Shown here piece after piece: positions 1 through 64,000 of a DNA stretch of 64,000 nucleotides (positions are counted from its first letter, which is position 1; the number at the start of each line of letters is the position of its first letter). Origin of the DNA: an uncultured Holdemania sp. (GTDB lineage: Bacteria; Bacillota_I; Bacilli_A; Erysipelotrichales; Erysipelotrichaceae); NCBI GenBank assembly GCA_904395815.1, contig CAJFOC010000008.1, positions 1 through 64,000 of the forward strand. The letters run 5' to 3'. The notes below the pieces were generated by a model, which saw only the letters and a program-made list of their open reading frames with translations, was not told the DNA's origin and searched no databases. Position numbers and translations under genes: made by a program.

Positions 1-30
1 AATCTGAAAAATTTGGAATCCACCCGGATA

Positions 31-109
31 AAAACCCCATACCTTCTCTTTATTGTGAAAAAGTATGGGGTTTTGTCAACACTCTGAAACCAGTCTTTTC
101 AGACTGGTT
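31..109 (-). terminator. Tandem intrinsic terminators closing the dtd-folD-DUF951 set
   Basis: Two hairpins follow the leftward DUF951 gene. The first has 9-bp arms (88-96 with 101-109) and a TTTC loop. The second has 12-bp arms (31-42 with 63-74); on the minus strand its GGGG arm runs into a TTTTT tract. The second looks like a standard Rho-independent terminator. The first lacks a clear T run. Confidence 0.75.
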
Positions 110-115
110 CATAAC

Positions 116-319
116 TTACTGTTCCTGATTGGCCTTTTCAATAATTCGCTTGCACTTGCGCTCGAATTCAGAACGCGGAAACATCACCGCCGCGCCGCAG
201 CCCTGACACTTGATCTTGATATCCGCCCCCATGCGGATTATCTTCCAGTATTTGGACTTGTGGCAGGGATGTTCTTTCTTCATTTCCACGATATCATTCA
301 GATCATATCCCGTGATCAT
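116..319 (-). CDS. DUF951 family small protein (YyzM-like)
   Basis: This 67-residue protein has an N-terminal 'DIVEMKKEHPC' stretch, a central 'MGADIKIKCQGCG' and a lysine-rich C terminus, which is the pattern of the short DUF951 family of Firmicutes. The cysteines (C19, C38, C41) could bind metal, but no biochemical role is established. Its ATG overlaps the folD stop codon as ATGA, so it is translationally coupled to folD and is the last gene of the set. I infer a housekeeping role from its association with a core gene; the molecular function is unknown. Confidence 0.8.
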   Translation of the reverse strand: MITGYDLNDIVEMKKEHPCHKSKYWKIIRMGADIKIKCQGCGAAVMFPRSEFERKCKRIIEKANQEQ

Positions 320-1176
320 TTCTGTTCTCCTTCATGGCCATAATAGGCCTTCATTGTATTTTTCAGCAGCATTGCGATGGTCATCGGGCCGACGCCCTTG
401 GGCACCGGTGTGATCCAGCCTGCTTTTTCCACTGCGGAATCAAAGTCCACATCACCCGTCAGCCGGCCCTCTTCTGTGCGGTTGATACCAACGTCAATGA
501 CCGCGGCGCCTTCCTTGATGTAATCGGAGGTAATCATCTTCGCACGCCCCACCGCCGCAATCAGAATATCCGCCTGACGGCACACCGCCGGCAGATCCGC
601 CGTCTTCGAATGACAGATTGTGACGGTCGCGTTTTCATTCAGCAGCAGTCGGGCTACCGGTGCGCCGACCAGATTGCTTCTGCCGATCACCACAGCCCGT
701 TTCCCCGCCGGATCCACGCCCATGCGATGCAGCAGTTCCATGCAGCCCAGCGGTGTGCAGGGCACAAACCCGTCTTCCTTCAGGTGCAGCTTGCCCACAT
801 TGACCGGATGAAAGCCATCCACATCCTTGTCCACGGCAATTTCCTGAATGACCTGCCGCTCATCCAGCCCTTCAGGCAGCGGCAGCTGACAGAGAATGCC
901 GTCCACCGTCGCATCCTGATTCAGCTGGCGGATCTGTTCCATCAGCTGTGCCTGGGTCGTCGATGATGGCAAATGAATCATCAGCGACGCCATCCCCACT
1001 TCCGCGCAGGCTTTTTCCTTTCCCCGGACATACGAAAGCGAAGCCGGATTATCGCCAACCAGCACTACCGCCAGCCGGGGGAGCCGCCTTCCCTGCGCTT
1101 TCAATCTGTCGATCTGTTCCGCGATACCGCGGCGGAGGTCTTTCGCCACCTCCGAGCCCATCATTACCTGTGCCAC
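316..1176 (-). CDS. folD: Bifunctional methylenetetrahydrofolate dehydrogenase/cyclohydrolase
   Basis: FolD interconverts 5,10-methylene-, methenyl- and 10-formyl-tetrahydrofolate in the cytosol, feeding purine and formyl-Met-tRNA synthesis. The 286 residues match the family length. Visible signatures are the YVxxK catalytic motif (Y49, K53), 'DVDGFHPVNVGKL', 'PCTPLGCMELL' and the Rossmann 'GRSNLVGAP' motif. It lies 33 bp after dtd with a good ribosome site and overlaps the DUF951 gene by 4 nt, so the three are probably one transcript. Nothing is missing or truncated. Confidence 0.97.
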   Translation of the reverse strand: MAQVMMGSEVAKDLRRGIAEQIDRLKAQGRRLPRLAVVLVGDNPASLSYVRGKEKACAEVGMASLMIHLPSSTTQAQLMEQIRQLNQDATVDGILCQLPLPEGLDERQVIQEIAVDKDVDGFHPVNVGKLHLKEDGFVPCTPLGCMELLHRMGVDPAGKRAVVIGRSNLVGAPVARLLLNENATVTICHSKTADLPAVCRQADILIAAVGRAKMITSDYIKEGAAVIDVGINRTEEGRLTGDVDFDSAVEKAGWITPVPKGVGPMTIAMLLKNTMKAYYGHEGEQK

Positions 1177-1209
1177 CGTCTTCCTCCTTTCAAGACTTGC
1201 GTCGTTTTG

Positions 1210-1659
1210 TTAAAACAGTTCGCTGCTGTCCAGCACCAGCGTTACCGGACCGTCATTCATCAGTTCCACCTTCATGTGGGCCCCAAAAATTCCGGTTTCT
1301 ACCGACAGACCGGTTTTCCGCAGTGCCTCATTGAAAACCTCATACAAAAGACGGGCCTGCTGCGGGCGGGCAGCCTGATCAAAGCTCGGACGGCGGCCCT
1401 TGCGGCAATTGGCATACAGCGTAAACTGCGAAATGGACAGCACGCTGCCGCCGATCTGTTCGATGGACAGGTTCATCTTTCCCTGCTCATCTTCGAAAAT
1501 ACGCAGATCGTGGATCTTCATCGCCATCTTTTCCACAATCTGTTCATCATCGCTTTCCGTGATGCCCACCAAAAGCACATATCCTTTTTCAATCTGGCCC
1601 TGAATCTGGCTGTCCACACTCACCGAAGCCTGTCCTGTACGCTGCAATACCACTCTCAT
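1210..1659 (-). CDS. dtd: D-aminoacyl-tRNA deacylase
   Basis: Dtd removes D-amino acids (and glycine mischarged on tRNA-Ala) from tRNA, which keeps translation chirally pure. From the chosen ATG the protein is 149 residues and starts '[13 protein letters not shown]', typical of the family. The conserved 'SISQFTLYA' motif (SQxT) and the C-terminal '[11 protein letters not shown]' (the NxGP Gly-cisPro motif) are both present. The frame is open about 40 codons further upstream, but that stretch has no family similarity and AGGGAAG lies just upstream of the ATG at 1659. It leads the leftward dtd-folD-DUF951 set. Confidence 0.96.
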
Positions 1660-1793
1660 GACTCTTCCCTGACATATGAAAGCCCGACCGCTTTGCCGGC
1701 AGACAATATGCCTTTTCCTTTCTCTTCCGCTTCTCATTTGGATTAAACTCACAGCGAAAATCCGACCTGAAGCGGTCATCTTTCATTTCCTAT

Positions 1794-1821
1794 TTTACAA
1801 TGAAATCGGGGATGATAAAAT
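1794..1821 (+). promoter_or_regulatory. Probable sigma-A promoter of rarA
   Basis: TTTACA (1794-1799) and TAAAAT (1816-1821) are separated by 16 bp and end 22 bp before the rarA ATG. An AAGGAG ribosome site sits in between. Confidence 0.55.
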
Positions 1822-1843
1822 AGGAAAAAGGAGTTGATTCGAC

Positions 1844-3121
1844 ATGAAACAGCCGCTGGCATTCCGGATGAGACCGGAATCCCTGGATGAAGTCATCGGT
1901 CAGCAGCACCTGATCGGCCCGGGGCAGGTTCTGCGCCGCTGCGTTGAGGAAGGGCGTCTGTTTTCCATGATTTTCTATGGCCCTCCCGGCACCGGCAAAA
2001 CGACCCTGGCTTCCGTACTGGCCCGGGAAATGAATTTGCCCTGCCGCTTTTTCAACGCGGTCACCGGCAACAAGAAAGATCTGGATACAATTTTTGAGGA
2101 ATCCCGTTTCTATGAAGGACTGGTGCTGGTGATCGATGAGGTTCACCGCCTGAATAAAGACAAACAGGATCTGCTGCTGCCGCATGTGGAAAACGGACAT
2201 CTGATTCTGATCGGCGCGACGACGGCCAATCCGGCCCTGGCGATCAATCCGGCGATCCGTTCCCGCTGCCATCTGTTTGAGATCAAGGCGCTGGAAACGG
2301 CGGATATCATCACCGCCCTGAACCGGGCGGCTGCCAGTGAAAAGGGGCTGCAGGGCCAGGTCACGCTGGATCCTGACGCGGCGGAGCTGATTGCCCGCTA
2401 CAGCGGCGGGGATATCCGTTATGCCCTGAATGTTCTGGAATTGTGCGCCATTGCCAGCGACGAACCGGTATTGAAAAAAGAGCTGGTCGTCCGGTATGCC
2501 CAACGTCCGGTATCCGGCGTGGATAAAAATGAAGATGGACATTATGATGCCGTCAGCGCGTTTCAGAAATCCATCCGCGGCAGTGATGTCAACGCCTCGC
2601 TGTATTATCTGGCACGGCTAATCGAAGCCGGGGATATGGATTCCATCGAACGACGGCTGCTGGTCATCGCCTATGAAGATATCGGTCTGGGCAATCCGGC
2701 CGCCCTGGCCCGCACGCTTGACGCCATCGACGCGGCAAAGCGTGTCGGCTTCCCGGAGGGCATGATTCCGCTGAGCGTTGCCGTCATCGATCTGGCGCTT
2801 TCTCCCAAATCTCGTTCTGCCTGCGAAGCGATTCACAGCGCCATGGAGGAAGTCGCTGCCGGAAGCGTCCCGGTTCCCCGCTATCTGCGCTATACCCCGA
2901 CCGGTCTTAGCGAACAGGACCGCTATCCCTATGACCGGCCTGATCTGTGGCATCGGATCCAGTATCTGCCTGACGCTCTGAAAACAAAAGTCTTCTATCA
3001 GCCGCAGACCAGCTCCGCGTATGAGAAACAGCTGGCAGCCAACGATCAGGCGCTGAAACAGATTCGCCGATCCAGCGATCTCGCATCGCTGAAACAGGCA
3101 AAAAAGCCACGGCAACAATAA
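1844..3121 (+). CDS. rarA: Replication-associated recombination protein A (RarA/MgsA AAA+ ATPase)
   Basis: RarA is a clamp-loader-like AAA+ ATPase acting at stalled replication forks and single-strand gaps. The 425 residues show Walker A GPPGTGKT (46-53), Walker B ending DEVH (98-101), sensor 1 'GATT' (124-127) and an arginine finger in 'NPAIRSRC'. The C-terminal half carries the RarA tetramerisation region ('AYEDIGLGNPAAL', 'SPKSRSACEAI'). An AAGGAG site lies 10 nt before the ATG. It is transcribed alone and divergently from dtd. Confidence 0.95.
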   Translation: MKQPLAFRMRPESLDEVIGQQHLIGPGQVLRRCVEEGRLFSMIFYGPPGTGKTTLASVLAREMNLPCRFFNAVTGNKKDLDTIFEESRFYEGLVLVIDEVHRLNKDKQDLLLPHVENGHLILIGATTANPALAINPAIRSRCHLFEIKALETADIITALNRAAASEKGLQGQVTLDPDAAELIARYSGGDIRYALNVLELCAIASDEPVLKKELVVRYAQRPVSGVDKNEDGHYDAVSAFQKSIRGSDVNASLYYLARLIEAGDMDSIERRLLVIAYEDIGLGNPAALARTLDAIDAAKRVGFPEGMIPLSVAVIDLALSPKSRSACEAIHSAMEEVAAGSVPVPRYLRYTPTGLSEQDRYPYDRPDLWHRIQYLPDALKTKVFYQPQTSSAYEKQLAANDQALKQIRRSSDLASLKQAKKPRQQ

Positions 3122-3170
3122 ATCTTTTCGATTTTCCATCGTCAATATTGAGAAATTGTCGTCTCTTTTC

Positions 3171-3317
3171 TTAACAATTTCTTAAATTCCGATGAAGAAA
3201 AGCGAAGGAAAATCCACCCATTTTTACCAAAAAGCAGCCCAAATGTGGGATTACGATGTGAAATTGGTGAAAATTCCCCCGGTCAATTTGCGCTCGGTAA
3301 GGAATTCATTATACAAT
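3171..3317 (+). promoter_or_regulatory. Upstream region of the CAP-protein gene: direct repeat and promoter
   Basis: A TTAACA-N5-TTAAAT direct repeat (3171-3187, 11-bp start-to-start spacing) resembles PhoP/PhoB-type boxes. A likely -10 (TACAAT at 3312-3317, or TATACA two bases earlier) has a weak TTGCGC -35 about 18 bp upstream. The repeat lies about 125 bp before the -10, which is far for direct activation, so its link to this gene is uncertain. Confidence 0.35.
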
Positions 3318-3346
3318 GATATCGGTCGTGAACCGCAGGAGGACAT

Positions 3347-4384
3347 ATGATAAAACAACATAAAACTCTTTCCAGTTCATTGACGGTCGTTTCGCTGCTG
3401 ACCTGTTTCTCAGCCGCTGCGCTGCATTCCCCGGTCAAAGCCGAGGAAACCGAAGCGGTTTCGGTCAAGCCGACGATCCAGCTGGAAATTAATGATCTGA
3501 ATGCCGCGGACAAAATCAAGGCCGCGCTGCTGCAGGAAGCGGATCTCAGTCCGCTCAACGAAAGTTCCACCCTGGCCAGCGCTACCTCGGATCTGAGCAA
3601 CGCGGAAATCAAAATTGACCAGGTTGATCTCAGCAAGCTGGGAAAACAGGATGTCATGGTTCATTTGACGCTGAACAACGGCGCTGAGCAGAATACGCTG
3701 CTGCAGTCGACGATGTCGCGTGAAGTAACCCTTGAAATCACCGATACCACCGCTCCGGTCATCACGCTGAAATATGATCATATCCGTCTGGAATATGAAG
3801 AAGAGTGGAATCCGCTGGACTGGGTGGAGTCTGTCAGCGACAACAGCATGGAAGCGATGAATCCTGATCTGCTGTATGTGGAAAACTATGTGGACGTCAG
3901 CGAAAGCGGCGAATACGAATGTTATTTCTCCATTGCCGACAGTTCCGGCAATGTCGGTCTGGCAACGCTGGGAGTGGAGGTCAAGGAAAAACCGCAGCCG
4001 AAATCTCAGGGAGTTGTGGCTGGCGACGCCATTACATCCATGTTGAATCTGATCAATAATGCCCGGGCGGAGGCCGGATTAAGTCCGCTGTCGCTGGGCG
4101 ATGCCAACGCGCAGGCAGCCATTGGCGTCCGTGCGTCAGAAGCGGCCGGTTATGTTTCCCATACCCGTCCGGATGGCTCTCATTATAAGACGGCGTTTGA
4201 TGAATATGGCGTTTCCTACAGTTCTCCGCTGGAAATTTTAACCTATGCCGGAAGTTCTGTTCAGGACAAATTCAACTGGTGGATGAATTCCACCGGACAC
4301 CGCAACATCATTCTCAGCGCCAGCAGCACCAAAATTGCCATTGGTTACTCCGGCAAAATGTGGGCTGCGATCGTATACAATTAA
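3347..4384 (+). CDS. Secreted CAP/SCP-domain protein with Ig-like module
   Basis: The 345-residue protein begins with a signal peptide (hydrophobic 'SLTVVSLLTCFSAAAL', cleavage near 'VKA-EE'). A linker of about 90 residues is followed by a bacterial Ig-like/DUF5011-type module (about 125-215: 'DTTAPVITL', 'ESGEYECYFSIADSSGNVG'), and a CAP domain fills about 225-345 ('LINNARAEAGLSPL', 'SHTRPDGSHY', 'STGHRNIIL'). CAP domains in Bacillota are extracellular with varied, mostly undefined roles. An AGGAGG site precedes the ATG. It converges on the histidine-kinase operon across a shared terminator. I infer a surface or envelope role. Confidence 0.9.
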   Translation: MIKQHKTLSSSLTVVSLLTCFSAAALHSPVKAEETEAVSVKPTIQLEINDLNAADKIKAALLQEADLSPLNESSTLASATSDLSNAEIKIDQVDLSKLGKQDVMVHLTLNNGAEQNTLLQSTMSREVTLEITDTTAPVITLKYDHIRLEYEEEWNPLDWVESVSDNSMEAMNPDLLYVENYVDVSESGEYECYFSIADSSGNVGLATLGVEVKEKPQPKSQGVVAGDAITSMLNLINNARAEAGLSPLSLGDANAQAAIGVRASEAAGYVSHTRPDGSHYKTAFDEYGVSYSSPLEILTYAGSSVQDKFNWWMNSTGHRNIILSASSTKIAIGYSGKMWAAIVYN

Positions 4385-4400
4385 AAACGAACTGACTATG

Positions 4401-4430
4401 AAAAATCCTGACGACATTGTCAGGATTTTT
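4401..4430. terminator. Bidirectional intrinsic terminator
   Basis: Perfect 12-bp arms (4401-4412 with 4419-4430) and a 6-nt loop, with A and T tracts on the outer sides. It lies between the convergent CAP-protein and histidine-kinase genes and can serve both. Confidence 0.88.
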
Positions 4431-4455
4431 TCTGTCTTTGCGTTGTTTCGCTTCG

Positions 4456-5832
4456 TTACGGCCTTTCTGTGTTGTTGGAATCCGTCGGAAACAGAAAACG
4501 GAACACACTGCCCTGCCCTGGTTCGCTTTCCACCTGAGCCTGACCGCCATGCACCTCGACAATCCATCGGACAATGGACAGCCCCAGGCCGGAACTTTCG
4601 CCATGCCGGCTCGATTCCGCCTTATAAAAACGATCCCAGATTCTTTCCTTGTCCGCCGCGCTGATTCCCACGCCGTTATCCCGGACGCCGATGACAATCT
4701 GACGATCATCCGCAGACAGTTCCACTTCAATCTGACCGCCCTGCGGCGTATAGCGGATGGCGTTTTCCAGCACATTGCCCAATAACTGCAGCATCAGCGT
4801 TTCATCCGCTTCCATCCATATTCCGGGCTGAATGCGGCTGACAAGAGTCTGCGCCTTGTCTTTGGCGGCCAGCTCTTTGAATTCCGCGCACACCGCTCCG
4901 CACAGCTCGCTCAGATTTGTTGTTTCACGCCGTACCGGCAGCCGTCCCTGATCCGCCCGCGACAGCATCAGCAGCTTGCCGATCATCCGGGACATCAGCT
5001 CGTTTTTACGGCGAAGCATCTGCAGGTCGTCCCGCACCTCTTCGCTCAGATCATCCCGGCTCAGCAAATCTTCCAGCGCCATGTTCATCGTCGTAACCGG
5101 CGTGCGCAGCTCATGCGCCACATCGCTGGTAAACTGTTTTTCCCGCCGGATGACGCTTTCCACCTCCGCCAGCAGTTCGTCAAAAGTACGGGCCAGTTCA
5201 TAGATTTCATCACGTCCGGCACCCAGACCGACCCGCTTGGACAGATCCCGGCTGGCCCGGATATCCTGAACGGCCGCGATCGTACGGGTCACCGGTCTCA
5301 TTGCCCGCCGGGACAAGAGATAACCGCACAGCGCCGTCAGAAGAATCAGCAATGGAAACAGGATCATCGCCGCCCGCAGCGCAAACTGAAACTCGCTCTG
5401 CGCCTGGTCGATGGAAACGATGCCGCGCACCATGACCGACTGATCCTGCGGCAGCGGCACGGTCATATCATAAACGTAATAGCGCGTGCTGCCGGATGCG
5501 ATCTGCCGCAGCGTATCTTCCGCAAAATCAAGACCGGAGTCAAAGCCATAGGGAATCCGGCCATACAGCAGTTCAGTGGAAGGCGGCTGGTAAGCGGACA
5601 GATAAATCCCGTCGCTGATCTCCAGAAAATCATTATCAAACCGCAGACTTCCGTGGACAACCTCGATATCGTCAAAGCTTTCATTGACCCGTTCTCTGAG
5701 CCGGCTTTGAACATTGGCCAGAATTTCACCGGAACTGATCGAAAACAACAATCCCAGCACCACCGCCGCCACCACCGTCATCATCAGCGTGTGCAGCAGA
5801 ACCAGCCGGCTTGTGATGGACAGACGCCTCAT
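4456..5832 (-). CDS. Two-component sensor histidine kinase
   Basis: The 458-residue membrane kinase has TM1 (about 9-33), an extracytoplasmic sensor of about 118 residues with no recognised fold, TM2 (about 152-173), a HAMP segment, a HisKA box 'SDVAHELRTPVTT' with phospho-acceptor H240, and an HATPase_c domain with N box ('NVLENAIRYTP'), G1 ('DNGVGIS') and G2 ('SGLGLSIVRWI'). Its ATG overlaps the response-regulator stop by 4 nt, and the PepSY protein gene lies ahead of both. I infer an envelope signal; PepSY domains elsewhere bind or inhibit peptidases or cell-wall factors, which fits that reading. Confidence 0.95.
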   Translation of the reverse strand: MRRLSITSRLVLLHTLMMTVVAAVVLGLLFSISSGEILANVQSRLRERVNESFDDIEVVHGSLRFDNDFLEISDGIYLSAYQPPSTELLYGRIPYGFDSGLDFAEDTLRQIASGSTRYYVYDMTVPLPQDQSVMVRGIVSIDQAQSEFQFALRAAMILFPLLILLTALCGYLLSRRAMRPVTRTIAAVQDIRASRDLSKRVGLGAGRDEIYELARTFDELLAEVESVIRREKQFTSDVAHELRTPVTTMNMALEDLLSRDDLSEEVRDDLQMLRRKNELMSRMIGKLLMLSRADQGRLPVRRETTNLSELCGAVCAEFKELAAKDKAQTLVSRIQPGIWMEADETLMLQLLGNVLENAIRYTPQGGQIEVELSADDRQIVIGVRDNGVGISAADKERIWDRFYKAESSRHGESSGLGLSIVRWIVEVHGGQAQVESEPGQGSVFRFLFPTDSNNTERP

Positions 5833-6500
5833 TCCTCTTTCAGCACATAGCCCATCCCGCGTACGGTATGGATCAGTTTCCTTTCATACGGGTCGTCAAT
5901 TTTCCTGCGCAGATAACGGATATAAACATCAATGACATTGGAAGAGCCGGAATAGTCAAAATCCCAGATGTGCTCTTCCAGCGTGCTGCGCGACAGCACA
6001 ATGCCGCTGTTGAGCATCATGTAGCGCAGCAGACTGAATTCCCGCGAGGACAAGGTGATCTTCTGTGAACCCCGCCGGACTTCACGCGTATCCTGATCCA
6101 GCGTCAGATCCCCTACGGTAAGCACGGCGCTGCGGTTTTGCGGCGGATTGCGCAGCAGAACCCGGATCCGCGCCAGCAACTCTTCAAAAGCGAACGGCTT
6201 GATCAGATAATCGTCCGCTCCGACATCCAGCCCCGTAACCCGATCTTCGACGCTGTCTCTGGCGCTCAGAAAAATCACCGGCATGGAATTCCCCTGCTGC
6301 CGCAGCTGCCGGACCAGACTCAGTCCGTCCTGCCGGGGCATCATGATATCCGTAATCATCAGATCATAATCGGCGCTGCTCAGATAATTCAGCGCTTCCT
6401 CTCCATCAAAACACCCGTCGGCCCCATAGCCTTCCTTTTTCAGACGACGCCGGATCAGCTCGTTCAGATCAGCATCGTCTTCCACTACCAGAATCCGCAT
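5829..6500 (-). CDS. OmpR/PhoB-family response regulator
   Basis: The 223 residues comprise a receiver domain (acidic pocket E7-D8-D9, phospho-acceptor D51 in 'MITDIMMPRQDG', 'FLSARD', 'IKPF') and a C-terminal winged-helix effector ('LSSREFSLLRYMM', 'VDVYIRYLRRKI'). It lies 3 bp after the PepSY-protein stop and overlaps the kinase start as ATGA. The direct repeat at 7388-7404 in front of the operon has the spacing bound by this family, so autoregulation is likely. The wider regulon is unknown. Confidence 0.96.
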   Translation of the reverse strand: MRILVVEDDADLNELIRRRLKKEGYGADGCFDGEEALNYLSSADYDLMITDIMMPRQDGLSLVRQLRQQGNSMPVIFLSARDSVEDRVTGLDVGADDYLIKPFAFEELLARIRVLLRNPPQNRSAVLTVGDLTLDQDTREVRRGSQKITLSSREFSLLRYMMLNSGIVLSRSTLEEHIWDFDYSGSSNVIDVYIRYLRRKIDDPYERKLIHTVRGMGYVLKEE

Positions 6501-6503
6501 TTC

Positions 6504-7340
6504 TCAATCCCAGCTTTCTGCACTCCATTCTACAACATTTCCGCTGGCCGCGTCGATAGTGAACTCGTATTCCATCCCGTTGTAGCGGATTTCCCCCTCA
6601 TAAACACGATATCCGTCGTCCATGTCTTCCCTGATGCGCAGATCGCTTTCCGTCGCGCCACTGACCCGGTTCAGCGCGATCGTCTTCGCCTGCTGCAGGG
6701 TGATGGCGGTTTCGGACGAGGCCGTTGCGGAAGGCCGGGCCGATTCCATGTCATAATCCCTGGATACGATGCGGCCGTCCTGCCGGGCAATTTCATAATC
6801 ATACTCCGTGTTGCCGGCATAAAATTCAATCTCATAGACGGCAACGCCATCCTCCTGATCCTGTTTTACCCGCACAAACGTCGCATCCGCCTCGCTGACG
6901 CCGGCATCCTGCAACGCGATGTTCCGTGCCTGATCTTCCGTAATCGCGTCGGTCAAAACAGAATCGGCTGTCTGCGGCTGATCCTTTGCCGCTTCGGCTG
7001 CCGGAGTATTGGCGGTAGTGCCGCCGCTTTGGCTGTCAAACGAAGAGCTGAGCACCTCGCCATTATCCCGCGCGATCTCATAGCGGTAGCTGGCCTGGGC
7101 AGTCGTAAAGGACACGTCATAGACTTCCTCTCCATACGCCTGTCCCGGCGCCACTCTCAGGGAGCTGACCTCGCTTTCACTGACGCCGGCATGGTTCAGC
7201 GCCGCCGCTTTGGCCGTATCCTGCGAAATCGGCCGGTGCGTCGCGGCATTCACCCCCAACGCAATCAGAAGGACAGCTGCCAGTCCGATGATAACCCCCA
7301 GCGCAATTCTGGCTGGTTTGGAATTGATGATGTTGTTCAT
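6504..7340 (-). CDS. Membrane-anchored protein with three PepSY domains
   Basis: From the chosen ATG the protein is 278 residues. It has a short cytoplasmic tail, one TM helix ('IALGVIIGLAAVLLIALGV'), then three PepSY repeats of about 60-65 residues outside the membrane. Each opens with an 'A..IAL..AGVSE' helix and ends in a 'Y.YEIA..DG.V' strand pair. Upstream in-frame ATG/GTG codons exist, but AGAGGAAAGG sits 9 nt before the ATG at 7340. It is the first gene of the operon with the response regulator and kinase. I infer that it is either the main output or an accessory sensor of this system. PepSY proteins are known as peptidase inhibitors and signal modulators. Confidence 0.9.
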   Translation of the reverse strand: MNNIINSKPARIALGVIIGLAAVLLIALGVNAATHRPISQDTAKAAALNHAGVSESEVSSLRVAPGQAYGEEVYDVSFTTAQASYRYEIARDNGEVLSSSFDSQSGGTTANTPAAEAAKDQPQTADSVLTDAITEDQARNIALQDAGVSEADATFVRVKQDQEDGVAVYEIEFYAGNTEYDYEIARQDGRIVSRDYDMESARPSATASSETAITLQQAKTIALNRVSGATESDLRIREDMDDGYRVYEGEIRYNGMEYEFTIDAASGNVVEWSAESWD

Positions 7341-7371
7341 GTGATTCATCCTTTCCTCTTGATCTGAGCTC

Positions 7372-7404
7372 ATTGTACCCATGCAAAATTAAAATCCGAT
7401 TAAA
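7372..7404 (-). promoter_or_regulatory. Response-regulator box and -10 of the PepSY-RR-HK operon
   Basis: On the minus strand TTTAAT-N5-TTTAAT (arms 7399-7404 and 7388-7393) has the exact 11-bp period of OmpR/PhoB-family direct repeats. It replaces a -35 element: the -10 TACAAT lies 10 bp downstream at 7372-7377 and no TTGACA-like hexamer is seen. This is the layout of a promoter activated by a bound regulator. Confidence 0.65.
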
Positions 7405-7516
7405 GAAACCCAAAATCGCTCTGATATGGAAAAGATCCGTCACCCACGGTTTCTTCTTTCCCGTCCCCGATCCTGTTTCAATCCCGTCTGGCGCAGCGAT
7501 CAGAAAGAAGTTCAGA

Positions 7517-7558
7517 TAAAAAAAGCGGTCATCCGCAAAAAGCGCAGATGCTCCGCTT
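7517..7558 (-). terminator. Intrinsic terminator after the macrodomain gene
   Basis: On the minus strand AAGCGG pairs with CCGCTT across a loop that can itself fold (GCGG-ATGA-CCGC). A T7 tract follows immediately. It sits 5-45 bp after the macrodomain stop codon. Confidence 0.7.
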
Positions 7559-7562
7559 CCGA

Positions 7563-8351
7563 TCAGCCGGCCGCTTTCAATAACTGCTGATAAATCCGAA
7601 GATCTTCATCCTGAAACACATTGAAAATGACCCGCAGGCTCTCGTTCTTTTCGGCCAGAAAATGCCGGACAGTGTTTACCGCGATCTGCGCTGCCTCTTT
7701 TCGCGGAAAATGAAACTCGCCGGTGGAAATACAGCAGAAAGCGATACTTCGGCAATGGCTCTCTACGGCCAGCTGCAGACACGACCGGTAGCAGCTCGCC
7801 AGCAGTTCGCCGTCCTGCCGGGTCAGCGGATGATCGATGATCGGCCCCACAGTATGCAGGATGTATTTGCTGGGCAGATTGAAGGCCGGCGTCATTTTGG
7901 CTGTCCCGATCGGCTCAGGATGTCCCTGTTTTTCCATCATCTGATGACAGAACAGCCGCAACTGGATTCCGCTGCGGGAGTGAATGATGTTGTCAATGCA
8001 GGAGTGCAAAGGGTAAAAACAGCCCAGCATCCCACTGTTGGCCGCATTCACTATGGCATCCACCTTCAGCGTGGTGATATCGCCCTGCCACAGCACAAGC
8101 TGCGGTTCACCGGGGATGGGACTGAGCTGATCGCTGTCCACCACCCCGCGCTGATCCCGTTCCGCCTGCAGCAGCTGATCCTGCACCTGCAGTACCTTCG
8201 AGCTGATCGGAAGGGGCGGGCGCAGGTTCATCAGACTGCGCAGCAGATCCTGCTGCCGGCGCGGATCGTCAGGAATCGTTACCTCTTTGAACTGCGGCTG
8301 TTCTTTCAGCAGCTCGCGAATCAGAAAAATCCGCTGTTGTTGCAGATCCAT
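7563..8351 (-). CDS. Zinc-containing macrodomain protein (ADP-ribosyl hydrolase type)
   Basis: The 262 residues comprise an N-terminal helical extension (1-85) and a macrodomain with 'QGDITTLKVDAIVNAANSG' split by the insertion 'GCFYPLHSCIDNIIHSRSG'. The C111, H116 and C118 pattern matches zinc-dependent macrodomains of the kind that remove ADP-ribose from proteins in the SirTM systems of streptococci and staphylococci. The start at 8351 is set by AAGGAGGG six nt upstream. Here it stands alone with its own strong promoter next to an Rrf2 regulator; no SirTM sirtuin, GcvH-like or LplA partner lies nearby. Hydrolase activity is inferred from the motif. Confidence 0.9.
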   Translation of the reverse strand: MDLQQQRIFLIRELLKEQPQFKEVTIPDDPRRQQDLLRSLMNLRPPLPISSKVLQVQDQLLQAERDQRGVVDSDQLSPIPGEPQLVLWQGDITTLKVDAIVNAANSGMLGCFYPLHSCIDNIIHSRSGIQLRLFCHQMMEKQGHPEPIGTAKMTPAFNLPSKYILHTVGPIIDHPLTRQDGELLASCYRSCLQLAVESHCRSIAFCCISTGEFHFPRKEAAQIAVNTVRHFLAEKNESLRVIFNVFQDEDLRIYQQLLKAAG

Positions 8352-8432
8352 CGGGATCCCTCCTTCATTTGTAGCGGCCCTGTTTCTCTGAAAAGCCCAC
8401 ATCCAGCCCTCATCGCCTTAATATCCATGGGA

Positions 8433-8461
8433 AGTATAGCTTCCTTGTATTGTAATGCCAA
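8433..8461 (-). promoter_or_regulatory. Strong sigma-A promoter of the macrodomain gene
   Basis: Minus-strand TTGGCA (8456-8461) and TATACT (8433-8438) have the ideal 17-bp spacer, about 80 bp before the macrodomain ATG. An 8-bp inverted repeat (8483-8490 with 8499-8506) lies just upstream at the end of the Rrf2 gene. It lacks a T tract and may be a regulator site. Confidence 0.75.
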
Positions 8462-8495
8462 TAGTTACAACAACACTTTTTTCAACGCGCCTGTT

Positions 8496-8945
8496 TCAGC
8501 GCGTTGTCGTCAGTTCACTGTTGCAGCGGCGCAGATCCCTCATCATCTGATCGAGCGTCATTCCCTTCAGTTCGTCTTCCATCGCCTGCTGCACCTGCAG
8601 CAAGCGTCCATCCAGCACCTTGTGGATATGGCGTCCTGCCGGGCACTTTGGATTGGGATGTTCATGAAAATGAAAGAGCTGTCCTTCCTCCACACAGTCC
8701 ACCGCCCGGTATACATCATAAAAACGGATGTCTGAATACGGCCGGGCCGCGCTGGCTCCGCCGCTGCCGCGCCGCACGACAATCAGACCGGCCTGTTTCA
8801 GCTGTGCGAGAATCCGGCGAATGATCACCGGATTGACCTGAATGCTTTCCGCCAGAAATTCACTGGTGATTTTTTGGCGCCCGCCAAAGATCTCGATACA
8901 GGCGAAAATATGAAGCGCTATGGTAAATCGACTTGTAATCTGCAT
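8496..8945 (-). CDS. Rrf2-family transcriptional regulator
   Basis: The 149 residues carry an N-terminal winged helix-turn-helix ('FTIALHIFACIEIF', 'SEFLAESIQVNPVIIRRIL', 'GSGGASAARP'). It resembles the YwnA-like branch. Only one cysteine of an Fe-S type loop is visible ('NPKCPAGRH'), so it probably does not carry the IscR cluster. It lies just upstream of, and co-directional with, the macrodomain gene, whose own promoter is within 40 bp of this stop codon. I infer it may control the macrodomain gene and itself; the signal is unknown. Confidence 0.9.
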   Translation of the reverse strand: MQITSRFTIALHIFACIEIFGGRQKITSEFLAESIQVNPVIIRRILAQLKQAGLIVVRRGSGGASAARPYSDIRFYDVYRAVDCVEEGQLFHFHEHPNPKCPAGRHIHKVLDGRLLQVQQAMEDELKGMTLDQMMRDLRRCNSELTTTR

Positions 8946-8998
8946 CTTTTCGCTCCTTACGATCGCTTCCAGACCCGGTTTACAGTCTGATCGCGCCC

Positions 8999-9835
8999 TC
9001 AGCCATTGCCTGAGGTCACTTCGCTTTCCAACGCCCGGGCCAGCGCTTCCGCCACGCTGCCGACCGACTGATGCGCCCGGCTCAGTACCTGGGCTGAAGC
9101 ATGATCCATGCAGTAGCTCAGCGGCACCGCTTCAAACATCGTTACATCGTTTTCGTTGTCGCCGACAACCGCAATCTCATCCAGCGAAAGATGCAGTCCT
9201 TCCGCCAGTGCCCGTACGCCGGCTCCCTTGTTGATGCCTCGCGGGCTGATATCCTGCATATCCACATCCGAAGCCGCGATTTCAAACCGATCCGCAAAGG
9301 ACTGATGCAATAGCCGCGAAGCCAGCGCATGCTGAGAAGGTTCGACAAACAGGCTGATTTTGCTGCAGCGGCCCTGATGAAAAGGCTGCATCGGTTCAAA
9401 CGTAAGCCGCCACTGCTTGCGGATCTGTGGACATCCCGGAGGCAGCAGCTGCGGATACTGATCCATCCGTCCATATCCCAGCGAGGTGCCATCCTCCATC
9501 GTCGTCACCAGCGTCCCGTTCAGTCCGCTTTTTTCCATCCAGGCTGCCAGTTCCCGGAACTCCTCCACCGACATCCAATGCTGATCCAGAATTTCCCCCT
9601 GTTCATTCACAGTCGTAAATCCGTTCAGCGCAATCATGCAGACCGGAAATCCTATCTGCTGTTCAATCATCTGCCGGGCATCCAGCCCCCGCGAGCTGGC
9701 GATGGCGACATGACCGCCCTGCCGGTAAAACTCTCTGAGCGCCCGCCGGTTCTGTTCGCTGACTCCGGCTGACATCTCATTGCCTATCTTCAAAAGCGTT
9801 CCGTCCAGATCGCTGACCAGACACTTGATTCTCAT
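8999..9835 (-). CDS. HAD-IIB (Cof-type) phosphatase
   Basis: The 278 residues show the HAD motifs DLDGT near the N terminus (nucleophile Asp), 'ASSRG' (motif II), a lysine in 'GINKGAGVRAL' and 'VVGDNENDVTMFEA' (motifs III/IV). The large C2B cap between motifs II and III places it with the Cof/YidA-type sugar-phosphate or cofactor phosphatases. The exact substrate cannot be read from sequence. A GTG one codon upstream is possible, but AGGAG is 7 nt before the ATG at 9835. It stands between an Rrf2 gene and a carboxypeptidase gene with no clear functional tie. Confidence 0.93.
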   Translation of the reverse strand: MRIKCLVSDLDGTLLKIGNEMSAGVSEQNRRALREFYRQGGHVAIASSRGLDARQMIEQQIGFPVCMIALNGFTTVNEQGEILDQHWMSVEEFRELAAWMEKSGLNGTLVTTMEDGTSLGYGRMDQYPQLLPPGCPQIRKQWRLTFEPMQPFHQGRCSKISLFVEPSQHALASRLLHQSFADRFEIAASDVDMQDISPRGINKGAGVRALAEGLHLSLDEIAVVGDNENDVTMFEAVPLSYCMDHASAQVLSRAHQSVGSVAEALARALESEVTSGNG

Positions 9836-9884
9836 CACAACTCTCCTCTCCCTGATTTTTATTCTATCGAAAATTCACAAAAAG

Positions 9885-9903
9885 AAAAGGACTGAATCAG
9901 TCC
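9885..9903 (-). terminator. Intrinsic terminator overlapping the end of the carboxypeptidase gene
   Basis: GGACT (9889-9893) pairs with AGTCC (9899-9903). On the minus strand it is followed by TTTTCTTTTTG. The hairpin includes the stop codon of the D,D-carboxypeptidase. Confidence 0.65.
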
Positions 9904-11156
9904 CTTCGCTTCTTTTTTCTGCTTGTCAGCCTGGCAGCGACCGCAGCGGCAAAGGCCGCCATTACCAGGATGAAAACGATCACGGAAATCCAGTCCAGCG
10001 CCTGCTGAATTTTCGGCCATCCTGTCGCAGCGAAACTGACGTCGTGCATCACCAGTTCCTTTTCCATCGCCTGCCGGGCAATTTCTGTTCCGTTTTTATC
10101 CAGTATGGCAAAGGCGGCCACCGTTTCCGGATCCGATTCGTTCTGGATTTCTATCCGTGCGGTGTATTGAGAAGGATCATCCTCACTCAGCGCCAGAATC
10201 ATGAAATCCGCGTTCATATGAAAGGAAGCTTCTGCCCACAGATTGCCATTTTTCATGATTTCCACCGTCTTGTCTTCAAAGGAAGATGCCGGTACCGTAA
10301 TCTGTTTGTAATGACTGAATCCATAGTCGAACAGCGTCTGCGTATCCACATAGCGGCTCTTTGTGCTGGGCGCTTTCATCACAACGGCGATCAGCGTAAT
10401 GCCGTCTTTTTCCGCTGTCGTCACCATCGTGTACCCGGCGTCCTGAGTCCATCCGATCTTACCGCCGGTAGCATATTCATAATAGTATTCGCCCTTTTTC
10501 AGCATTTCATTGCCGCTGGCAAAATAACGGACCTCCGCCTGTTTGTTGGTCGGCGCCATTTCATAGGTCACCGCCCCGAACACTTCACGAAACGCTTCGT
10601 TTTCCAATGCCATCCGGGTGATCATCGCCATATCATAAGCTGTCGTGTAATGATCCGGATCCGGCAGCCCATGCGCGTTGGCAAAATGCGTGCTCCGGGT
10701 TCCGGCTTCCGCCGCCGCCTGATTCATCATGTCGGCAAACTGCTGTTGGGAACCGCCGATCGCCTCTGCCAGCACGTTGCTGGCATCGTTGGCACTGGCC
10801 ATCATTGCCGCATAACAGGCATCCTGCAGCGTCAGCTGTTCGTCATAATCCAGCCAGATGTGGCTGGATTGCCGGTCGATGCTGTCGATGGCGCTGGCCG
10901 AAGCCGTCAGCAGCTGATCTGCGCTGCCATGAGTCAGAGCCAGATATACCGTCATGATCTTGGTAATGCTGGCCGGATACAGTATTTCATCCGCATTTTT
11001 CTCATACAGCACCGTGCCGCTGAGCGCATCCATCAGCACGACCGCTTCGCTTTGAATGGCCAGTTCCTCCTGCGTCGCAGCCTGAACCGGCGTCCAGTTC
11101 AGACACAGACAGACCGCGGCCAGGCAACGTTTCCATTTTCCTTTCTTGTTATGCAT
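9897..11156 (-). CDS. D-alanyl-D-alanine carboxypeptidase (S11 family)
   Basis: This penicillin-binding enzyme trims the terminal D-Ala of peptidoglycan pentapeptides outside the cell. The 419 residues comprise a signal peptide ('CLAAVCLCLNWTPVQA'), the catalytic domain with SITK (63-66), SAN (121-123) and a third motif read as KIG (233-235), a C-terminal beta domain, and a C-terminal TM anchor ('VIVFILVMAAFAAAVAARL') ending in a basic tail. The KIG in place of KTG is unusual: the threonine normally helps hold substrate and beta-lactam carboxylates. It is transcribed from its own promoter at 11209-11238. Confidence 0.94.
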   Translation of the reverse strand: MHNKKGKWKRCLAAVCLCLNWTPVQAATQEELAIQSEAVVLMDALSGTVLYEKNADEILYPASITKIMTVYLALTHGSADQLLTASASAIDSIDRQSSHIWLDYDEQLTLQDACYAAMMASANDASNVLAEAIGGSQQQFADMMNQAAAEAGTRSTHFANAHGLPDPDHYTTAYDMAMITRMALENEAFREVFGAVTYEMAPTNKQAEVRYFASGNEMLKKGEYYYEYATGGKIGWTQDAGYTMVTTAEKDGITLIAVVMKAPSTKSRYVDTQTLFDYGFSHYKQITVPASSFEDKTVEIMKNGNLWAEASFHMNADFMILALSEDDPSQYTARIEIQNESDPETVAAFAILDKNGTEIARQAMEKELVMHDVSFAATGWPKIQQALDWISVIVFILVMAAFAAAVAARLTSRKKKRRD

Positions 11157-11208
11157 TCAACATCCCCCACTATCACCGCGGATGCTGTCTTCCGCTTCAG
11201 TCCTGTTC

Positions 11209-11238
11209 ATTGTACACCAAGTCTGTACAAAAACGCAA
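11209..11238 (-). promoter_or_regulatory. Promoter of the D,D-carboxypeptidase gene
   Basis: Minus-strand TTGCGT (11233-11238) and TACAAT (11209-11214) with an 18-bp spacer lie 53 bp before the ATG. Confidence 0.5.
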
Positions 11239-11322
11239 AGCCAGGTGGCATTTTTCATCCCGGCTTCACATAGAATGCACTGACTTTCTCTTTCCGATGC
11301 AAATGATTTCAGAAAATTTTGA

Positions 11323-11350
11323 TTGACTTTTATGAAATTCAGGGTACACT
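11323..11350 (+). promoter_or_regulatory. Promoter of the lysine-riboswitch transcript
   Basis: TTGACT (11323-11328) and TACACT (11345-11350) with a 16-bp spacer. Transcription would start just before the riboswitch aptamer. Confidence 0.65.
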
Positions 11351-11363
11351 ATTACCATAAAAC

Positions 11364-11538
11364 AGAAACATAGAGGTAGCGGTGCAGAAGAGTATCCTGA
11401 AGGAGCCGGCGGGCGCAGAGATCAGGAGAAAGGCAATCACCGCCGAATGACCGTCTCTTTCGCCAGGGAGCTGTCATGGGGCTGCTGGAAATACCTGCAG
11501 CACTCCTTCAGAATCTGAAGAGGAGCTATTGCATGATC
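11364..11538 (+). promoter_or_regulatory. Lysine riboswitch (L box)
   Basis: The leader matches the lysine aptamer core in order: AGAGGTAGCGGTGC with AAGAGTAT (11372-11394), CCT..GGAG, GAGAAAGGCAATCACCGCCGAA (from about 11426), an arm with GGGAGCTGTCATGG, and the closing GAGGAGCTATTGC (11519-11531) pairing back to the 5' CATAG. The order and spacing parallel the B. subtilis lysC leader. An intrinsic terminator follows at 11554-11588, so control is probably by lysine-induced transcription termination. The controlled gene is the peptide-binding lipoprotein at 11615. Confidence 0.82.
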
Positions 11539-11553
11539 GGAAAGAGTTCACAG

Positions 11554-11588
11554 CCGCGCTTGTAATAGACCGCGGTTTTTGTTTTGTT
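11554..11588 (+). terminator. Riboswitch-controlled terminator
   Basis: CCGCG (11554-11558) pairs with CGCGG (11571-11575), followed by TTTTTGTTTTG. It lies between the L box and the start codon, where a ligand-gated attenuator is expected. The 5-bp stem is short, so the fold needs structure prediction. Confidence 0.6.
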
Positions 11589-11614
11589 CCATACTGTAAG
11601 GGAGGAAAGCACAC

Positions 11615-13240
11615 ATGAAAAGAGCATGGCCCATTCTGGCTACAGCCCTGATGCTGATGATCAGCGGCTGCGGCAGCCAAAGCGGCACCGCCGGATCGGA
11701 CAGCGGTTCCGAAGGTCTGACCGTCGCCCTCGGCGGCCAAATCACTACCCTGGATCCGGGACTGTCTCAGGAAACCGTCAACGACTATATCCTTCGCCAT
11801 ACGACGGCCGGTTTGTTTCATACCGATGAAAACGGCCAGACTGTCAACGATCTGTGCCAGGATTACACGGTCAGCGAAGACGGCCTGACCTACACCTTTA
11901 CGCTGCGTTCCGGCGTTCAGTGGAGCGATGGACAGCCGCTGACGTCAGATGACTTCGAATACGCGATCATCCGCAACCTGACCTATGGAGCAGACAACGC
12001 CTGGTCCATCTACTACCCATCCACTTATCTGGCAGGAGCGGCAGAGATCGCCGGCAACAGCGATCTGGATCCGACCGTCACTACCATCGAAGGAGTGGAA
12101 ACGCCGGATGACAGCACTCTGGTTCTGCATCTGACCAAGCCATGCGCCTGGTTCATCCAGATGCTGACCAACGACGTCTGGCGGCCATTGCGGGCAGACT
12201 TCGCCGACGCCCATGATTCGCTGTGGTCGCTGGAAGCCGGCTACCCTTCTGTCGGTCCATACCTGCTGCAGTCCTGCAATGAAAACGAGCGGGCGGTGAT
12301 CGTCAAAAACGAAAACTACTATAACGCGGATGAGGTGGTCATGCCGCAGATTACTTTCCTGGTCATGACCGACGCCGACGCTCAGGCGCTGGCTTTCCAG
12401 AACAATGAAACCGATATCGCGCTGAACATCACGGCAACCCTGGCTGAATCTTACAGCAATCCGGAAGAACTGTGGAACGTTCCGCAGATCTCCAGCTATT
12501 TCATCGCTCTGAATTCCGGCGAGTCCGGCCCTGCGTACCTGGATGACGTCAACGTCCGCCGGGCTCTGGCGCTGGCCATTGACAAGGAAGCGCTGGTCGC
12601 CGCCATCGGCAGCGAAGATTATTACCGCGTTTTGCACGGCTATGTTCCATACGGCCTGAATGGCGCCACATCTGACTTCCGTGAGGAACAGGATGCAGTC
12701 GAACGCTTTCTGGAATACGATCCGGAAACCGCCCGTCAGCTGCTGGCACAGGCCGGGTATGATGAAAGCAATCCGCTGAGCATCACCTACAAGTATTCTC
12801 AATCCGTCCTGCACGCCGATGTCGCGCAGATTCTGCAGCAGATGTGGGAAGCGGTCGGCATTCAGTGTGAATTGCAGGTCGTGGAATCCGGCGTTTTCTA
12901 TAACCAGATCGATAACGGCGATTTTGAACTGGCCCGCTATGGCTACAGTTCAGGCGATGATCCGTCGCAGTTTCTGAACCTGTGGACTACCGGTCAGCAG
13001 ATCGTCGCCGCCGTGGATGATCCGGTCTATGATCAGATGGTGGATGAAGCCAGCTATCTTGTCGATCATACCGAATACATGAACGCCATGCACGCAGCCG
13101 AACGCTATCTCATTCAGGAACAGGTCTATCTGATTCCGCTGTTCAACTACAACACGCCGGCGCTGAAGAAAACTTCCGTCCAGGGCGTGGAAATGTGGGG
13201 ACTTGTTCCTTACTATGGCAAGGTGACTCTCACCGCCTGA
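11615..13240 (+). CDS. Oligopeptide ABC transporter substrate-binding lipoprotein (OppA/DppE family)
   Basis: The 541-residue SBP_bac_5 protein has a lipoprotein signal (lipobox 'MISGC', Cys18) and family motifs 'LDPGLSQETVNDYILRHTTAGLF', 'LTYTFTLRSGVQWSDGQPLTSDDF', 'VGPYLLQ' and 'VNVRRALALAIDKEAL'. It captures peptides outside the membrane for an ABC permease. No permease or ATPase gene adjoins it, so it must use a remote Opp/Dpp complex. The lysine riboswitch ahead of it implies expression when lysine is scarce, and so uptake of lysine or lysine-containing peptides. That substrate is inferred from regulation only. AAGGGAGG precedes the ATG. Confidence 0.95.
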   Translation: MKRAWPILATALMLMISGCGSQSGTAGSDSGSEGLTVALGGQITTLDPGLSQETVNDYILRHTTAGLFHTDENGQTVNDLCQDYTVSEDGLTYTFTLRSGVQWSDGQPLTSDDFEYAIIRNLTYGADNAWSIYYPSTYLAGAAEIAGNSDLDPTVTTIEGVETPDDSTLVLHLTKPCAWFIQMLTNDVWRPLRADFADAHDSLWSLEAGYPSVGPYLLQSCNENERAVIVKNENYYNADEVVMPQITFLVMTDADAQALAFQNNETDIALNITATLAESYSNPEELWNVPQISSYFIALNSGESGPAYLDDVNVRRALALAIDKEALVAAIGSEDYYRVLHGYVPYGLNGATSDFREEQDAVERFLEYDPETARQLLAQAGYDESNPLSITYKYSQSVLHADVAQILQQMWEAVGIQCELQVVESGVFYNQIDNGDFELARYGYSSGDDPSQFLNLWTTGQQIVAAVDDPVYDQMVDEASYLVDHTEYMNAMHAAERYLIQEQVYLIPLFNYNTPALKKTSVQGVEMWGLVPYYGKVTLTA

Positions 13241-13251
13241 TTGTCTGTCTG

Positions 13252-13282
13252 AAACTCCGGGACTGTGTCCCGGAGTTTTTTT
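13252..13282 (+). terminator. Intrinsic terminator after the peptide-binding gene
   Basis: Perfect 11-bp arms (13252-13262 with 13268-13278), a 5-nt loop and a T7 tract. Confidence 0.9.
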
Positions 13283-13536
13283 GCGCATTCACAACAACCG
13301 GGAACAGATGAAAAGAAAAGCCATATAAATTTGCCCCTCCATTCTGTCCATCCTGGTTTCTTTTCAAGCCAGACGAACCGTCAGAGCGTTGAACGGCTTG
13401 GGAATAAAACCTTTTCCGCAAGCCTTGTTGCGGATCATCGCTGGACAAGACGGTCTCTGTCTGTGCCGCATCGACGCGGACAACCGGGTAGTCCCTTTCT
13501 GTTTCACGGCGCGTTTTTCCCGTTATCCTGGCCATA
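13283..13536. other. Intergenic stretch without a supported gene
   Basis: About 250 bp lie between two terminators. One minus-strand frame stays open but lacks a ribosome site, resembles no family I know, and ends inside the neighbouring terminator and gene. I see no promoter pair or RNA fold worth naming. Confidence 0.4.
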
Positions 13537-13568
13537 AGAAAACCTCTGAGCTTCCTCAGAGGTTTTCT
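13537..13568. terminator. Intrinsic terminator after the BI-1 gene
   Basis: Perfect 14-bp arms (13537-13550 with 13555-13568) around CTTC. AGAAAA/TTTTCT at the arm ends provide the U tract, mainly for the leftward gene. Confidence 0.8.
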
Positions 13569-13580
13569 GTCTGTCTCGAT

Positions 13581-14276
13581 TCAGTTCTTGCTGTTGCGGG
13601 CCAGAATCCGCAGCACATACAGGAAGATGTTGATGAAATCCAGATACAGATCCAGCGCCGAATAAATCGACAGCTTGCTCAGCATCATTTCATCTCCCTC
13701 AAAGCTGTAGTAAATCGCTCTCATCTTCTGCATATCATAGGCCGTCAGAGCCAGGAACAACCCTACCATGACATAGTTCAGCACCATTTCAATCGCGCTC
13801 AGATCGATAAACCAGCCGACCACCGTCATGATGATCATCGTGATCAGACCGGTCATCAGAATCGGCCCCAGACCGCTGAGATCTTTCTGCGTGGTCATGC
13901 CGATCACCGCCATGCTGCCAAACATCAGTGCGGTAAAGCCAAAAGCGATGAACATCGTGCTGATTCCATACGCCAGCGGCAATACCGAAAAGGTGATGCC
14001 GGTCAGTACGGAATAGGCCAGAAACAGAATTCGAGCTGTGGAAACCTGCATTCTGTCCAGACGGCTGGTCAGCGCGATCACCACGCCCAGTTCCGCCACC
14101 ACCAGGATGATCGAGGCAAACGGGATGGAGAAGATTGTTATCCACAATCCGGAAAGCAACGTCACCGCCGCGACCAGCGCCGTTACCGCCAGGCCAGCTG
14201 TCATCCACAGAAAAGTGTGCATCATGTGCCGTGACAGGGTATAGCCACCGACACCGGAAACCGTTTCACGATTCAT
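13581..14276 (-). CDS. BAX inhibitor-1 family membrane protein (YccA/YbhL-like)
   Basis: The 231 residues form about seven TM helices with the family signature near the end ('LFLALTAYDMQKMRAIYY' and a C-terminal 'LYLDFINIFLYVLRIL'). Bacterial BI-1 proteins are proton-sensitive channels or FtsH-interacting proteins; the physiological role here is not known. AAGGAGGG precedes the ATG. It follows the unknown membrane protein by 23 bp in the same direction, so the two probably share a transcript. Confidence 0.94.
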   Translation of the reverse strand: MNRETVSGVGGYTLSRHMMHTFLWMTAGLAVTALVAAVTLLSGLWITIFSIPFASIILVVAELGVVIALTSRLDRMQVSTARILFLAYSVLTGITFSVLPLAYGISTMFIAFGFTALMFGSMAVIGMTTQKDLSGLGPILMTGLITMIIMTVVGWFIDLSAIEMVLNYVMVGLFLALTAYDMQKMRAIYYSFEGDEMMLSKLSIYSALDLYLDFINIFLYVLRILARNSKN

Positions 14277-14299
14277 AAAAACCCTCCTTATTTTTCAAT

Positions 14300-15679
14300 T
14301 TATTCCATCGAAAGGGAATCCATCTGTGTTTCGACTCCATTTTCGATTGAAAACAATAGAATCTGCCGATTGTCAATATCCAGTACCGCCCGGTAAACCG
14401 CCGTGCTTCGATCATATCCCTGGCTGCTGTCCCCGTTTTGGTACGCGGAAGAATCATTGAAGAAATAGAGAACCTGATCATGCAGAGAAGAAACCACATT
14501 GGAATAATACTCCGCCTGACAGATTTCTGTCAGCGCCGCCTCGTCAAGATCTTCGGATGGAACATAGATTTCCATCCATGAGGACTGATCATCCCAGCTG
14601 GAGCTGACTTGATAGGCCGTATAAGTTTCAGCATAACTCAGCGAATAGAAATGTCCGTCAGACAGTACATACTGATCCGGCGACCCATCCACACCACCGT
14701 CAATCAAGGTAATCTCATACGGTTTGGCCAGCACGATCGGCAGCTGTGCCAGCTCGCTTTCCTCCTCATAAACTGTCATAATGCCATAATAGAAATACGG
14801 CGTGTTGTTGACCAGGAAAAACCCTGTCTGACCGTTTTCCAGATCCGTCGTATAGAATTCCAGTTCATCTTCATCGCCATCGCTGACCGGCTGCAGTCCC
14901 TGAGCAATCCGGCGAAACTGATCGTCGCTGCTGGCGTCAATCAGCTGCTGTACCGGATCGGACTGACTGATTCCCGGCACATCCGTACCGCCGGGTCTGC
15001 CACCAGAAGAGTGCGGCGGCAACAGCGTATACAGCAGGCTGAACACCGCCACCATGACGACCACCGCCGCCATCGCCAGCAGAACCTGTTTCCCACCGGA
15101 AGAGCGTTCCTGCTGCCGCACGGCACGCTGACTGCGGGTGGAAGATTCCGTTCCCTCTTCCAGCGCGGACGGCTGCGGCGGAAACCAGCGATCCAGTCCG
15201 TCCATAATCCGATCAAAGTCTCCCCTGCGGCCGCAGACCAGCCTGATTTTTTTCTTCTGTCCGGTAACGATCAGAATGGCTGGAATCGCAACGCCTCTTT
15301 GGTAGAACGTGCTTTCCTCAATGTGATCGATCGCCTGACGGCAAAGCGCAAAATTGTTGCCGAACCCCCCGTTGATCAGCCAGTGGCTGCTCATGGAAAC
15401 CTCCCGGGTCAGCATTTCAAATTCCTGCGGGTCATCCTCGCTGATGCCAAACTGTTCGCACTGACGCCGAATCTGCCGTCCGCAGCGCCAGTAAGGAATC
15501 AGCCCGACCGCCGCAATGATCAGAAACAGGACAAGAAAGATCAGTCCCATCATGATCCCTGCCAGCAATCCGTCTTCCGTAGACATCGTGGCCACGATCA
15601 GAATCAGGGCAACAATCAGGAAAACGGCGCCCAGAATCCCCATCGTTTTCAGCGTGCCTCGTAAGGCCAGTTTTTTCAT
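14300..15679 (-). CDS. Multi-domain membrane protein of unknown function
   Basis: I do not recognise this 459-residue protein. It has two N-terminal TM helices (about 13-35 and 42-64), a cytoplasmic-looking domain (about 65-165, 'RLVCGRRGDFDRIMDGLDRWFPP'), a charged linker, a third TM (about 195-217, 'VLLAMAAVVVMVAVFSLLYTLL'), a Ser/Gly/Pro-rich hinge, and an acidic, Tyr- and Ser-rich domain that should lie outside. The start at 15679 follows GGGGG by 8 nt; a GTG one codon upstream is possible. It is probably co-transcribed with the BI-1 gene. The outer domain may sense or bind a surface ligand, but that is only inference from topology. Confidence 0.85.
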   Translation of the reverse strand: MKKLALRGTLKTMGILGAVFLIVALILIVATMSTEDGLLAGIMMGLIFLVLFLIIAAVGLIPYWRCGRQIRRQCEQFGISEDDPQEFEMLTREVSMSSHWLINGGFGNNFALCRQAIDHIEESTFYQRGVAIPAILIVTGQKKKIRLVCGRRGDFDRIMDGLDRWFPPQPSALEEGTESSTRSQRAVRQQERSSGGKQVLLAMAAVVVMVAVFSLLYTLLPPHSSGGRPGGTDVPGISQSDPVQQLIDASSDDQFRRIAQGLQPVSDGDEDELEFYTTDLENGQTGFFLVNNTPYFYYGIMTVYEEESELAQLPIVLAKPYEITLIDGGVDGSPDQYVLSDGHFYSLSYAETYTAYQVSSSWDDQSSWMEIYVPSEDLDEAALTEICQAEYYSNVVSSLHDQVLYFFNDSSAYQNGDSSQGYDRSTAVYRAVLDIDNRQILLFSIENGVETQMDSLSME

Positions 15680-15743
15680 CACCCATTCCCCCTCTTATGA
15701 AGCTATTATAACCCGATTGACTTCGGAAAACAGCAAAAGATTG

Positions 15744-16484
15744 TTAAATCTGTCCGTCAGTGCGTTCAATCAGAGCGCGGAAAACGACGGAAGCGCACAG
15801 CAGTCCGGCAGCGGCCGGCACAAAAATCACGCTGGCCGGGGGAATGCGCTGTTTGCGAATCGCCGCTTCGGCATCCACCACCTGATCCTGACGCCGGGGC
15901 AGTTCGCTGGACCAGACGACCGGAATGGCTTTCAGATCCATCTGCCGCCGGCGGGCCAGCTGCCGCAGCGCCCGAGCCAGCGGATCGCCGCTGGTCTTAT
16001 CCAGCGTCGTCACCTGCAGGCAGGAAGGATCCAGCCGGTTGGCCATTCCCAACGAGCTGATTGAAGGCACTCCATGAGCAGCCGCCATGGCGATCAGATC
16101 CATCTTGCAGGTCAGCGTATCGATCGCATCGACCACATAATCCGGCCGCATGGCAAACAGAGCATCACTCTGCGCATCGAAAAAGCGCGGGATGCTGACG
16201 ACCTCGCACTGCGGCGCAAATTCCGCAATCCGCCGCCGCATCGCATCCGTCTTGTTCATTCCCAGCGTCTGATGAGTCGCGATGATCTGACGGTTAAGAT
16301 TGCTGGCCGCCACCTGATCGGCATCCACCAGAATCAATCGTCCGATACCGCTGCGGGCCAGCGCTTCGGCGGCATAACCGCCCACACCGCCAATCCCGAC
16401 CACCATCACACACGCCTGATGCAGACGCTTCAGCGCCGCCTCTCCGATCAAAAGATGGATTCTTTCCCACATGGTTTGCTGCAT
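15744..16484 (-). CDS. tcdA: tRNA threonylcarbamoyladenosine dehydratase (TcdA/CsdL, E1-like)
   Basis: TcdA uses ATP to cyclise the t6A37 modification of ANN-decoding tRNAs to ct6A. The 246 residues show the ThiF/E1 fold: 'VGIGGVGGYAAEALARSG' for nucleotide binding, 'LVDADQVAASNLNRQ' with the catalytic Asp/Arg set, and 'DAIDTLTCKMDLI'. Its start overlaps the miaA 3' end by 37 nt, and it is the last gene of the mutS-mutL-miaA-tcdA set, so two tRNA position-37 modification enzymes are coupled. The C-terminal hydrophobic stretch is typical for the family. Confidence 0.93.
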   Translation of the reverse strand: MQQTMWERIHLLIGEAALKRLHQACVMVVGIGGVGGYAAEALARSGIGRLILVDADQVAASNLNRQIIATHQTLGMNKTDAMRRRIAEFAPQCEVVSIPRFFDAQSDALFAMRPDYVVDAIDTLTCKMDLIAMAAAHGVPSISSLGMANRLDPSCLQVTTLDKTSGDPLARALRQLARRRQMDLKAIPVVWSSELPRRQDQVVDAEAAIRKQRIPPASVIFVPAAAGLLCASVVFRALIERTDGQI

Positions 16485-17401
16485 GATTCCTCCTTCAGCC
16501 AGTTTTCGACTTCGCTGATCACCTGCTGTTTCTGGCTCGCATCGCTGACGTCCAGCCAGCGTACCGGCGTCTGATGGGTAAACCAGGTCATCTGCCGGCG
16601 GGCAAACTGACGGGTATGAATCAGAATCTGTTCCCGAACCTGCTCCCGCGTCTGCTGCCCTTCAAAAAAGCCACGCCATTCCTTGTATCCGATTCCCTGC
16701 ATCGACTGATCCTCAAAGGTCACTCCCTGCCTCAGAAGACCCGCCACCTCATCCTGCAATCCATTGGCCAGCATCGTATCCACCCGCCGTTCAATCCGTT
16801 CCCTCAGCTGCTCACGCGGCAGCGTCAGCCCCAGAATGAAGGCGTCGTACACCATCTCATGCTTCTGCTGAGCTTCCAGCTCGCTTTTGGATTGCGAGGA
16901 CAGCTCGGCGATCACCAGCGCACGGATAAGCCGGCGCCGATTGTGGGGGTGAATCTGACTGGCAGCCTGAGGATCCCGCTGCCGCAGCCGCTCCGCAAGC
17001 TGTTCGGCCGGCCATTGTTCCAGCTCACGGGTCAGCTGCTGATGACGGGGATCCTGCGGCAGAAATGTATAATCGTAAAGCACTGCCTTGATGTACAGCC
17101 CGGTCCCCCCCACCAGCATCGGCAGATGTCCCCGGCTGAGAATCTGATCGATATCCCGGCGAGCCGATTGCTGAAAATCGGCCACGCTGATCCGCTCTTT
17201 CGGATCGAGGATGTCCAGATGATGATGCGCGATCCCCGCACGCTCCGCGGCCGTCACCTTGCCGGAGCCGATATCCAGGCCACGGAATACCTGAATAGCA
17301 TCGCCGCTGACAATCTCTCCCTGAAAACGCCGGGCCAGCTGCAGCGACAGCTCCGTTTTTCCCACGCCGGTCGGGCCGACAATCGTCAGTACCTTATTCA
17401 T
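16448..17401 (-). CDS. miaA: tRNA dimethylallyltransferase
   Basis: MiaA adds the dimethylallyl group to A37 of UNN-decoding tRNAs. From the ATG at 17401 it has 317 residues. Motifs are the P-loop GPTGVGKTELS, 'EIVSGDAIQVFRGLDIGSGK', 'HHLDILDP' and 'VGGTGLYIKA'. The ATG overlaps the mutL stop as ATGA; open frame continues upstream but is only mutL out of frame. The 3' end overlaps tcdA by 37 nt, which adds an unusual short tail. mutSL followed by miaA is a common Firmicute gene order. Confidence 0.96.
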   Translation of the reverse strand: MNKVLTIVGPTGVGKTELSLQLARRFQGEIVSGDAIQVFRGLDIGSGKVTAAERAGIAHHHLDILDPKERISVADFQQSARRDIDQILSRGHLPMLVGGTGLYIKAVLYDYTFLPQDPRHQQLTRELEQWPAEQLAERLRQRDPQAASQIHPHNRRRLIRALVIAELSSQSKSELEAQQKHEMVYDAFILGLTLPREQLRERIERRVDTMLANGLQDEVAGLLRQGVTFEDQSMQGIGYKEWRGFFEGQQTREQVREQILIHTRQFARRQMTWFTHQTPVRWLDVSDASQKQQVISEVENWLKEESCSKPCGKESIF

Positions 17402-19206
17402 CGCTGAAACTCCCGGATCAGCTGTTTTTCCGTGATCGTGATGAACGTCGGCCGGCCATGAGGACAATGATAGGGCTGACGGCAGCGCGCCAGCTGTTCG
17501 ATCACCTGCTGCATTTCTTCCAGCGACAGAACCCGGTTGAAGCGAATCGAATGGTGACAGGCGATGGTCGCCAATCGATGCCGCTGCAGATCCTGCGCCC
17601 GTACCTCTCGTCCCTCTTTCCACAGATCGATGACATCCTGCAGAAAAGCCTGTTCGTCAATCTCGCTCATCCAGGATGGCAGCTGACGGCAGATCAGCGT
17701 ATCCTGACCAAAGCTTTCCAGCTGAATGGACATCGGCGCCAGCACTTCGTTGATCTGCGGCAGACGGGAAACCACCGCTCCGCTGCCTTCCAGAACAATC
17801 GGCACCAGCAGCGTCTGCATCTGCGGATGCGGCTGGGCAAAGCGGTCTTCCACCTCTTCAAAATGAACCCGTTCCTGCGCCGCGTGCTGATCGATGATGT
17901 ACAACGCCTGTTCATCCTGCGCCAGAATGTAGCGTCCGTGCATCTGCGCCAGCACCTGCATCTGCGGAAAACGCTGCGGACGAACCGGCTGCAGCGTCTG
18001 TTCCTGTTCTTCAGACAGAGAACCGGCCACGGTTGTTTGTTCTGAAACGGAAGGCAGCGGCGAAGCATGAGGCGAAGCGGATGCGATCTGCTGGCGTTGT
18101 TTCCAGTGCTGCGCCGCCACAGAATCCTCGCGAACCTGTTCTCTCTGGCTGTCCTGCGCCTCAAACAAACTCTGGATTTCCACCTTTTCCTCAGTCCGGG
18201 ACAAGGTCACCTGCGGCGCCTGCATGTGCGCGCGCAGCGTTTCGCTCAGCGTCTGACGGATCAGATATTCAAGCTGCTGCTCCTTGGACAGGCGAACCTC
18301 CCACTTGGACGGATGCACGTTGACATCGCACAGATGCGAATCCATCCGGATATCCAGCACCGCCAGCGGATAACGCTCAGCGGGAATGTACTCCTGATAG
18401 GCGGCCAGAATCGCTTTCTGAATGCGATAGGAGCGGATCATCCGCTCATTGATGAACACGGTCATGTAATTGCGGGAAGCGCGCGTTTGCGAAGGCAGAG
18501 CGATCATGCCGTAAATCCGGTAATCCATATCCTCCCCCCGCACTTCGATGCACTGACGCGCCAGCTGACGGCCATACACCGCGGCAATGACCTCCTGCAG
18601 GCTGCCGTTTCCGCTGGTGCGGAACACTTCCTTGCCATCGTGAATCAAACGGAAGGCAATGGCCGGATAGCTGAGCGCGAATTTCTGCACGACATCCAGA
18701 ATCAGCGAGCTCTCATAAGGAACCGACTTCAGATGCTTCAGCCGGGCCGGCGTTTTCTGAAACAGTCCGCTGACGCTTACCTGCGTTCCCCGATTGCATG
18801 GATAAGGACGGGCTGACTGCCGCTGGCCATAACGCACCTCAACCCGGGTCGATTCCTCGCCATTGTTGGTCAACAGCGTCAGATGGGATACCGACGCGAT
18901 CGACGGCAGCGCTTCGCCGCGAAAACCCAGTGTTCCGATCGCCCACAGATCTTCAGCCGAATGAATTTTACTGGTGGCATGCCGCTCAAAACAAAGACAG
19001 GCATCCTCCCGATCCATCCCGATCCCGTTATCGGTAACTTCCATGCTTTCGATCCCGCCCTGCGCGATCTGAATTTCAATCCGTGTCGCCTTCGCGTCAA
19101 TGGCATTCTCAACCAGTTCCTTGATGACCCCCATCGGCCGCTCCACTACCTCGCCAGCCGCGATCATGTTGGTCAGATGCGCGTCCAGCTGACGGATTCT
19201 TGCCAT
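17398..19206 (-). CDS. mutL: DNA mismatch repair protein MutL
   Basis: MutL couples MutS mismatch recognition to strand incision. The 602 residues show the GHKL ATPase motifs ('ELVENAIDAKATRIEI', 'DNGIGM', 'GFRGEALPSIASV', 'GTQVSVSGLFQKTPARLK') and, after a Gln/Ser-rich linker (about 330-420), the C-terminal endonuclease domain with DQHA-x2-E-x4-E and 'CPHGRPT'. The endonuclease motif marks it as the self-nicking MutL of MutH-less bacteria. It begins 22 bp after mutS. Confidence 0.97.
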   Translation of the reverse strand: MARIRQLDAHLTNMIAAGEVVERPMGVIKELVENAIDAKATRIEIQIAQGGIESMEVTDNGIGMDREDACLCFERHATSKIHSAEDLWAIGTLGFRGEALPSIASVSHLTLLTNNGEESTRVEVRYGQRQSARPYPCNRGTQVSVSGLFQKTPARLKHLKSVPYESSLILDVVQKFALSYPAIAFRLIHDGKEVFRTSGNGSLQEVIAAVYGRQLARQCIEVRGEDMDYRIYGMIALPSQTRASRNYMTVFINERMIRSYRIQKAILAAYQEYIPAERYPLAVLDIRMDSHLCDVNVHPSKWEVRLSKEQQLEYLIRQTLSETLRAHMQAPQVTLSRTEEKVEIQSLFEAQDSQREQVREDSVAAQHWKQRQQIASASPHASPLPSVSEQTTVAGSLSEEQEQTLQPVRPQRFPQMQVLAQMHGRYILAQDEQALYIIDQHAAQERVHFEEVEDRFAQPHPQMQTLLVPIVLEGSGAVVSRLPQINEVLAPMSIQLESFGQDTLICRQLPSWMSEIDEQAFLQDVIDLWKEGREVRAQDLQRHRLATIACHHSIRFNRVLSLEEMQQVIEQLARCRQPYHCPHGRPTFITITEKQLIREFQR

Positions 19207-19227
19207 GTCCTCTCTCCTTTCTTCCGC

Positions 19228-21753
19228 TTATTTTTTCTCTTTCAGCTGCTGCTGCAGATCCATGATCATCTGCAGCGCCATCATCGGCGTCAGCTGATTG
19301 ACGTCCACCTGTTCCAGCTGATCCAGAATCGCCTGCTCCTTCACCGGCGCTTTCACCATTTCAACAATGCCCAGCGACTGCTGCACAACTCGCTTTTTCG
19401 ACTCCAGCTCTCTCAGCAATTCCTTGGCGCGATCCAGCACCGCTTCCGGCAAATGAGCCAGACGGGCCACGTTGATGCCATAGGAGCGGTCCGCCTTGCC
19501 TTTTTTCACCCGGTATAACAGCGTGATATCGTCATTTTCCTCATGCACCTCCACATGCACGTTGCTGACCGCCGGCAGACTCTCATCCAGCGCCGTCAGT
19601 TCATGATAATGCGTGGAAAACAGCGTTTTGGCGTGAATGCAGACGGCGATGTATTCAATCATCGCCTGGGCCAGCGCCATGCCGTCGTAGGTCGACGTCC
19701 CGCGGCCAATCTCATCGAACAGAATCAGCGAACGGTCTGTGGCCAAAGACAGCGCGTTGTTGGCCTCCGTCATTTCCACCATGAACGTGGACTGTCCGGA
19801 CAGAATGTCGTCGCTGGCGCCGATGCGGGTAAAGATCTTGTCAAATACCGGCATCCGACAGCTTTTGGCCGGCACAAAACAGCCCATCTGCGCCATCAGA
19901 ATGATCAGCGCCGCCTGCCGCATGTACGTGCTCTTACCGCCCATGTTGGGACCGGTAATGATCAGAATCTGGCTGTTCTTATCCATATGCAGGCTGTTAG
20001 CCACATACTGATGGCCGCTGACCCGTTCCAGAATCGGATGCCGTCCTTCCACAATCTCCAGCTCATCCTCGGTAAACTGCGGCCGCACATATCCGTAATC
20101 GCTGCACAGCGCCGCCAGCGAACGGAACACATCGAGATGTGCCAGCATCATCGACAGCTTCTGCAGCTTCGGCAGATAAGAGCGAATCTGTTCCAGCAGG
20201 TTGGCAAACAGCTCGCTTTCCAGCCGTACAGCCCGCTCCTGGGCATGCAGAATCGCATCCTCCCGTTCTTTCAGCTCCTGGGTGATGTAGCGCTCGGCGT
20301 TGGTCAGCGTCTGTTTGCGCACATAGCCATACTCTTCCTTCACCTGCGCTGCCGCGCCCTTGGACACTTCAATATAATAACCGAAAACCCGGTTGTAGCC
20401 GATTTTCAGCGTCTTGATGCCGGTACGCTCCTTTTCCTTGTTTTCCTGCTGCAAAATCCAGTTTTTGCCATCTTTCTGAATGCTGCGGTATTCGTCCAGC
20501 TGGGCGCTGAAGCCTTCGGCAAACATACCGCCCTCCTTGACGCTGACCGGTGGAGTCTCCACAAAAGCCCCTTCCAGCAAATCGTTCAGTTCCCTGCAGC
20601 AGTCGATGCCGGCATATTCCTGAAACACCGGCGCCCCCTCAAACAACGCCAGCATCTGCGGAATCTGCGCAATCGTCTTCTGCAGCCGCTGACAGTCAAT
20701 CGCATTGGCCGATCCATAGGCGACGCGGGCGATCAGCCGCTCCAGGTCATAAATTCCGCCCAACAGATCTTTCAGATCTTCCCGCACCATGAAATTCTGC
20801 ATCAGATATTCAATCCGGTCCTGCCGGAAAGCGATTTTCTTCCGATCCACCAATGGCCGCTCAATCCACTTTTTTAACAGCCGCGAGCCCATCGCGCTCT
20901 GGCAATGATCCAGAAACGACCACAGTGTTTCAGACTTGCTTTGAGTCCGCAGCGGCGTCACCAGTTCCAGATTCTGCTGAGTGGAAAAATCCATGTACAG
21001 CACATCGTTCTCATTTTCAATCTCTACCGGCTGTAAATGCCGCATCATCCGCTTCTGCGTTTCTGTCAGATAGTTCAGCATGATCCCGTACGCTTCCCGC
21101 TCCGGCAATTCGCGCAGCGCTTCGCACAGCGGCAGATATTCTTCCGCGATCTGATCTTCGCTGCAATAGGAAATGGCCACAGCCGACAGATCCCGTACCG
21201 CCCGGATCAGCTTTTCATCAAAGCCTTCCTTCACCACCATTTCGCGGATGTTGTTTTTCAGCAGCGTCTGCTGCAGCCTAAGAGCGTTGCGCGGAATCCG
21301 GAGCAGCTTGGTTTCCCCGGTGGACATCTCGCATACCGACAACACCAGCGCATACTGGATATCCACCACCGCCGCCAGATAGATGCTGGAACGCTCGTCA
21401 AACAGCTCGTCAATGACGGTTCCCGGCGTCACCACCTTGATCACATCCCGCCTGACCAGTCCCTTGGCCAGCGCCGGATCTTCCATCTGTTCAACAATTG
21501 CGACCTTGTATCCTTTCTGTACAAGACGCTGGATATAGCCGGTCACGGCATGAAAAGGAACTCCGCACATCGGCACCCGTTCCTTGACTCCGGCATTGCG
21601 GCCGGTCAGCACCAGATCCAGCTCACTGGACGCGATTTTCGCATCGTCAAAAAACATCTCATAAAAATCCCCCAGCCGATAAAAGACAAGGGCATCCTGA
21701 TAATTCTTTTTCACCTCAAGATATTGCTGCATCATCGGTGTATATTTTTCCAT
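19228..21753 (-). CDS. mutS: DNA mismatch repair protein MutS
   Basis: MutS binds mispairs and small loops. From the ATG at 21753 (841 residues) it begins 'MEKYTPMMQQYLEVKKNY' and carries the mismatch-probing motif in 'YRLGDFYEMFFDDA', the connector, lever and clamp regions, Walker A 'GPNMGGKSTYMRQ', Walker B 'LILFDEIGRGTSTYDG' and 'FSTHYHEL'. GGAG lies 8 nt before this ATG; an in-frame upstream start has no site. The C-terminal 'QLTPMMALQMIMDLQQQL' is the oligomerisation tail. It is the first gene of mutS-mutL-miaA-tcdA. Confidence 0.97.
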   Translation of the reverse strand: MEKYTPMMQQYLEVKKNYQDALVFYRLGDFYEMFFDDAKIASSELDLVLTGRNAGVKERVPMCGVPFHAVTGYIQRLVQKGYKVAIVEQMEDPALAKGLVRRDVIKVVTPGTVIDELFDERSSIYLAAVVDIQYALVLSVCEMSTGETKLLRIPRNALRLQQTLLKNNIREMVVKEGFDEKLIRAVRDLSAVAISYCSEDQIAEEYLPLCEALRELPEREAYGIMLNYLTETQKRMMRHLQPVEIENENDVLYMDFSTQQNLELVTPLRTQSKSETLWSFLDHCQSAMGSRLLKKWIERPLVDRKKIAFRQDRIEYLMQNFMVREDLKDLLGGIYDLERLIARVAYGSANAIDCQRLQKTIAQIPQMLALFEGAPVFQEYAGIDCCRELNDLLEGAFVETPPVSVKEGGMFAEGFSAQLDEYRSIQKDGKNWILQQENKEKERTGIKTLKIGYNRVFGYYIEVSKGAAAQVKEEYGYVRKQTLTNAERYITQELKEREDAILHAQERAVRLESELFANLLEQIRSYLPKLQKLSMMLAHLDVFRSLAALCSDYGYVRPQFTEDELEIVEGRHPILERVSGHQYVANSLHMDKNSQILIITGPNMGGKSTYMRQAALIILMAQMGCFVPAKSCRMPVFDKIFTRIGASDDILSGQSTFMVEMTEANNALSLATDRSLILFDEIGRGTSTYDGMALAQAMIEYIAVCIHAKTLFSTHYHELTALDESLPAVSNVHVEVHEENDDITLLYRVKKGKADRSYGINVARLAHLPEAVLDRAKELLRELESKKRVVQQSLGIVEMVKAPVKEQAILDQLEQVDVNQLTPMMALQMIMDLQQQLKEKK

Positions 21754-21849
21754 TGGCTTCACTCCCAAAAAAACTGTTTTCATTATAGCATGGTTTTTCT
21801 ATACCTTCATGCCGTTTTCACCTATAATAAGGGTAAGGAGGATCACGAC

Positions 21850-22383
21850 ATGAAATGCTGTACGTTGCTTGGACATGGCTTTGAAGAGCTGGAAGCGATC
21901 GGCACGCTGGCGCTGATCAAACGCAGCGGTATTGAAGCGGATCTGTACGGACTGAGCGGAGAAACGACGTCCGGAAAACATGACATTCCGATCTGCGGCC
22001 TGCTTTCCCTGAACGATCTGAATCCGGATGATTATGATCTTTTACTGCTTCCGGGCGGTCCTCATTACGTTCTGATCGAACAGAATGAAACAGCCCGTCA
22101 GCTCATCCGTACTTTTTTTGAACAGAACAAACCGGTGGCGGCGATCTGTGCCAGTCCGACTATCCTGGGACGCATGGGATATCTGAAAGGCAGAAAATAC
22201 ACCTGCTTCACCAGCATGGACGAAGACTTCGGCGGAACCTACCTCGATCAGTACGTGGTCACTGACGGTTCTCTGATCACCGGGCGCAGCGCGGCGGCAG
22301 CCATCGACTTCGGCTTCGCCATCATCGAACTGCTGCAGGGAACCGCGCAGAAACAACGAATTCAGAAAGAAATCTATTATTAG
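21850..22383 (+). CDS. DJ-1/PfpI family protein
   Basis: This 177-residue cytosolic protein starts at the ATG behind GTAAGGAGGATCACGAC. Family signs are the N-terminal 'GFEELEAIGTLALIKRSGI', 'YDLLLLPGGPHY' and the nucleophile-elbow cysteine in 'AAICASPTIL'. DJ-1 relatives in bacteria (YajL/ThiJ type) act as chaperones or glyoxalase/deglycase-like enzymes; the specific role here is open. It is a single-gene unit, divergent from mutS and closed by its own terminator. Confidence 0.93.
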   Translation: MKCCTLLGHGFEELEAIGTLALIKRSGIEADLYGLSGETTSGKHDIPICGLLSLNDLNPDDYDLLLLPGGPHYVLIEQNETARQLIRTFFEQNKPVAAICASPTILGRMGYLKGRKYTCFTSMDEDFGGTYLDQYVVTDGSLITGRSAAAAIDFGFAIIELLQGTAQKQRIQKEIYY

Positions 22384-22389
22384 TTTCAT

Positions 22390-22451
22390 GCCGGCCAGCC
22401 GCCGGCTTTTTCCTTTCTCATATGACAAAAAAAGACGGAAAATTCCGTCTT
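22390..22451. terminator. Back-to-back terminators between the convergent DJ-1 and EIIC genes
   Basis: Plus strand: GCCGG (22390-22394) pairs with CCGGC (22402-22406), then T5. Minus strand: 9-bp arms (22432-22440 with 22443-22451), then a T7 tract. Each serves one of the two convergent genes. Confidence 0.8.
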
Positions 22452-22463
22452 GAACTGAGCGTG

Positions 22464-23999
22464 TCAGGCCGCCCGTTTCATCTCTTTCATGCGCTTGCTG
22501 ATCTCATTTTTAATGATCGTGCTGCCGGCGCCAAAGTTGACTGAATACCCGGCCCGGCTCTCCACAACCCGGCTGGCTCCCAGTCGCTGAATCTGCGGAA
22601 AATTGATCAGCGTGGAATCCACAACCTGAATCGTCAGCCGCATCGGCGAGGCATGCATCATTTTGATGTTCTCCAGCCCGCCAACGGCCAGAATGAAGCC
22701 TTCCACCTTGCGCTTACTGGCGCCGGTATTGAACAGATCGAGAGCCAGATGGCGGAAATAAAAGCGGGTAAAGGCCAGATACAGCACAAACACCATCACG
22801 CCGACCAGAAGAATCATCTGGATCGTATGCTGCATATCCGGATTGCGGACATACAGCAGAAAATCAAACAGCGTTCCCGGCATCGCCGTGACGGCACTGC
22901 CGGAATAACTGTACCCCAGCGCGACGCCCATCGCCTGAAAAACGCCAAACAGCACGCCGGTCACGGCCAGATGGAACACGTACAACAGCGGCGTCAGCAC
23001 CAGCAAAAACAACTCCAGCGGCAGCAGTGTTCCCATCAACAACGATACCAGAACCGCAAGGATGAAGAAGAAACGGATTCGCCGCTTTTCCATCCTGTCG
23101 GTATAGATCGTATAAAAGCCGATAATCATTCCCGGCACCGCAAACAGGTTCAGCACATAATACGGTGTGATGAAGCGGCCGACTCCGCTGGGCGTCATCA
23201 GACTGCTGATCTGCGCCGTCCAGATGCCGACATCCCCGGAATAGTTGACGCCCAGATTATTGATCCAGGTCCCTCCCGCCTCACCGAACCAGAACACATT
23301 TCTTAGCAGCGCGCCCAGATTCAGATCCGCCAGAACGCGATCCGTGATCCCATAGACAAACAGATTCATCGGATTGGTGATGTCCGTCGCGATGAAATCA
23401 AAAATGATGTTCAGTACACGCAGCACCATCGGCCAGATCCAGACCAGTATAAATCCGGTCACCACACAGAAGATCAGCGTCAGAATCAGCGCCCACGTAT
23501 CGCGGTCAATAAAGGAGAAGAATCCGTACAGCGATTTGGTCCGCGAACGCGAATATGCGATCCGGGTAGACAGCACCACCGCCGCGCAGGCGAAAAAGCC
23601 GGTCTGCAGCGGATAGCGGATCGTATCAAACAGCGAAGAACTGGAGCTCAAACCGAAAATGGAAGAATACGCCGAAGCGGTCAGTCCCTGCTGTCCAAAC
23701 AGCATGGTGATGAGCAGAACAAGAATGTACCCGGCAATGCCGATCATGATCGGCACCGAGGAATTCGTCCGGGTCGCCAGAAATTTCAGCATGACAAAAA
23801 AAGGAAACTGAACGATAATAAAGCTGCCGGTTCTTCGCATCAGCTCCGCCACCAGCAATATATTACGATCTGTGACAGACCAGAAAACAGAGAGATTCTG
23901 ATTGGCAATCAAGGTCCCCACCCCGGTCAGTATGATCGCGATAAACAGCATTTTCAATGGAAACTGGATGATTTCCAACAAAGAATGCCATCTTCTCAT
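22464..23999 (-). CDS. PTS EIIC-like permease with degenerate EIIB domain
   Basis: The 511-residue protein has about ten TM helices over residues 1-415, laid out like glucose/maltose-type EIIC ('VPIMIGIAGYILVLLITMLFG', 'FAVPGMIIGFYTIYTDRM'), and a C-terminal EIIB-like domain (about 432-511, 'GLENIKMMHASPMRLTIQV'). The residue that aligns with the phosphorylated cysteine of EIIB (DACxTRLR) is Ser451 (codon TCG at 22649-22647), so normal phosphotransfer cannot occur through it. GAGGTGATGGT sets the start at 23999. No EIIA or sugar enzymes adjoin it. It may be a transporter, exporter or sensor that lost PTS coupling. Confidence 0.85.
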   Translation of the reverse strand: MRRWHSLLEIIQFPLKMLFIAIILTGVGTLIANQNLSVFWSVTDRNILLVAELMRRTGSFIIVQFPFFVMLKFLATRTNSSVPIMIGIAGYILVLLITMLFGQQGLTASAYSSIFGLSSSSSLFDTIRYPLQTGFFACAAVVLSTRIAYSRSRTKSLYGFFSFIDRDTWALILTLIFCVVTGFILVWIWPMVLRVLNIIFDFIATDITNPMNLFVYGITDRVLADLNLGALLRNVFWFGEAGGTWINNLGVNYSGDVGIWTAQISSLMTPSGVGRFITPYYVLNLFAVPGMIIGFYTIYTDRMEKRRIRFFFILAVLVSLLMGTLLPLELFLLVLTPLLYVFHLAVTGVLFGVFQAMGVALGYSYSGSAVTAMPGTLFDFLLYVRNPDMQHTIQMILLVGVMVFVLYLAFTRFYFRHLALDLFNTGASKRKVEGFILAVGGLENIKMMHASPMRLTIQVVDSTLINFPQIQRLGASRVVESRAGYSVNFGAGSTIIKNEISKRMKEMKRAA

Positions 24000-24069
24000 A
24001 CCATCACCTCGTTTATTATGATAACATGGAGTCACATCAGATTCAAATGAAAGGAGTGGTTTCACAACG

Positions 24070-24495
24070 ATGAAGCTGAAGCTTGCCCAAACCCAATCAG
24101 ATTTCTTCCGGATCGTCAGAATCCGCACGGCAGTGTTTGTCGAAGAACAGCATGTCGATATTAAAATAGAACAGGACGCGCAGGATGATACCGCCCTTCA
24201 CTGGCTGGTGGAGGATGACGATGGCCAGGCTATCGCCTGCTGCCGCGGGCTGGCCGAGGGCGATGTTCTTCAGATCGGCCGGGTTGCCGTTTTGAAACCG
24301 GTTCGCGGCCGGCACGTCGGTCGTTTCCTGATGCTGGGTCTGGAACAGGATCCGGCGCTGAAACCATTTTCCCGGCTGCGGGTTCATGCCCAGATTCAGG
24401 TGGAAGGCTTTTATGCCTCATTGGGATACCGTACCGTTTCCGCCCCTTTTGAGGAGGCCGGCATCCTCCACGTCACGATGGAGAAACAGCGATGA
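24070..24495 (+). CDS. GNAT family N-acetyltransferase (ElaA/YjcF-like)
   Basis: This 141-residue single-domain GNAT has 'FRIVRIRTAVFVEEQHVD' at the N terminus (typical of the YjcF/ElaA group), the acetyl-CoA loop region 'IGRVAVLKPVRGRHVGRFLM' and the C-terminal 'FYASLGYRTVS'. The substrate is unknown. The stop codon overlaps the rodA-like start (ATGA at 24492-24495), so the two are co-translated. It is divergent from the EIIC gene. Confidence 0.92.
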   Translation: MKLKLAQTQSDFFRIVRIRTAVFVEEQHVDIKIEQDAQDDTALHWLVEDDDGQAIACCRGLAEGDVLQIGRVAVLKPVRGRHVGRFLMLGLEQDPALKPFSRLRVHAQIQVEGFYASLGYRTVSAPFEEAGILHVTMEKQR

Positions 24496-25688
24496 GTCAG
24501 GTTCTGGAACAGACGCGCAAGAAATTCCATATCGACCGCTCGCTGTCGCTGCTGTTGCTGCTGTTGATGGCAACCTCGCTGCTGGCGGTGTATTGCGCGG
24601 ATCCGATCATGTCCTCCCAGCTGCAGGGAACGCACCTCTGGCTGAAACAGGGCGTCTGGTATGTGACCGGTTTTCTGTTATTGGCGTTTCTGACCCGGTT
24701 CGGCATCGACCGGCTGTTTACCGGCGTCAAGATTTTCTACTGGGTGCTGATGGTGCTGCTGGCTGTTCTGCTGGTTGACCGCTATCTCATCGATCTGCCC
24801 GACATCCTCGTCCGGCCTGTCAACGGAACGACGGCCTGGTATCAGATTCCGGGGCTGGGAACCTTTCAGCCCAGCGAATTCATGAAAGTGGTGCTGATCA
24901 TCATGATTGCCAATATTATTCACGAGCACAATCAGCACAAAACGGAAATGAGCTTCGCCAGTGATTTTCAGCTGTTCTGGAAGGTAGGCAAGATCGCGCT
25001 GCCGCCGCTGGCGCTGATCTTTCTGGAACCGGATACGGGTGTCCCGCTGATCATCGTCATCTCCATTCTCGTCATGCTGGCCGTCTCCGGCGTTCGCCGC
25101 GAATGGGTATGGCTCGGCTGCTTCTGTCTGGTCGTCGGGTTTTTCGGCATCATTCTGTTATTCGAATTTTATCCGAATGTGCTGTCATCCCTTTTGGGCG
25201 GCGGCTATCGGATGCGCAGAATCTACGGCTGGCTGGAAACGGAGCGCTACATCAACAGCTGGGGCAATCAGCTGTACACCTCGCTTCTGACCATCGGTTC
25301 CTCCGGACTGACCGGACATGGTTTTCGCGAAGTGCTGATCCGGTTCCCGGAGCCGCAGACCGATTTCATCTTTTCCGTTATCGGTCAGAATTTCGGCTTT
25401 CTCGGCACCTCAGCCGTGGTGTTGATGATCACGGCGTTCGATCTCAAGCTGATCCGTATCGCCATGCAGTACGAACTGCCGCGGGAACGATACATGATTG
25501 CCGGAATGCTGGGCATGCTGCTGTTTCAGCAGGTCGTCAACATGGGCATGGTCATCGGTCTGTTTCCGATCACCGGCATCACGCTGCCCTTTATCTCCTA
25601 TGGCGGCTCCAGTATGCTGTCCTATATGATTCCTCTGGCGATCGTTTTCTACATGAGTTCCGAAAACAAAGCCAGACTGATGCACTGA
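24492..25688 (+). CDS. rodA: SEDS-family peptidoglycan glycosyltransferase (RodA/FtsW type)
   Basis: SEDS proteins polymerise lipid II into glycan strands together with a class B PBP. The 398 residues contain about ten TM helices with 'WYQIPGLGTFQPSEFMKV', 'FLEPDTGVPLII' and 'GLFPITGITLPFISYGGSS', all hallmark SEDS motifs. I call it RodA-like by length and by the lack of a division-gene neighbourhood; FtsW cannot be excluded. GGAG lies 8 nt before the ATG inside the GNAT gene. It ends at a strong terminator. Confidence 0.93.
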   Translation: MSQVLEQTRKKFHIDRSLSLLLLLLMATSLLAVYCADPIMSSQLQGTHLWLKQGVWYVTGFLLLAFLTRFGIDRLFTGVKIFYWVLMVLLAVLLVDRYLIDLPDILVRPVNGTTAWYQIPGLGTFQPSEFMKVVLIIMIANIIHEHNQHKTEMSFASDFQLFWKVGKIALPPLALIFLEPDTGVPLIIVISILVMLAVSGVRREWVWLGCFCLVVGFFGIILLFEFYPNVLSSLLGGGYRMRRIYGWLETERYINSWGNQLYTSLLTIGSSGLTGHGFREVLIRFPEPQTDFIFSVIGQNFGFLGTSAVVLMITAFDLKLIRIAMQYELPRERYMIAGMLGMLLFQQVVNMGMVIGLFPITGITLPFISYGGSSMLSYMIPLAIVFYMSSENKARLMH

Positions 25689-25690
25689 AA

Positions 25691-25715
25691 CAGGCGCCTG
25701 CGGGCGCCTGTTTTT
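25691..25715 (+). terminator. Intrinsic terminator after the rodA-like gene
   Basis: 8-bp GC arms (25691-25698 with 25703-25710), TGCG loop and T5. Confidence 0.9.
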
Positions 25716-25827
25716 CTATCTGTGACAAGACGGTCTGCCTTGCAATCGAACGATTATGGATAAAGCGCAGGTTCATCCGACAAGATACTTCATTCAGGAC
25801 TTTGATGAACCCCTGTAAAACAAAACA

Positions 25828-25869
25828 ACCCCACACGAAGAGTCCTCACGGTCTGGCTGCGCATGGGGT
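25828..25869 (-). terminator. Intrinsic terminator after the XRE-helical protein gene
   Basis: ACCCCA (25828-25833) pairs with TGGGGT (25864-25869). The minus-strand exit is GTTGTTTTGTTTT. The loop is long but contains further pairing. Confidence 0.6.
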
Positions 25870-25907
25870 GATTTTTGGTGTCAGTGCTGTGCTTTATGAA
25901 AAGTTTT

Positions 25908-26969
25908 TTACTTTTCCGCTGTCTTTTTTTCTTCTTGCTGAGCCGCAAGCCACGTTTGCCACGCCTCATTGCGCAGCATCGGCGCATAATCCGGATCCTT
26001 TCGGAATCCTTCCAGCAGATTTTCCCTCATTTCTTCCACCCATCCCGGCGGTACCGGCTTGAAAGTCATATGACGGTACAGCCAGGAGTGGCGAAATGAA
26101 TCCATCTGTTTCACCCCTTCCAGCAGCGCTTCGGCAATCCGGATCATCTGTGCCTCATCCTTTTCCCAAACCGCCAGTTCCAGCTGCGCAGCCGCCTCAT
26201 AGTAGGGGCCCATTTCAAAACAGCGGGCCAGCTGGCTCTGCAGTGCGCTGAGGCGGCGAACACGCTCATGATCCTGACATTCCATCGCGATCAGGCGCAA
26301 ATCGTTCAACACCAGGTTCACACTCTGGTATTCGGAAAACAGAATTTCCTCCTGCAGTTTCATCGCCTCCTCCCGCTGTCCGCGCCGCTGACAGATCAAA
26401 GCCTGGCGGCGTTTTTTCTCAACCCCGGAAGGCATGCTGTTCAACAGACTCTGCGCCTGATCCAGCTGATTCTGCCGCAGATGCAGATGGAACAGGGAAT
26501 CCGCTGCCTGCTGGCGAAGGCCGGGATCCTCTCCGTTCATCACCCGGGTATACAGCTGAATAAAAAACGTGTCGTCCGCTTCCGGCGGCAACGATGTCTC
26601 TTGAAACCGGTGAGCGTCAAACAGCGCCGCCAGCTGCCAGATCAGCCAGTCGCAGTTGGGATACTGAGCGACCTGCCGTTTCATCCACTGAAAAGCCTCG
26701 GCATACGAAGTTTCCTTCAGCTGTTGCTGCGCCTGCTGTACGATGTGATCAATCTGTTCCATGCTCAGCTCGCGCCTGAAGGACAGCAGCGTATCCAGCG
26801 AAATATCCAGCAGCCGGGCCAGAGGCTTCAGCATCAGAATATCCGGATAAGAGCTGCCGCTTTCCCACTTGTTGACTGCGGAAGCGCTGACGCCCAGACA
26901 GACGGCCATCTCCTGCTGCGTCATTCCTTTTTTCTTACGGTAATGACGGATCACATCCTGCATCATCAT
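25908..26969 (-). CDS. XRE-family regulator with long helical C-terminal domain
   Basis: The 353 residues begin with an HTH_3 domain ('VIRHYRKKKGMTQQEMAVCLGVSASAVNKWESGSSYP'), followed by about 280 residues of alpha-helical repeats rich in Gln, Arg and Leu that resemble TPR-like units. This layout recalls Rgg/PlcR-type peptide-responsive regulators, but no peptide gene is visible nearby. Three ATGs in tandem follow GGGGG; the first (26969) is best spaced. It is divergent from the UvrA-like gene with a 137-bp shared promoter region, so it may regulate that gene. Confidence 0.88.
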   Translation of the reverse strand: MMMQDVIRHYRKKKGMTQQEMAVCLGVSASAVNKWESGSSYPDILMLKPLARLLDISLDTLLSFRRELSMEQIDHIVQQAQQQLKETSYAEAFQWMKRQVAQYPNCDWLIWQLAALFDAHRFQETSLPPEADDTFFIQLYTRVMNGEDPGLRQQAADSLFHLHLRQNQLDQAQSLLNSMPSGVEKKRRQALICQRRGQREEAMKLQEEILFSEYQSVNLVLNDLRLIAMECQDHERVRRLSALQSQLARCFEMGPYYEAAAQLELAVWEKDEAQMIRIAEALLEGVKQMDSFRHSWLYRHMTFKPVPPGWVEEMRENLLEGFRKDPDYAPMLRNEAWQTWLAAQQEEKKTAEK

Positions 26970-27106
26970 CGTGTTGTTCCCCCTTTTCCACTTCAGTATA
27001 ACAGAAATCCATACGTCGACCAATCGAGCGTTATTCATGATTTTCTGCGCGATGATGAACTGCCGTTCAAGTCGTGATACAATCATCGTATACAGGAGGA
27101 GTTCCC

Positions 27107-29626
27107 ATGAAGCATCCAACCTATCCCGCCCATCTTGTCATCCGCGGCGCCCGTGTTCACAACCTGAAAGGAATTGACCTGGATATTCCGCTGGGAAAAC
27201 GGGTGGGAATCGCTGGCGTTTCCGGTTCCGGCAAATCTTCTCTGGCGTTGGGCGTGCTGTATGCCGAAGGATCACGGCGCTATCTGGAATCGTTATCCGC
27301 CTACACCCGCCGACGCATGACGCAGGCAGCCGAGGCCAGGGCCGATCTTATCGAAAATATTCCGGCGGCGCTGGCATTGCATCAGCGTCCGGCGGTTCCC
27401 GGTATCCGCAGCACCTTCGGCACATCCACCGAGCTGCTCAACAGCATGCGCCTGATGGTCTCCCGTCTGGGCTCTCACTGCTGTCCAAACGGGCACCGGC
27501 ATCCGCCAACTGAACGGGTAGCCATGGGATTGCCGCTGACCTGTCCGGTCTGCCATACCGTCTTCAATCCGCCCGGCGCAGAGAGTTTCTCCTTCAACAG
27601 TGAAGGAGCCTGCCCGGATTGCGGCGGTACCGGGATGCTCAATACCATTGATCTGACGACGCTGGTCCCGGATGAATCGCTGACGATCGAACAGGGAGCG
27701 GTCGCTCCCTGGAACTCGCTGATGTGGTCGCTGATGGTGGACGTCTGTCGTGAAATGGGCGTACGGACCGATGTTCCTTTTCATCAGCTGAGCGAACAGG
27801 AGCGCGATATCGTTTTTCATGGTCCGCCAGTCAAAAAACACATCCTGTACAAAGCCAAAAATTCCAACCAGGCCGCGGAGCTGGATTTTACCTACTACAA
27901 CGCTGTCTACACGGTGGAAAACGCCCTGGCTAAAGTCAAGGATGAAAAAGGCATGAAGCGGGTGGAAAAATTTCTGAAGCAGCAGCGCTGTCCTTCCTGC
28001 GGCGGTTGTCGGCTCAGCGCTCAGGCCCGCTCTTCTCTGCTGAACGGACTTACCCTGGCGGATATTTCCGCCATGCCGCTGGATGATCTGATCCGCTGGG
28101 TACAGACTCTTCCCGCCAGCCTGCCGGAAACGATGAAGGAAATGGCCGATACACTTGTTCGTCAGTTCCTGCAATCCGCGGGTCGGCTGATCGATCTGGG
28201 ACTGGGATATCTGTCGCTGGATCGCTCCGGCGCCAGCCTGTCGACCGGAGAGCGGCAGCGGGTCCAGCTTGCCCGGGCTGTCCGCAGCCGGTCTACCGGC
28301 GTTCTGTATGTCCTGGATGAACCTTCCATCGGCCTGCATCCGGCCAATACGGACGGTTTGATGGCCATGATCGACGATCTGATTGCGCATGGCAATTCCG
28401 TCGTGCTGGTTGACCATGATCCGCGCGTCCTGCGGCGCATGGACTGGCTGATTGAAATGGGACCGGGTGCCGGAACCGAAGGCGGACAGGTCCTGTTTCA
28501 GGGGCCTCTGCCTACCCTGAACTCTTGTCCGCAATCCCGCATCGCTCCGTTTTTGCAGGGAAAGTCCCCGGTGATCGTTCGTCCTCAGGCGGCAGTGGAA
28601 ACCTTGTTTGATCACGGAACCCTTCATCTTTCCACCGGCCCGCTGCACACCGTGCAGGCGCTGGACGTCGATCTTCCCAAAGGACGGCTGATCGCCGTTA
28701 CCGGCGTATCCGGTTCAGGCAAAACGACGCTGATTCTGGAAAGTCTGGTACCGGCGCTGCAGGCGCTGTCGGAACACACTCCAATGCCTTCTCATATCCG
28801 GCAGATTCAGGCGCCGGGACTGAACCGGGTTTGCGTTATTGACGCGGCGCCGATCGGAACCCAGGTACGCTCTACCGTTGCGACTTACAGCGGGGTGCTG
28901 GATGAGCTTCGCCGCGTGTATGCCGCCGCTGCCAAAAAGCAGGGGCTGAACTACAGGGCTTCTGATTTTTCCTACAATACCGGTTCGCTGCGGTGTCCGG
29001 TCTGCGATGGAACCGGGCAGATCACCATGGATGTCCAGTTTCTGCCGGATATCGATATTCCCTGCCCTTCCTGCGGCGGAACCCGCTACAAGGAAGAAGC
29101 CCGCCGGTTTGCCTGTCCGCTGAATCCGAAACATCAAAAAACCTATTCCCTGCCAGAACTGCTGCAGCTGACGGTAGATCAGGCGCTGCAGGAAACCGCC
29201 GCCCTGAAAAAAGTCAGCGAACGACTGCAGGTTCTTTCTGATCTGGGGTTAGGCTATCTGACGCTGGCCGAAGCGACCCCGGCGTTATCCGGCGGAGAAG
29301 CGCAGCGACTCAAGCTGGCCTCTCAGATGAGCCGGTCGCAGGAAGACACGGTATTTGTCTTTGACGAACCGACGATCGGACTGCATCCGCTGGACGTCCA
29401 GGTTTTGATCGGTATCTTTCAGAAGCTGATCGACAACGGCGCCACGGTGATTGTCATCGAACACGATCTCGATTTGATTCTCAATGCCGATTATCTGATC
29501 GATATGGGCCCTGGCGGCGGGCTGCGTGGCGGACGCATCGTCGCGGCCGGATCGGTCGCGCAGGTTGCCGCCTGCCAGGACAGCCTGACCGGCCGTTATC
29601 TGCGGGAAGAACTGCAATCGCAATAA
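27107..29626 (+). CDS. Short UvrA paralogue (UvrA2/drug-resistance type ABC ATPase)
   Basis: The 839-residue protein has two ABC ATPase halves: Walker A 'GVSGSGKSSLALGVLYAEG' and 'GVSGSGKTTLILESL', signatures 'LSTGERQRVQLARAV' and 'LSGGEAQRLKLASQM', and Walker B 'LYVLDEPSIGLHP' and 'VFVFDEPTIGLHP'. Zinc modules 'CPDCGGTG' and 'CPVCDGTGQ' with 'CPSCGGTRY' are kept. Canonical UvrA is about 940 residues; the missing part corresponds to the UvrB-binding region, as in UvrA2 proteins tied to resistance to DNA-binding drugs. GGAGGAG lies 5 nt before the ATG. Its divergent XRE neighbour suggests an inducible resistance gene. Confidence 0.9.
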   Translation: MKHPTYPAHLVIRGARVHNLKGIDLDIPLGKRVGIAGVSGSGKSSLALGVLYAEGSRRYLESLSAYTRRRMTQAAEARADLIENIPAALALHQRPAVPGIRSTFGTSTELLNSMRLMVSRLGSHCCPNGHRHPPTERVAMGLPLTCPVCHTVFNPPGAESFSFNSEGACPDCGGTGMLNTIDLTTLVPDESLTIEQGAVAPWNSLMWSLMVDVCREMGVRTDVPFHQLSEQERDIVFHGPPVKKHILYKAKNSNQAAELDFTYYNAVYTVENALAKVKDEKGMKRVEKFLKQQRCPSCGGCRLSAQARSSLLNGLTLADISAMPLDDLIRWVQTLPASLPETMKEMADTLVRQFLQSAGRLIDLGLGYLSLDRSGASLSTGERQRVQLARAVRSRSTGVLYVLDEPSIGLHPANTDGLMAMIDDLIAHGNSVVLVDHDPRVLRRMDWLIEMGPGAGTEGGQVLFQGPLPTLNSCPQSRIAPFLQGKSPVIVRPQAAVETLFDHGTLHLSTGPLHTVQALDVDLPKGRLIAVTGVSGSGKTTLILESLVPALQALSEHTPMPSHIRQIQAPGLNRVCVIDAAPIGTQVRSTVATYSGVLDELRRVYAAAAKKQGLNYRASDFSYNTGSLRCPVCDGTGQITMDVQFLPDIDIPCPSCGGTRYKEEARRFACPLNPKHQKTYSLPELLQLTVDQALQETAALKKVSERLQVLSDLGLGYLTLAEATPALSGGEAQRLKLASQMSRSQEDTVFVFDEPTIGLHPLDVQVLIGIFQKLIDNGATVIVIEHDLDLILNADYLIDMGPGGGLRGGRIVAAGSVAQVAACQDSLTGRYLREELQSQ

Positions 29627-29634
29627 ACGCACAA

Positions 29635-29698
29635 AACACACAGAGTTTGGGAAAAGACGGCCTTATCCCGCCGCATCCAAAAGCCTGTGTGTTTTTTC
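29635..29698 (+). terminator. Intrinsic terminator after the UvrA-like gene
   Basis: AACACACAG (29635-29643) pairs with CTGTGTGTT (29685-29693), followed by a T run. The loop is about 41 nt. Confidence 0.7.
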
Positions 29699-29809
29699 AT
29701 GTCATCGCTGAAGTGCTTTCGCTGTCTTTTTTGTCTCCGCCATGGTTTCATGAGATGAAAAGATCATTCAGCCTGCCCAATCCCCGCTTTTCATTCAAAG
29801 TCCTGCTTC

Positions 29810-30715
29810 TCAGACAGGGGTTTCCGTTGTCTGTTCTCTTCGCAGACGCTGTCGGGCAAACTGCAGGAAGGTCTTTGCCGCGCTGCTGAACGGCTGGTTT
29901 CGCTTCCACGCCAGCACGCATCCTGTTTGTAACTGCGGGGACAGCGGCCGCCAGGTGATCTTCTTCTGATCCCAAAAGGACGTAGATCCCAGCACACTGA
30001 TCAGGCACGCCAGCCGATGCTGTACCATCACTGCGCTGTTGGAGGGTAAATTGGCTGTAAACAAAACATGAAGATGATCAAATTCTTCTCCAAACCAGCT
30101 GGCCAGCTCATTGCGGACATCATCCCGATGCGGCAGAATCAGCGGTACTTCCCGCAAATCGGCAGGCGTCACGAATGGCAGCGAAGCTAATGGAGATTCC
30201 GGATGCATGACGGCTACCCACTGTTCCTGCCGGGGCATGCGGACATACTCGTACCGCTCAACACTGACCGGTTCCAATAACAGCCCGGCATCCGCCAGCC
30301 CGTGGTCCATGCGATCCTTAATGTGATCTGCCGTAGCCGTATACAGATCAAAACTGACCCGGGGATAGTACCGATGAAATTCTTCCAGCAATCCGGCAAG
30401 ACGCTGCACGGCAGCCAGATCTCCACAGCCAATCGAAACTATTCCTTCAATCTTTTCCTGCTGCTCCGTCAGTTCCTTTTCCGTTTTGTCCACCAGGGTC
30501 AGAATTTCTTCCGCTCTGCGCCGCAGCAGCATTCCTTCCTGAGTCAGCGTCATTCTCCGGGTACTGCGATCAAACAGCCGCACTCCCATTTCCTCTTCCA
30601 TCTGCGCAATCTGCCGGCTCAGCGTCGGTTGGGTAATATGCAGTATTTCCGCTGCCCGGGTCACGTTTTCTTCCCTGACCACCGTCAGAAAGTAGCGAAG
30701 AACCCGAATTTCCAT
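29810..30715 (-). CDS. LysR-family transcriptional regulator
   Basis: The 301 residues have the N-terminal LysR HTH ('LRYFLTVVREENVTRAAEILHITQPTLSRQIAQMEEEMGVRLFDR') and a two-lobed effector domain ('IVSIGCGDLAAVQRLAGLLEEFHRYYP'). LysR genes usually sit divergent from their target; here the upstream side is an AT-rich foreign patch, and the next native gene is the flavinylated reductase at 32194-33924 in the same direction. I infer the original target may have been separated by that insertion. A palindrome 40 bp upstream is a likely operator. Confidence 0.94.
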   Translation of the reverse strand: MEIRVLRYFLTVVREENVTRAAEILHITQPTLSRQIAQMEEEMGVRLFDRSTRRMTLTQEGMLLRRRAEEILTLVDKTEKELTEQQEKIEGIVSIGCGDLAAVQRLAGLLEEFHRYYPRVSFDLYTATADHIKDRMDHGLADAGLLLEPVSVERYEYVRMPRQEQWVAVMHPESPLASLPFVTPADLREVPLILPHRDDVRNELASWFGEEFDHLHVLFTANLPSNSAVMVQHRLACLISVLGSTSFWDQKKITWRPLSPQLQTGCVLAWKRNQPFSSAAKTFLQFARQRLRREQTTETPV

Positions 30716-30754
30716 ACGGTCACCCCCTTTTTACGTTTTTTTTATTGATTTTAT

Positions 30755-30769
30755 AGACGAAAATCGTCT
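30755..30769. promoter_or_regulatory. Candidate LysR operator
   Basis: A 15-bp palindrome (AGACGA-AAA-TCGTCT) flanked by T and A gives the T-N-A dyad typical of LysR boxes, 40-55 bp upstream of the LysR ATG. Confidence 0.5.
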
Positions 30770-30867
30770 TATAAGCCTTTATAAATGTTTATCCAGAAAT
30801 GCTTGAAAGTGCCTAAAATCAAGGCTTTTTCGCATATCTCTGTTTATTACTTTATATCGCCGCATAA

Positions 30868-31056
30868 GTAGGTTTTGTAAAGTTGGGCACCATTTTAGCA
30901 CCACAAGCAAATAATATAGAACCGTTTAGAACTGCCTTATTTATGCCATTATGTTACGCATTAGAGAAACAATACGCCTTTGCAGATAAAGGCTTTACGG
31001 ACACAAAACCAATGGAGCAAGGTGTTTATACCCTTCCCCTCAAAAATGCCATTTAA
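30868..31056 (+). pseudogene. Coding remnant (C-terminal fragment, family unknown)
   Basis: A 62-codon open stretch without a start codon or ribosome site ends in TAA. Its product looks like real protein (it contains 'APQANNIEPFRTALFMPL' and ends 'VYTLPLKNAI'), not random translation. I do not recognise the family. It lies in the AT-rich patch and is best read as debris of a transferred gene. The remaining 31057-31238 holds a 14-bp palindrome (31146-31159) and a short inverted repeat (31092-31106) but no gene. Confidence 0.45.
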
Positions 31057-31899
31057 CTACGTAACATTTCAAAGAGAAATGCAATTCATTTAGAGAGTCC
31101 TCTCTCTTCCATTCCTTGGTTAAAAGTTCCATAGCAAGCATAGGAAAAGGGTACCCTTTCCGCGAAATCACTCGTTTCTGTCTATGATAGTAATAGCAAT
31201 TTTCGCTTGTTGGGAATATCGCATATTCTTAAACAAACTTACATTTTTATTTTTCTTTTTATTAGCTCAAAATTTTTCGTTATCGGCATACTTCCGTCTA
31301 CTAATATTAAAGGGCAAATCAGTTGTTTTTGCCAATCATCATGTTTCACTTTACTTCTCATATCTATTCCGCCATCATCATAGGAAGCAGCCCAGTTAAT
31401 AAATTCTACATGATTTTCATACATATCCCCACCGATATCAATTCTGGTGCCAAACTTCTTCCGTTCTCTTGTCTTTAATCTTTCTATTCTAATATTAGTA
31501 TCAGTCTCAACGCGAATTGCTAATGTAAATAGAGGTATTAATTCATCACCCCAATCTACAAGAGAGCCAGAGATTACTACATTATCATATCGTTCTATAT
31601 CTTCTCTCATTAGTTTAATTCTAGTAGAAAGATTTCGCTTTTTTGTATATGGCGGATTGGTTGGTTCCCAAAAATAATCGTCTGTATCCATAAAAAAATA
31701 CCCTAGTTTATCACTGATATATCTTCCGAAGGTAGATGTTCCTGAACCAGAAGCACCAAATATATGAATAACTTGTTTCATTCATACACTCCTTTCGTCG
31801 ATTTGTATGCCTATATTATACCATCTATACAGTATTTCCATATAGTTACTTATATCATTTTATATTACCATAAAAAATTCGGGCACCATTTAGGTACCA
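30885..31899 (+). repeat. Imperfect 19-bp direct repeats flanking the kinase gene
   Basis: GGGCACCATTTTAGCACCA (30885-30903) and GGGCACCATTTAGGTACCA (31881-31899) match at 16 of 19 positions and bracket about 1 kb of AT-rich DNA. They could be traces of an integrative-element junction or a recombination scar, though the first also lies inside the coding remnant. Confidence 0.4.
31239..31781 (-). CDS. P-loop kinase-like protein (adenylate-kinase/FlaR-like)
   Basis: The 180 residues start with a P-loop variant 'GASGSGTSTFGRYIS' (GxxGxGTS in place of GKS/T) and continue with 'FFMDTDDYFWEPTNPPYTKKR', a lid-like 'RLKTRERKKFG' and a C-terminal basic tail. This matches small AAA/adenylate-kinase-like proteins of unknown substrate. 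GGAG lies 7 nt before the ATG and a TATAAT is at 31815-31820. Its codon use is strongly AT-biased, unlike all neighbours, which is a sign of horizontal transfer. Confidence 0.85.
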   Translation of the reverse strand: MKQVIHIFGASGSGTSTFGRYISDKLGYFFMDTDDYFWEPTNPPYTKKRNLSTRIKLMREDIERYDNVVISGSLVDWGDELIPLFTLAIRVETDTNIRIERLKTRERKKFGTRIDIGGDMYENHVEFINWAASYDDGGIDMRSKVKHDDWQKQLICPLILVDGSMPITKNFELIKRKIKM

Positions 31900-32140
31900 A
31901 AATGGAAGAAATCCGTATTGTTTTAAGCATCTTTATTAGCAAAAAGGTTAGCATTTACTGCGGCTTTCAAGCCGCCTAAGACCTTTTGATAATACAAAAT
32001 CAAATACTATTTTTTATTAGTAATAGGGATATATGAAATGACAGCCGCCAATAAATTGTAGGGTGTCCCTATCACTACTATGCTTTATATCAGTTCTGCG
32101 ACGGCCGTTTCAACATGAGGACAGTCCCGTTTTAACAGAC
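31900..32140. other. AT-rich intergenic end of the first island
   Basis: From the kinase start (31782) to the reductase terminator there is no supported gene. A 7-bp stem (32023-32029 with 32066-32072) and a short open stretch ending at 31979 ('MEEIRIVLSIFISKKV') are the only structures seen. The base composition returns to that of the host near 32100. Confidence 0.4.
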
Positions 32141-32142
32141 AA

Positions 32143-32172
32143 AAGACCTGCGAATTCAGCTTCACAGGTCTT
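32143..32172 (-). terminator. Intrinsic terminator after the flavinylated reductase gene
   Basis: AAGACCTG (32143-32150) pairs with CAGGTCTT (32165-32172), with TTTTGT on the minus-strand exit. Confidence 0.7.
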
Positions 32173-32193
32173 GATTGTTTGTGGAAAGAAAGC

Positions 32194-33924
32194 TTATTTC
32201 AGGTTGGCCGCCGCATTTTCACCGGCAACTTTGCCAAAGACAACCGACTGAGAATATCCGCCAGACTGCCATGTTACTTCACCGGCAGCATACAGTCCGT
32301 TAACGACCGTATCGTCTTCGTACAGTACCTGAGCTTTTTCATTCGCGACAACGCCGCCCTTGGTCATGTGGTTAGCAGCTTCTACGCGTACGCCATAGTA
32401 AGGTCCTTCCGCATCCAGCGCACGGGACGGAACTTCACCGAGAACTTCGTTTTCTGTTCCGGCAGCCGCATCCGCGTTGTACTGTTCAACACTGGCAGCC
32501 AGTGTCGCCGCATCGATTCCCAGCGCTTCTGCCAGTTCTTCCAGCGTCTGGCCTTCCGCATAGTAGCCCAGTCCGACATGCTTACGGATACGATAGAAGG
32601 AATCATAACCCGTGCTGTCGGTGATATAGAACGCTGCGCCATCCGTCTGGCTCTGGATCATAGTGCCGCGCTCCAGACCGGACAGGTTGTCGTTGAGCAG
32701 TTCGCCTTCCTTGTTCACCAGCAGGTTCATATCAGCGCCGCCAGTCAGATCACGACGCGGAACGATGATGTTGGAGAAGACGCTCATCTTGCCCATGTTC
32801 TCCATCTTGAATCCGTTTTCCTCGAAGATTTTGACGAAATCGCCAGTGGTGCCCATCTGGTTGGATGTGTTCAGAACTTCATAACCCGGAGCATATTCCG
32901 CCAGCAGTTCCTTGTTGCTGCAGAATCCGCCGGTAGCGATGATAACCGCCTGCGCGTTGATATCATAGCTTTCGTTATCGTTGTTGGTTACCTTGACGCC
33001 CACAACATCCTTGCCGTCCATAATCAGGTCTTCACCCTTGGTGCCGGTACGGATATCGACGCCCAGCTCCTGCGCTGTCTTTTCCAGACCCGCCTGGATG
33101 ACTTCACCCGCATACTGATCTTCTTCAGCCATGTGGTTGGTTCCGCCATAGTTGTAATTCAGCTCAACGCCCATATCACGCAGCCAGGCATCCAGTTCGT
33201 TTTCCTCGTTAGCCCAGACTTCGATTCTCTCCGCCGTCTCTCCGCTGGAAGATTTGGACTCAATGAAGTTTTCAACCTGATTGACCGTCCACTGTTCGTT
33301 TCCGGCTGCCTTCTGCGCTTCTGTGTTGATCATATCGAAGAAGTTCATATCAAATTTGCCGTTACCGCTGAGGATGTCCAGCTTTTCAACGAGGATAACG
33401 TTGGCATCCGCATTGGTCTGCTTGGCGCCGATCGCCGCTGCCAGTCCCGCAGGACCGCCGCCAACGATGACGATATCACAGGTTTCCGCTTCACGCTGAA
33501 CCGCTTCTTTTTCCGGTCCCTGTGTTGTCATGGTAATTTCTTCCACTTCCATGCCGGCCTGTCTCATCGCATCCGCAACCGCACTCTTCACACCATAGGA
33601 AGAGAATGTCGCCGCCGATACGCTGTCAACAACCGGAGAGTTCGCCTCCAGGATTCTCTCCCGGATTACCGGAAAAGCCCGATCGATGACGACGTTGGTC
33701 TCATGGCTGTCTACCAGCTCGATATCGGTGATCGTCTGATTGTCAATCGTGACTTTCAGATTCATCTCTCCGCCATATCCGTTGCCGGTAACCTCATACA
33801 CCTGCGCGCCCGCACCCTCCGGTGCCTGGGTCTGTTCGCCCGGTGTCTGCGTGGAGTTTGAGCAAGCAGTCATGCTTGCCGCCAATACGCCGGCGACTCC
33901 AATCTTCACAAACTTGTTTTTCAT
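32194..33924 (-). CDS. Flavinylated extracellular lipoprotein reductase (FMN-bind plus FAD flavocytochrome-c type)
   Basis: The 576 residues comprise a lipoprotein signal (lipobox 'SMTAC', Cys21), an FMN_bind domain (about 43-130) with the ApbE target D100-S-V-S-A-A-T106, and an FAD-binding reductase domain from about 148 ('CDIVIVGGGPAGLAAAIGA', 'AVIIATGGF', C-terminal 'GLYAAGEVTWQSGGYSQS'). The family reduces extracellular acceptors such as fumarate or urocanate using electrons passed through covalent FMN. The usual HPT segment of fumarate reductases is not seen (it reads 'SVFSNIIVPRR'), so the acceptor is probably something else. No ApbE gene is in the window. Confidence 0.92.
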   Translation of the reverse strand: MKNKFVKIGVAGVLAASMTACSNSTQTPGEQTQAPEGAGAQVYEVTGNGYGGEMNLKVTIDNQTITDIELVDSHETNVVIDRAFPVIRERILEANSPVVDSVSAATFSSYGVKSAVADAMRQAGMEVEEITMTTQGPEKEAVQREAETCDIVIVGGGPAGLAAAIGAKQTNADANVILVEKLDILSGNGKFDMNFFDMINTEAQKAAGNEQWTVNQVENFIESKSSSGETAERIEVWANEENELDAWLRDMGVELNYNYGGTNHMAEEDQYAGEVIQAGLEKTAQELGVDIRTGTKGEDLIMDGKDVVGVKVTNNDNESYDINAQAVIIATGGFCSNKELLAEYAPGYEVLNTSNQMGTTGDFVKIFEENGFKMENMGKMSVFSNIIVPRRDLTGGADMNLLVNKEGELLNDNLSGLERGTMIQSQTDGAAFYITDSTGYDSFYRIRKHVGLGYYAEGQTLEELAEALGIDAATLAASVEQYNADAAAGTENEVLGEVPSRALDAEGPYYGVRVEAANHMTKGGVVANEKAQVLYEDDTVVNGLYAAGEVTWQSGGYSQSVVFGKVAGENAAANLK

Positions 33925-33957
33925 AGTTCCTCCTCTGTAAGTTTCCTTACAGCAATA

Positions 33958-34020
33958 TATTTACCATTATGTGAAAAAGAAATCAAGTCTGGAATTTCAC
34001 TAAAATTTCACACTTTTCAC
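33958..34020 (-). promoter_or_regulatory. Promoter and TTTCAC repeats of the flavinylated reductase gene
   Basis: Minus-strand TTGATT (33981-33986) and TAAATA (33958-33963) have a 17-bp spacer and precede an AGAGGAGG site. Three GTGAAA copies (33995-34000, 34006-34011, 34015-34020) sit directly upstream at 9-11 bp spacing, and another GTGAAA in opposite orientation lies in the spacer. This suggests a regulator array. Confidence 0.55.
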
Positions 34021-34089
34021 ACTAAAGTAACAAAAAACCGTATAATCAGGCGCTTTCCTTTCCTTTTTCGTTCTCATTTTCACAAATAG

Positions 34090-34117
34090 AAAAGTTTTTG
34101 AAAGTGATGAAACTTTT
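34090..34117 (-). terminator. Weak A/T hairpin after the small unknown gene pair
   Basis: AAAAGTTT (34090-34097) pairs with AAACTTTT (34110-34117), a low-stability stem about 17 bp after the stop codon. Confidence 0.4.
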
Positions 34118-34133
34118 TTGCGAAAAAGAAAAT

Positions 34134-34445
34134 TTAGTTCATTTCCCCTTTTTCTATTCGCAACCGGTCATCGATCTGATCCAGAATACATTCAATATTT
34201 CTCATCCGGTCGATCAGCGACAGGCAACTGATCATTTCTTCCTGCAGTTCCTGCAGCGGCTCGGCATATTCATCCACCCGGCTCAGTCGACTTCGGCCAT
34301 AATCCAGATCTTCCCGAATCTTCAGCAAATTGCCGCTCAGCATCCGGCTCAGCGAAATCAGCTGTTCCCGCTCCAGATATTCAAATCCAAACAGATCATT
34401 CAATATTTCAAAGCACTCCACTTCATCAGCCTGTGACAACTTCAT
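34134..34445 (-). CDS. Small helical protein of unknown function
   Basis: I do not recognise this 103-residue acidic, helix-rich protein ('LSRMLSGNLLKIREDL', 'LQELQEEMISCLSLIDRM'), which has coiled-coil tendency and no signal peptide or TM. Its ATG lies inside the 3' end of the upstream gene (20-nt overlap) behind GAGGAAAG, so translation is coupled. It and its partner form a two-gene unit. Confidence 0.7.
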   Translation of the reverse strand: MKLSQADEVECFEILNDLFGFEYLEREQLISLSRMLSGNLLKIREDLDYGRSRLSRVDEYAEPLQELQEEMISCLSLIDRMRNIECILDQIDDRLRIEKGEMN

Positions 34446-34908
34446 CGCTTTCCTCCGGTCTGGTTAACATCTGAAGTCCCATTTTTGTCAGCATCGTCAA
34501 ATGAATAAGATCCTCCACATCTTCTGCCAGCATTTTCCCTTCCGTCATCTTCTGAAATTCCTCTTGGCTCAGATAGGAATCCCGCAGCAGCTCCGTCAGA
34601 TCCGGATCGCATTGCTCCACATAACGTTTCAGATTCCGGCCTACCGTCATGGCGAGATGATTCTGTTCCGTCAGCACGCTCTGCCGCCGGTTCAGTCTGT
34701 CGCGGACATCGCGGATATCCTGCAAAAGCTTCCGGTATACGCCGGCATTCTTTCTGTCCGTCTGGCGTACCCACTTCATTTTTCTGTTCAGATAATCCGC
34801 CTTTGCAAGCAGATAGCGATCCAGCACTGCCAGCAGTTCGGGATCCTCCAGCTGCGCAAAAAGCCGGATTACCGCCAGATCTTCTCTTTTTTCCGCCCTG
34901 TTTCTCAT
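34426..34908 (-). CDS. Helical protein of unknown function, coupled to the small gene
   Basis: I do not recognise this 160-residue charged, helix-rich cytosolic protein ('DVRDRLNRRQSVLTEQNH', 'EDVEDLIHLTMLTKMGLQML'). No catalytic motif is visible. It overlaps the following 103-residue gene by 20 nt. The two may form one complex: both have a similar helical make-up and the same acidic 'RRPEES/DEVE' type ends. That pairing is inference only. Confidence 0.7.
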   Translation of the reverse strand: MRNRAEKREDLAVIRLFAQLEDPELLAVLDRYLLAKADYLNRKMKWVRQTDRKNAGVYRKLLQDIRDVRDRLNRRQSVLTEQNHLAMTVGRNLKRYVEQCDPDLTELLRDSYLSQEEFQKMTEGKMLAEDVEDLIHLTMLTKMGLQMLTRPEESDEVVTG

Positions 34909-35025
34909 TGATTCTGCTTCTTTCTTCTCCGATCTGCAGCCAAAACAGCCGCTGTCTGTTCAGCCCGCACCCCGGCCGGCATCCCCTGACATCATTCTCT
35001 TTCTGAGGGAAAAAACAAAAATGGA

Positions 35026-35061
35026 ACTTATAAATACGGTGTTTGTAAACACTCTATAAGT
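35026..35061. promoter_or_regulatory. Nested inverted repeat upstream of the small XRE gene
   Basis: An inner GTGTTT-GT-AAACAC (35039-35052) sits inside an outer ACTTATA (35026-35032) / TATAAGT (35055-35061) pair. It lies 62 bp before the XRE start and looks like an operator. Confidence 0.5.
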
Positions 35062-35123
35062 ATAACCTCCGGCATTGTAAAATACAATCGATTATCCGGC
35101 AAAGTAAAGGGGCAGGTGATGAG

Positions 35124-35348
35124 ATGATCGTATATGACCGGTTCTGGAAATTACTGAAAGAAAAGAACATCTCCCAGTATCATCTGCAGACCTATCATCA
35201 GATTGATCGCGGTCAGCTGCGCAGAATGAAAGAGAATTCCGTTTTGAAAACCACCACTCTGGATAAGCTCTGCAAGGCGCTGAACTGCCGTGTTGAAGAC
35301 ATCATGGAATACATTCCCGATTCGGAAGACCCCTGTTCCAGACGGTAA
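35124..35348 (+). CDS. Small XRE/Cro-type DNA-binding protein
   Basis: The 74 residues are a single HTH_26-like domain ('LLKEKNISQYHLQTYHQIDRGQLRRMKEN', 'TLDKLCKALNCRVEDIMEYIP'). Such small Cro-like proteins are common regulators of unknown targets. AGGTGATGAG precedes the ATG. The nested palindrome upstream is a candidate autoregulatory site. It is monocistronic, with a strong terminator after it. Confidence 0.88.
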   Translation: MIVYDRFWKLLKEKNISQYHLQTYHQIDRGQLRRMKENSVLKTTTLDKLCKALNCRVEDIMEYIPDSEDPCSRR

Positions 35349-35369
35349 CCGGTATGCCTATCTTATCAT

Positions 35370-35407
35370 AACTCATTTGAGTTTTCAACTCAAATGAGTT
35401 ATTTTTT
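35370..35407 (+). terminator. Strong intrinsic terminator
   Basis: Perfect 12-bp arms (35370-35381 with 35389-35400), 7-nt loop, then ATTTTTTG. Confidence 0.88.
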
Positions 35408-35542
35408 GTTCTTTTTTCCTTCCGACCACGGTTGCCAGCTTGATCGATTCCGCAAAAAGAAAAGCCCGCCGGTCATTTCCGCAGCAAGCGAAAAGAATCT
35501 CGCACAACAAGCTGCCGAAAAACTGAACCCGCTCAGGGCTTT

Positions 35543-36082
35543 TCACTGTTTTCTTGTCTGTTTCTCAAAAATCATCTCGCAAGCGCCGCCTGTCCGGCTC
35601 ACACGGACAAGCTTCAGCGGCAGCCTCCGGCCGCGCTCAAACAGGCGAATTCCGTTACCTAACAATACAGGAATCACGGTGATGTGAAAACGATCGATCT
35701 GTTCTGCTTCCAACAGTCTTCCGATGATCGACGCCCCTCCGCAAATCCAGATCTGCCCTCCCGCAACAGAGCGCAGCGCTCTGACCAGCTCCACCGGATC
35801 CCGATCGGTAAAGCGCACCGATTCAGAGGAAGGCAGAGGATGATGCGTGATCACATACGTCGTGAAATCCTCGTACACCCACTGCTGCGGCGACAGTTCC
35901 GTCACTATCTGATGCCAGGTTTTTCTGCCCATGATGACCGTATCAACGCTCGCAGCGAACTCATCCCATCCCGCCGCATTTTCAGCGCTGTCCTGCTGCG
36001 CCTGCAGCCAGTCAATCCGCCCCTGATCATCGGCAATGAAGCCATCCAGGCTCATCGCGATGTACAGGACTGTCTTTCTCAT
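35543..36082 (-). CDS. RibD C-terminal/dihydrofolate-reductase-like protein (YyaP type)
   Basis: The 179 residues show 'YIAMSLDGFIADDQGRIDWL', 'VIMGRKTWHQI' and 'QIWICGGASIIGRLL', the RibD_C/DHFR fold. The family is not shown to make folate or riboflavin; members are NADPH-dependent reductases with unclear substrates and are often acquired. Its start overlaps the Nudix stop by 4 nt. It is the last gene of the leftward nadK-sulfatase-Nudix set. Confidence 0.88.
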   Translation of the reverse strand: MRKTVLYIAMSLDGFIADDQGRIDWLQAQQDSAENAAGWDEFAASVDTVIMGRKTWHQIVTELSPQQWVYEDFTTYVITHHPLPSSESVRFTDRDPVELVRALRSVAGGQIWICGGASIIGRLLEAEQIDRFHITVIPVLLGNGIRLFERGRRLPLKLVRVSRTGGACEMIFEKQTRKQ

Positions 36083-36657
36083 TGATCCTCACTCCTCCAG
36101 CGGCGGGCCGTAGCGATCAGTTTCCGATATACTGGCAGCATATCCGCTTCGCTGATCTGCCAGGGCAGATCGCTGACCGCAATCCAGGATACCGCCGTAT
36201 TTTCATCTTCTTTTACCGCCAGCGTCTGATCCATCGGAGCAGTAAACAGCCACGTCGCGTTCAGATGCAGATGCTCGCTCACCAGCTGTCCGCGCCGGAC
36301 ATGCGCCGGCACCGGCAGCACATCCAGCGCCGCAATCGCTTTGCGCATCGGCGTCAGTCGACGAATTCCGCTTTCCTCACACGCTTCTCTGCGCGCCACC
36401 GCCATCAGATCCTCCTGCCCGTCGGCATGCCCGCCCAGCCAGGCATAGGAACGGTAAATGCGATGCCAGGCCATCAGCACATAGTTCAGCGTTTCATCCA
36501 TGACAAAGGCACTGGCAGTCACATGCGCCGCCTCGCTCGAGCGGCACAGCACATCCGGCCGCTCCATCCATTTCAGAAAGAGCGCCTTATCCCGTTTTTC
36601 CTGCTCGCTGGCTGGAACATAAGTTCGAATCAGATCACGCCAGGTCGGCTTCGGCAT
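36079..36657 (-). CDS. Nudix hydrolase
   Basis: The 192-residue protein carries the Nudix box GHADGQED-x5-RREACEESGI, matching Gx5Ex7REUxEExGU. The N-terminal 'AAHVTASAFVMDETLNYVLMAWHRI' and C-terminal helices fit pyrophosphohydrolases of the NTP/sugar-nucleotide class. The substrate is unknown. It overlaps the sulfatase by 23 nt and the RibD-like gene by 4 nt, a tight operon. Confidence 0.93.
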   Translation of the reverse strand: MPKPTWRDLIRTYVPASEQEKRDKALFLKWMERPDVLCRSSEAAHVTASAFVMDETLNYVLMAWHRIYRSYAWLGGHADGQEDLMAVARREACEESGIRRLTPMRKAIAALDVLPVPAHVRRGQLVSEHLHLNATWLFTAPMDQTLAVKEDENTAVSWIAVSDLPWQISEADMLPVYRKLIATARRWRSEDQ

Positions 36658-38047
36658 CAGGATTCTCCGTCGGATACCAGGCGTCCACCTCCTTCAGCCA
36701 TTGCTGAAGCAATTGATGGAACTGCTGAACCTGCTGCGGATAATCCGCGGAAAGATCCTGTTTTTCCGACGGATCCTGCTGCAGATCATACAGATGCGCG
36801 CTGTGATCCTCATAGAATTCAATATATTTCCATTTTCCATAGCGCAGGGCCGATCCCGGCGTTCCGCCCTGATTGCCATAATGCGGATAATGCCAGAAAA
36901 TCGGTCCGCGGTCAAAGTCGGTTTCCGGATTCAGCCAGACCGGCGCCAGGCTGACGCCGTCGCAATGCTGCTGCGGCCGCAGCGGAAGTCCGCACAATTC
37001 CAGCAGTGTCGGATAGAAATCCGGGCTGGTCATCAGGGCATGACTGAGCGAATTCGGCTGAATGCTGCCTGGCCAACGTACAAACAGTGGCTCCCGGATC
37101 GCGCCTTCGTACATCCAGCCCTTGCCTTCGGACAGCGGGAAGTTGCAGGTCGGTGAATGCTCGGCCGTTGCCAAACCGCCGTTATCCGAGGTGAAAATCA
37201 CAATCGTCTGTTCATCCAGCTGTTCCTCTTTCAATACGCGCATCAGCTCGCCGACGCTGTCATCCAGCGCCTTGATCATTGCGGCATAAACCGGATCCGA
37301 CTGCACAATGCGGCGGGTAACCCGTTTGTCTTTTTTCTGCATGATCGGAAACGTTTCGCCCTCGACAAACGGATTGATTTTATCCAGCCCCATCCGCTTC
37401 GCTTTCTCTTCAAAATAAGCGATATCCTGCGGTTTGGCCTGCAGCGGCGTATGCACCGCATAATGCCACAGATTCAGAAAAAACGGACGCTGACGGTCAC
37501 GCTGACGAATCAGTCGGCAGGCTTCCTGACCGATCCGGTTGGTCAGATATTCTCCTTGCGGGCCATCCGTCAGATTTTCCATCTGATACGGACTGAAATA
37601 CCCTTTTTTCGGGTGACCCCACCAGCAGCCGCCGATGTTGACGTCAAAACCATGGTGCTGCGGATAGGTTTTTTCCTTGCCCAGATGCCACTTGCCGACA
37701 TGCCAGGTCTGATAGCCGCCCTCTTTGAACGCCTGCGCCAGCGACACCTCGCTCAGCGGCAGTTCTTTGATGTATGGCGCGTCGATCAGCTTGCCCCGGC
37801 ACGGATGATATCCATCATGATCAATCCAGTCGGTCACCTTCAGTCTGGCCGGATATTTGCCGCTGAGAATGCTGGCGCGGCTTGGCGAACAAACCGGGCA
37901 GGCCGCATAAGCGTTATCCATCGCCAGTCCCTCGCTGCGCAGCTGATCGATATTCGGCGTTTCATAGAACTCGCTGCCCTGACAGCTCAGATCCATCCAT
38001 CCCATATCATCAATCAGCATCAGAATCACATTCGGTTTCATCGTCAT
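36635..38047 (-). CDS. Sulfatase (Cys-type, formylglycine dependent)
   Basis: The 470-residue alkaline-phosphatase-superfamily sulfatase has the C53-S-P-S-R57 formylglycine signature ('ACPVCSPSRASILSGKYP'), metal-site 'LIDDMGW' near the N terminus and 'VIFTSDNGG'. Sulfatases release sulfate from host glycans; a Cys-type enzyme needs an anaerobic sulfatase-maturing radical SAM enzyme, absent from this window. It lacks a signal peptide, so it would act in the cytosol on imported sulfated sugars. ATG at 38047 or two codons later; GGAGG supports the first. It follows nadK by 18 bp. Confidence 0.93.
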   Translation of the reverse strand: MTMKPNVILMLIDDMGWMDLSCQGSEFYETPNIDQLRSEGLAMDNAYAACPVCSPSRASILSGKYPARLKVTDWIDHDGYHPCRGKLIDAPYIKELPLSEVSLAQAFKEGGYQTWHVGKWHLGKEKTYPQHHGFDVNIGGCWWGHPKKGYFSPYQMENLTDGPQGEYLTNRIGQEACRLIRQRDRQRPFFLNLWHYAVHTPLQAKPQDIAYFEEKAKRMGLDKINPFVEGETFPIMQKKDKRVTRRIVQSDPVYAAMIKALDDSVGELMRVLKEEQLDEQTIVIFTSDNGGLATAEHSPTCNFPLSEGKGWMYEGAIREPLFVRWPGSIQPNSLSHALMTSPDFYPTLLELCGLPLRPQQHCDGVSLAPVWLNPETDFDRGPIFWHYPHYGNQGGTPGSALRYGKWKYIEFYEDHSAHLYDLQQDPSEKQDLSADYPQQVQQFHQLLQQWLKEVDAWYPTENPDAEADLA

Positions 38048-38065
38048 TTTCCTTGTTCCTCCCTG

Positions 38066-38845
38066 TCAAAATAGAATCTTCAGTCGGTGCAGATAATCAA
38101 TCTGCCGGTAGTGGGCAATGCGAAGGCATTGCCGGCTTTGCCGGATCCGGATTTCCTTTTCCTGATCCAGGTGGAAATACAGATGGTCGTAGCACAGCAT
38201 GGCCCCCTCAAAACTCGCCGAGCTCAGACGAATCCGGCTTTCCGGATTCAGAATCAGCGACGATCCCAGCGACCGGTAAGCGCGGTGATGAATTCCGGTG
38301 ATCTCGCTCAGCTGCAATAACGGCAAGCCCCTTTCCACCACTGCGCCGCCCAGCGAACGGTTATAGGCGGTGGAGCCCAGCTGCGTGCACAGGCAGATGC
38401 CGGTTCCGCGAAAGGTTTCAAACGTTATCCCGTTGATCTCAATGTCGATCAGCTGGGTTTTGATCACATTCTCCACCCGCACCTCGTTGACCGCAAACAA
38501 CGGCGGCCGCGAACTGCCCGGCAGCTCGATCTCTAACAGCCGCGCCTGCTCCACCTGCGGCGTCCGGCCTGTCACATCCGCCACGCACTGATCGATTTCA
38601 TCCCGTCCGTAATCGCAGAAAAAGCCCAGCGTACCGGTATGAATCCCAAGAAACTCCGTTGTTTCCAGGCGTGAAAGGTAGTGATGCACCGCGAACAGAA
38701 ACGTCCCGTCGCCGCCGATCGCAAACACCGTCTGAGGCTGTTGTTCGTCTTCCATCCACCCGGCGCCGCTCAGGTTTTCACGCAGCTGCCGTTTCAGCTG
38801 AAAGGATTGTTCATCCCTGCGGCAGATGACCGCAAATCGTCGCAT
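38066..38845 (-). CDS. nadK: NAD kinase
   Basis: NadK makes NADP from NAD. The 259 residues have 'FAIGGDGTFLFAVHHYL' (the GGDGT motif), 'GIHTGTLGFF' and 'GTGICLCTQLGSTAYNRSLGG'. The start at 38845 follows GGGGAAGGTGAGG; upstream in-frame codons lie inside the divergent promoter region. Divergent nadK and CYTH genes 94 bp apart recall the yjbK-yjbN neighbourhood of Bacillus. The link to the downstream sulfatase is probably only transcriptional. Confidence 0.95.
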   Translation of the reverse strand: MRRFAVICRRDEQSFQLKRQLRENLSGAGWMEDEQQPQTVFAIGGDGTFLFAVHHYLSRLETTEFLGIHTGTLGFFCDYGRDEIDQCVADVTGRTPQVEQARLLEIELPGSSRPPLFAVNEVRVENVIKTQLIDIEINGITFETFRGTGICLCTQLGSTAYNRSLGGAVVERGLPLLQLSEITGIHHRAYRSLGSSLILNPESRIRLSSASFEGAMLCYDHLYFHLDQEKEIRIRQSRQCLRIAHYRQIDYLHRLKILF

Positions 38846-38939
38846 GGCCTCACCTTCCCCTTGTTCATCGTTTCTCTTCCGGCCGTCTTTTCTTTTTTGC
38901 GTTCTCATTATATCATACTTAACTGAGGTGATCTTCCCC

Positions 38940-39491
38940 ATGCAGCAAAATCTGGAAATCGAATTCAAGATGCTGGTCAGCCGCGATCAGTTTGAAACGC
39001 TGAAACAGCGTTGTCAGCCTCTGCAGCTGACCGTTCAGACCAACGTCTATTATGACTGTATCCCCAGCGCCGCCCGCCGCCGCATTGCGATGCGGATTCG
39101 GGATGTGGAGGGCCGGCATTGGTTTACCTGCAAGGTGCCATCCGACAACGGCGTGATGGAATATGAGCTGCCGTTACAGGAAAACAGCGCCCAGGCATTG
39201 CGGATTCCCCCTGTCCAATCGCTGTTTGATCAGCTGGGACTGACCTTGCCAGTGCATGAAACAGGAAGGATGACGACCTGGCGTTATCATCGTCGGTATC
39301 CTCTTGGCGAGCTTTGTCTTGATTACAGTCTGATCAACGGGCATGACGACTATGAAATCGAATTTGAAGTCAGCGGCGATCCCCAGCAGGGCAAGGCGTT
39401 CTTTATGGCGCTGCTGCGGCAGGCGGGTATCTTCTATCAGGAAAACCGGCGTTCCAAATATGCCCGCTGTGTTCTGGAAAGAACAGAATAA
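38940..39491 (+). CDS. CYTH domain protein
   Basis: The 183 residues begin 'MQQNLEIEFKML' with the ExExK signature of CYTH phosphohydrolases and show the family's strand pattern ('ARRRIAMRIRDVEGRHWFTCKVP', 'LGELCLDYSLINGHDDYEIEFEV'). Members act on triphosphate tails (inorganic triphosphate, thiamine triphosphate) in the cytosol. GAGGTGAT sets the ATG at 38940. A HAD gene follows 50 bp downstream in the same direction. Confidence 0.93.
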   Translation: MQQNLEIEFKMLVSRDQFETLKQRCQPLQLTVQTNVYYDCIPSAARRRIAMRIRDVEGRHWFTCKVPSDNGVMEYELPLQENSAQALRIPPVQSLFDQLGLTLPVHETGRMTTWRYHRRYPLGELCLDYSLINGHDDYEIEFEVSGDPQQGKAFFMALLRQAGIFYQENRRSKYARCVLERTE

Positions 39492-39541
39492 TCAGCCTGT
39501 TTCCAACTTTTCCTGTTATAATGAGGACGAGGTGATTGTCG

Positions 39542-40402
39542 TTGATAAAAATGCTGTTCAGTGACCTTGATGGGACACTGCTGTACATTCCGCCCCGCCT
39601 GACCAGCGGCGTCAGTCCCGAAAACAAGGCGGCCATCCGTCGCCTGCAGCAGCATCATGTCCGTTTCGCCATCGCCACCGGCCGGTCCGTGGATTTTCTT
39701 TCCCGCACCTTTGATCCGGAACTCGTACTCGATACCGTAGGCATGTGCGGCGCTTCAATCCGGCTGGATGGTGAAATGATCTACCAGACAGACTTTGATC
39801 CGGACGAAATCGAATCCCTGCTGGAGGTCTTTTCCGATGACCGCTATGAACGGCGTTTTCTGGCCGTGACCCCGGATAACGACTATGTGTTTGAGGACCC
39901 CCAAAGCGAAGCGGCGCAGGAATTCCGCCTGAACAGAAGCGGCTACATCCAGGATTACAGAAGCATTCTGGATCTGTCTCTGGCCGAATATATCCAAAAC
40001 CCGGCCAATCCGCACATCAACTCCTGTTTCTGTCATTTCGATGTCGAAGAAGGGGTTGATTATTATAAGGACATGCTGAAACGACGTTTCTTCAACCGGT
40101 ATCAGATTGTGCAGACCAGCCCGTACTCCATTGTGATCATGAAAGATGGCGCCAACAAAGGCACCGGCATTGCCAAAATCGCCGGACTGCTTGGAATCCA
40201 GCTGGAAGAGATTGCGGTGATCGGCGATTCGGAAAACGATTTTGAAATGTTCGCGATGATTCCCAACAGCTTCTGCATGGATCATGCCCGTCCTGACATT
40301 CAGGCCAAAGCGAAGCATATCGTCCATTCCGTCGCCGAGTGCATCGATTTCATTCTGCAGGAGAATGCCCGCCAGCGGCTGGAAGAGCTGAACCTGCTGT
40401 AA
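39542..40402 (+). CDS. HAD-IIB (Cof-type) phosphatase
   Basis: This is the second Cof-type HAD of the window: 'MLFSDLDGTLLYIPPRLTSG' at the N terminus, 'FAIATGRSVDF', 'KDGANKGTGIAKI' and 'VIGDSENDFEMFAMIPNSFCMDHA'. I choose the TTG at 39542, 7 nt after AGGTG; a TTG two codons earlier is too close to the site and the ATG at 39551 too far. Substrate unknown. It probably shares a transcript with the CYTH gene. Confidence 0.92.
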   Translation: MIKMLFSDLDGTLLYIPPRLTSGVSPENKAAIRRLQQHHVRFAIATGRSVDFLSRTFDPELVLDTVGMCGASIRLDGEMIYQTDFDPDEIESLLEVFSDDRYERRFLAVTPDNDYVFEDPQSEAAQEFRLNRSGYIQDYRSILDLSLAEYIQNPANPHINSCFCHFDVEEGVDYYKDMLKRRFFNRYQIVQTSPYSIVIMKDGANKGTGIAKIAGLLGIQLEEIAVIGDSENDFEMFAMIPNSFCMDHARPDIQAKAKHIVHSVAECIDFILQENARQRLEELNLL

Positions 40403-40409
40403 AAAGGCA

Positions 40410-40454
40410 AAGAACCTCTTTTGTCCGATGACCGGAGAAAAGAGGTTCTTTTTT
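40410..40454. terminator. Bidirectional terminator between HAD and mscL
   Basis: 13-bp arms (40410-40422 with 40438-40450), 15-nt loop, and T tracts on both strands. It lies about 100 bp from the mscL stop, but close to the HAD stop. Confidence 0.85.
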
Positions 40455-40552
40455 ATGCCGCAAAAGATCGATCGTTCCGGGGCAGTACAAGTTCCTGCCT
40501 TCCTGCCGGAACTGTCCGGCCCCCTTCTGTTTCCAAATCCACGCCCGATGCG

Positions 40553-40987
40553 TCATGCCTCCAGTTGCGAGGTGCAATGCGGACAGCGGGTCGCCTCCAG
40601 CGCGATCGCCGAGCGGCAATACGGGCAGATTTTGGTCGCTGCCGGGGCCGCCGGCTTGTTTTTGGTACGCAGTTTGTTCATCCAGCGAATGATCAGAAAG
40701 ATCACAAACGCAGTCAGCAGAAAATTGATCAGTCCTGTCAGAAAGCTGCCCCAGGCAATCGTCGAGGTGTGCTGCTGCGCTTCGGCCAGCGTCTGGTAGT
40801 GATTCCCATCCAGCGCGATGAACATGTTGGTAAAATCGAGCCGGCCGGTAAACAGCGAAATGACCGGCATGACGATATCATTGACCAGCGAATTCACCAG
40901 CGCGTTGAATCCGCCGCCGATGATCACGCCGACGGCCAGATCGATCATGTTGCCCCGCAGGGCAAATTGTTTGAATTCCTTCAGCAT
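40553..40987 (-). CDS. mscL: Large-conductance mechanosensitive channel with C-terminal zinc ribbon
   Basis: MscL opens under membrane tension to release osmolytes. The 144 residues have the N-terminal helix 'MLKEFKQFALRGNMIDLAVGV', TM1 ('VIIGGGFNALVNSLVNDIVMP') and TM2 ('FLTGLINFLLTAFVIFLIIRWM'). In place of the usual C-terminal helical bundle end there is a CxxC-x10-CxxC unit (C121, C124, C135, C138), a zinc ribbon found in some Firmicute MscL proteins. It might sense metal or redox state, but no role is established. It converges on the HAD gene. Confidence 0.95.
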   Translation of the reverse strand: MLKEFKQFALRGNMIDLAVGVIIGGGFNALVNSLVNDIVMPVISLFTGRLDFTNMFIALDGNHYQTLAEAQQHTSTIAWGSFLTGLINFLLTAFVIFLIIRWMNKLRTKNKPAAPAATKICPYCRSAIALEATRCPHCTSQLEA

Positions 40988-41102
40988 GGTTTTCCCTCTT
41001 TTCTGTTGTTCCTATTGTACAGAACAATCCTGATTCCGGCAATAATCCGTTCCTGCCATCCTTGTACCGGCCGATACGCGAGCCCATCTCATATTCCAAA
41101 AG

Positions 41103-41146
41103 CGGTGTCAGCCCTGGTTTGATCTGCCATGGTGGACACCGTTCTT
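41103..41146. terminator. Hairpin downstream of the aldo/keto reductase gene
   Basis: CGGTGTC (41103-41109) pairs with GACACCG (41135-41141). The plus exit has TTCTTTTTT, the minus exit CTTTTGG. It lies about 30 bp after the aldo/keto reductase stop. Confidence 0.55.
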
Positions 41147-41169
41147 TTTTCTTTGATCCCGTTTGCGTT

Positions 41170-42264
41170 TTATTCGCCGAAAGTCTCTGCGATCTGACGC
41201 ATGCGCCGCATCTGAGCGACATGGAACGGACAGCGCCGGTCACAGTGGCCGCATTGCAGACAATCAGACGCCTTTTTCGTCAGATGATGGTAATGATCTT
41301 TGGCCAGCGGGTCGCCTGCCTGACTCAGATCATAATACTTGTTGATCAGACCGATGTCCAGTCCGGCCGGACAGGGCTGGCAGTGATGGCAGTAAACGCA
41401 GACGCCCAGGGCCTGGCGGGCGGTCAGGCTGGCCAGAACGGAATAATCCGTTTCCTCATCCGATGCCTGCAGATATCCCAGTATCTGACGCAGATCTTCG
41501 CGGTCTCTTACCCCGGGTAAAACCGTCAGCACTCCTGGCCGGTCCAGCGCATAACGCAGACATTGCCAGCGGGTGAGCGCCTGAGCGAAGGGGGAGGTCT
41601 TCTCATTCAGCAACTGACCGCCGCAGAACGCTTTCATCACAGAAATGCCCACGCCCTCCGCCTCACAACGGCGATACAGTGCCGCCCGCTCCTCAACATT
41701 GCCGATGGCGTAATCACCGTGCTGATAATCATAAGCCGGATTGATGCTGAACATCAGGATGTCGATCAGCTTGCGGTCCAGCAGCTGATGGGCAATCGAA
41801 GGCGTGTGCGTGGACAGTCCGAGATGGCGGATCACGCCCTGCTTCTTCAGTTGGCACATCCAGTCGATCACACCGTTGTTCAGCGCCATCTGCAGGTCGT
41901 CGTCTTCATCCACGCAGTGAATCATCGCGAAATCAATGTAATCGGTTTTCAGCTGCTGCAATTGCCATGTTACTGAATCCCGGATCGCTGCGAGATCCTG
42001 AGTCCAGCCGTACTGACCGCTGCGGTAATCGGCGCCGAAATGAACCTGCAGATAGACCTGATGCCGGCAATCGGCCAGCGCTTCTCCATAAATACCAAAA
42101 GCAGCCGCATCGCCGGCAGCCAGATCAAAAAAGTTGACGCCGGCCTGCAGCGCCATGCGCACTGTAGCTACCGCTTCCTGCTGACCGGCGGCAGCCAGCG
42201 AACTGCTGCCCAGACCGATGATGCTGATGGATTCGTTGCCATGGGGCAATGTCCGATATTTCAT
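41170..42264 (-). CDS. Aldo/keto reductase with two C-terminal [4Fe-4S] ferredoxin-type clusters
   Basis: The 364 residues comprise a TIM-barrel aldo/keto reductase (about 1-270: 'IGLGSSSLAAAG', 'GVNFFDLAAGDAAAFG', 'DYIDFAMIHCVD', 'RHLGLSTHTPSIAHQLL') and a ferredoxin-like tail with 'CVYCHHCQPCP' and 'CLQCGHCDRRCPF'. This fusion is common in anaerobes, where electrons may pass via Fe-S clusters. The Tyr of the AKR tetrad is not obvious from the linear sequence. The start at 42264 follows GGGAG by 9 nt. Promoter at 42370-42399. Confidence 0.93.
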   Translation of the reverse strand: MKYRTLPHGNESISIIGLGSSSLAAAGQQEAVATVRMALQAGVNFFDLAAGDAAAFGIYGEALADCRHQVYLQVHFGADYRSGQYGWTQDLAAIRDSVTWQLQQLKTDYIDFAMIHCVDEDDDLQMALNNGVIDWMCQLKKQGVIRHLGLSTHTPSIAHQLLDRKLIDILMFSINPAYDYQHGDYAIGNVEERAALYRRCEAEGVGISVMKAFCGGQLLNEKTSPFAQALTRWQCLRYALDRPGVLTVLPGVRDREDLRQILGYLQASDEETDYSVLASLTARQALGVCVYCHHCQPCPAGLDIGLINKYYDLSQAGDPLAKDHYHHLTKKASDCLQCGHCDRRCPFHVAQMRRMRQIAETFGE

Positions 42265-42369
42265 TTTCATTCTCTCCCTTTTCTCAGTGTTTTGACAGGT
42301 TCCTCGTTTCAGGATCGAGCAACCGGCCATCCCTCGCGTTTTCTCTCGGATGTTTCTTTTTTCGGATTC

Positions 42370-42399
42370 AGTATATCCCCTTTAAAGAGAAACAGCCAA
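42370..42399 (-). promoter_or_regulatory. Promoter of the aldo/keto reductase gene
   Basis: Minus-strand TTGGCT (42394-42399) and TATACT (42370-42375) with an 18-bp spacer, 106 bp before the ATG. Confidence 0.65.
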
Positions 42400-42446
42400 T
42401 ACCTTTGCTCTATTGCGATTCATAGCTGAAAAAAATGAAAAACAGA

Positions 42447-42483
42447 AAAAACGTGCCGGAAGCGAATCCTGCTTTCCAGCACG
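42447..42483 (-). terminator. Intrinsic terminator after ftsH
   Basis: About 12-bp arms with one mismatch (42452-42463 with 42471-42483) and a T6 tract on the minus strand. Confidence 0.8.
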
Positions 42484-42495
42484 GCATCAGAGTGT

Positions 42496-44361
42496 TCATG
42501 AATGTGTTTCCGTTTGGGAATCAGCGGCCGGCTGCTGACGATGACGGTTGAAAATTTCCATGAATTCCTCACCGGTAATCGTTTCCTTCTGCAGCAGATA
42601 TTCCGCTTCCTCATGCAGCAGCTGCGCATTGTCCTGCAGAATGCGGGTCGCCTGCTGATGCGCGTTCTTGATGATGTCCATAACCTCTCTGTCGATCTGC
42701 GCCGCCGTCTCGTTGGAGCAGACCAGCGAAGCATCGCCGCTGAGGTAGCGGTTGTTGATCGTTTCCAGCGCGGTCATGCCAAACTGATCGCTCATGCCCA
42801 GCTGTGCGACCATGGCCCGCGCCAGCTTGGTTGCCTGTTCAATGTCGTTGGCAGCGCCGGAGGTGCAGACATTGAAAATCAGTTCCTCCGCGGCCCGGCC
42901 ACCGGTCAGCGTACAGATCTTTTCCAGGATCTCATCCTTGGTCATCAATACGCTTTCCTGCTCCGCAACCTGCATCGTGTAGCCCAATGAGCCGTTGGTA
43001 TGCGGAATGATGGTAATTTTGTGTACCGGCGCTGAATTTTTGGACACTGCCGCCACCAGCGCGTGACCGATTTCATGATAGGCAATGATCCGCTTTTCCT
43101 TTTCCGAAATGACCGCGCCTTTGCGTTCTTTTCCGGCGATGACGGTATCCACCGCTTCATCGAAGTCCCGCTGCAGCACCTTGTTATGACCGTGGCGTAC
43201 CGCCGCCAGCGCCGCCTCGTTGACGATATTGGCCAGCTCGGCGCCGGAAGCGCCGGAAGTCGCCAGAGCGATCGTCCGGTAATCGATCTGATCATCGACG
43301 ATGATATCCCGGGCATGAACCTTCAGAATATCCTCGCGGCCCTTCATATCCGGCAGCTCTACCGGAATGCGGCGATCAAACCGGCCTGGCCGTAACAGCG
43401 CCTTATCCAGCGATTCCGGCCGGTTGGTCGCCGCCAGAATGACGACGCCCTTGCTGCCGTCAAAGCCATCCATTTCCGCCAGCAGCTGATTCAGTGTCTG
43501 TTCCCGTTCATCGTTGCCGCCGATGCCATTGGCTGAATCACGTTTCTTGCCGATCGTATCGATCTCATCGATAAAGACAATGCACGGCGCTTTTTCCTGC
43601 GCCTGCTTGAACAGATCACGGACTCGCGCAGCACCCATGCCGACAAACATTTCCACGAATTCCGAACCGGAAATCGAGAAAAACGGCACGTTGGCTTCAC
43701 CGGCGACCGCCTTGGCCAGCAGCGTCTTGCCGGTACCCGGAGGCCCGACAAGCAGCGCTCCCTTCGGCATCTTCGCTCCCAGTTTCTTATATTTCTGCGG
43801 ATTGTGCAGAAAGTCGACGATCTCACTGAGCGCTTCCTTGGCTTCATCCTGTCCGGCGACATCCTTGAACGTCTTGCCGGTTTCCGCCGCGACGTAAACC
43901 TTGGCGCTGGATTTGCCGAAGGTCATCGTGTTGGCGCCCATCTTTTTCGTCAGCTGACGGGAGAACAGCTGCCCGACACCGATGATGATGAAAAGCGGAA
44001 TCAGCCATGTCAGAAGATCCAGCCAGAACGAATTCTGCTGCGGAATGGATGAAGTATAGTCCGCTCCGCTGTCTTCCAGCTTCTGCGACAAGGACGTGTC
44101 GTTAGGCAGAATGCCGGTAACGAAGACGTTGCGGTCGTTGTCCTTGACCGTGTACATGATCGTTCCGCTGCTGTTGTCAATTTCCACCTGATCGGCCTGC
44201 TGCTGTTCCAGTACGCTGATGAATTCGCTGTAGCTGACTTCCTGAATGCGCTGACTCTGAATCATCGGTGTGATGAACAGATTGAACGCAAACAGAATCA
44301 GCATCATGATGAAATAATAATAGATTAACGGTTTTTTCGGTTTGGTTGGGGTTGTTTTCAT
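42496..44361 (-). CDS. ftsH: ATP-dependent zinc metalloprotease FtsH
   Basis: FtsH degrades membrane and short-lived regulatory proteins. From the ATG at 44361 (behind AAAGGAGG) it has 621 residues: TM1 (about 13-32), an extracytoplasmic loop, TM2 (about 110-128), AAA+ Walker A '[13 protein letters not shown]', Walker B '[12 protein letters not shown]', the second region of homology with 'RPGRFDRR', and the protease HEIGH motif in '[12 protein letters not shown]'. The ATG overlaps the marR stop by 4 nt, so ftsH is coupled to a MarR regulator. That is uncommon for ftsH, which usually follows tilS/hpt. Confidence 0.97.
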
Positions 44362-44786
44362 AAATCCTCCTTTCTCAGTATTTCCTCCAGTAATCTGAGA
44401 CTTTTGATCAGCTGATCCAGCTGCTGCTCCTGCAGCTGCTGAAACAACGTCCGCGGTTCCATCTGTTCCCCGCGCTGTTCGATCTGTTCCCGGGCCTGTG
44501 GACAAAGACAGATCCGTACCACCCGCTGATCTTCGCTGGATCGCTCGCGGCGTACGAAGCCATGCCGTTCCAGACGCTGGCAGATCGCGGAGAGATTGCT
44601 GAGCGACAGCCCGGTTCGCCCTGCCAGTTCACTGAGTTTCTGGTGATCCTGACGAAACAGCTCCGTCAGAATTCTTGCCTGCTGCCCCGTCAGTCCCAAG
44701 GGTTCGTACAGCAGGCTGAGCCTGCGCTGCAGCTGCATGTCGATCTCTCTTAAAAGACGGATCAGCTCCATTTTCTGCTCATGCAT
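44358..44786 (-). CDS. MarR-family transcriptional regulator, coupled to ftsH
   Basis: The 142 residues form a winged helix ('LTGQQARILTELFRQDHQKLSELAGRTGLSLSNLSAICQRLERHGFVRRERSSEDQRVVRI') with helical dimerisation ends. It overlaps ftsH by 4 nt (ATGA) and sits behind a perfect 11-bp inverted-repeat operator, so autorepression of the marR-ftsH unit is likely. The ligand is unknown. The MarR-FtsH pairing suggests that ftsH abundance answers to a small-molecule or oxidative signal. Confidence 0.94.
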   Translation of the reverse strand: MHEQKMELIRLLREIDMQLQRRLSLLYEPLGLTGQQARILTELFRQDHQKLSELAGRTGLSLSNLSAICQRLERHGFVRRERSSEDQRVVRICLCPQAREQIEQRGEQMEPRTLFQQLQEQQLDQLIKSLRLLEEILRKEDL

Positions 44787-44800
44787 AATTCCTCCTGCCG

Positions 44801-44826
44801 TTAATATTCAACGCATTGAATATTAA
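44801..44826. promoter_or_regulatory. Perfect inverted-repeat MarR operator
   Basis: TTAATATTCAA (44801-44811), CGCA, TTGAATATTAA (44816-44826): 11-bp perfect arms, 15 bp upstream of the marR ATG, overlapping the expected promoter/ribosome-site region. The next 200 bp (44827-45023) show nothing else I can name. Confidence 0.8.
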
Positions 44827-45023
44827 CGTATGAAAACAATATGCCTGAGATGATGAACTTGGGCAAGCGTCAGCGCGGTTTTCACATAAAATTCCAAAAT
44901 TCAGCGGACCGCACTCTTTTGCCCGCGGAAGCATTGTACCATTGTTGCGCCGTTTTTCCTATGCGGCAGCCCGGCTTTTATACATTCCAGCAAAATTGTT
45001 GGACAGAGCAGATTGCATTCCTG

Positions 45024-45052
45024 AAAAAAGGGGAGTCCCGCAATGACTCTCC
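45024..45052 (-). terminator. Intrinsic terminator after the permease remnant
   Basis: GGGGAGTC (45030-45037) pairs with GACTCTCC (45045-45052), one mismatch, then T6 on the minus strand. Confidence 0.7.
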
Positions 45053-45076
45053 TTCCGCACTTTAAAACACAGAACG

Positions 45077-45304
45077 CTATTCATAGCGCAGCGCATCGAT
45101 CGGATTCAGCCGGGCTGCCTTGTTGGCTGGATAATATCCGAAGAAAATGCCGATGGTCATGCTGAAGCCCACCGCCAGCACCGCGGCGCCGATCACTGCC
45201 GCTTTCTTTTTGGTTACTGTGAATCGGAAGAAAGGATTTCTGACAGAAGGGATTTTCAGTTTCATCATTCCACACTCGCTTTCCGCTGTCTCTGACCTGT
45301 TCAT
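45077..45304 (-). pseudogene. C-terminal remnant of a MacB/FtsX-type ABC permease
   Basis: This 75-codon frame ends '[25 protein letters not shown]', the canonical tail of MacB-family permeases, preceded by one TM helix ('[16 protein letters not shown]'). The other three TM helices and the large extracytoplasmic domain of the family (normally about 400-640 residues) are missing. There is no convincing ribosome site before the methionines. I read it as a decayed gene end left behind with its terminator. A made single-TM peptide is possible but unsupported. Confidence 0.75.
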
Positions 45305-45353
45305 TGTGACAGAACTGTGTGAATGAACTTTGAACGGAATTTGATCGCAAGCT

Positions 45354-45454
45354 GAATCTTAAGCTCTTCTTTTTTTAAGATTCAAAGACTTTTTTTTCGA
45401 TGACGAATGACAAATTCTGTCTTTTATTCAGCTTTCAAATAGTGTAAACTATTT
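45354..45454. promoter_or_regulatory. Two inverted repeats upstream of the GGDEF gene
   Basis: GAATCTTAA (45354-45362) with TTAAGATTC (45375-45383) form 9-bp perfect arms. AAATAGT-GTAA-ACTATTT (45437-45454) forms 7-bp perfect arms and lies 33 bp before the ATG. The second looks like an operator over the promoter. Confidence 0.5.
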
Positions 45455-45486
45455 TTATAAAATCTCATCTTGAAAGGAGCCCCTTT

Positions 45487-47712
45487 ATGAATCTGTCGCC
45501 GCGCTTTCCCGCTGACCAGCTCAGCCGTCTGATCGAGATTCTGTTTGTCCGTCAGAATCTGCAGGAAGCCGAAATCCTGTTGCAGAATCAGATCCGCTGG
45601 TGCTTTCTGCAGCCGGGAGTGTTTGCCGAAGGGCGGGATGCGGCCATACGACAAATGCAGCAGTTCTATCAGGGGCATCCGCTCTTTTTTCATCATTCCC
45701 CCATCATCGCAACGCCGTTGTCCTCACAACAGATCGTCCTGTCCTGTGAATTGTGGATGACGCCGGATCAAACTCGGGAAATTTCCTGCTGGTCTTTGAT
45801 CGCGGTGATGGATCGGCCAAGCCGGCAGTTCAGCTGTGTACACATCACCATCCATTCGCCTCTGATCGGTTCACCGCGGCAGGAATTGGCGTTCATCTGC
45901 GCACAACAGGATGAATCATTGACACTTTGCCAGGTAAACGAACCGTTTCTGCAGCTGATCGGTATGAGCCGTGATGAACTGAACGACAGAGGCGGCAATC
46001 TGATCCAGCTGACGGATGCCCGCGATACGCAGCAGCTGATTTTGGAAATCCAAAAGCTGAGCGAAGGTCATCCGCGTGAGTTTCAGATTCGTCTTCTTCC
46101 CCATGATGGCAAGCCAGTTTGGGTTCTGGTACAGGCTTTTCTGCCGGTGCAAAATTCAGCGTCCTCTTTGTTCTGCTGTACGATGGTGAACATCACGGCC
46201 TCCCGTCAGAATGAAGAAGAACTGCGGCTCAGTCTGCACAATTATCAGCAGCTGATCACGCAGGGACAGGATATTCTGTTTGAATGGGACATTGTCCATG
46301 ATCGCTGGTCTTTTTCCGAGCTTTTTCATAAACGGCTGGGCTATGCCCCACTCAATCAGGCCGTACCGGATGAACTGGTTAAAAATCACCGCATCACACA
46401 GGACAGTGCCGAAACACTCCGGCGTCTGCTGCAGAAAATCCGGCAGGGCGCGCTACTGGCAGAAGATGAACTGAAACTGCTGGATGCAGACAACAACCCG
46501 GTCTGGTTCCGGATGCGAGTCGCGGCTCAGCTGAGTGAGCAGGGCCAGCCCCTTCGGGCGGTTGGTGTTCTGGCCGATATCGATGAAGAAAAGAAAACCT
46601 CTCAGCGCTGGATTGAAAAAGCCTCTATGGATGCGCTGACCCGTTTCTATAATAAGGAAACCACACAGTCTCTGATTGAGCTGTGGCTCAAGGAGAACCC
46701 AAAGGCCGAGTGCGCGCTGATGATCGTGGATATCGACGATTTCAAACAGGTCAATGACAGTCTCGGACATCTGTATGGCGACGCCTTCCTGGTAGAAATA
46801 GCCTCGCGGATTCGCCGGCATTTTCGCCGCGACGACATCCTTGGGCGGGTTGGCGGCGATGAATTCGTCATCTTTATGAAGAACACCGCCTCTCAGGATC
46901 TCATTCAGCGCAAAACCGCTCAGGTGCTCGAAGCCTTCCGCACGCTGGAAACTCAAAGCGAGAAGCTGCCGTCGGTTTCCTGCAGCATCGGAGTAGCGAT
47001 CAATCCCAAAGGCAACACTGCCTATTCACCGTTGTTTGAAAAGGCAGATCTCGCTCTGTATTCCGCCAAAAGTCAGGGCAAAAACCGGATGGTCCTGTAT
47101 TCTTCCGTCACCGATATCGAAAAGCTGGGGATTCATTACTCACCATCGAATTCCGCCGTCAGCGCGCCGATCGAAAGCTGTCAGAATCTCGCTCAGAACC
47201 TGCGGCTGATCACGTACGCTTTTCAGACACTCTATCGCGGTACGCAAGCCGAAGAAGCGATCATGACAGTACTGGAACTGCTGGGCAGGCAGCTGGATGT
47301 GTGCCGCGTCTATGTGTTTGAAAACAGTGAGGACAACGCCAGCTGCAGCAACACCTACGAATGGTGTGCTCCCGGAATTGCGCCGCAGAAAGATCAGCTC
47401 CAGGATTTGAAATGGCTATGGGATCCGCAGCGCGATTATCAGCGTTATTTCAACGATCAGGGCATCTTCTACTGCCGCAGTACCGACGACCTTCACGATG
47501 ATCTGGGGCGGTTTCTGACCCGCCTGGGGATTCAGTCCGTTCTGCAATGCGCTATTTTGGACCGGGGAGAATTCCGGGGATTCATCGGGTTTGACGAATG
47601 CCGTGAAAAACGGTTCTGGGATCAGGGAGAGATCGATCTTCTGCAGCTGATCGCCGGACTGGTCAGCGTCTTTCTGCTGAAGCAGCGAGCGGAAGAAAAG
47701 CGCCGCGGATAA
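45487..47712 (+). CDS. PAS-PAS-GGDEF-GAF diguanylate cyclase
   Basis: The 741-residue cytosolic protein has an N-terminal 1-120 domain resembling a SnoaL/NTF2-like fold, two PAS-like regions (about 145-245 and 250-370), a GGDEF domain with intact GGDEF at 456-460 ('ILGRVGGDEFVIFM') and an upstream RRDD (RxxD I-site), then a C-terminal GAF-like domain (about 575-730). It should make c-di-GMP with product inhibition, under control of small-molecule or redox sensing. AAAGGAG sets the ATG. No EAL/HD-GYP partner is in the window. Confidence 0.93.
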   Translation: MNLSPRFPADQLSRLIEILFVRQNLQEAEILLQNQIRWCFLQPGVFAEGRDAAIRQMQQFYQGHPLFFHHSPIIATPLSSQQIVLSCELWMTPDQTREISCWSLIAVMDRPSRQFSCVHITIHSPLIGSPRQELAFICAQQDESLTLCQVNEPFLQLIGMSRDELNDRGGNLIQLTDARDTQQLILEIQKLSEGHPREFQIRLLPHDGKPVWVLVQAFLPVQNSASSLFCCTMVNITASRQNEEELRLSLHNYQQLITQGQDILFEWDIVHDRWSFSELFHKRLGYAPLNQAVPDELVKNHRITQDSAETLRRLLQKIRQGALLAEDELKLLDADNNPVWFRMRVAAQLSEQGQPLRAVGVLADIDEEKKTSQRWIEKASMDALTRFYNKETTQSLIELWLKENPKAECALMIVDIDDFKQVNDSLGHLYGDAFLVEIASRIRRHFRRDDILGRVGGDEFVIFMKNTASQDLIQRKTAQVLEAFRTLETQSEKLPSVSCSIGVAINPKGNTAYSPLFEKADLALYSAKSQGKNRMVLYSSVTDIEKLGIHYSPSNSAVSAPIESCQNLAQNLRLITYAFQTLYRGTQAEEAIMTVLELLGRQLDVCRVYVFENSEDNASCSNTYEWCAPGIAPQKDQLQDLKWLWDPQRDYQRYFNDQGIFYCRSTDDLHDDLGRFLTRLGIQSVLQCAILDRGEFRGFIGFDECREKRFWDQGEIDLLQLIAGLVSVFLLKQRAEEKRRG

Positions 47713-47732
47713 AGTGGAAGATCAGAACAAAA

Positions 47733-47785
47733 CAAAAAATGTGCGGGATACGGAATGAATTATCCATATCCGCGCACATTTTTTT
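47733..47785. terminator. Bidirectional terminator between the GGDEF and S10 peptidase genes
   Basis: A long imperfect stem has outer arms AAAATGTGCG and CGCACATTTT, with A and T tracts outside. It ends directly at the S10 stop codon. Confidence 0.8.
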
Positions 47786-49195
47786 CTAGTCCAGCGCCGA
47801 GGTAAAGAAACGACGCATATCCTGAGCCAGCAGACGAGCGCTTTCCTCTCCCAGATAGGCCATATGACCGGATGGATATTCGCCAACCGTCACCCGGCTC
47901 TGATCCAGATTGGAATGCGTTGCCAGATAGCGGGCGTTGCCGGCTGTGGTCGCCAGATCATACAGACCGCTGGCAAAGAAAACCTTCAGTTTCGGATTGC
48001 GGCGCATCGCCCCGGCCAGCGCGTCTGCCGGTGACGTCTTGAATTTGCGGTTCCAGCTTTCGTTGACATCGAAGACCAGCCCCTTGCTGGTACGGTCGAA
48101 GGTGATGTTGAGTTCCTGACGAAGAAGACCAAAGGCGGCCTGAAACGCCGGGGTATAGCGGCCCATCGCCGGATCGTCCGCGATGACGTTGGCTGTTTTC
48201 AGACATGGATCATCAGGCCAGGTGTAGCGCGCGTCATAAAAGCCAACCGCCAGTCCCTGATCTTCCAAAAGACGGTGCGCGAAATCTTTCATTAAGTCGA
48301 TGCGCAGCCGGTGTGAAATCCAGAAACTCTCCCGGATCCCGGTAAAGTACTCCAGCTTCCTGGCGATGTCCTGTTTTCTTTGCGCGCTCAGCGCGTCGCC
48401 CGCAAACAGCGCCGTGAGATAGTCGTGCGAGGCAAACTCATACGCCTGTTCGATAAACGTCGCCTGATCCGGCTTGTTTTGCGGATGATGGTAATGATGC
48501 GTCGCCGCCATTGTGATCAGATTCACCGCCGAGGATTCCGCCGGCAGCGGCGCATAAAACGTACTGCCCAACAGCATCACCGCGCTGACGGAAACGCCCA
48601 GAATGTCCGGCCGATGCGCTCCGGCTCCCAGCAATTCCCCCGCCAGAAGCGCTGACCGGCCTGTACCGTAGCTCTCCCCGGCCAGAAAGACCGGGCTGTT
48701 GCGGCGGCCATACCGGTTCAGCCACTGTTCGATAAACAGCGCCAGCGCCGCGACATCGCCATCCGTGTCATAGAATTCCCTGCGGGCTTTTTCCTGAAAC
48801 AGCCGTGAAAGACCGGTGCCCACCAGATCCACGATCACGATGTCGCACAGATCCAGCAGACAGTGCGGATTGTCCTGCAGCTCAAAAGGCGGAACGGTCG
48901 GCAGATGGATTTCATCTTCCAGTCTGATTCGGCGCGGTCCAAACAATCCGGCGTGCAGCCACAGACTGGAACTGCCCGGGCCGCCGTTGTAGGCAAACAA
49001 CACCGGCCGTGTCGAGGCGTCCTGCACATCGCTGCGGAAATAAGCATAGGAAAAGATCGTCGCCGTCGGTTCTCCCTGCTCATCCACAAAGAAATTGTCC
49101 TCGCAGACCGTATGATACGGTATGGTCTGTCCCCGCAGCTGGAAAGAACCGCTGGATTCAAAACGTGATTTTTCTCTGGATTCACTGATCCACAT
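47786..49195 (-). CDS. Peptidase S10 (serine carboxypeptidase-like)
   Basis: The 469 residues have the S10 oxyanion 'NGGPGSSSLW', the catalytic serine in 'GESYGTGR' (S175), and an Asp (D413, 'GLYDLATT') and His (H444, 'SGHMAYL') in the expected order. S10 enzymes remove C-terminal amino acids at acidic pH and are mostly eukaryotic or secreted. This one has no signal peptide, so it is predicted cytosolic. The ATG at 49195 follows GGGGGG by 7 nt; a GTG five codons upstream overlaps that site. Confidence 0.92.
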   Translation of the reverse strand: MWISESREKSRFESSGSFQLRGQTIPYHTVCEDNFFVDEQGEPTATIFSYAYFRSDVQDASTRPVLFAYNGGPGSSSLWLHAGLFGPRRIRLEDEIHLPTVPPFELQDNPHCLLDLCDIVIVDLVGTGLSRLFQEKARREFYDTDGDVAALALFIEQWLNRYGRRNSPVFLAGESYGTGRSALLAGELLGAGAHRPDILGVSVSAVMLLGSTFYAPLPAESSAVNLITMAATHHYHHPQNKPDQATFIEQAYEFASHDYLTALFAGDALSAQRKQDIARKLEYFTGIRESFWISHRLRIDLMKDFAHRLLEDQGLAVGFYDARYTWPDDPCLKTANVIADDPAMGRYTPAFQAAFGLLRQELNITFDRTSKGLVFDVNESWNRKFKTSPADALAGAMRRNPKLKVFFASGLYDLATTAGNARYLATHSNLDQSRVTVGEYPSGHMAYLGEESARLLAQDMRRFFTSALD

Positions 49196-49284
49196 GAGTA
49201 TTCCCCCCACTTTCTGTTTTGTTCAGTATACACCAAATCGTCCGAAAAAGAAAAGACGCCCTTCTTAAAGAACGTCTTTGTTGC

Positions 49285-51213
49285 TTAGCGTACGATCGTG
49301 CCGACCGGCAAATGACTGATGGTGACGACTTCGAGCTGATCTTCGCTCATGCCGGCCAGAATCATACCCTGCGACAGCACGCCGCGCAGCTTGGCTGCGG
49401 CCAGATTGGTGACGACCACGACCTTGCGGCCGATCATTTCTTCCGGCTTCACGCTGCCGGCAATCCCGCTGACGATCTGCCGCGGCTGCTGTTCGCCGAC
49501 ATCGATCTGCGATACCAGCAGTTTGTCCGCCTTCGGATGTTTCTCACAGGCAATGACCTGTCCAACCTTCATCTCAATGCGGGAGAAATCTTCGATCGTG
49601 ATCTGCGGTTTGGCTTTTTCCGCTGGCCTGGTTTCTTCTTTTTTCGGCTGATCGGCCTCGATCTGTTCCAGCATCAGCTTTTCATCAATGCGGGCAAACA
49701 GGATCTGCGGCTTCTCAATGATGCGCAGGTTCTCTTCCAGCGAACCGAAAGCCAGGGCTGAGGCATAGCTGCGCTGACAGGTCTGCAGCTGATCGAGAAT
49801 GCGCTGGGAGGTCTGCGGCAGAAAGCTCTGCAGCAGAATGGCCGCAATGCGGATCCCTTCCAGAAGATGATACAGCACGGTTGCCAGACGCTCCTGTTTC
49901 TGAGGATCCTTGCCCAGCGCCCATGGCATCGTCTCGTCGATGTATTTGTTGCACCGCCGAAGCAGCGTGAAGATCTCATCGATCGCATCCGCCACCCGCA
50001 GCTCATCCATTTTCGCGCGGACTCGCTGCGGCGTCATCTGAATGAGCTGAATCAGCTCCTCATCCACCGGCTCGCGCACCTGCGGATTGCGCACCACGCC
50101 GTTGAAATACTTGTTGGTCATCGACAGCGTCCGGTTGACGAGATTGCCGAGGATGTTGGCCAGATCGGAATTGATCCGCTCGATCATCAGTTCATAGGTT
50201 ACCGTGCCATCCTGGGCAAACGGAATTTCATGCAGCATGATATAGCGCACCGCATCCACGCCGAAGTAACGGACCAGATCATCCGCATACATCACGTTGC
50301 CCTTGGATTTGGACATTTTGCCATCGCCAACCAATAGCCACGGGTGACCGAACACCTGTTTCGGTAACGGCAGATCCAGCGCCATCAGCATGATCGGCCA
50401 GTAAATCGTATGGAAACGCAGAATGTCCTTGCCGATCAGATGGACATCGGCCGGCCAGTAACGCTTGAATTTTTCGTCGTGATGACCATCGGCGTCATAC
50501 CCCAGACCGGTGATGTAGTTGGTCAGCGCGTCGATCCAGACATAGACGACATGCTTCGGATCAAAATCCACCGGTACGCCCCAGGAAAAGGAAGTCCGCG
50601 AAACGCACAGATCCTGTAATCCCGGCTTGATAAAGTTGTTGATCATCTCGTTTTTGCGGGATTCCGGCTGAATGAATTCCGGATGTTCTTCGATATGCTT
50701 CAGCAGCCGGTCGGCATACTTGCTCATGCGGAAGAAATACGCTTCCTCCTTCGCCTTTTCCACCGGCGCGCCGCAATCCGGACATTTGCCGTCCACCAGC
50801 TGGCTTTCGGTGTAAAACGATTCGCACGGCTTGCAATACCAGCCCTCATATTCTGACTTGTAAATATCTCCCTGCTCATACAGGCGACGGAAAATTTTCT
50901 GCACCTGCTTTTGATGATAGGGATCCGTGGTTCTGACGAAGTTGTCGTACGAGGTGTCCATCAAATCCCAGATCTGGCGGATCTGCGAAGCGACGGTATC
51001 GACAAACTGCTGCGGCTCAACCCCGGCCGCCTTCGCCTTGTCCTCAATTTTCTGGCCGTGTTCATCCGTACCGGTCTGAAAGAACACATCGTACCCCAGC
51101 ATCCGCTTGTAGCGGGCAACGCTGTCCGCCAGCACGATTTCATAGGTGTTGCCGATATGCGGCTTGCCTGAGGTATAGGCAATCGCCGTAGTAATGTAAT
51201 ATTTCTCGTTCAT
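49285..51213 (-). CDS. metG: Methionyl-tRNA synthetase
   Basis: The 642-residue class I synthetase has the 'AYTSGKPHIGN' HIGH-like motif, the zinc knuckle 'CKPCESFYTESQLVDGKCPDCG', KMSKS ('DGKMSKSKGN') and the C-terminal tRNA-binding (EMAP-like) domain ('RIEMKVGQVIACEKHPKADKLL'). It charges tRNA-Met for initiation and elongation. A Met-specific T-box leader precedes it (51242-51462), so uncharged tRNA-Met turns it on. Confidence 0.97.
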   Translation of the reverse strand: MNEKYYITTAIAYTSGKPHIGNTYEIVLADSVARYKRMLGYDVFFQTGTDEHGQKIEDKAKAAGVEPQQFVDTVASQIRQIWDLMDTSYDNFVRTTDPYHQKQVQKIFRRLYEQGDIYKSEYEGWYCKPCESFYTESQLVDGKCPDCGAPVEKAKEEAYFFRMSKYADRLLKHIEEHPEFIQPESRKNEMINNFIKPGLQDLCVSRTSFSWGVPVDFDPKHVVYVWIDALTNYITGLGYDADGHHDEKFKRYWPADVHLIGKDILRFHTIYWPIMLMALDLPLPKQVFGHPWLLVGDGKMSKSKGNVMYADDLVRYFGVDAVRYIMLHEIPFAQDGTVTYELMIERINSDLANILGNLVNRTLSMTNKYFNGVVRNPQVREPVDEELIQLIQMTPQRVRAKMDELRVADAIDEIFTLLRRCNKYIDETMPWALGKDPQKQERLATVLYHLLEGIRIAAILLQSFLPQTSQRILDQLQTCQRSYASALAFGSLEENLRIIEKPQILFARIDEKLMLEQIEADQPKKEETRPAEKAKPQITIEDFSRIEMKVGQVIACEKHPKADKLLVSQIDVGEQQPRQIVSGIAGSVKPEEMIGRKVVVVTNLAAAKLRGVLSQGMILAGMSEDQLEVVTISHLPVGTIVR

Positions 51214-51241
51214 CGCTTTTCCTCCTTCTGAATGCTTCCAT

Positions 51242-51462
51242 AAAAAAACGTCCTGTTTAAGGACGCTGATCGCGCGGTACCACCTTACTTCATATCTTCC
51301 GATATGCGCTTGCTTCTTAACGCGAAGTCACGTCTTGCCTTACTGCACTTCAGGCAACCGGTTCCAAGTCCATGTTCTCCCTGACCCTTCACTCCCGCTT
51401 GCACCTGACCGGGCTCTCTGCCGCTGAAAATCCAGGGATACTCTTCTCTTCTTTACCTTTAC
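51242..51462 (-). promoter_or_regulatory. T-box leader with Met specifier, controlling metG
   Basis: On the minus strand the leader has the AGAGAG...GGTGCAAGCGGG Stem I opening, a specifier region with GAACATGGAC (codon ATG), and the T-box AAGGTGGTACCGCG (51273-51286). It ends in a terminator stem (CGTCCT 51249-51254 with AGGACG 51260-51265 and T7 at 51242-51248). Uncharged tRNA-Met should stabilise the antiterminator. Confidence 0.92.
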
Positions 51463-51466
51463 AGTA

Positions 51467-51496
51467 ATTATAAGGGGTGAAAACGCCGATGTAAAG
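51467..51496 (-). promoter_or_regulatory. Promoter of the metG T-box transcript
   Basis: Minus-strand TTTACA (51491-51496) and a perfect TATAAT (51467-51472) with an 18-bp spacer, just upstream of the T-box. Confidence 0.65.
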
Positions 51497-51561
51497 CGCA
51501 GACCGGCGCAATCTTCGCTTTTTGCCCGAAGGCGCAGGCCCTCACGGGAAAGCCGTTCAGA

Positions 51562-52938
51562 TCAGACGACGCGGCTTTTCCATATCCCTTTCCGATAGCG
51601 GGCCAGATTCAGAAGATAGCGCAGCATGAAGTCCACCCACAGACCGATCCAGGGGCCATACACGCCCAGGCCGCCCGGATAGCAGAGAAACCATGACAGC
51701 GCCGGACGGATCAGCGTAGTGGAAATAAAGGCGAACAGCGCGACAAACCGGTTATCCCCCGCTCCCTGCAGCGCGCCGCTGTACACGTTCAGTCCGCTGA
51801 GCGCCGGGACGCTGGCGGCAAAGATCAGCATGATCAGCGAACCAGCGGCGATGATTTGCGGATCTGAGGAAAACAAGGCGATCAATGACCGACGAAACAG
51901 CACCAGCACCAGAATCATGACCGCCGCCATCGCCCAGGCCATACGCCGGCAGATACGGGTGCTCAGCTCAGACAGATCGCTGCGCCCCCGCCCCAGATTC
52001 TGTCCAACCAGTGCGGAAGCCGCCGCGGTGAAACCGTCATAACAGCTGAAACAGATATTGCAGATGTTCATGCAGATCTGATGGGTGGCAAACAATTCCG
52101 TCCCCAGGCCGGCGACAATCAGCGCATACAGAAAAAAACCCAGCCGCATGCAGGCCTGTTCCACCAGCGCGCTGAACGAAATATCCGCCAGCGGTTTCAG
52201 CGTAGCCCGCCGCGGCAGCCAGCTGCCCTTTTGCCGCAGGCAGAGCGGACTTTTCGGCGAACGCAGCGACCGGGCGCTCATGATGAACGCGACGATCGAT
52301 CCCAGCGCCGTCGCCAGCGCCGCTCCGACAATTTCCAGCCGTGGAAATCCGAAATGCCCTTCGATCAGCAGATAGTTGAAAATCACGTTGACGAGGTTGG
52401 CCGTCAGGTTGGTCTGCATGGAAAGCCTGCTGTTGCCGGCACAGCGCTGAGCGGTGTTGATCGTCATGCCCAGATTGCCGAAAAACTGACCGACGATGAC
52501 AATTCTGAAATAGCTCACCGCCAGATCCAGCGTATCCGCCTGCGCCCCGGCAAACTGAATGTACGGCCGGGCAAACAGAAAGGACAGTCCGCAGACAACC
52601 AGCGAAATCAGTGCCGAACAGAACAGTGACTGACGCAGGCAATCTTTGGCCTCTTCCACTCTTTCAGCTCCGATACGACGCGAGATCACCGCGGAAACGC
52701 CGACGTTCAGCGAGGTGATAAAAGCGATGGCGATGAATTTGGGCTGATTGGTCAGTCCTACCGCCGCAATCGCGGTCGTCCCCAGCACGCTGACCATCAT
52801 GGAATCCACCAGCGAAGCCATGCCGACAAAGATCGATTCCACGGTCGCCGGCCAGGTCAGCGCCAGCGTTTTTTTCATCAGCGCGCGCCCCTGAGAATCG
52901 CGATGAGCTCTGGGCAGCAACCACTCTCTTGCATTCAT
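51562..52938 (-). CDS. MATE family efflux transporter
   Basis: The 458-residue membrane protein has twelve TM segments and the MatE signature ('LTWPATVESIFVGMASLVDSMMVSVLG', 'GVSAVISRRIGA' and a second repeat 'ALVGQNLGRGRSDL'). It probably exports cationic drugs or metabolites with Na+ or H+. The start at 52938 is set by GGGGGAAGG; the upstream in-frame ATG has no site. It lies between metG's leader and fprA with no operon partner. Confidence 0.93.
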   Translation of the reverse strand: MNAREWLLPRAHRDSQGRALMKKTLALTWPATVESIFVGMASLVDSMMVSVLGTTAIAAVGLTNQPKFIAIAFITSLNVGVSAVISRRIGAERVEEAKDCLRQSLFCSALISLVVCGLSFLFARPYIQFAGAQADTLDLAVSYFRIVIVGQFFGNLGMTINTAQRCAGNSRLSMQTNLTANLVNVIFNYLLIEGHFGFPRLEIVGAALATALGSIVAFIMSARSLRSPKSPLCLRQKGSWLPRRATLKPLADISFSALVEQACMRLGFFLYALIVAGLGTELFATHQICMNICNICFSCYDGFTAAASALVGQNLGRGRSDLSELSTRICRRMAWAMAAVMILVLVLFRRSLIALFSSDPQIIAAGSLIMLIFAASVPALSGLNVYSGALQGAGDNRFVALFAFISTTLIRPALSWFLCYPGGLGVYGPWIGLWVDFMLRYLLNLARYRKGIWKSRVV

Positions 52939-53120
52939 TGATTCACCTTCCCCCTTTACATCGTGAATTATTATACCATCTTTTACCCCCTTCTCCTCCC
53001 TTTTCTCTTTCAAATCGATTCCAGGCCGAAGAACCCGGCGGTTTCCAACATAAAAAAGCGATTTTCAGAGAGCGCCGTCCGCCTGCTTCTGAAAACCGCA
53101 GAAAAACCGTTGTTGATTGA

Positions 53121-54305
53121 TCAGAGCTGACGGACAAATTCCTCAGCCCATGTCTGCACCTGCTGCAGCTGCTGCTGCGATGGCTTGAAACGGATCTTGC
53201 AGGCTGGCTGAACTTTCAGACGCAGCTGTTTCAGCCGTTCCTCCAGATGGCCCATCGCTTCTCCGCTCCAGCCATAGCTGCCAAAGACCGCCGCGCTCTT
53301 ACCGGCGCAGCCTACCGGATTCAGCAGCGACAGCACATCCCATACCGGCGGCAGCGCTTCGTTGAGGATGGTCGGCGATCCTAACAGAAAGCCTTTGGAA
53401 GCGGCGATCTGGGCGGCTGCCTCGTCGCGGCTGACCTGTTCCAGATTCAACAGCACCGCCCCGACCCCGCTCTTCTCGATGGCCTGGGCAGCGCATTCCG
53501 CCATCGCGCGGGTATAGCCATAAGCGCTCACATAGGCGATCACTACCTGATTTCTGACTTCCGGATCCTGACTCCACTGACGGTAGGTTTCCATCATTTC
53601 CTCCAGCCTGCAATCCAAAACCGGGCCATGTCCCGGGCAGATCATCTTCAGCGAAAGCGGAGCGATTTCATCCAGCGCCTTGCGCACAAACGGACGAAAC
53701 GGCGCCAGAATGCAGTCATAATAATATTTCAACGCCCGCTGATATCCCTCTTCGTCGCGAACCTCACTTCTTAAAAGGCCGTCAAAGCTGTAATGGGAAC
53801 CGAAGGAATCGCAGGTAAACAGAATGCCATCCTCCCGATCCAGCGTATACATCGTATCCGGCCAGTGCAGGTTCGGCAGAAACAGGAATTCCAGCGTTCT
53901 GTCTCCCAGCGACAGCGTCTGTCCGTTTTTAACGATCTGCACCGTAAAATCCCGATTGACGATTTCCTTCAGAAATCCGGCAGCCGGCGCCGTGCAGACC
54001 ACAGTCAGCTGCGGATTCAGATCCAGCAGCTTTTCAATGGATCCGGCATGATCGGGCTCCGTATGATTGACGATCAGATAATCGATCTGATCCAGCGGCA
54101 TGATCTGTTCAACATGCTGACGAAACTCCTCAAAAAAGTTCAGTTTGACCGTTTCCACCAGCGCGCTCTTTTCGCTGCCTTTCAGCAGGTAAGCGTTGTA
54201 CGTTGTTCCGAATTCGGTCTCCATGATGATATCGAACACTTTCAGCTGAGCATCCTGAGCGCCGATCCAGCTCAGCCGGTCAGTCAGCGCTGTTGTATTT
54301 TGCAT
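53121..54305 (-). CDS. fprA: Flavodiiron protein (A-type flavoprotein, FprA-like)
   Basis: FDPs reduce O2 to water and/or NO to N2O in anaerobes. The 394 residues have the beta-lactamase-like diiron domain with H81-x-E83-x-D85-H86 ('VNHTEPDHAGS'), further metal residues in 'TCDSFGSHYS' and 'MICPGHGPVLD', then a flavodoxin domain from about 250 ('VVIAYVSAYGYTRAMAECAAQ'). It takes electrons from rubredoxin. It lies a few kb from perR-rbr, a consistent oxygen-defence theme. No close promoter partner was read with confidence. Confidence 0.95.
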   Translation of the reverse strand: MQNTTALTDRLSWIGAQDAQLKVFDIIMETEFGTTYNAYLLKGSEKSALVETVKLNFFEEFRQHVEQIMPLDQIDYLIVNHTEPDHAGSIEKLLDLNPQLTVVCTAPAAGFLKEIVNRDFTVQIVKNGQTLSLGDRTLEFLFLPNLHWPDTMYTLDREDGILFTCDSFGSHYSFDGLLRSEVRDEEGYQRALKYYYDCILAPFRPFVRKALDEIAPLSLKMICPGHGPVLDCRLEEMMETYRQWSQDPEVRNQVVIAYVSAYGYTRAMAECAAQAIEKSGVGAVLLNLEQVSRDEAAAQIAASKGFLLGSPTILNEALPPVWDVLSLLNPVGCAGKSAAVFGSYGWSGEAMGHLEERLKQLRLKVQPACKIRFKPSQQQLQQVQTWAEEFVRQL

Positions 54306-54463
54306 GTTTTTTCACTCCTTTTCCGGTCCCAACCGATATCAGCATCAGTCAGACCCTTCTTCTGCTTTTTTATCATAACGGGAAACCGGATGTTTTTCCA
54401 GTGAAACACTCTGAATTCGAACGAAAGAGCAGGTTTTGACGCTGCTGACGTTCGTATTTCGGA

Positions 54464-54594
54464 TTGATTCTGTGGGTCTGTCATGATATATTAATGGCAG
54501 TGCTGATGGCTATAACTCGCATTGCGCTCCTGAAAAAAGATCCGAACCGGATCGGAAGTCACTGCCAAAGTATAGCGGCACAGGAGGTACGACT
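54464..54594 (+). promoter_or_regulatory. Promoter and structured 5' leader of the cold-shock gene
   Basis: TTGATT (54464-54469) and TATATT (54487-54492) have a 17-bp spacer. The roughly 95-nt leader is closed by GGCAGTG (54496-54502) and CACTGCC (54560-54566), with an inner GATCCG-AAC-CGGATC hairpin (54539-54553), then AGGAGGT at the GTG start. A temperature-dependent fold is inferred from cspA leaders elsewhere. Confidence 0.65.
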
Positions 54595-54795
54595 GTGGTA
54601 ACAGGTAAGGTCAAATGGTTCAACGCGGAAAAAGGATACGGCTTTCTGACCACCGACGCCGGTGAAGATGTGTTCGTTCATTATTCCGCCATCCAGTGCG
54701 AAGGCTACAAAACACTGGAAGAGGGACAGGCAGTCAGCTTTGAAGTCAAGGAAGGCGACCGCGGTCCGCAGGCAGCCAACGTCTGCAAGCTCTGA
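54595..54795 (+). CDS. Cold-shock protein (Csp)
   Basis: The 66-residue OB-fold nucleic-acid chaperone carries RNP1 'KGYGFLT' and RNP2 'VFVHYSAI' (the latter a common variant). It melts mRNA structure in the cold. It begins at GTG behind AGGAGGT with 6-nt spacing; no nearby ATG is in frame. The gene is monocistronic and followed by a terminator. Confidence 0.95.
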
Positions 54796-54804
54796 AATCA
54801 GGAG

Positions 54805-54832
54805 AAAGCGTCCCGTATCAGGACGCTTTTTC
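54805..54832. terminator. Intrinsic terminator after the cold-shock gene
   Basis: AAAGCGTCC pairs with GGACGCTTT across a 7-nt loop, then TTCTC. It overlaps the 3' end of the convergent unknown gene and encodes its last residues. Confidence 0.8.
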
Positions 54833-55399
54833 TCTGGGATCCAGCGGATCGATCAGACAGACAAGATGATGTTCCGCCTTTTGACGGATTAACTGCATCA
54901 CCACCGGCAAGTTCCGCTTTTGACGGTCATCTTCAATCCCGGGATCCTGCCGGTCGCAGACAAACAGCCAGACCTGTTCCGGCAATACCGTTCTGTCTTT
55001 CAGCGCCGCCTGCAGCAGACGGCTGAGCTGTTTCTGTTTGCCGATCTGCCGCCATTGCAGCATCAGACTGCGTTTCAGCAAAGAAGCATCCTGAGCCAGC
55101 CGGCTGATGAGGCGCACGATCATCTCTTCCTCATCAGGCCAGTGCGGACAAACCTGCCAGCAGGGGCGAAATGTCCCCGGCTGCGGACTGATCAGCAGCG
55201 TTTTCGGACCGGTGAACGGCAGATCAGTCTTTTTTTCTGATGTAAACAGGATCGTCCAGTCCCAGTTTCCCTCGTGTTCCTCACTGTGCGGATGACGGAA
55301 ATAATCCACCGTCACGGTACCGTAACACTGACGCATCCGGCTGATCTGATCCTGGCGGTTTGGATCAGCCGGATCCAGCTGCAGTATTCTGATCTTCAT
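54818..55399 (-). CDS. Protein of unknown function
   Basis: I do not recognise this 193-residue cytosolic protein. It starts 'MKIRILQLDPADPNRQDQ', has central 'PFTGPKTLLISPQPGTFRPCWQVCPHW' (two Cys close together) and a C-terminal 'VWLFVCDRQDPGIEDDRQ' followed by a basic tail. No enzyme motif, TM or signal is visible. It is monocistronic. Its last codons pass through the cold-shock terminator, so the two convergent 3' ends overlap. Confidence 0.75.
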   Translation of the reverse strand: MKIRILQLDPADPNRQDQISRMRQCYGTVTVDYFRHPHSEEHEGNWDWTILFTSEKKTDLPFTGPKTLLISPQPGTFRPCWQVCPHWPDEEEMIVRLISRLAQDASLLKRSLMLQWRQIGKQKQLSRLLQAALKDRTVLPEQVWLFVCDRQDPGIEDDRQKRNLPVVMQLIRQKAEHHLVCLIDPLDPREKAS

Positions 55400-55452
55400 C
55401 TTCTCCCCTCCGGTTTCGCTATCATTTTATGAATCCGCCGACCGATCATGCA

Positions 55453-55484
55453 TAAAAAAACATGTCCGGAGCATTCCGGACATG
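55453..55484 (-). terminator. Intrinsic terminator after rubrerythrin
   Basis: Perfect 10-bp arms (55461-55470 with 55475-55484), GCAT loop and a T7 tract on the minus strand. Confidence 0.9.
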
Positions 55485-55504
55485 TACAGGGGGAGAGTTT
55501 CTTC

Positions 55505-56044
55505 TTAATAGTTTTCCTTGTCAACCTCGAAGAACGACTTCGCATAGCCGCACAGCGGGCACAGTCCCGGGGCGTTCTTGCCGACCATCGTGTAACCGCA
55601 GATCTGGCACTTCCAGATGACTTCGTCCTCTTTCTTGAAGACCTTGTCTTCCTTCACGTTGCTCAAGAGCTTCAGATAACGCTCTTCATGGCGCTTTTCA
55701 ATCTTGGCGACCATATCCATCTGGGCCGCGATCTTATTGAAGCCTTCCTCACGGGCAACCTTGGCAAATTCCGCATACATGTCAGTCCACTCGTAGTTTT
55801 CACCGTTGGCGGCATCCTGCAGGTTGACGTCCGTCGTCGGGATCATATCGCCATGCAGATGCTTGAACCACAGCATCGCGTGTTCCTGTTCGTTGCGGGC
55901 GGTTTCCTCAAAAATATCCGCGATCTGTTCCATGCCCTCTTCACGAGCCTTCATCGCGTAGAAGGTGTACTTGTTGCGCGCCTGAGATTCACCGGCAAAA
56001 GCTGTCATTAAGTTCTGTTCTGTTCTTGATCCTTTTAATTCCAT
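55505..56044 (-). CDS. rbr: Rubrerythrin
   Basis: Rubrerythrin reduces H2O2 with a diiron centre and a rubredoxin-like Fe(Cys)4. From the ATG at 56044 the 179 residues have the ferritin-like '[17 protein letters not shown]', '[14 protein letters not shown]' and '[13 protein letters not shown]' helices and the C-terminal '[22 protein letters not shown]'. It overlaps perR by 10 nt, so both are on one PerR-controlled transcript. Confidence 0.96.
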
Positions 56045-56457
56045 TGTTCTGTACCTTCCTTCTCTTTTTCTCTTTGGTCTTTGCACTGTTTGCAGCAGCC
56101 CTCCAGGGAGATGTCCAGATCCTCTACCTCCACTCCCATTTCCTTCTGCAGCTGAACGATCAGCTGTTCCTCTGTCTGAAAGGAAACGTCGAAGTAACGG
56201 CCGCAGTATCGACAGTAAAAGTGATGATGCCTGGAAACGTTGCCGTCATACATGTAACCGCTGCCGCTGCGATCCTGAAATTTCCGGATTTCACCCATTT
56301 CCGCCAGCAGATTCAGGTTGCGGTAAACGGTGGCGATGCCGATGGAAGGATCCTGTTCCCTGACCCGGACATACACCTGTTCCGCGTTCATGTGAACGCC
56401 ACGGCCCTGCATGACATCCAGAATCAGCTGCCGCTGCCTGGAATTTCTCCGTATCAT
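56035..56457 (-). CDS. perR: Fur-family regulator, PerR type
   Basis: PerR senses peroxide by iron-catalysed histidine oxidation and represses defence genes. The 140 residues have a winged helix ('[42 protein letters not shown]'), a metal-site stretch '[10 protein letters not shown]' and a second CxxC at the C terminus ('GCCKQCKD'). The start at 56457 follows AAAGGAG. A PerR-like box lies 27 bp upstream. The rbr coupling favours PerR over Fur or Zur, though subtype assignment from sequence is not absolute. Confidence 0.9.
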
Positions 56458-56483
56458 TGCATCTCTCCTTTCAATATCGATAA

Positions 56484-56498
56484 CCATTATCATTATAA
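56484..56498. promoter_or_regulatory. PerR/Fur box upstream of perR-rbr
   Basis: On the minus strand TTATAATGATAATGG aligns with the PerR consensus TTATAATNATTATAA at most positions, close before the perR start. It implies autorepression of perR-rbr. Confidence 0.65.
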
Positions 56499-56626
56499 CA
56501 TGGATATCCTCTTCGTCAACCCTGAATTCAGCAATTCCATGGTTGTTTTCCGCTTTTTCTTTTCATCGGGCACAACTTTCGTTATACTGACCTTAAATCA
56601 ACTCATTTGGAAAGGAGAACGGTATC

Positions 56627-57439
56627 ATGAACGACCTGATTCTCAGCGAAGCGGACGCCCTGCTGCTTGACGAACAGCTCCGGCCGATTCCGCCGGCCTC
56701 CCCGTTTCCCTATCTGCTGTTTCATACGCTGACCGGCTGTTTTCCTTTTGTCAAAATCGAAGAAGACCTGGCCCGGATCAACGATTATCTCTGCACCTGT
56801 GAAACCCATCTGCAGAATCAGCTGAAACAATACCGTACTCAGCAAAAACCACCAGCGGAAGACGAGGATCTTCTGGGGGAAGATCCGACGTACGATCTGA
56901 CCTGGATGATTGAAACGCTGAACCGGGAAAACGCAATCCTTCTGCTGCTGTCCTTTCTGGAAGGTTCGCTGAAAGATCTGGCTGAAACGCTGGAAGAGGG
57001 CGCCGGAGTGACGGTTACCGCCGAAAAATCCCGGCTCAGCCGGATTGAACAGTGGATCAAACGGATTGAAGCCGTCTGCGGTTATGATCTGATCTGCACC
57101 CTGCAGCATCCGCTTGCGCTTCTTTCCCGCGTCCGCAAAATCCGCAATTTCGTCGTGCATGAATGGGATTGTTATATCGATGAAAAGAAACGGCTGATCC
57201 TGAGCTCGGATCTGAAATCCTTTTCGCTCAGCGAACTGGTCAGCGCCTGTTCCTGGATTTTGTATCTGTGCGAACAGGCCGGGATGCAGAGCGGATGGTT
57301 TCCGCTTTCTCACGATCCCGTTACCCGGTTTTTGAACGGCGAACGGCTGCGCCGGATTGAAAATCAGCCTTGTGATTCCGAGGACCTGCCGCTGCAGCGC
57401 ATTCTTCTGCAGCAGATGCCGCTTCCCGCCTTGCGTTAA
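56627..57439 (+). CDS. HEPN-like protein of unknown function
   Basis: The 270-residue, mostly alpha-helical cytosolic protein is not a family I can name with certainty. A central bundle (about 90-185) holds 'NAILLLLSFLEGSLKDLAETL' and then R173-N-F-V-V-H178, the R-polar-x3-H motif of HEPN RNase/toxin domains, in the usual position after a 'RVRKI' helix. No antitoxin or phage-defence gene adjoins; it is monocistronic. RNase activity is inferred only from the motif. GGAG sets the ATG. Confidence 0.75.
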   Translation: MNDLILSEADALLLDEQLRPIPPASPFPYLLFHTLTGCFPFVKIEEDLARINDYLCTCETHLQNQLKQYRTQQKPPAEDEDLLGEDPTYDLTWMIETLNRENAILLLLSFLEGSLKDLAETLEEGAGVTVTAEKSRLSRIEQWIKRIEAVCGYDLICTLQHPLALLSRVRKIRNFVVHEWDCYIDEKKRLILSSDLKSFSLSELVSACSWILYLCEQAGMQSGWFPLSHDPVTRFLNGERLRRIENQPCDSEDLPLQRILLQQMPLPALR

Positions 57440-57442
57440 AGA

Positions 57443-57478
57443 CAACCGCGTCCGGATATGCCCGGACGCGGTTGTTTT
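57443..57478. terminator. Strong bidirectional terminator
   Basis: Perfect 13-bp arms (57443-57455 with 57462-57474), 6-nt loop, and TTTTC on the plus exit. It lies between the HEPN-like gene and rsmI. Confidence 0.85.
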
Positions 57479-58327
57479 CTATTCCTGATGATAAGCGCGA
57501 TAAACTTCGTTTTTCGATACTCCGTTTTCCTGAGCGACGGCGCGGATCGCCTGCGAAGCGCTCATGCCCAGCGCAATGCGTTCGTTGACCAGCTCCGTGA
57601 TCCTGCCCATGTCGATGGCTGGCGAAGAAGCAGGCTCGGCGCCTTCCACCACAACCACAATCTCTCCCCTGAGTTCCTCTGCGGCCTGGACCAGCTCGCT
57701 GAGCGTTCCGCGGAGAAATTCTTCGTGTTTCTTGGTCATTTCCCGGGCCAGGCAGGCGCGGCGATCTCCCAGCACATGCAGGCAATGTTCCAGCATCCGC
57801 CGGATCCTGTGCGGCGCTTCATAGAAAATCAGCGTGACCGGCATCGACTTCAGCCGTTCCAGCTCCCGCACGCATTCCCGATCATTCCCCGGCAGAAATC
57901 CATGAAACAGAAACGGCTGCGCCTTCAGACCGGAAGCGACCAGCGCGTTCAAAGAAGCGCTGGAGCCGGACAGCGGCACGACATTGTAGCCCGCTTCCGT
58001 CACCTGTTCAACCAGCTTCTGACCCGGATCGGAAATCAGCGGATATCCGGCGTCTGAGACCACGGCGACCGACTGTCCCTGCTGCAACAGCTGTAACAAG
58101 CCCTTTGCGCTTTCCCGTTCGTTGTGCGCATGATGGGCGATCAGACGGGTATGGATATCGAAAACCTGCAGCAGTTTCATCGTGTTGCGGGTATCCTCCG
58201 CGGCAATCACATCCACCGATTTCAGCACTTCAATCGCCCGCGGCGTCATCTCATCGAGATTGCCGATCGGCGTGGGCACCAGATACAGCGTCGGTTTTTC
58301 ATTGGAAAAGCTCTGCTGGCGGATCAT
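57479..58327 (-). CDS. rsmI: 16S rRNA 2'-O-ribose C1402 methyltransferase
   Basis: RsmI methylates C1402 in the decoding centre. The 282-residue tetrapyrrole-methylase-fold enzyme has 'LVPTPIGNLDEMTPRAIEVL', 'AAEDTRNT', 'VSDAGYPLISDPG', 'LSGSSASLNAL' and 'FHGFLP'. Its start overlaps the yaaT stop by 4 nt. It is the last gene of the tmk-holB-yaaT-rsmI block, a common Firmicute order. Confidence 0.96.
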   Translation of the reverse strand: MIRQQSFSNEKPTLYLVPTPIGNLDEMTPRAIEVLKSVDVIAAEDTRNTMKLLQVFDIHTRLIAHHAHNERESAKGLLQLLQQGQSVAVVSDAGYPLISDPGQKLVEQVTEAGYNVVPLSGSSASLNALVASGLKAQPFLFHGFLPGNDRECVRELERLKSMPVTLIFYEAPHRIRRMLEHCLHVLGDRRACLAREMTKKHEEFLRGTLSELVQAAEELRGEIVVVVEGAEPASSPAIDMGRITELVNERIALGMSASQAIRAVAQENGVSKNEVYRAYHQE

Positions 58328-59517
58328 TGGTTTTCTCCTGTCGGTTTGCCCGCTTCCTTTGACGGACGGCGGCGACGACGGCGATGCGCGGACCGGCTTT
58401 TTTCCTGATTTTTGGTTTCCTTCTGCTGAGCGTCCGGATTGTCCACCGGCCGCTTCTTTTCCGACCGCTGCCGGTTTTTCTGTTTTTTCTCGCTGTTCTG
58501 CTCGCCATGCTGAGCACGCCGCTCCGGTTTCTTTCGATCCGGGGAGCGGGTTTCCTTTTCCTTTTTCTCTGCTTTCTCTGCGCTCTTTTTTTCCGGCGCT
58601 TTCTTCTCTGCCGCCGGCTTTTCTTTTGGCTGCGCCGGCGCCGCTTTCTGATCCGGACGGCGGAAGACGCCTTTTTCCGCCAGATCTTTCAGCGTGATGA
58701 ACTGCGCGGTTTCCCGATTTTCAATTTTGGCCGTCCCGCTGATGACATTCATCGAAGTAACCCGGTACATCACGCCTTCATATTCCACCTGCGCATTCAG
58801 CTTCGGCAAACCCGCCCGCAGCTGTTTGTAGTTCTCATCTTCAAATTTCAGACAGCACATCAGCTTGCCGCACTGTCCGGACAGTTTCTGAATGTTCAGT
58901 GCCAGCAGCTGATTTTTGGCCATGTTGATCGAAACGACATCGAAATCTTCCATGAATCGCGAACAGCAGGTTTCCATACCGCAGGTTCCCAATCCGCCGA
59001 TGATCTTGGCCTTATCGCGCGGACCGATCTGACGCAGTTCAATCCGGCATTTGAACATCGCCGCCAGCTCCTTGAGCAGCTCGCGGAAATCAACCCGTTC
59101 GTCTGCGACATAGATAAAAATGATTTTGCTGCGGTCCAGCGTGTATTCACAGCTGATCAGATTCATCTGCAGGTTCAGCCGCTGAATCGCCTGCTGGCAC
59201 TGCACGATCGCGCTTTTGGCCAGTTCCCGGTTCTGAGCGTAATTCTCCCGATCACGCCGGGTTGCCTTGCGCAATACCGGTTTCAGCGGAACATTCTGGG
59301 TGTGCAGCTGACGGTCGCGCAGGCTGCTGATGATCTCGCCCATCTCCATTCCCCGTATCGTTTCAACCACAACGTAATCGCCATATTCGATCGTTTCGTC
59401 ACTGGTGCCAAAGGTATACGCTTTCCGCGAATTCCGAAACCGAACGGATACCACATAACGATAATCGAAAGTCGTCGGATTTTCTTCCTGCATCACAGTT
59501 TCTGTGCTTTCACTCAT
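58324..59517 (-). CDS. ricT: PSP1-domain protein YaaT/RicT with charged C-terminal tail
   Basis: YaaT/RicT joins RicA/RicF and RNase Y in mRNA maturation and is linked to Fe-S. The 397 residues comprise a PSP1 core (about 15-270) with the cysteine motifs 'GLGTCGMETCCSRF' and 'SGQCGKLMCCLKF' that bind [4Fe-4S], plus a C-terminal tail of about 110 residues of Lys/Glu/Arg/Pro-rich low complexity ending in a hexa-arginine. The core alone matches the usual 270-290 residue length; the tail is extra. It sits between holB and rsmI, with overlaps on both sides. Confidence 0.94.
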   Translation of the reverse strand: MSESTETVMQEENPTTFDYRYVVSVRFRNSRKAYTFGTSDETIEYGDYVVVETIRGMEMGEIISSLRDRQLHTQNVPLKPVLRKATRRDRENYAQNRELAKSAIVQCQQAIQRLNLQMNLISCEYTLDRSKIIFIYVADERVDFRELLKELAAMFKCRIELRQIGPRDKAKIIGGLGTCGMETCCSRFMEDFDVVSINMAKNQLLALNIQKLSGQCGKLMCCLKFEDENYKQLRAGLPKLNAQVEYEGVMYRVTSMNVISGTAKIENRETAQFITLKDLAEKGVFRRPDQKAAPAQPKEKPAAEKKAPEKKSAEKAEKKEKETRSPDRKKPERRAQHGEQNSEKKQKNRQRSEKKRPVDNPDAQQKETKNQEKSRSAHRRRRRRPSKEAGKPTGENQ

Positions 59518-60508
59518 CTCGCAATCCCTCCTTCATCTGATAAATCAGCTGATCTGCCAGCAACGGCAGATTATAAGATCGCTGAAGCTTGTCCCGGCAT
59601 TCCAGCAGCGTCAGAATCAGCTTGTCCAGCCGCAGGGACGAAGACTGAACCGCTGCGATGTGCTGCTGGAACCACGGCGGTCCCTGCGTTTGTTTCGCTG
59701 CCGCCAGCCGGTAAAAGACAAGCAGGCAATCCAGAAACCAACGGAAAGTCCGCCGGTCTTTTTCTTTCTCTTTTCCCGTCAGATATTCGCCATGGATCCA
59801 CAACAGCACTTCCTGATCATGATCGGCGAATTCCTGCACAAAACGTTTCATCATCTGAACGCCGTTTTGATAGCTTTCCTCTTCCGCCGCCTGTTGAATC
59901 CTCTGCGGATCCCGGATCAAATGCGACAATAACAGGCAATCCGTCTCATCCAGTCCGGCCTGTTTCGCCATCTCCTGCGCCTGTTTCTGAGTCAGCGGCC
60001 GAAACGGCAGCTGCTGACAGCGAGAAACGACGGTCGGCAGAAGCCGGTCCGGATTTTCCACAATCAGGATCGCCTGCGTGTCGCTGCCCTGCGGTTCCTC
60101 AAGAAATTTCAGCAGGCTGTTCAGCGCTTCCGGCGTTGCGTTTTCCGCATGATCCAGAATGTAGATTTTTTTCCCGTTGCCTTCCAGCGCTGTCTTGCTG
60201 AACTGCTCCTGCAGCGACAGGATTTCATCTTTTTTGATCGATCGGTCCGCGCCGTCCAGCACGATCAGATCGGCATACTGTCCCTGCGCTATGCGCTGAC
60301 AGCTTTCGCATTCCTCGCAAGCCAGGCCTTCTTCGCTGTGTTGGCATACCAGACTCTGGGCTATGAAAATCGCCGTTTCCCGGCGCTCTGTCCCGCGAGG
60401 TCCACACAACAGCAGCGCATGGGACAACTTTTGCCGGCTCAGCGCATGCCGCAGCGTCTGGTAAACGACAGGCTGGTTTTCCCGCAGGCGATCCTGCATT
60501 TTCATCAT
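59510..60508 (-). CDS. holB: DNA polymerase III clamp-loader subunit delta'
   Basis: HolB is the stator of the clamp loader. The 332 residues comprise a AAA+-like fold with 'ALLLCGPRGTERRETAIFIA' at the P-loop position (the lysine and serine/threonine of a true Walker A are replaced), the zinc knuckle 'CEECESCQRI' plus an upstream Cys, and 'PEALNSLLKFLEEP'. Delta' subunits often lack ATP binding, so the variant is plausible. The ATG at 60508 overlaps the tmk stop (ATGA) behind GGGAG. Confidence 0.95.
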   Translation of the reverse strand: MMKMQDRLRENQPVVYQTLRHALSRQKLSHALLLCGPRGTERRETAIFIAQSLVCQHSEEGLACEECESCQRIAQGQYADLIVLDGADRSIKKDEILSLQEQFSKTALEGNGKKIYILDHAENATPEALNSLLKFLEEPQGSDTQAILIVENPDRLLPTVVSRCQQLPFRPLTQKQAQEMAKQAGLDETDCLLLSHLIRDPQRIQQAAEEESYQNGVQMMKRFVQEFADHDQEVLLWIHGEYLTGKEKEKDRRTFRWFLDCLLVFYRLAAAKQTQGPPWFQQHIAAVQSSSLRLDKLILTLLECRDKLQRSYNLPLLADQLIYQMKEGLRDE

Positions 60509-61128
60509 CCGACCATCTCCCGGATCCGATGGCAGCACTCGTCAATGACTTCCTCTACATCACGGGAAGCGTCGATGCGGATCATCCGCTCGGCAAACAG
60601 AGCGTAAACCTGCCGGTAACCTTCACAGACGCGCTGGTGAAAATCCAGCTTTTCCTGATCCAGCCGATCCTTGTTCTGCCGCTGGCGAATCCGGCTGAGT
60701 CCCAGTTCCGCAGTGACGTCCAGAAACAGCGTTTTATCCGGAAAATGCCCTTCGATCGCAAATTCATTGATTGCCAGCACCTGCTGAATGCCGATCCCCC
60801 GTCCTACACCCTGGTAAGCCAGCGAACTGTCCACGAAACGATCACAGAGAACGATCTTTCCCTCGCGCAGTGCCGGTTCTATCTTTTCCACCCAGTGCTG
60901 ACGGCGGGATGCCGCATACAGCAGCGCTTCCGTTCTGACATCCATCGCGGTATTGGCCGGATCCAGAATGACCTGACGGATCTGTTCCGCAATCTCGATG
61001 CCTCCCGGCTCACGGGTATACACTGCGTCATATCCGTCCTGCCGCAGACGCTGAACTACCTGCGTGCTGACTGTCGTCTTGCCGCTGCCATCCGGACCCT
61101 CAAACGTAATAAACCAACCTTTTTTCAT
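60505..61128 (-). CDS. tmk: Thymidylate kinase
   Basis: Tmk phosphorylates dTMP to dTDP. The 207 residues have the P-loop 'TFEGPDGSGKTTVST', the DR(Y/F) 'LCDRFVDSSLAYQGVGRG' and the LID region 'ELGLSRIRQRQNKDRLD'. The start at 61128 follows AGGTG by 6 nt; a GTG three codons upstream overlaps that site. It is the first gene of the leftward block; its expected partner recR is not upstream because the AT-rich island begins there. Confidence 0.96.
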   Translation of the reverse strand: MKKGWFITFEGPDGSGKTTVSTQVVQRLRQDGYDAVYTREPGGIEIAEQIRQVILDPANTAMDVRTEALLYAASRRQHWVEKIEPALREGKIVLCDRFVDSSLAYQGVGRGIGIQQVLAINEFAIEGHFPDKTLFLDVTAELGLSRIRQRQNKDRLDQEKLDFHQRVCEGYRQVYALFAERMIRIDASRDVEEVIDECCHRIREMVG

Positions 61129-61465
61129 CGTTTTCACCTGTTTTGTATTATATCATGATTTTTCCCTGTTCCGCCACCCATCTCCCCTTGTCCAATCTAT
61201 GGCCGGATGCAGATCAGGTTGTCATCACTCAGAAAAAGGGATATTTTCCCGAGCTGACCCGTGTATCAGTAAAAGAAGCATCATAAAAAAAGAGAAATAC
61301 TTTCTAAGGACATCACACGACTCTGTCGGACAAACATATTTTCATCATCAAAAACACATAATACTTATAAAGTTTAAGATATAGTATATCATAAAAGCGC
61401 TTACATTTTGATCCTTAATATGATGGAAAAACATTGTATAATTTTAATAAAGCAGATAACATATA
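61129..61465. other. AT-rich intergenic region, start of the second island
   Basis: The roughly 340 bp between tmk and the broken gene hold no open gene. Base composition shifts from GC-balanced to strongly AT-rich near 61270. A TATAAT at 61437-61442 with a weak TTAATA 16 bp upstream is the probable promoter for the rightward pair that follows. Confidence 0.45.
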
Positions 61466-61920
61466 ATGAAAAAAACTATGCCTAAAAAATCTGTCATCAA
61501 GAAAGTGCATATTTCTAAGCCTGTTGCCAAGCAGTCTAAATGCAGATATTCTCCATCCGCCAATTTTTAATAGAATCGCTTGATTTAGGAGAAACAGAAT
61601 ACAGATCAAATGAATCTAAAAGATCTATTTTAAGTCATGTTAATTTCGGTAGATTTATGCCTATTAGTGACAACAATATAACAAAACATGATTTTGTAGG
61701 AATTCCTGTTTACGAATCAGTCTCTTTAAACTCTTATCATAAATATGATTTTAAAAATATTCCATCGAATTACTGGAAATATGAACCTAATCTACTAGAA
61801 CAGCCATTTCAAGACTCTGTATATATATTGCCTAAAGAAAATATTATTTATGGCAGAAAAACGATTTATTGTTGGCAGTTTGGAAAGTCGTTCTTAACAG
61901 CAGTTTCTACGAAAACATAA
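61466..61920 (+). pseudogene. Frameshifted small gene upstream of the MFS exporter
   Basis: An ATG at 61466 opens a basic 34-codon frame ('MKKTMPKKSVIKKVHISKPV') that stops at 61570. A different frame is then open to 61920 ('LIESLDLGETEYRSNESK' and on). The two join in frame if one T is added to the T5 run at 61564-61568 (ANF|LIES...), which gives a protein of about 151 residues. I do not recognise it; it has no TM and is rich in Lys, Asn, Ser and Tyr. It ends 13 bp before the MFS gene. The break may be real decay, a sequencing error, or slippage. Confidence 0.55.
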
Positions 61921-61933
61921 GGAGGAATTTGCG

Positions 61934-63106
61934 ATGAAGAAAGCTTTAATTAGAAATTATATTATGTCAAATGTAATGATAGTGATAGGTACAAGTCTGT
62001 TTAATCCTGTCTTGTATTTGTTTCTGGAGCAAAGTAATTTCAGTTATACTGATATAAGTTTATATTTGTCTATATTCTGGTTGGTTACTTTTATAAGTGA
62101 ACTGCCATGTGGCTTTGTATGTGATTTCATTGGCCATAGAGAGTCAATGATATGTAGTTGCTTGCTAAGGTTCATCGGGCTTATTATTTTGGTTTTATCC
62201 CGAAGTTTATATTTATTGATTATTTCAGCAATTTTAACCGGAATTGCTGAATCATTGCTATCCGGGACATTAGTAAGTTGGTTTGTAAATGAATCGCACC
62301 TTCATAATATTGATATTAATGAACAAGTTGTGTTTTCTAAAGCTTCGTTTATAAGTAGCTTTTTCTCTATGCTTGTGGGATTTTTAAGTGCTCAAATTTT
62401 ATATAGTATTCATATTTCATTGCCTGTATCAATCAGTTCAATTGTTTTTTTAGCAGCAACATTTTATTTCTTGTTTCTATTTCCAAAAACTAAGAAAAAG
62501 CACAAAGAACAGAAAAATTATCTGGAAGATTTAAATCAAATGACATCAGAAGTATTGCGTTTTTTCAAAAATAACCCTGAAATTATTGTTTCTTTCTTGC
62601 TGCTTTTTATACCATCTTTATTGGATTTAGGGCCTTCAAATCAGTGGCCTTCAGTATTAAATTCCACTTCCGCAGTTTACATAAATGGATACATGTGGAT
62701 TATGATAATGGGAATTTCAATGTTAGCCAATTTTGTAATTGCCAAATTTGAAAAGATAGACCTGATGCCACATTTCCGTAAGTTTATTATAATTGACATA
62801 ATATCTATTTCTATTATGTCAATATCTCATTTTTTCATAATAGGATTTATTTTGCATGTTTTCTTTTTTGCTGTCTGCAGTATTATCTCTAGAGTATATA
62901 TGCATAAAAAGCTAATACAAAACGATAGAATAAGAACAACAATCGTTTCCTGTTATAATACTTTCGAGTCCTTGCTGATTACTTTATTACTGCCAGTAAA
63001 TGGCATCTTGTCGGATGCAATTGGAATAACGCAAACATGGATTGTTTTTTCTGTTTTAGGTATCTTCATTCTTTTTCTAAGTTCAGCAGGACATGCCGTG
63101 AATTAA
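61934..63106 (+). CDS. MFS family transporter
   Basis: The 390-residue protein has twelve TM segments with the MFS loop 2-3 signature 'GFVCDFIGHRESM' and a central cytoplasmic loop 'FPKTKKKHKEQKNYLEDL'. Export of a drug or peptide-like molecule is likely, but the substrate is unknown. AAGGAGG lies before the ATG. Codon use is strongly AT-rich, unlike the neighbouring tmk and alsD genes, a sign of horizontal transfer together with the broken upstream gene. Confidence 0.9.
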   Translation: MKKALIRNYIMSNVMIVIGTSLFNPVLYLFLEQSNFSYTDISLYLSIFWLVTFISELPCGFVCDFIGHRESMICSCLLRFIGLIILVLSRSLYLLIISAILTGIAESLLSGTLVSWFVNESHLHNIDINEQVVFSKASFISSFFSMLVGFLSAQILYSIHISLPVSISSIVFLAATFYFLFLFPKTKKKHKEQKNYLEDLNQMTSEVLRFFKNNPEIIVSFLLLFIPSLLDLGPSNQWPSVLNSTSAVYINGYMWIMIMGISMLANFVIAKFEKIDLMPHFRKFIIIDIISISIMSISHFFIIGFILHVFFFAVCSIISRVYMHKKLIQNDRIRTTIVSCYNTFESLLITLLLPVNGILSDAIGITQTWIVFSVLGIFILFLSSAGHAVN

Positions 63107-63510
63107 ATTGAAAAAGAAATTTATGTGATATCGTTAACTATAGTGCGGCAACATTGAGTTAAATTGGGAAGTCGCCCCACCCGTAAAACAGACGACTCGG
63201 GACACGGGCCCTAAGCCCGCCCTGCTTGGCCGCGCCTCAACCTCTTTCAGGCTATGAGAAGTTTGCTGCGAATCCTTCATTGCTATTGACTCGTCGCTGC
63301 CCCCCAAAGGGGGCCTTTGCACTACCCGCCTTGACCCTTAAAAAGCTCCTCATAATTCTTTTACACTGAGTTTATCATGCATGATATCCGCTTTTCCTGA
63401 TCTTGTATATATTTCATCACAAACAAACGTCGCACACCCGCATCTATTTCGCACGTCTTCGTTTTTCTGTTGAGAAACTCCAACGTACTCAACTGGGTCT
63501 ATCCGACCCA
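63107..63510. other. GC-rich structured block at the end of the second island
   Basis: From about 63165 to 63345 the composition switches abruptly from AT-rich to GC-rich. Small stems are visible: CGGGC-CCTAA-GCCCG type (63205-63219) and GCCCCC-CAAA-GGGGGC (63299-63314). One minus-strand frame is open for 62 codons but lacks a good ribosome site. It may be a structured RNA or the end of a mobile element. From 63345 to 63510 I see no gene. Confidence 0.4.
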
Positions 63511-63518
63511 TAATAAAA

Positions 63519-63560
63519 GTGAACCTCCTTCATTGTGATATCCCGTCGGGGAGGTTCACT
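63519..63560 (-). terminator. Intrinsic terminator after the acetolactate decarboxylase gene
   Basis: 10-bp perfect arms (63519-63528 with 63550-63559), with TTTTATT on the minus-strand exit. Confidence 0.75.
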
Positions 63561-63597
63561 TTCGTTTCGTCGCGATTTGTCTTTACTGCCCTGACGC

Positions 63598-64000
63598 TCA
63601 GCCTTCCACGGCCGCCGTCTTCGCGCTGAGATCCTCGGTCAAATTCAATTTCGCAAATTCCGGATTCTCCGGCAGAATCAGATCAAACTCATTCAGGGTA
63701 TTGACCTTGTAGTCGAATTCCTCACATTCCAGTCCCAGAATGTGACCGCCGCGGGTCTTGTCGCTGGACAGGAAATGCAGATGCCAGCCCGGCAGATTGA
63801 TGCCTTCAACATAGTCCGGGCAATACAGCGCGATGACCGTTCCTTCAATGTTTTCCAGATGGAATTCCTTCTGCTGGCAAGCTACCTCAGACAGTGTCGG
63901 ATACGGTTTTTCGCTTGGATAACAGCTGCGGATATGCATTTTGGAAAAACGCAGCGGTTCGGATTTCAGCATGGTGAACACATTGCGGTTTGCCGGCGTG
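63598..64000 (-). CDS. alsD: Alpha-acetolactate decarboxylase, partial at the window edge
   Basis: This enzyme converts acetolactate to acetoin. The visible C-terminal 134 codons contain the metal-binding motif 'GWHLHFLSSDKTRGGHIL' and 'YPTLSEVACQQKEFHLENI', with 'CPDYVEGINLPG' in between; all are typical. The frame stays open to the right edge without a proper start codon, so the N terminus lies beyond position 64000. A GTG at 63981 is internal. Composition is again like the host backbone. Confidence 0.92.
   Translation of the reverse strand, partial: TPANRNVFTMLKSEPLRFSKMHIRSCYPSEKPYPTLSEVACQQKEFHLENIEGTVIALYCPDYVEGINLPGWHLHFLSSDKTRGGHILGLECEEFDYKVNTLNEFDLILPENPEFAKLNLTEDLSAKTAAVEG

What the first reader, a model, noticed from the sequence alone, without database searches (positions are those of the whole stretch)
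7563..8461. Stand-alone zinc macrodomain ADP-ribosyl hydrolase with its own strong promoter and an Rrf2 neighbour
The C111/H116/C118 insertion matches zinc-dependent macrodomains usually found with a SirTM sirtuin, GcvH-L and LplA2. None of these partners is present, and an Rrf2 regulator sits upstream. The hydrolase may act on ADP-ribosylation from another source such as toxins, phage enzymes or nucleic-acid ADP-ribosylation.
Basis: partly seen in the sequence, partly recalled or inferred. Interest (0 to 1): 0.5.

Follow-up and report, generated by a model that had tools for sequence, protein, structure and literature searches.

The report
Redox-switched eraser split from its writer
This gene makes a zinc enzyme that probably removes ADP-ribose tags from proteins; the enzyme that probably adds the tags is encoded elsewhere in the same genome, and the eraser appears to have its own stress-responsive on/off switch, an arrangement that differs from the textbook operon.

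Summary
The macrodomain, its zinc motif (C111/H116/C118), its promoter and the Rrf2 neighbour are all there. An intact SirTM lies on another contig (C1:37758-38663, E 1e-145), at least 25 kb away, and the window's gene is the only macrodomain match in the genome. The best reading is a SirTM/Zn-Macro writer-eraser pair encoded in trans. Similar splits recur in other Firmicutes genomes. Pfam's SIR2 model misses this SirTM; a purpose-built profile found it.

The Rrf2 regulator belongs to the system. The macro promoter carries TTGTAACTATTGGCATTACAA (8450-8470), which overlaps the -35 box and is the only perfect TTGTAA-N9-TTACAA in 2.02 Mb. Relatives carry the same site ([A/T]TGTAAC TATTGACA TTACAA). 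A scan of 397 genomes of a Lachnospiraceae family, not selected for macrodomains, found 48 exact sites against 0 for the reversed control; 26 of 30 inspected lie within 1.5 kb of Rrf2, Zn-Macro or SirTM (24 of the 28 not seen before). In this genome the site was found at the eraser's promoter and not at SirTM's. I infer a HypR-like thiol switch raising the eraser under oxidative stress. Activity, binding and substrate are untested. New variant of a known system.

The parts
7563..8351 (-). Zn-macrodomain ADP-ribosyl hydrolase (Zn-Macro) CDS, 262 aa (start at 8402 not excluded); Zn ligands C111 (8021-8019), H116 (8006-8004), C118 (8000-7998); D120/H124 pair
8433..8461 (-). sigma-70-type promoter of the Zn-Macro gene: -35 TTGGCA (8461-8456), 17-bp spacer, -10 TATACT (8438-8433)
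   Evidence: alone not above chance; a -10 at promoter spacing follows 11 of 12 exact sites in the 80 loci, 28 of 32 in the 30 scan loci and 4 of 6 in the family scan
8450..8470 (.). inferred Rrf2 operator, palindrome TTGTAA-N9-TTACAA overlapping the -35 box
   Evidence: perfect and unique in the 2.02 Mb genome; recurs in Rrf2-linked loci; scans not selected for macrodomains
8496..8945 (-). Rrf2-family regulator, 149 aa, YwnA/HypR-like, with Cys16 and Cys101 conserved in most relatives
8999..9838 (-). HAD (Cof-type) hydrolase just upstream of Rrf2, possibly co-transcribed with it; next to dacA here and in three congeners, which lack Rrf2-Macro there
   Evidence: co-transcription is inference from the 53-bp gap

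Best explanation
The gene encodes the eraser of a SirTM/Zn-Macro mono-ADP-ribosylation switch whose writer (SirTM) is encoded in trans on another contig. The eraser, together with an adjacent Rrf2-family regulator, sits in a separately controlled block. Rrf2 binds the palindrome over the -35 box and blocks transcription; oxidation of its conserved cysteines (by analogy with HypR) releases it, so thiol or oxidative stress raises the hydrolase and strips ADP-ribose from SirTM targets. Shown here: the protein family and catalytic residues, the intact SirTM and no second macrodomain, the unique operator, and the recurrent Rrf2-operator-Macro/SirTM association. Inferred: that macro and SirTM act on the same target, that Rrf2 binds this operator, that it represses, and that it senses oxidation. 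The target is unknown (no GcvH-L was found).
For: Family and residues. Only macrodomain match in the genome. SirTM at C1:37758-38663, 301 aa, with TQGD where canonical sirtuins keep HG, matching the 'H replaced by QG' of class M (PMC4518038 passages). C1 and window agree in 4-mer make-up (0.10-0.11, against 0.25-0.54 for six foreign loci). Relatives: 61 of 80 loci hold a SirTM match, some partial; 22 of 26 family loci, the window's included as a miss. Split pairs recur: of 14 SirTM-less loci with at least 1.5 kb on both sides, 8 genomes carry a near-full SirTM on another contig, 7 of these with no macro in the fetched flank. Rrf2: 12 of 80 loci carry a homolog at E<1e-30. Exact operator in 10 of 12 Rrf2-linked against 0 of 68 other loci, Fisher p 4e-11, optimistic because the pattern was drawn from these loci. 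Scans not selected for macrodomains: 6 sites in 145 family genomes, 4 within 1 kb of Rrf2, the window's own included; 48 sites in 397 genomes against 0 for the reversed pattern, 26 of 30 inspected within 1.5 kb of Rrf2, macro or SirTM, 24 of 28 without the two loci already seen.
Against: The operator is not found upstream of SirTM in this genome, so writer and eraser are not co-regulated by it here. The second palindrome seen downstream in several relatives is absent. No biochemistry has been done. The substrate is unknown, and the published MorMacro from a lone pair did not demodify GcvH-L (PMC11490716 passages). The genome is 94.7% complete in 63 contigs. Writer families other than SirTM and DarT were not searched. 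In the 7 split relatives no search for further macrodomains was made. Some genomes keep Zn-Macro with no near-full SirTM found (G090, 99% complete; G152 and G163, completeness not told), so a SirTM-independent role may exist. 4 of 30 inspected operator sites have none of the three genes nearby.
Confidence: 0.68

Rival explanations
1. The Zn-Macro is functionally free-standing: it removes ADP-ribose put on by toxins, phage enzymes or nucleic-acid ADP-ribosyltransferases and does not serve the SirTM.
For: It is not linked to SirTM here; several relatives keep the macro with only SirTM fragments or divergent matches (G146, G151, G158, G161) or none (G152, G163), or with only a weak 22-bit match (G090). 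The Zn-Macros tested by Ariza 2024 all demodified Glu/Asp-ADP-ribosylated PARP1 (PMC11490716 passages).
Against: A full-length SirTM is present; DarT was not found. Other ADP-ribosyltransferase families were not searched, so this is not decisive.
Confidence: 0.15
2. SirTM and Zn-Macro were acquired separately and each serves its own target; the Rrf2-Macro block is a horizontally acquired stress module inserted after dacA-had and has not been wired to the resident SirTM.
For: The closest macro relatives are Lachnospiraceae/Oscillospiraceae at 65-67% identity, while congeners G035/G078/G104 have a 52-54% macro paired with SirTM; the congeners' dacA-had lacks Rrf2-Macro. The operator precedes only the macro.
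Against: The SirTM here is also nearer to Clostridia SirTMs (best 71%, L020) than to the congeners' (53-61%), so both parts may share a source; but same-family G113 reaches 67%, so the origin of SirTM is unresolved. No alternative eraser of the macrodomain kind was found.
Confidence: 0.12
3. The Rrf2 regulates the macro but senses iron, an Fe-S cluster or a metabolite rather than thiol oxidation. (A rival on the signal only; it can hold together with the trans pair.)
For: Rrf2 family breadth (IscR, NsrR, CymR; recalled). NCBIfam HypR score is only 50.5 bits against a cut-off of 180. Some companion genes carry 4Fe-4S domains. A third cysteine, C84, is present in 14 of 20 rows.
Against: IscR-type regulators carry three closely spaced ligands (recalled); here only C101, with C84 in part of the rows, lies in that region, and C16 is the other conserved one (17 of 20; C101 19 of 20). 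Closest solved relatives are 1ylf and YwnA.
Confidence: 0.25

Closest known systems
Zn-Macro / SirTM two-gene operon (MorMacro of Methanobrevibacter oralis; lone SirTM/Zn-Macro pairs; PMC11490716, PMC4518038)
   Same: Same macrodomain subfamily with Zn ligands, Dx3H and N-terminal extension; a SirTM with QG in place of the catalytic His is in the same genome
   Different: The two genes are unlinked; the eraser has its own promoter, operator and Rrf2 neighbour. The 2015 paper states that in bacteria the two lie adjacent within one operon
Extended SirTM operon of Staphylococcus/Streptococcus (GcvH-L, LplA2, OYE, LLM)
   Same: Same writer and eraser enzyme classes; inferred oxidative-stress setting
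   Different: No GcvH-L found (one GcvH, beside GCV genes); no operon; inferred Rrf2 control of the eraser
HypR-MerA of Staphylococcus aureus (Rrf2 repressor inactivated by Cys33-Cys99' disulfide; PMC10715087 passages)
   Same: Rrf2-family regulator next to its inferred target, two mostly conserved cysteines, redox-type companion genes in relatives
   Different: Below the HypR model's cut-off; target is an ADP-ribosyl hydrolase and not a flavin disulfide reductase; sensing untested; HypR's operator could not be compared

Membership tests
Zn-Macro (zinc-dependent MacroD-type macrodomain, NF003163/PRK04143) | scores above the curated family cut-off | tested here: met
   363.6 bits against 272
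Zn-Macro (zinc-dependent MacroD-type macrodomain, NF003163/PRK04143) | C-x4-H-x-C zinc loop followed by Dx3H | tested here: met
   C111, H116, C118, D120, H124; aligned with 8rsi, 5kiv, 8rsm
Zn-Macro (zinc-dependent MacroD-type macrodomain, NF003163/PRK04143) | N-terminal 3-alpha bundle needed for zinc binding | tested here: met
   by sequence alignment only: query 17-275 (279-aa numbering) aligns with chain 2-259 of 8rsi, N-terminal part included; structure not modelled
Zn-Macro (zinc-dependent MacroD-type macrodomain, NF003163/PRK04143) | zinc-dependent hydrolysis of protein ADP-ribosylation | not testable with these tools
   needs assay
SirTM/Zn-Macro operon (bacterial class M sirtuin pair) | SirTM and macro genes adjacent in one operon | tested here: not met
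SirTM/Zn-Macro operon (bacterial class M sirtuin pair) | a SirTM with catalytic H replaced by QG is in the genome | tested here: met
   L152:9759-10664, motif TQGD, E 1e-145 against SirTM profile A1
Extended SirTM operon | GcvH-L carrier beside SirTM/macro | tested here: not met
   only one GCV_H match in the genome, 128 aa, on C45 beside gcvT and gcvP genes
Extended SirTM operon | LplA2 ligase beside SirTM/macro | tested here: inconclusive
   none of the 6 neighbours of macro and Rrf2 examined is a ligase; genes beside SirTM were seen as translations only; no genome-wide LplA search was made
HypR (Rrf2 redox repressor, NF041852) | scores above the curated family cut-off | tested here: not met
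   50.5 bits against 180
HypR (Rrf2 redox repressor, NF041852) | two redox cysteines | tested here: inconclusive
   C16 in 17 of 20 and C101 in 19 of 20 distinct rows; equivalence with HypR C33/C99 not established
HypR (Rrf2 redox repressor, NF041852) | oxidant-dependent release from its operator | not testable with these tools
   needs gel-shift

The most novel reading that the evidence does not exclude
Across gut Firmicutes a dedicated Rrf2 thiol-switch regulator with the operator [A/T]TGTAAC TATTGACA TTACAA controls SirTM-type mono-ADP-ribosylation together with flavin/Fe-S redox genes. In this genome the control has been narrowed to the eraser alone, so oxidative stress resets the modification without changing writer synthesis.
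Probability: 0.4. Interest if true: 0.62.

Novelty: new variant of a known kind. Interest (0 to 1): 0.5.

Why it matters
[quoted passage not shown] passages). A recurrent, promoter-overlapping operator tied to a defined regulator gives a direct handle: it suggests a signal class (thiol or oxidative stress), offers a regulon in which to look for the target (PNPOx-like flavoproteins with or without 4Fe-4S domains, NAD(P)-binding, SnoaL-like and nitroreductase proteins), and shows that eraser and writer can be uncoupled. It also warns that a 'lone' Zn-Macro should not be called writer-less on its neighbourhood or on a Pfam SIR2 search.

Tried and rejected
GCV_H found one GcvH, in a GCV gene cluster. 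DarT (PF14487): none; its control rang in 1 of 14 genomes.

Artefact checks: contig C1 being foreign was considered and rejected on 4-mer make-up. The loose pattern with other gap lengths (4-8 and 10-14) gave 2-8 hits against 30 for the 9-base gap; 6 of those 30 (L036, three in L037, L049, L061) lie in loci without the Rrf2 and look like chance. In the own genome the 1-mismatch pattern gave 5 further places against 4 for its reversed control, so only the perfect site is counted. With 2 mismatches the window holds 3 matches, 1.07 expected. The promoter scan alone was not above chance. The tree does not place the window's macro in any strongly supported small group, so horizontal transfer is only inferred. 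Two of the 30 inspected operator sites (L218, L222) turned out to be loci already used to draw the pattern (L017, L038); counts without them are given. The HypR paper of 2018 (PMC6067689) is not held, so HypR's own operator could not be compared. Literature: eight searches. Those aimed at the link, 'macrodomain + Rrf2' (3 papers; one opened for passages, two seen in the listing only), 'sirtuin/macrodomain/Rrf2' (168 papers, 15 listed), 'Rrf2 + pyridoxamine + ferredoxin + operator' (0) and 'SirTM / Zn-Macro since 2024' (14 listed), showed no paper describing it; this covers open-licence PMC only. No structure was predicted, since solved relatives cover most of the length.

Full report
Observation. 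The ORF ending at 7563 on the minus strand is a full-length Zn-macrodomain protein, 262 aa from the ATG at 8351. It passes the curated cut-off of NCBIfam NF003163 (363.6 against 272 bits) and aligns over most of its length with the solved Zn-Macros 8rsi, 5kiv/8rsl and 8rsm. C111, H116, C118, D120 and H124 are in place. The start at 8351 follows AAGGAGGG; the upstream ATG at 8402 has the weaker GAGGG and is not excluded. The promoter TTGGCA-17-TATACT lies at 8461-8433 and the Rrf2 gene at 8945..8496.

Writer. Pfam SIR2 found only a canonical sirtuin. I made a SirTM alignment of 13 sirtuins, 12 of them within about 0.5 kb of a Zn-Macro gene and one (L083) about 5 kb away (A1). It finds an intact 301-aa SirTM at C1:37758-38663 in the same genome (E 1e-145), with the signature TQGD. 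Rack 2015 states that class M has QG in place of the catalytic His (passages). PF01661 gave one match in the whole genome, the window's. From contig lengths the two genes are at least 25 kb apart. C1 and the window share 4-mer make-up. So writer and eraser are both present but unlinked.

How unusual is the split? Of the 19 without, 5 are cut within 0.9 kb of the macro by a contig end; 14 have at least 1.5 kb on both sides. In the genomes of those 14 a near-full SirTM lies elsewhere in 8 (G145, G150, G153, G156, G157, G159, G160, G164), only fragments or divergent matches in 4 (G146, G151, G158, G161) and none in 2 (G152, G163). Of the 8, one SirTM (G159) has a macro beside it and 7 have none in the fetched flank of up to 1.5 kb (in G150 the contig ends within SirTM); contig lengths show that these SirTMs and macros are on different contigs. 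In the window's own family, of 26 fetched loci with full or near-full macros (L084-L109; two more places in G134 were not fetched), 22 have SirTM adjacent or within about 1.1 kb; the 4 without are this genome, G011 (SirTM about 6 kb away), G003 (contig start; SirTM on another contig) and G090 (only a 22-bit match, in a 99% complete genome). On a quick tree of 105 macros the label 'no SirTM within 1.5 kb', which includes contig-cut loci, needs 16 changes at the minimum, 6 of them forced by well-supported branches. The split is therefore recurrent. It is not described in what I read of the two key papers: outline, passages and sections 5 (part 1) and 11 of PMC11490716 and passages of PMC4518038.

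Regulator. A close Rrf2 homolog (E<1e-30) is in 12 of 80 loci, in varying order with macro and SirTM. In 145 family genomes the Rrf2 subfamily (E<1e-40) occurs in 7, this genome included; all 7 hold a Zn-Macro (partial at contig ends in G071 and G003). In G000, G090, G057 and G125 it lies within 1 kb of the macro, in G011 beside SirTM, and in G003 and G071 on another contig.

Operator. Between Rrf2 and macro lies TTGTAACTATTGGCATTACAA (8470-8450), with perfect 6-base arms around 9 bases that hold the -35 box. It is the only perfect TTGTAA-N9-TTACAA in the 2.02-Mb genome. In the 80 loci (991 kb) the 9-base gap gives 30 hits with at most one mismatch, 5 of them perfect; the other gaps from 4 to 14 give 2-8 and 0. 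The full site WTGTAAN3TTGNCATTACAA occurs exactly in 10 of 12 Rrf2-linked loci and 0 of 68 others (Fisher p 4e-11); at up to 2 mismatches in 12 of 12 and 2 of 68. The pattern was drawn from these loci, so that p value is optimistic. A -10-like hexamer at 16-18 bases follows 11 of 12 exact sites in the 80 loci, 28 of 32 in the 30 scan loci and 4 of 6 in the family scan. Several loci have a second palindrome 42-49 bp further on; the window lacks it. I then scanned genomes not chosen for holding a macro. In 145 family genomes there are 6 sites in 5 genomes: the window, G090 and G057 near Rrf2-macro, G071 upstream of a SnoaL-like gene and Rrf2, G057 again upstream of a similar SnoaL-like gene, and one chance-like site in G086; the reversed pattern gave none. 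In 397 genomes of the family of G145 (the genome of L004, Candidatus Scatomonas, Lachnospiraceae), 48 sites lie in 38 genomes, with 0 for the reversed pattern. Of 30 sites fetched (of 48), 19 have Rrf2 at E<1e-30 and 3 more at 4e-23 to 2e-29, 14 have macro or SirTM, 26 have at least one of the three, one has only a PNPOx-ferredoxin gene and 3 have none of the genes looked for. Two of the 30 are loci already among the 80 (L218 = L017, L222 = L038); without them it is 24 of 28. The other 18 sites were not inspected. Companion genes in Rrf2-linked loci are PNPOx-like flavoproteins with or without 4Fe-4S domains, NAD(P)-binding and nitroreductase proteins. The site is not found upstream of the window genome's SirTM.

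Mechanism. Rrf2 has Cys16 in 17 of 20 and Cys101 in 19 of 20 distinct rows, Cys84 in 14; its nearest solved relatives are 1ylf and YwnA. S. aureus HypR, an Rrf2 repressor, is inactivated by an intersubunit disulfide (PMC10715087 passages). I infer that Rrf2 represses the macro promoter by covering the -35 box and is released by thiol oxidation, raising the hydrolase, which then removes SirTM-installed ADP-ribose. Binding, sensing, activity and target are all unproven. GcvH-L, the only SirTM target known to Ariza 2024 (passages), was not found; there is one GcvH in a GCV cluster.

Origin. The macro's nearest relatives are Lachnospiraceae and Oscillospiraceae (65-67% identity for the best six of 80; near relatives of the window's own genome may have been left out by the tool). 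Congeners carry a 52-54% macro paired with SirTM in a separate supported clade. In three congeners dacA-had is conserved but Rrf2-macro is not beside it. Acquisition of an Rrf2-macro block is the simplest reading; loss in the congeners is not excluded. The genome's SirTM is nearest to L020 (71%), with the congeners' at 53-61% but same-family G113 at 67%, so its origin is unresolved.

Verdict. It is a known enzyme in a new genetic arrangement, with a recurrent regulatory site that makes the open question of what triggers SirTM/Zn-Macro signalling testable.

Noticed in passing
L122/L147 (G156:C22), L125/L148 (G162:C11), L129 (G145:C4): An ATPase gene of about 424 aa (AAA_14/DUF4143 by Pfam in L147; by eye in L148 and L129) follows SirTM and is itself followed by a copy of the SirTM C-terminus; in G162 a second copy follows a different gene. 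Three copies compared are 80-85% identical in DNA to the full gene's end over 39-190 bases and begin at or near the same 'NTP' codons. It looks like genes inserting into the 3' end of sirTM and carrying a replacement end.
   Followed up: partly
L044:6724-7974, L008:4471-4878, L075:8236-9432: AAA_14/DUF4143-type ATPases also sit between or beside Rrf2, Zn-Macro and SirTM genes (L044 confirmed with Pfam; the other two by eye).
   Followed up: partly
L105 (G090), L026 (G152), L065 (G163): Candidate eraser-only genomes: a Zn-Macro but no near-full SirTM found; in G090 (99% complete) the macro has Rrf2 and the operator. Completeness of G152 and G163 is not told.
   Followed up: partly
L192:1605-2378, L189:1608-2378: A SnoaL-like protein of about 257 aa is preceded by the same operator in two genomes, so the inferred Rrf2 regulon reaches beyond ADP-ribosylation.
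   Followed up: partly
L136 (G165:C2), L143 (G145:C21): Two divergent SirTM-like ORFs side by side near a different Rrf2 homolog (E 3e-18 and 4e-20).
   Followed up: no
window 4456-7382: A two-component pair and a PepSY-domain protein lie directly downstream of the macro gene on the same strand.
   Followed up: no

Follow-up and report, generated by a model that had tools for sequence, protein, structure and literature searches.

A lysine riboswitch precedes a solitary OppA-type lipoprotein gene in Holdemania and may place peptide import under lysine control

In the stretch of 64,000 nucleotides from an uncultured Holdemania sp., a gut bacterium, that was analysed here (the window), we found a complete lysine riboswitch in front of a gene encoding an OppA-type lipoprotein. 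The explanation we favour, with moderate confidence, is that this gene encodes an accessory binding protein that is repressed by lysine and serves an oligopeptide permease, whose genes are located elsewhere in the genome.

The leader was matched by the Rfam model RF00168 over its full length (model positions 1-182, 78.3 bits, gathering score 30, E 9.2e-19). This agrees with the earlier note on this DNA, which had proposed an L-box here; of the span it gave, 11364-13240, the gene end (13240) is exact and the aptamer start is one base off (11363). Among 135 aptamers of the family (Erysipelotrichaceae), wherever one base is kept in a column by 90% or more, neither the window aptamer nor those of the three orthologous leaders deviated, and only insertions in gap columns differed. 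The conserved junction nucleotides forming the ligand pocket are present by comparison with the same 135 aptamers, and the junction sequences of the four OppA leaders described below are those of leaders before amino-acid ABC transporters. A riboswitch variant for another ligand was ruled out by the conserved columns, and a chance RNA match was ruled out by the covariance score together with the conservation in four of four genomes. A promoter-like pair was found upstream by pattern scan; chance alone would give 1.5 such pairs in the region, so the single one found is weak by itself, but its position fits.

Between the aptamer and the gene there is a hairpin followed by a U-run, as the earlier note had also described, and it is kept in all four orthologous loci. 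In the window this terminator has a folding energy of -10.3 kcal/mol and a z score of -1.7 against shuffled sequences, which is modest and the weakest of the four leaders; in the three others the values are -14.3 to -15.3 kcal/mol, with stems of at least 7 pairs. Conservation in the four leaders is a stronger argument for a terminator than the folding energy. The promoter and terminator pattern scanner overlooked it because its loop limit is 8 and the terminator loop is longer. Energy minimisation of the whole leader did not return the native aptamer fold and was uninformative. The alternative pairing, the antiterminator, contains 10 pairs in the three orthologous leaders and 8 in the window, where two of the ten are lost. 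As predicted from the pairing, antiterminator and terminator share strands in each of the four leaders and are mutually exclusive.

From this layout, and by analogy with known L-box terminators, the leader would be an OFF switch. At high intracellular lysine the aptamer would bind lysine and helix P1 would be stabilised; with the P1 3' strand occupied, the terminator hairpin would form and transcription would end before the gene. At low lysine the P1 3' strand would instead pair with the terminator loop, and the lipoprotein would be made. It would then bind extracellular peptides that yield lysine and would most likely pass them to the OppBCDF permease encoded in a separate operon with an arginine T-box. 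Judged from the leader, regulation of the window gene by lysine is very likely.

Table 1. Features of the window locus and of the lysine riboswitch loci in mycoplasma-type genomes.
Feature	Position or locus	Strand	Remarks
Sigma-70-like promoter	11323..11350	+	TTGACT-16-TACACT; ends 13 bases before aptamer; pattern scan
Lysine riboswitch aptamer (L-box)	11363..11536	+	RF00168
Aptamer P1 3' strand, also antiterminator 5' strand	11526..11533	+	CUAUUGCA; predicted 8 pairs with 11561-11568
Intrinsic terminator between aptamer and gene	11552..11581	+	stem 11552-11558/11571-11577; U-run from 11576
Antiterminator 3' strand, inside terminator loop	11561..11568	+	UGUAAUAG; predicted to pair with 11526-11533
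Shine-Dalgarno GGGAGG	11600..11605	+	sequence
OppA-type (SBP_bac_5) lipoprotein, 541 aa	11615..13240	+	Pfam PF00496; starts 78 nt past aptamer
Terminator 3' of gene	13251..13282	+	-21.3 kcal/mol, z -6.5
L-box and oppABCDF loci	L321-L326		genomes G276, G220, G191, G270, G231, G212
L-box and oligoendopeptidase F homologues	L265, L278, L280, L291, L293, L295, L298, L314, L319, L320		

The encoded protein has a signal peptide and a lipobox (ISGC, residues 16-19, the cysteine being residue 19), and it matched PF00496 (SBP_bac_5) with 261.6 bits against a cut-off of 32.4 (E 1.5e-77). In a Foldseek search with its AlphaFold2 model (pLDDT 90), the best fold matches were MppA, DppE and OppA, and complexes with lysine peptides were included among the matches; by sequence, the nearest solved relative is B. 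subtilis OppA. The NCBIfam equivalog cut-offs for OppA were missed (165 bits versus 947 for NF011684, and 131 versus 650 for Opp4A), and therefore we propose only that the protein works like an accessory OppA and do not claim membership in the OppA equivalog.

The upstream neighbour, a D-Ala-D-Ala carboxypeptidase gene, lies divergently on the opposite strand. Downstream, a strong terminator is followed by minus-strand genes, and the window gene is monocistronic. No permease or ATPase gene was found next to it, so that the name orphan given to it earlier is right for this locus; for the genome it is not, since Opp permease and ATPase genes are present elsewhere.

Four Holdemania genomes were compared, namely that of the window and those of H. 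filiformis, H. massiliensis and Holdemania sp. Marseille-P2844. Orthologues with the same leader were found in all four, the riboswitch directly preceding the gene in each case, and the orthologous proteins are 73-74% identical to the window protein. The three other leaders (G105, G079 and G035) scored 79.7, 83.3 and 78.4 bits with RF00168. We also fetched the gene behind 135 lysine riboswitches of the family; cluster names besides SBP_bac_5 and SBP_bac_3 were assigned by eye from the sequences. Binding proteins of amino-acid ABC transporters (SBP_bac_3) stand behind 75 of them and lysA behind 27, followed by NhaC-type genes (11), dapA (6), AGCS (5) and APC (4) transporters and three single cases. 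SBP_bac_5 genes account for the remaining four, all in Holdemania, and none was found behind the roughly 130 other L-boxes surveyed; the pairing of L-box and SBP_bac_5 was not widespread in this family sample. In a motif search, neither a T-box nor an L-box core motif was found upstream of 26 more distant family homologues.

The genome of the window contains a second lysine riboswitch, which precedes an SBP_bac_3 protein of a lysine/arginine/ornithine-type ABC transporter. Of the aptamers compared, this one comes closest to that of the window (74% identity), and the two leaders share the terminator arrangement; on these grounds the window leader was probably recruited by copying from the leader of the SBP_bac_3 transporter. 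The gene behind the other lysine riboswitch differs within the genus: it is of NhaC type in the three larger Holdemania genomes (L019, L020 and L027), and the SBP_bac_3 ABC transporter takes its place in the genome of the window (L072).

Contig C23 of the same genome carries a complete oppA-B-C-D-F operon whose first gene encodes a paralogue with 71% identity to the window protein, and the permease subunits of this operon are nearest to oligopeptide permeases by NCBIfam. In the three relatives the operon is also complete and has two oppA genes; the second oppA is full length there and N-terminally truncated in the genome of the window (C23:79580-80317, about 264 residues). In the tree, the clade of L-box OppA proteins is sister to the clade of operon OppA proteins, with support of 87/86 and 96/99. 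Since both clades occur in four of four genomes, the duplication, by this tree, is older than the genus. At 24 alignment positions the lysine and the arginine sister clades are fixed for different residues. The window protein is likely to use a permease of the C23 type, with which it would dock.

The C23 opp operon sits behind a T-box (RF00230, 111.9 bits). The position of the specifier was calibrated on T-boxes of the same genome before leuS, tyrS, cysS, alaS, metG, valS, thrS, ileS, lysS and hisS, and the resulting rule places the codon one base before the last stem strand and nine bases before the end of the GGAG-like motif. The T-box used for metG (gene at 49285-51213, minus strand) lies in the window itself, at 51256-51462 on the minus strand, with specifier AUG. 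By this rule the specifier of the opp operon is CGC, arginine.

The pattern was found again in other paralogues. A third orphan OppA paralogue, present in the three relatives (L096, L097 and L098), has its own T-box with specifier CGC (arginine). A more distant orphan SBP_bac_5 lipoprotein (C13:15757-17343, L073; orthologues L246-L248), present in all four genomes, is preceded by a T-box (L122) whose specifier reads CUG, leucine, by the calibrated rule, asparagine (AAC) being the next possibility; this protein is probably under a leucine-sensing T-box. To judge from these leaders, the peptide-binding proteins of Holdemania are placed one by one under RNA sensors that each respond to one amino acid, and they probably feed a shared Opp permease. 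The earlier note had recorded neither the arginine T-box of the partner operon nor the repetition of the pattern.

Neither lysA nor argH was found over the curated cut-offs in any of the four Holdemania genomes, the argH-like matches being all far below. A LysA-like match in the genome of the window (148 bits, cut-off 298) has an amino-acid adenylation gene as its neighbour, and we did not take it for lysA. The genome of the window is 94.7% complete, so the agreement of the four genomes on these absences is what counts. The missing genes fit auxotrophy for lysine and arginine. The earlier proposal that the protein works with an Opp permease encoded elsewhere gains from the missing lysA and from the 71% identity to the OppA of a complete operon; its other part, lysine peptides as the ligand, stays conjectural.

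For this ligand, peptides that yield lysine are our best guess, and we lean towards them. In OppA proteins an aspartate (Asp419 in Salmonella OppA) anchors the alpha-amine of the peptide. This aspartate is replaced in 14 of 14 proteins of the Holdemania clade, which read SSG-DDP or TAS-DDP instead of xADYxDP, and is retained in 19 distant family homologues. The loss maps to residues 441-450 of the window protein beside a one-residue deletion, and the call depends on the alignment there. As the anchor is missing, classical peptide binding is not assured: either the DDP motif close by, for example, may have taken over the anchoring, or the protein would bind something other than an ordinary peptide.

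The absent aspartate also speaks for a lysine transporter with an unusual binding protein, one whose ligand would be lysine, or cationic amino acids, in free form and which would deliver it to a family-5 ABC permease, and so do the amino-acid transporters that most lysine riboswitches of the family precede (75 of 135 being SBP_bac_3 operons) and the non-peptide ligands, such as nickel chelates and sialic acid, that family-5 proteins can take in solved relatives. However, the nearest folds and sequences are peptide binders, the permease of the paralogue is of oligopeptide type, and for the free amino acid this genome already possesses an SBP_bac_3 transporter controlled by an L-box; we regard free lysine as an unlikely ligand.

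A role in recycling lysine-containing murein peptides, as for MppA and DppE with murein tripeptide, appears less likely again. In its favour, the top fold matches, MppA and DppE of B. subtilis, both bind murein tripeptide, although the open or closed state of the compared structures may account for this ranking. The gene adjoins the divergent D-Ala-D-Ala carboxypeptidase; however, none was recognised beside the orthologue in the three relatives (ORF lists, inspected by eye), so this neighbour looks unconserved. Wall lysine could be recovered by a lysine auxotroph, but nutrient scavenging agrees better with the arginine T-box of the sister protein. Finally, it is very improbable that the leader is a relic or chance transplant, a working riboswitch before a gene whose product is unrelated to lysine: another lysine-regulated operon was evidently the source of the leader, and such copies can land before unrelated genes, but it was kept in four of four genomes despite the drift of OppA to 73-74% identity, T-boxes for other individual amino acids precede the sister and cousin paralogues, so that amino-acid logic is general here, and the same pairing occurs independently in mycoplasma-type genomes.

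This independent case was found among lysine riboswitches sampled in 149 genomes of the phylum. In six mycoplasma-type genomes (0.8-1.0 Mb, translated with TGA as tryptophan), a lysine riboswitch of 67-76 bits directly precedes oppA, followed by homologues of oppB, oppC, oppD and oppF, and the lipoprotein behind the riboswitch scores above the NCBIfam threshold of the mycoplasma OppA family. At L325 and L326, a second lysine riboswitch was found before two small lipoproteins adjoining the opp operon. Behind ten further riboswitches of mycoplasma-type genomes lie genes of one cluster of oligoendopeptidase F homologues, of which one member was tested and was over the pepF cut-off. As the OppA proteins of Holdemania and of the mycoplasmas are not closely related to each other, the pairing of lysine riboswitch and opp genes probably arose at least two times. 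Lysine riboswitches L271, L302, L306 and L259 lie upstream of candidate genes for CoA-transferase or beta-keto acid cleavage (assigned by eye), and these are possibly tied to lysine fermentation.

Returning to the accessory binding protein that we favour, a wider scheme can be put forward tentatively, with somewhat less than even confidence. Peptide import in Holdemania would be addressed by amino acid: paralogous lipoproteins, each led by an RNA sensor for a single amino acid (a lysine riboswitch, an arginine T-box and probably a leucine T-box), would each take peptides rich in that amino acid and share one or a few Opp permeases, and the same logic would have arisen independently in mycoplasmas. 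OppA-type proteins are usually regarded as broadly specific, and their substrates are hard to assign. Were each of them expressed under a single-amino-acid sensor, its substrate bias could be read from the sensor, and peptide specificity would become testable; the cell may select peptides for import by which amino acid runs short. The lysine riboswitch regulon would be widened from lysine synthesis and import to peptide import in Holdemania, and to import and digestion in the mycoplasma-type genomes, a step reached twice independently.

Among known systems, the L-boxes before amino-acid ABC transporters of the lysX-lysY type have the aptamer, the junction sequences and the terminator arrangement in common with the window leader. 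They differ in the target, which in the window is a single OppA-type lipoprotein and no lysine permease or biosynthesis gene. The main text of a lysine riboswitch survey (PMC5584792) lists no OppA-type lipoprotein as a target, nor does it mention an oligopeptide permease (oppABCDF) behind a lysine riboswitch. It was already reported there that a lysine riboswitch precedes oligoendopeptidase F in Mycoplasma (PMC5584792); that riboswitch is likewise tied to peptide use, the target being a peptidase in Mycoplasma and a binding protein in Holdemania. Beyond lysine biosynthesis and lysine permeases, which the earlier note gave as the main targets of known lysine riboswitches, both this peptidase (PMC5584792) and the whole opp operons of the mycoplasma-type genomes stand behind such riboswitches.

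T-boxes (RF00230) are known before amino-acid transporters, and the opp operon and orphan binding proteins of Holdemania are likewise led by T-boxes; here, however, oligopeptide binding proteins are controlled with an arginine (or leucine) specifier. Our search of the open literature returned no case of a T-box with such a specifier on an oligopeptide binding protein, which does not prove that none exists. The sharing of one permease by orphan OppA proteins is already known: OppA4 and OppA5 of Borrelia share one Opp permease (PMC5736914), and the orphan AliA and AliB of pneumococcus work with the Ami permease (PMC11192437). As in Holdemania, these are paralogous OppA proteins, some encoded apart, with one permease and differentially regulated binding proteins. 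Their regulation runs through c-di-GMP, RpoS or CodY (PMC5736914), whereas in Holdemania it is assigned to cis-acting RNA sensors for single amino acids, and these sensors, different ones for different paralogues, are what is new.
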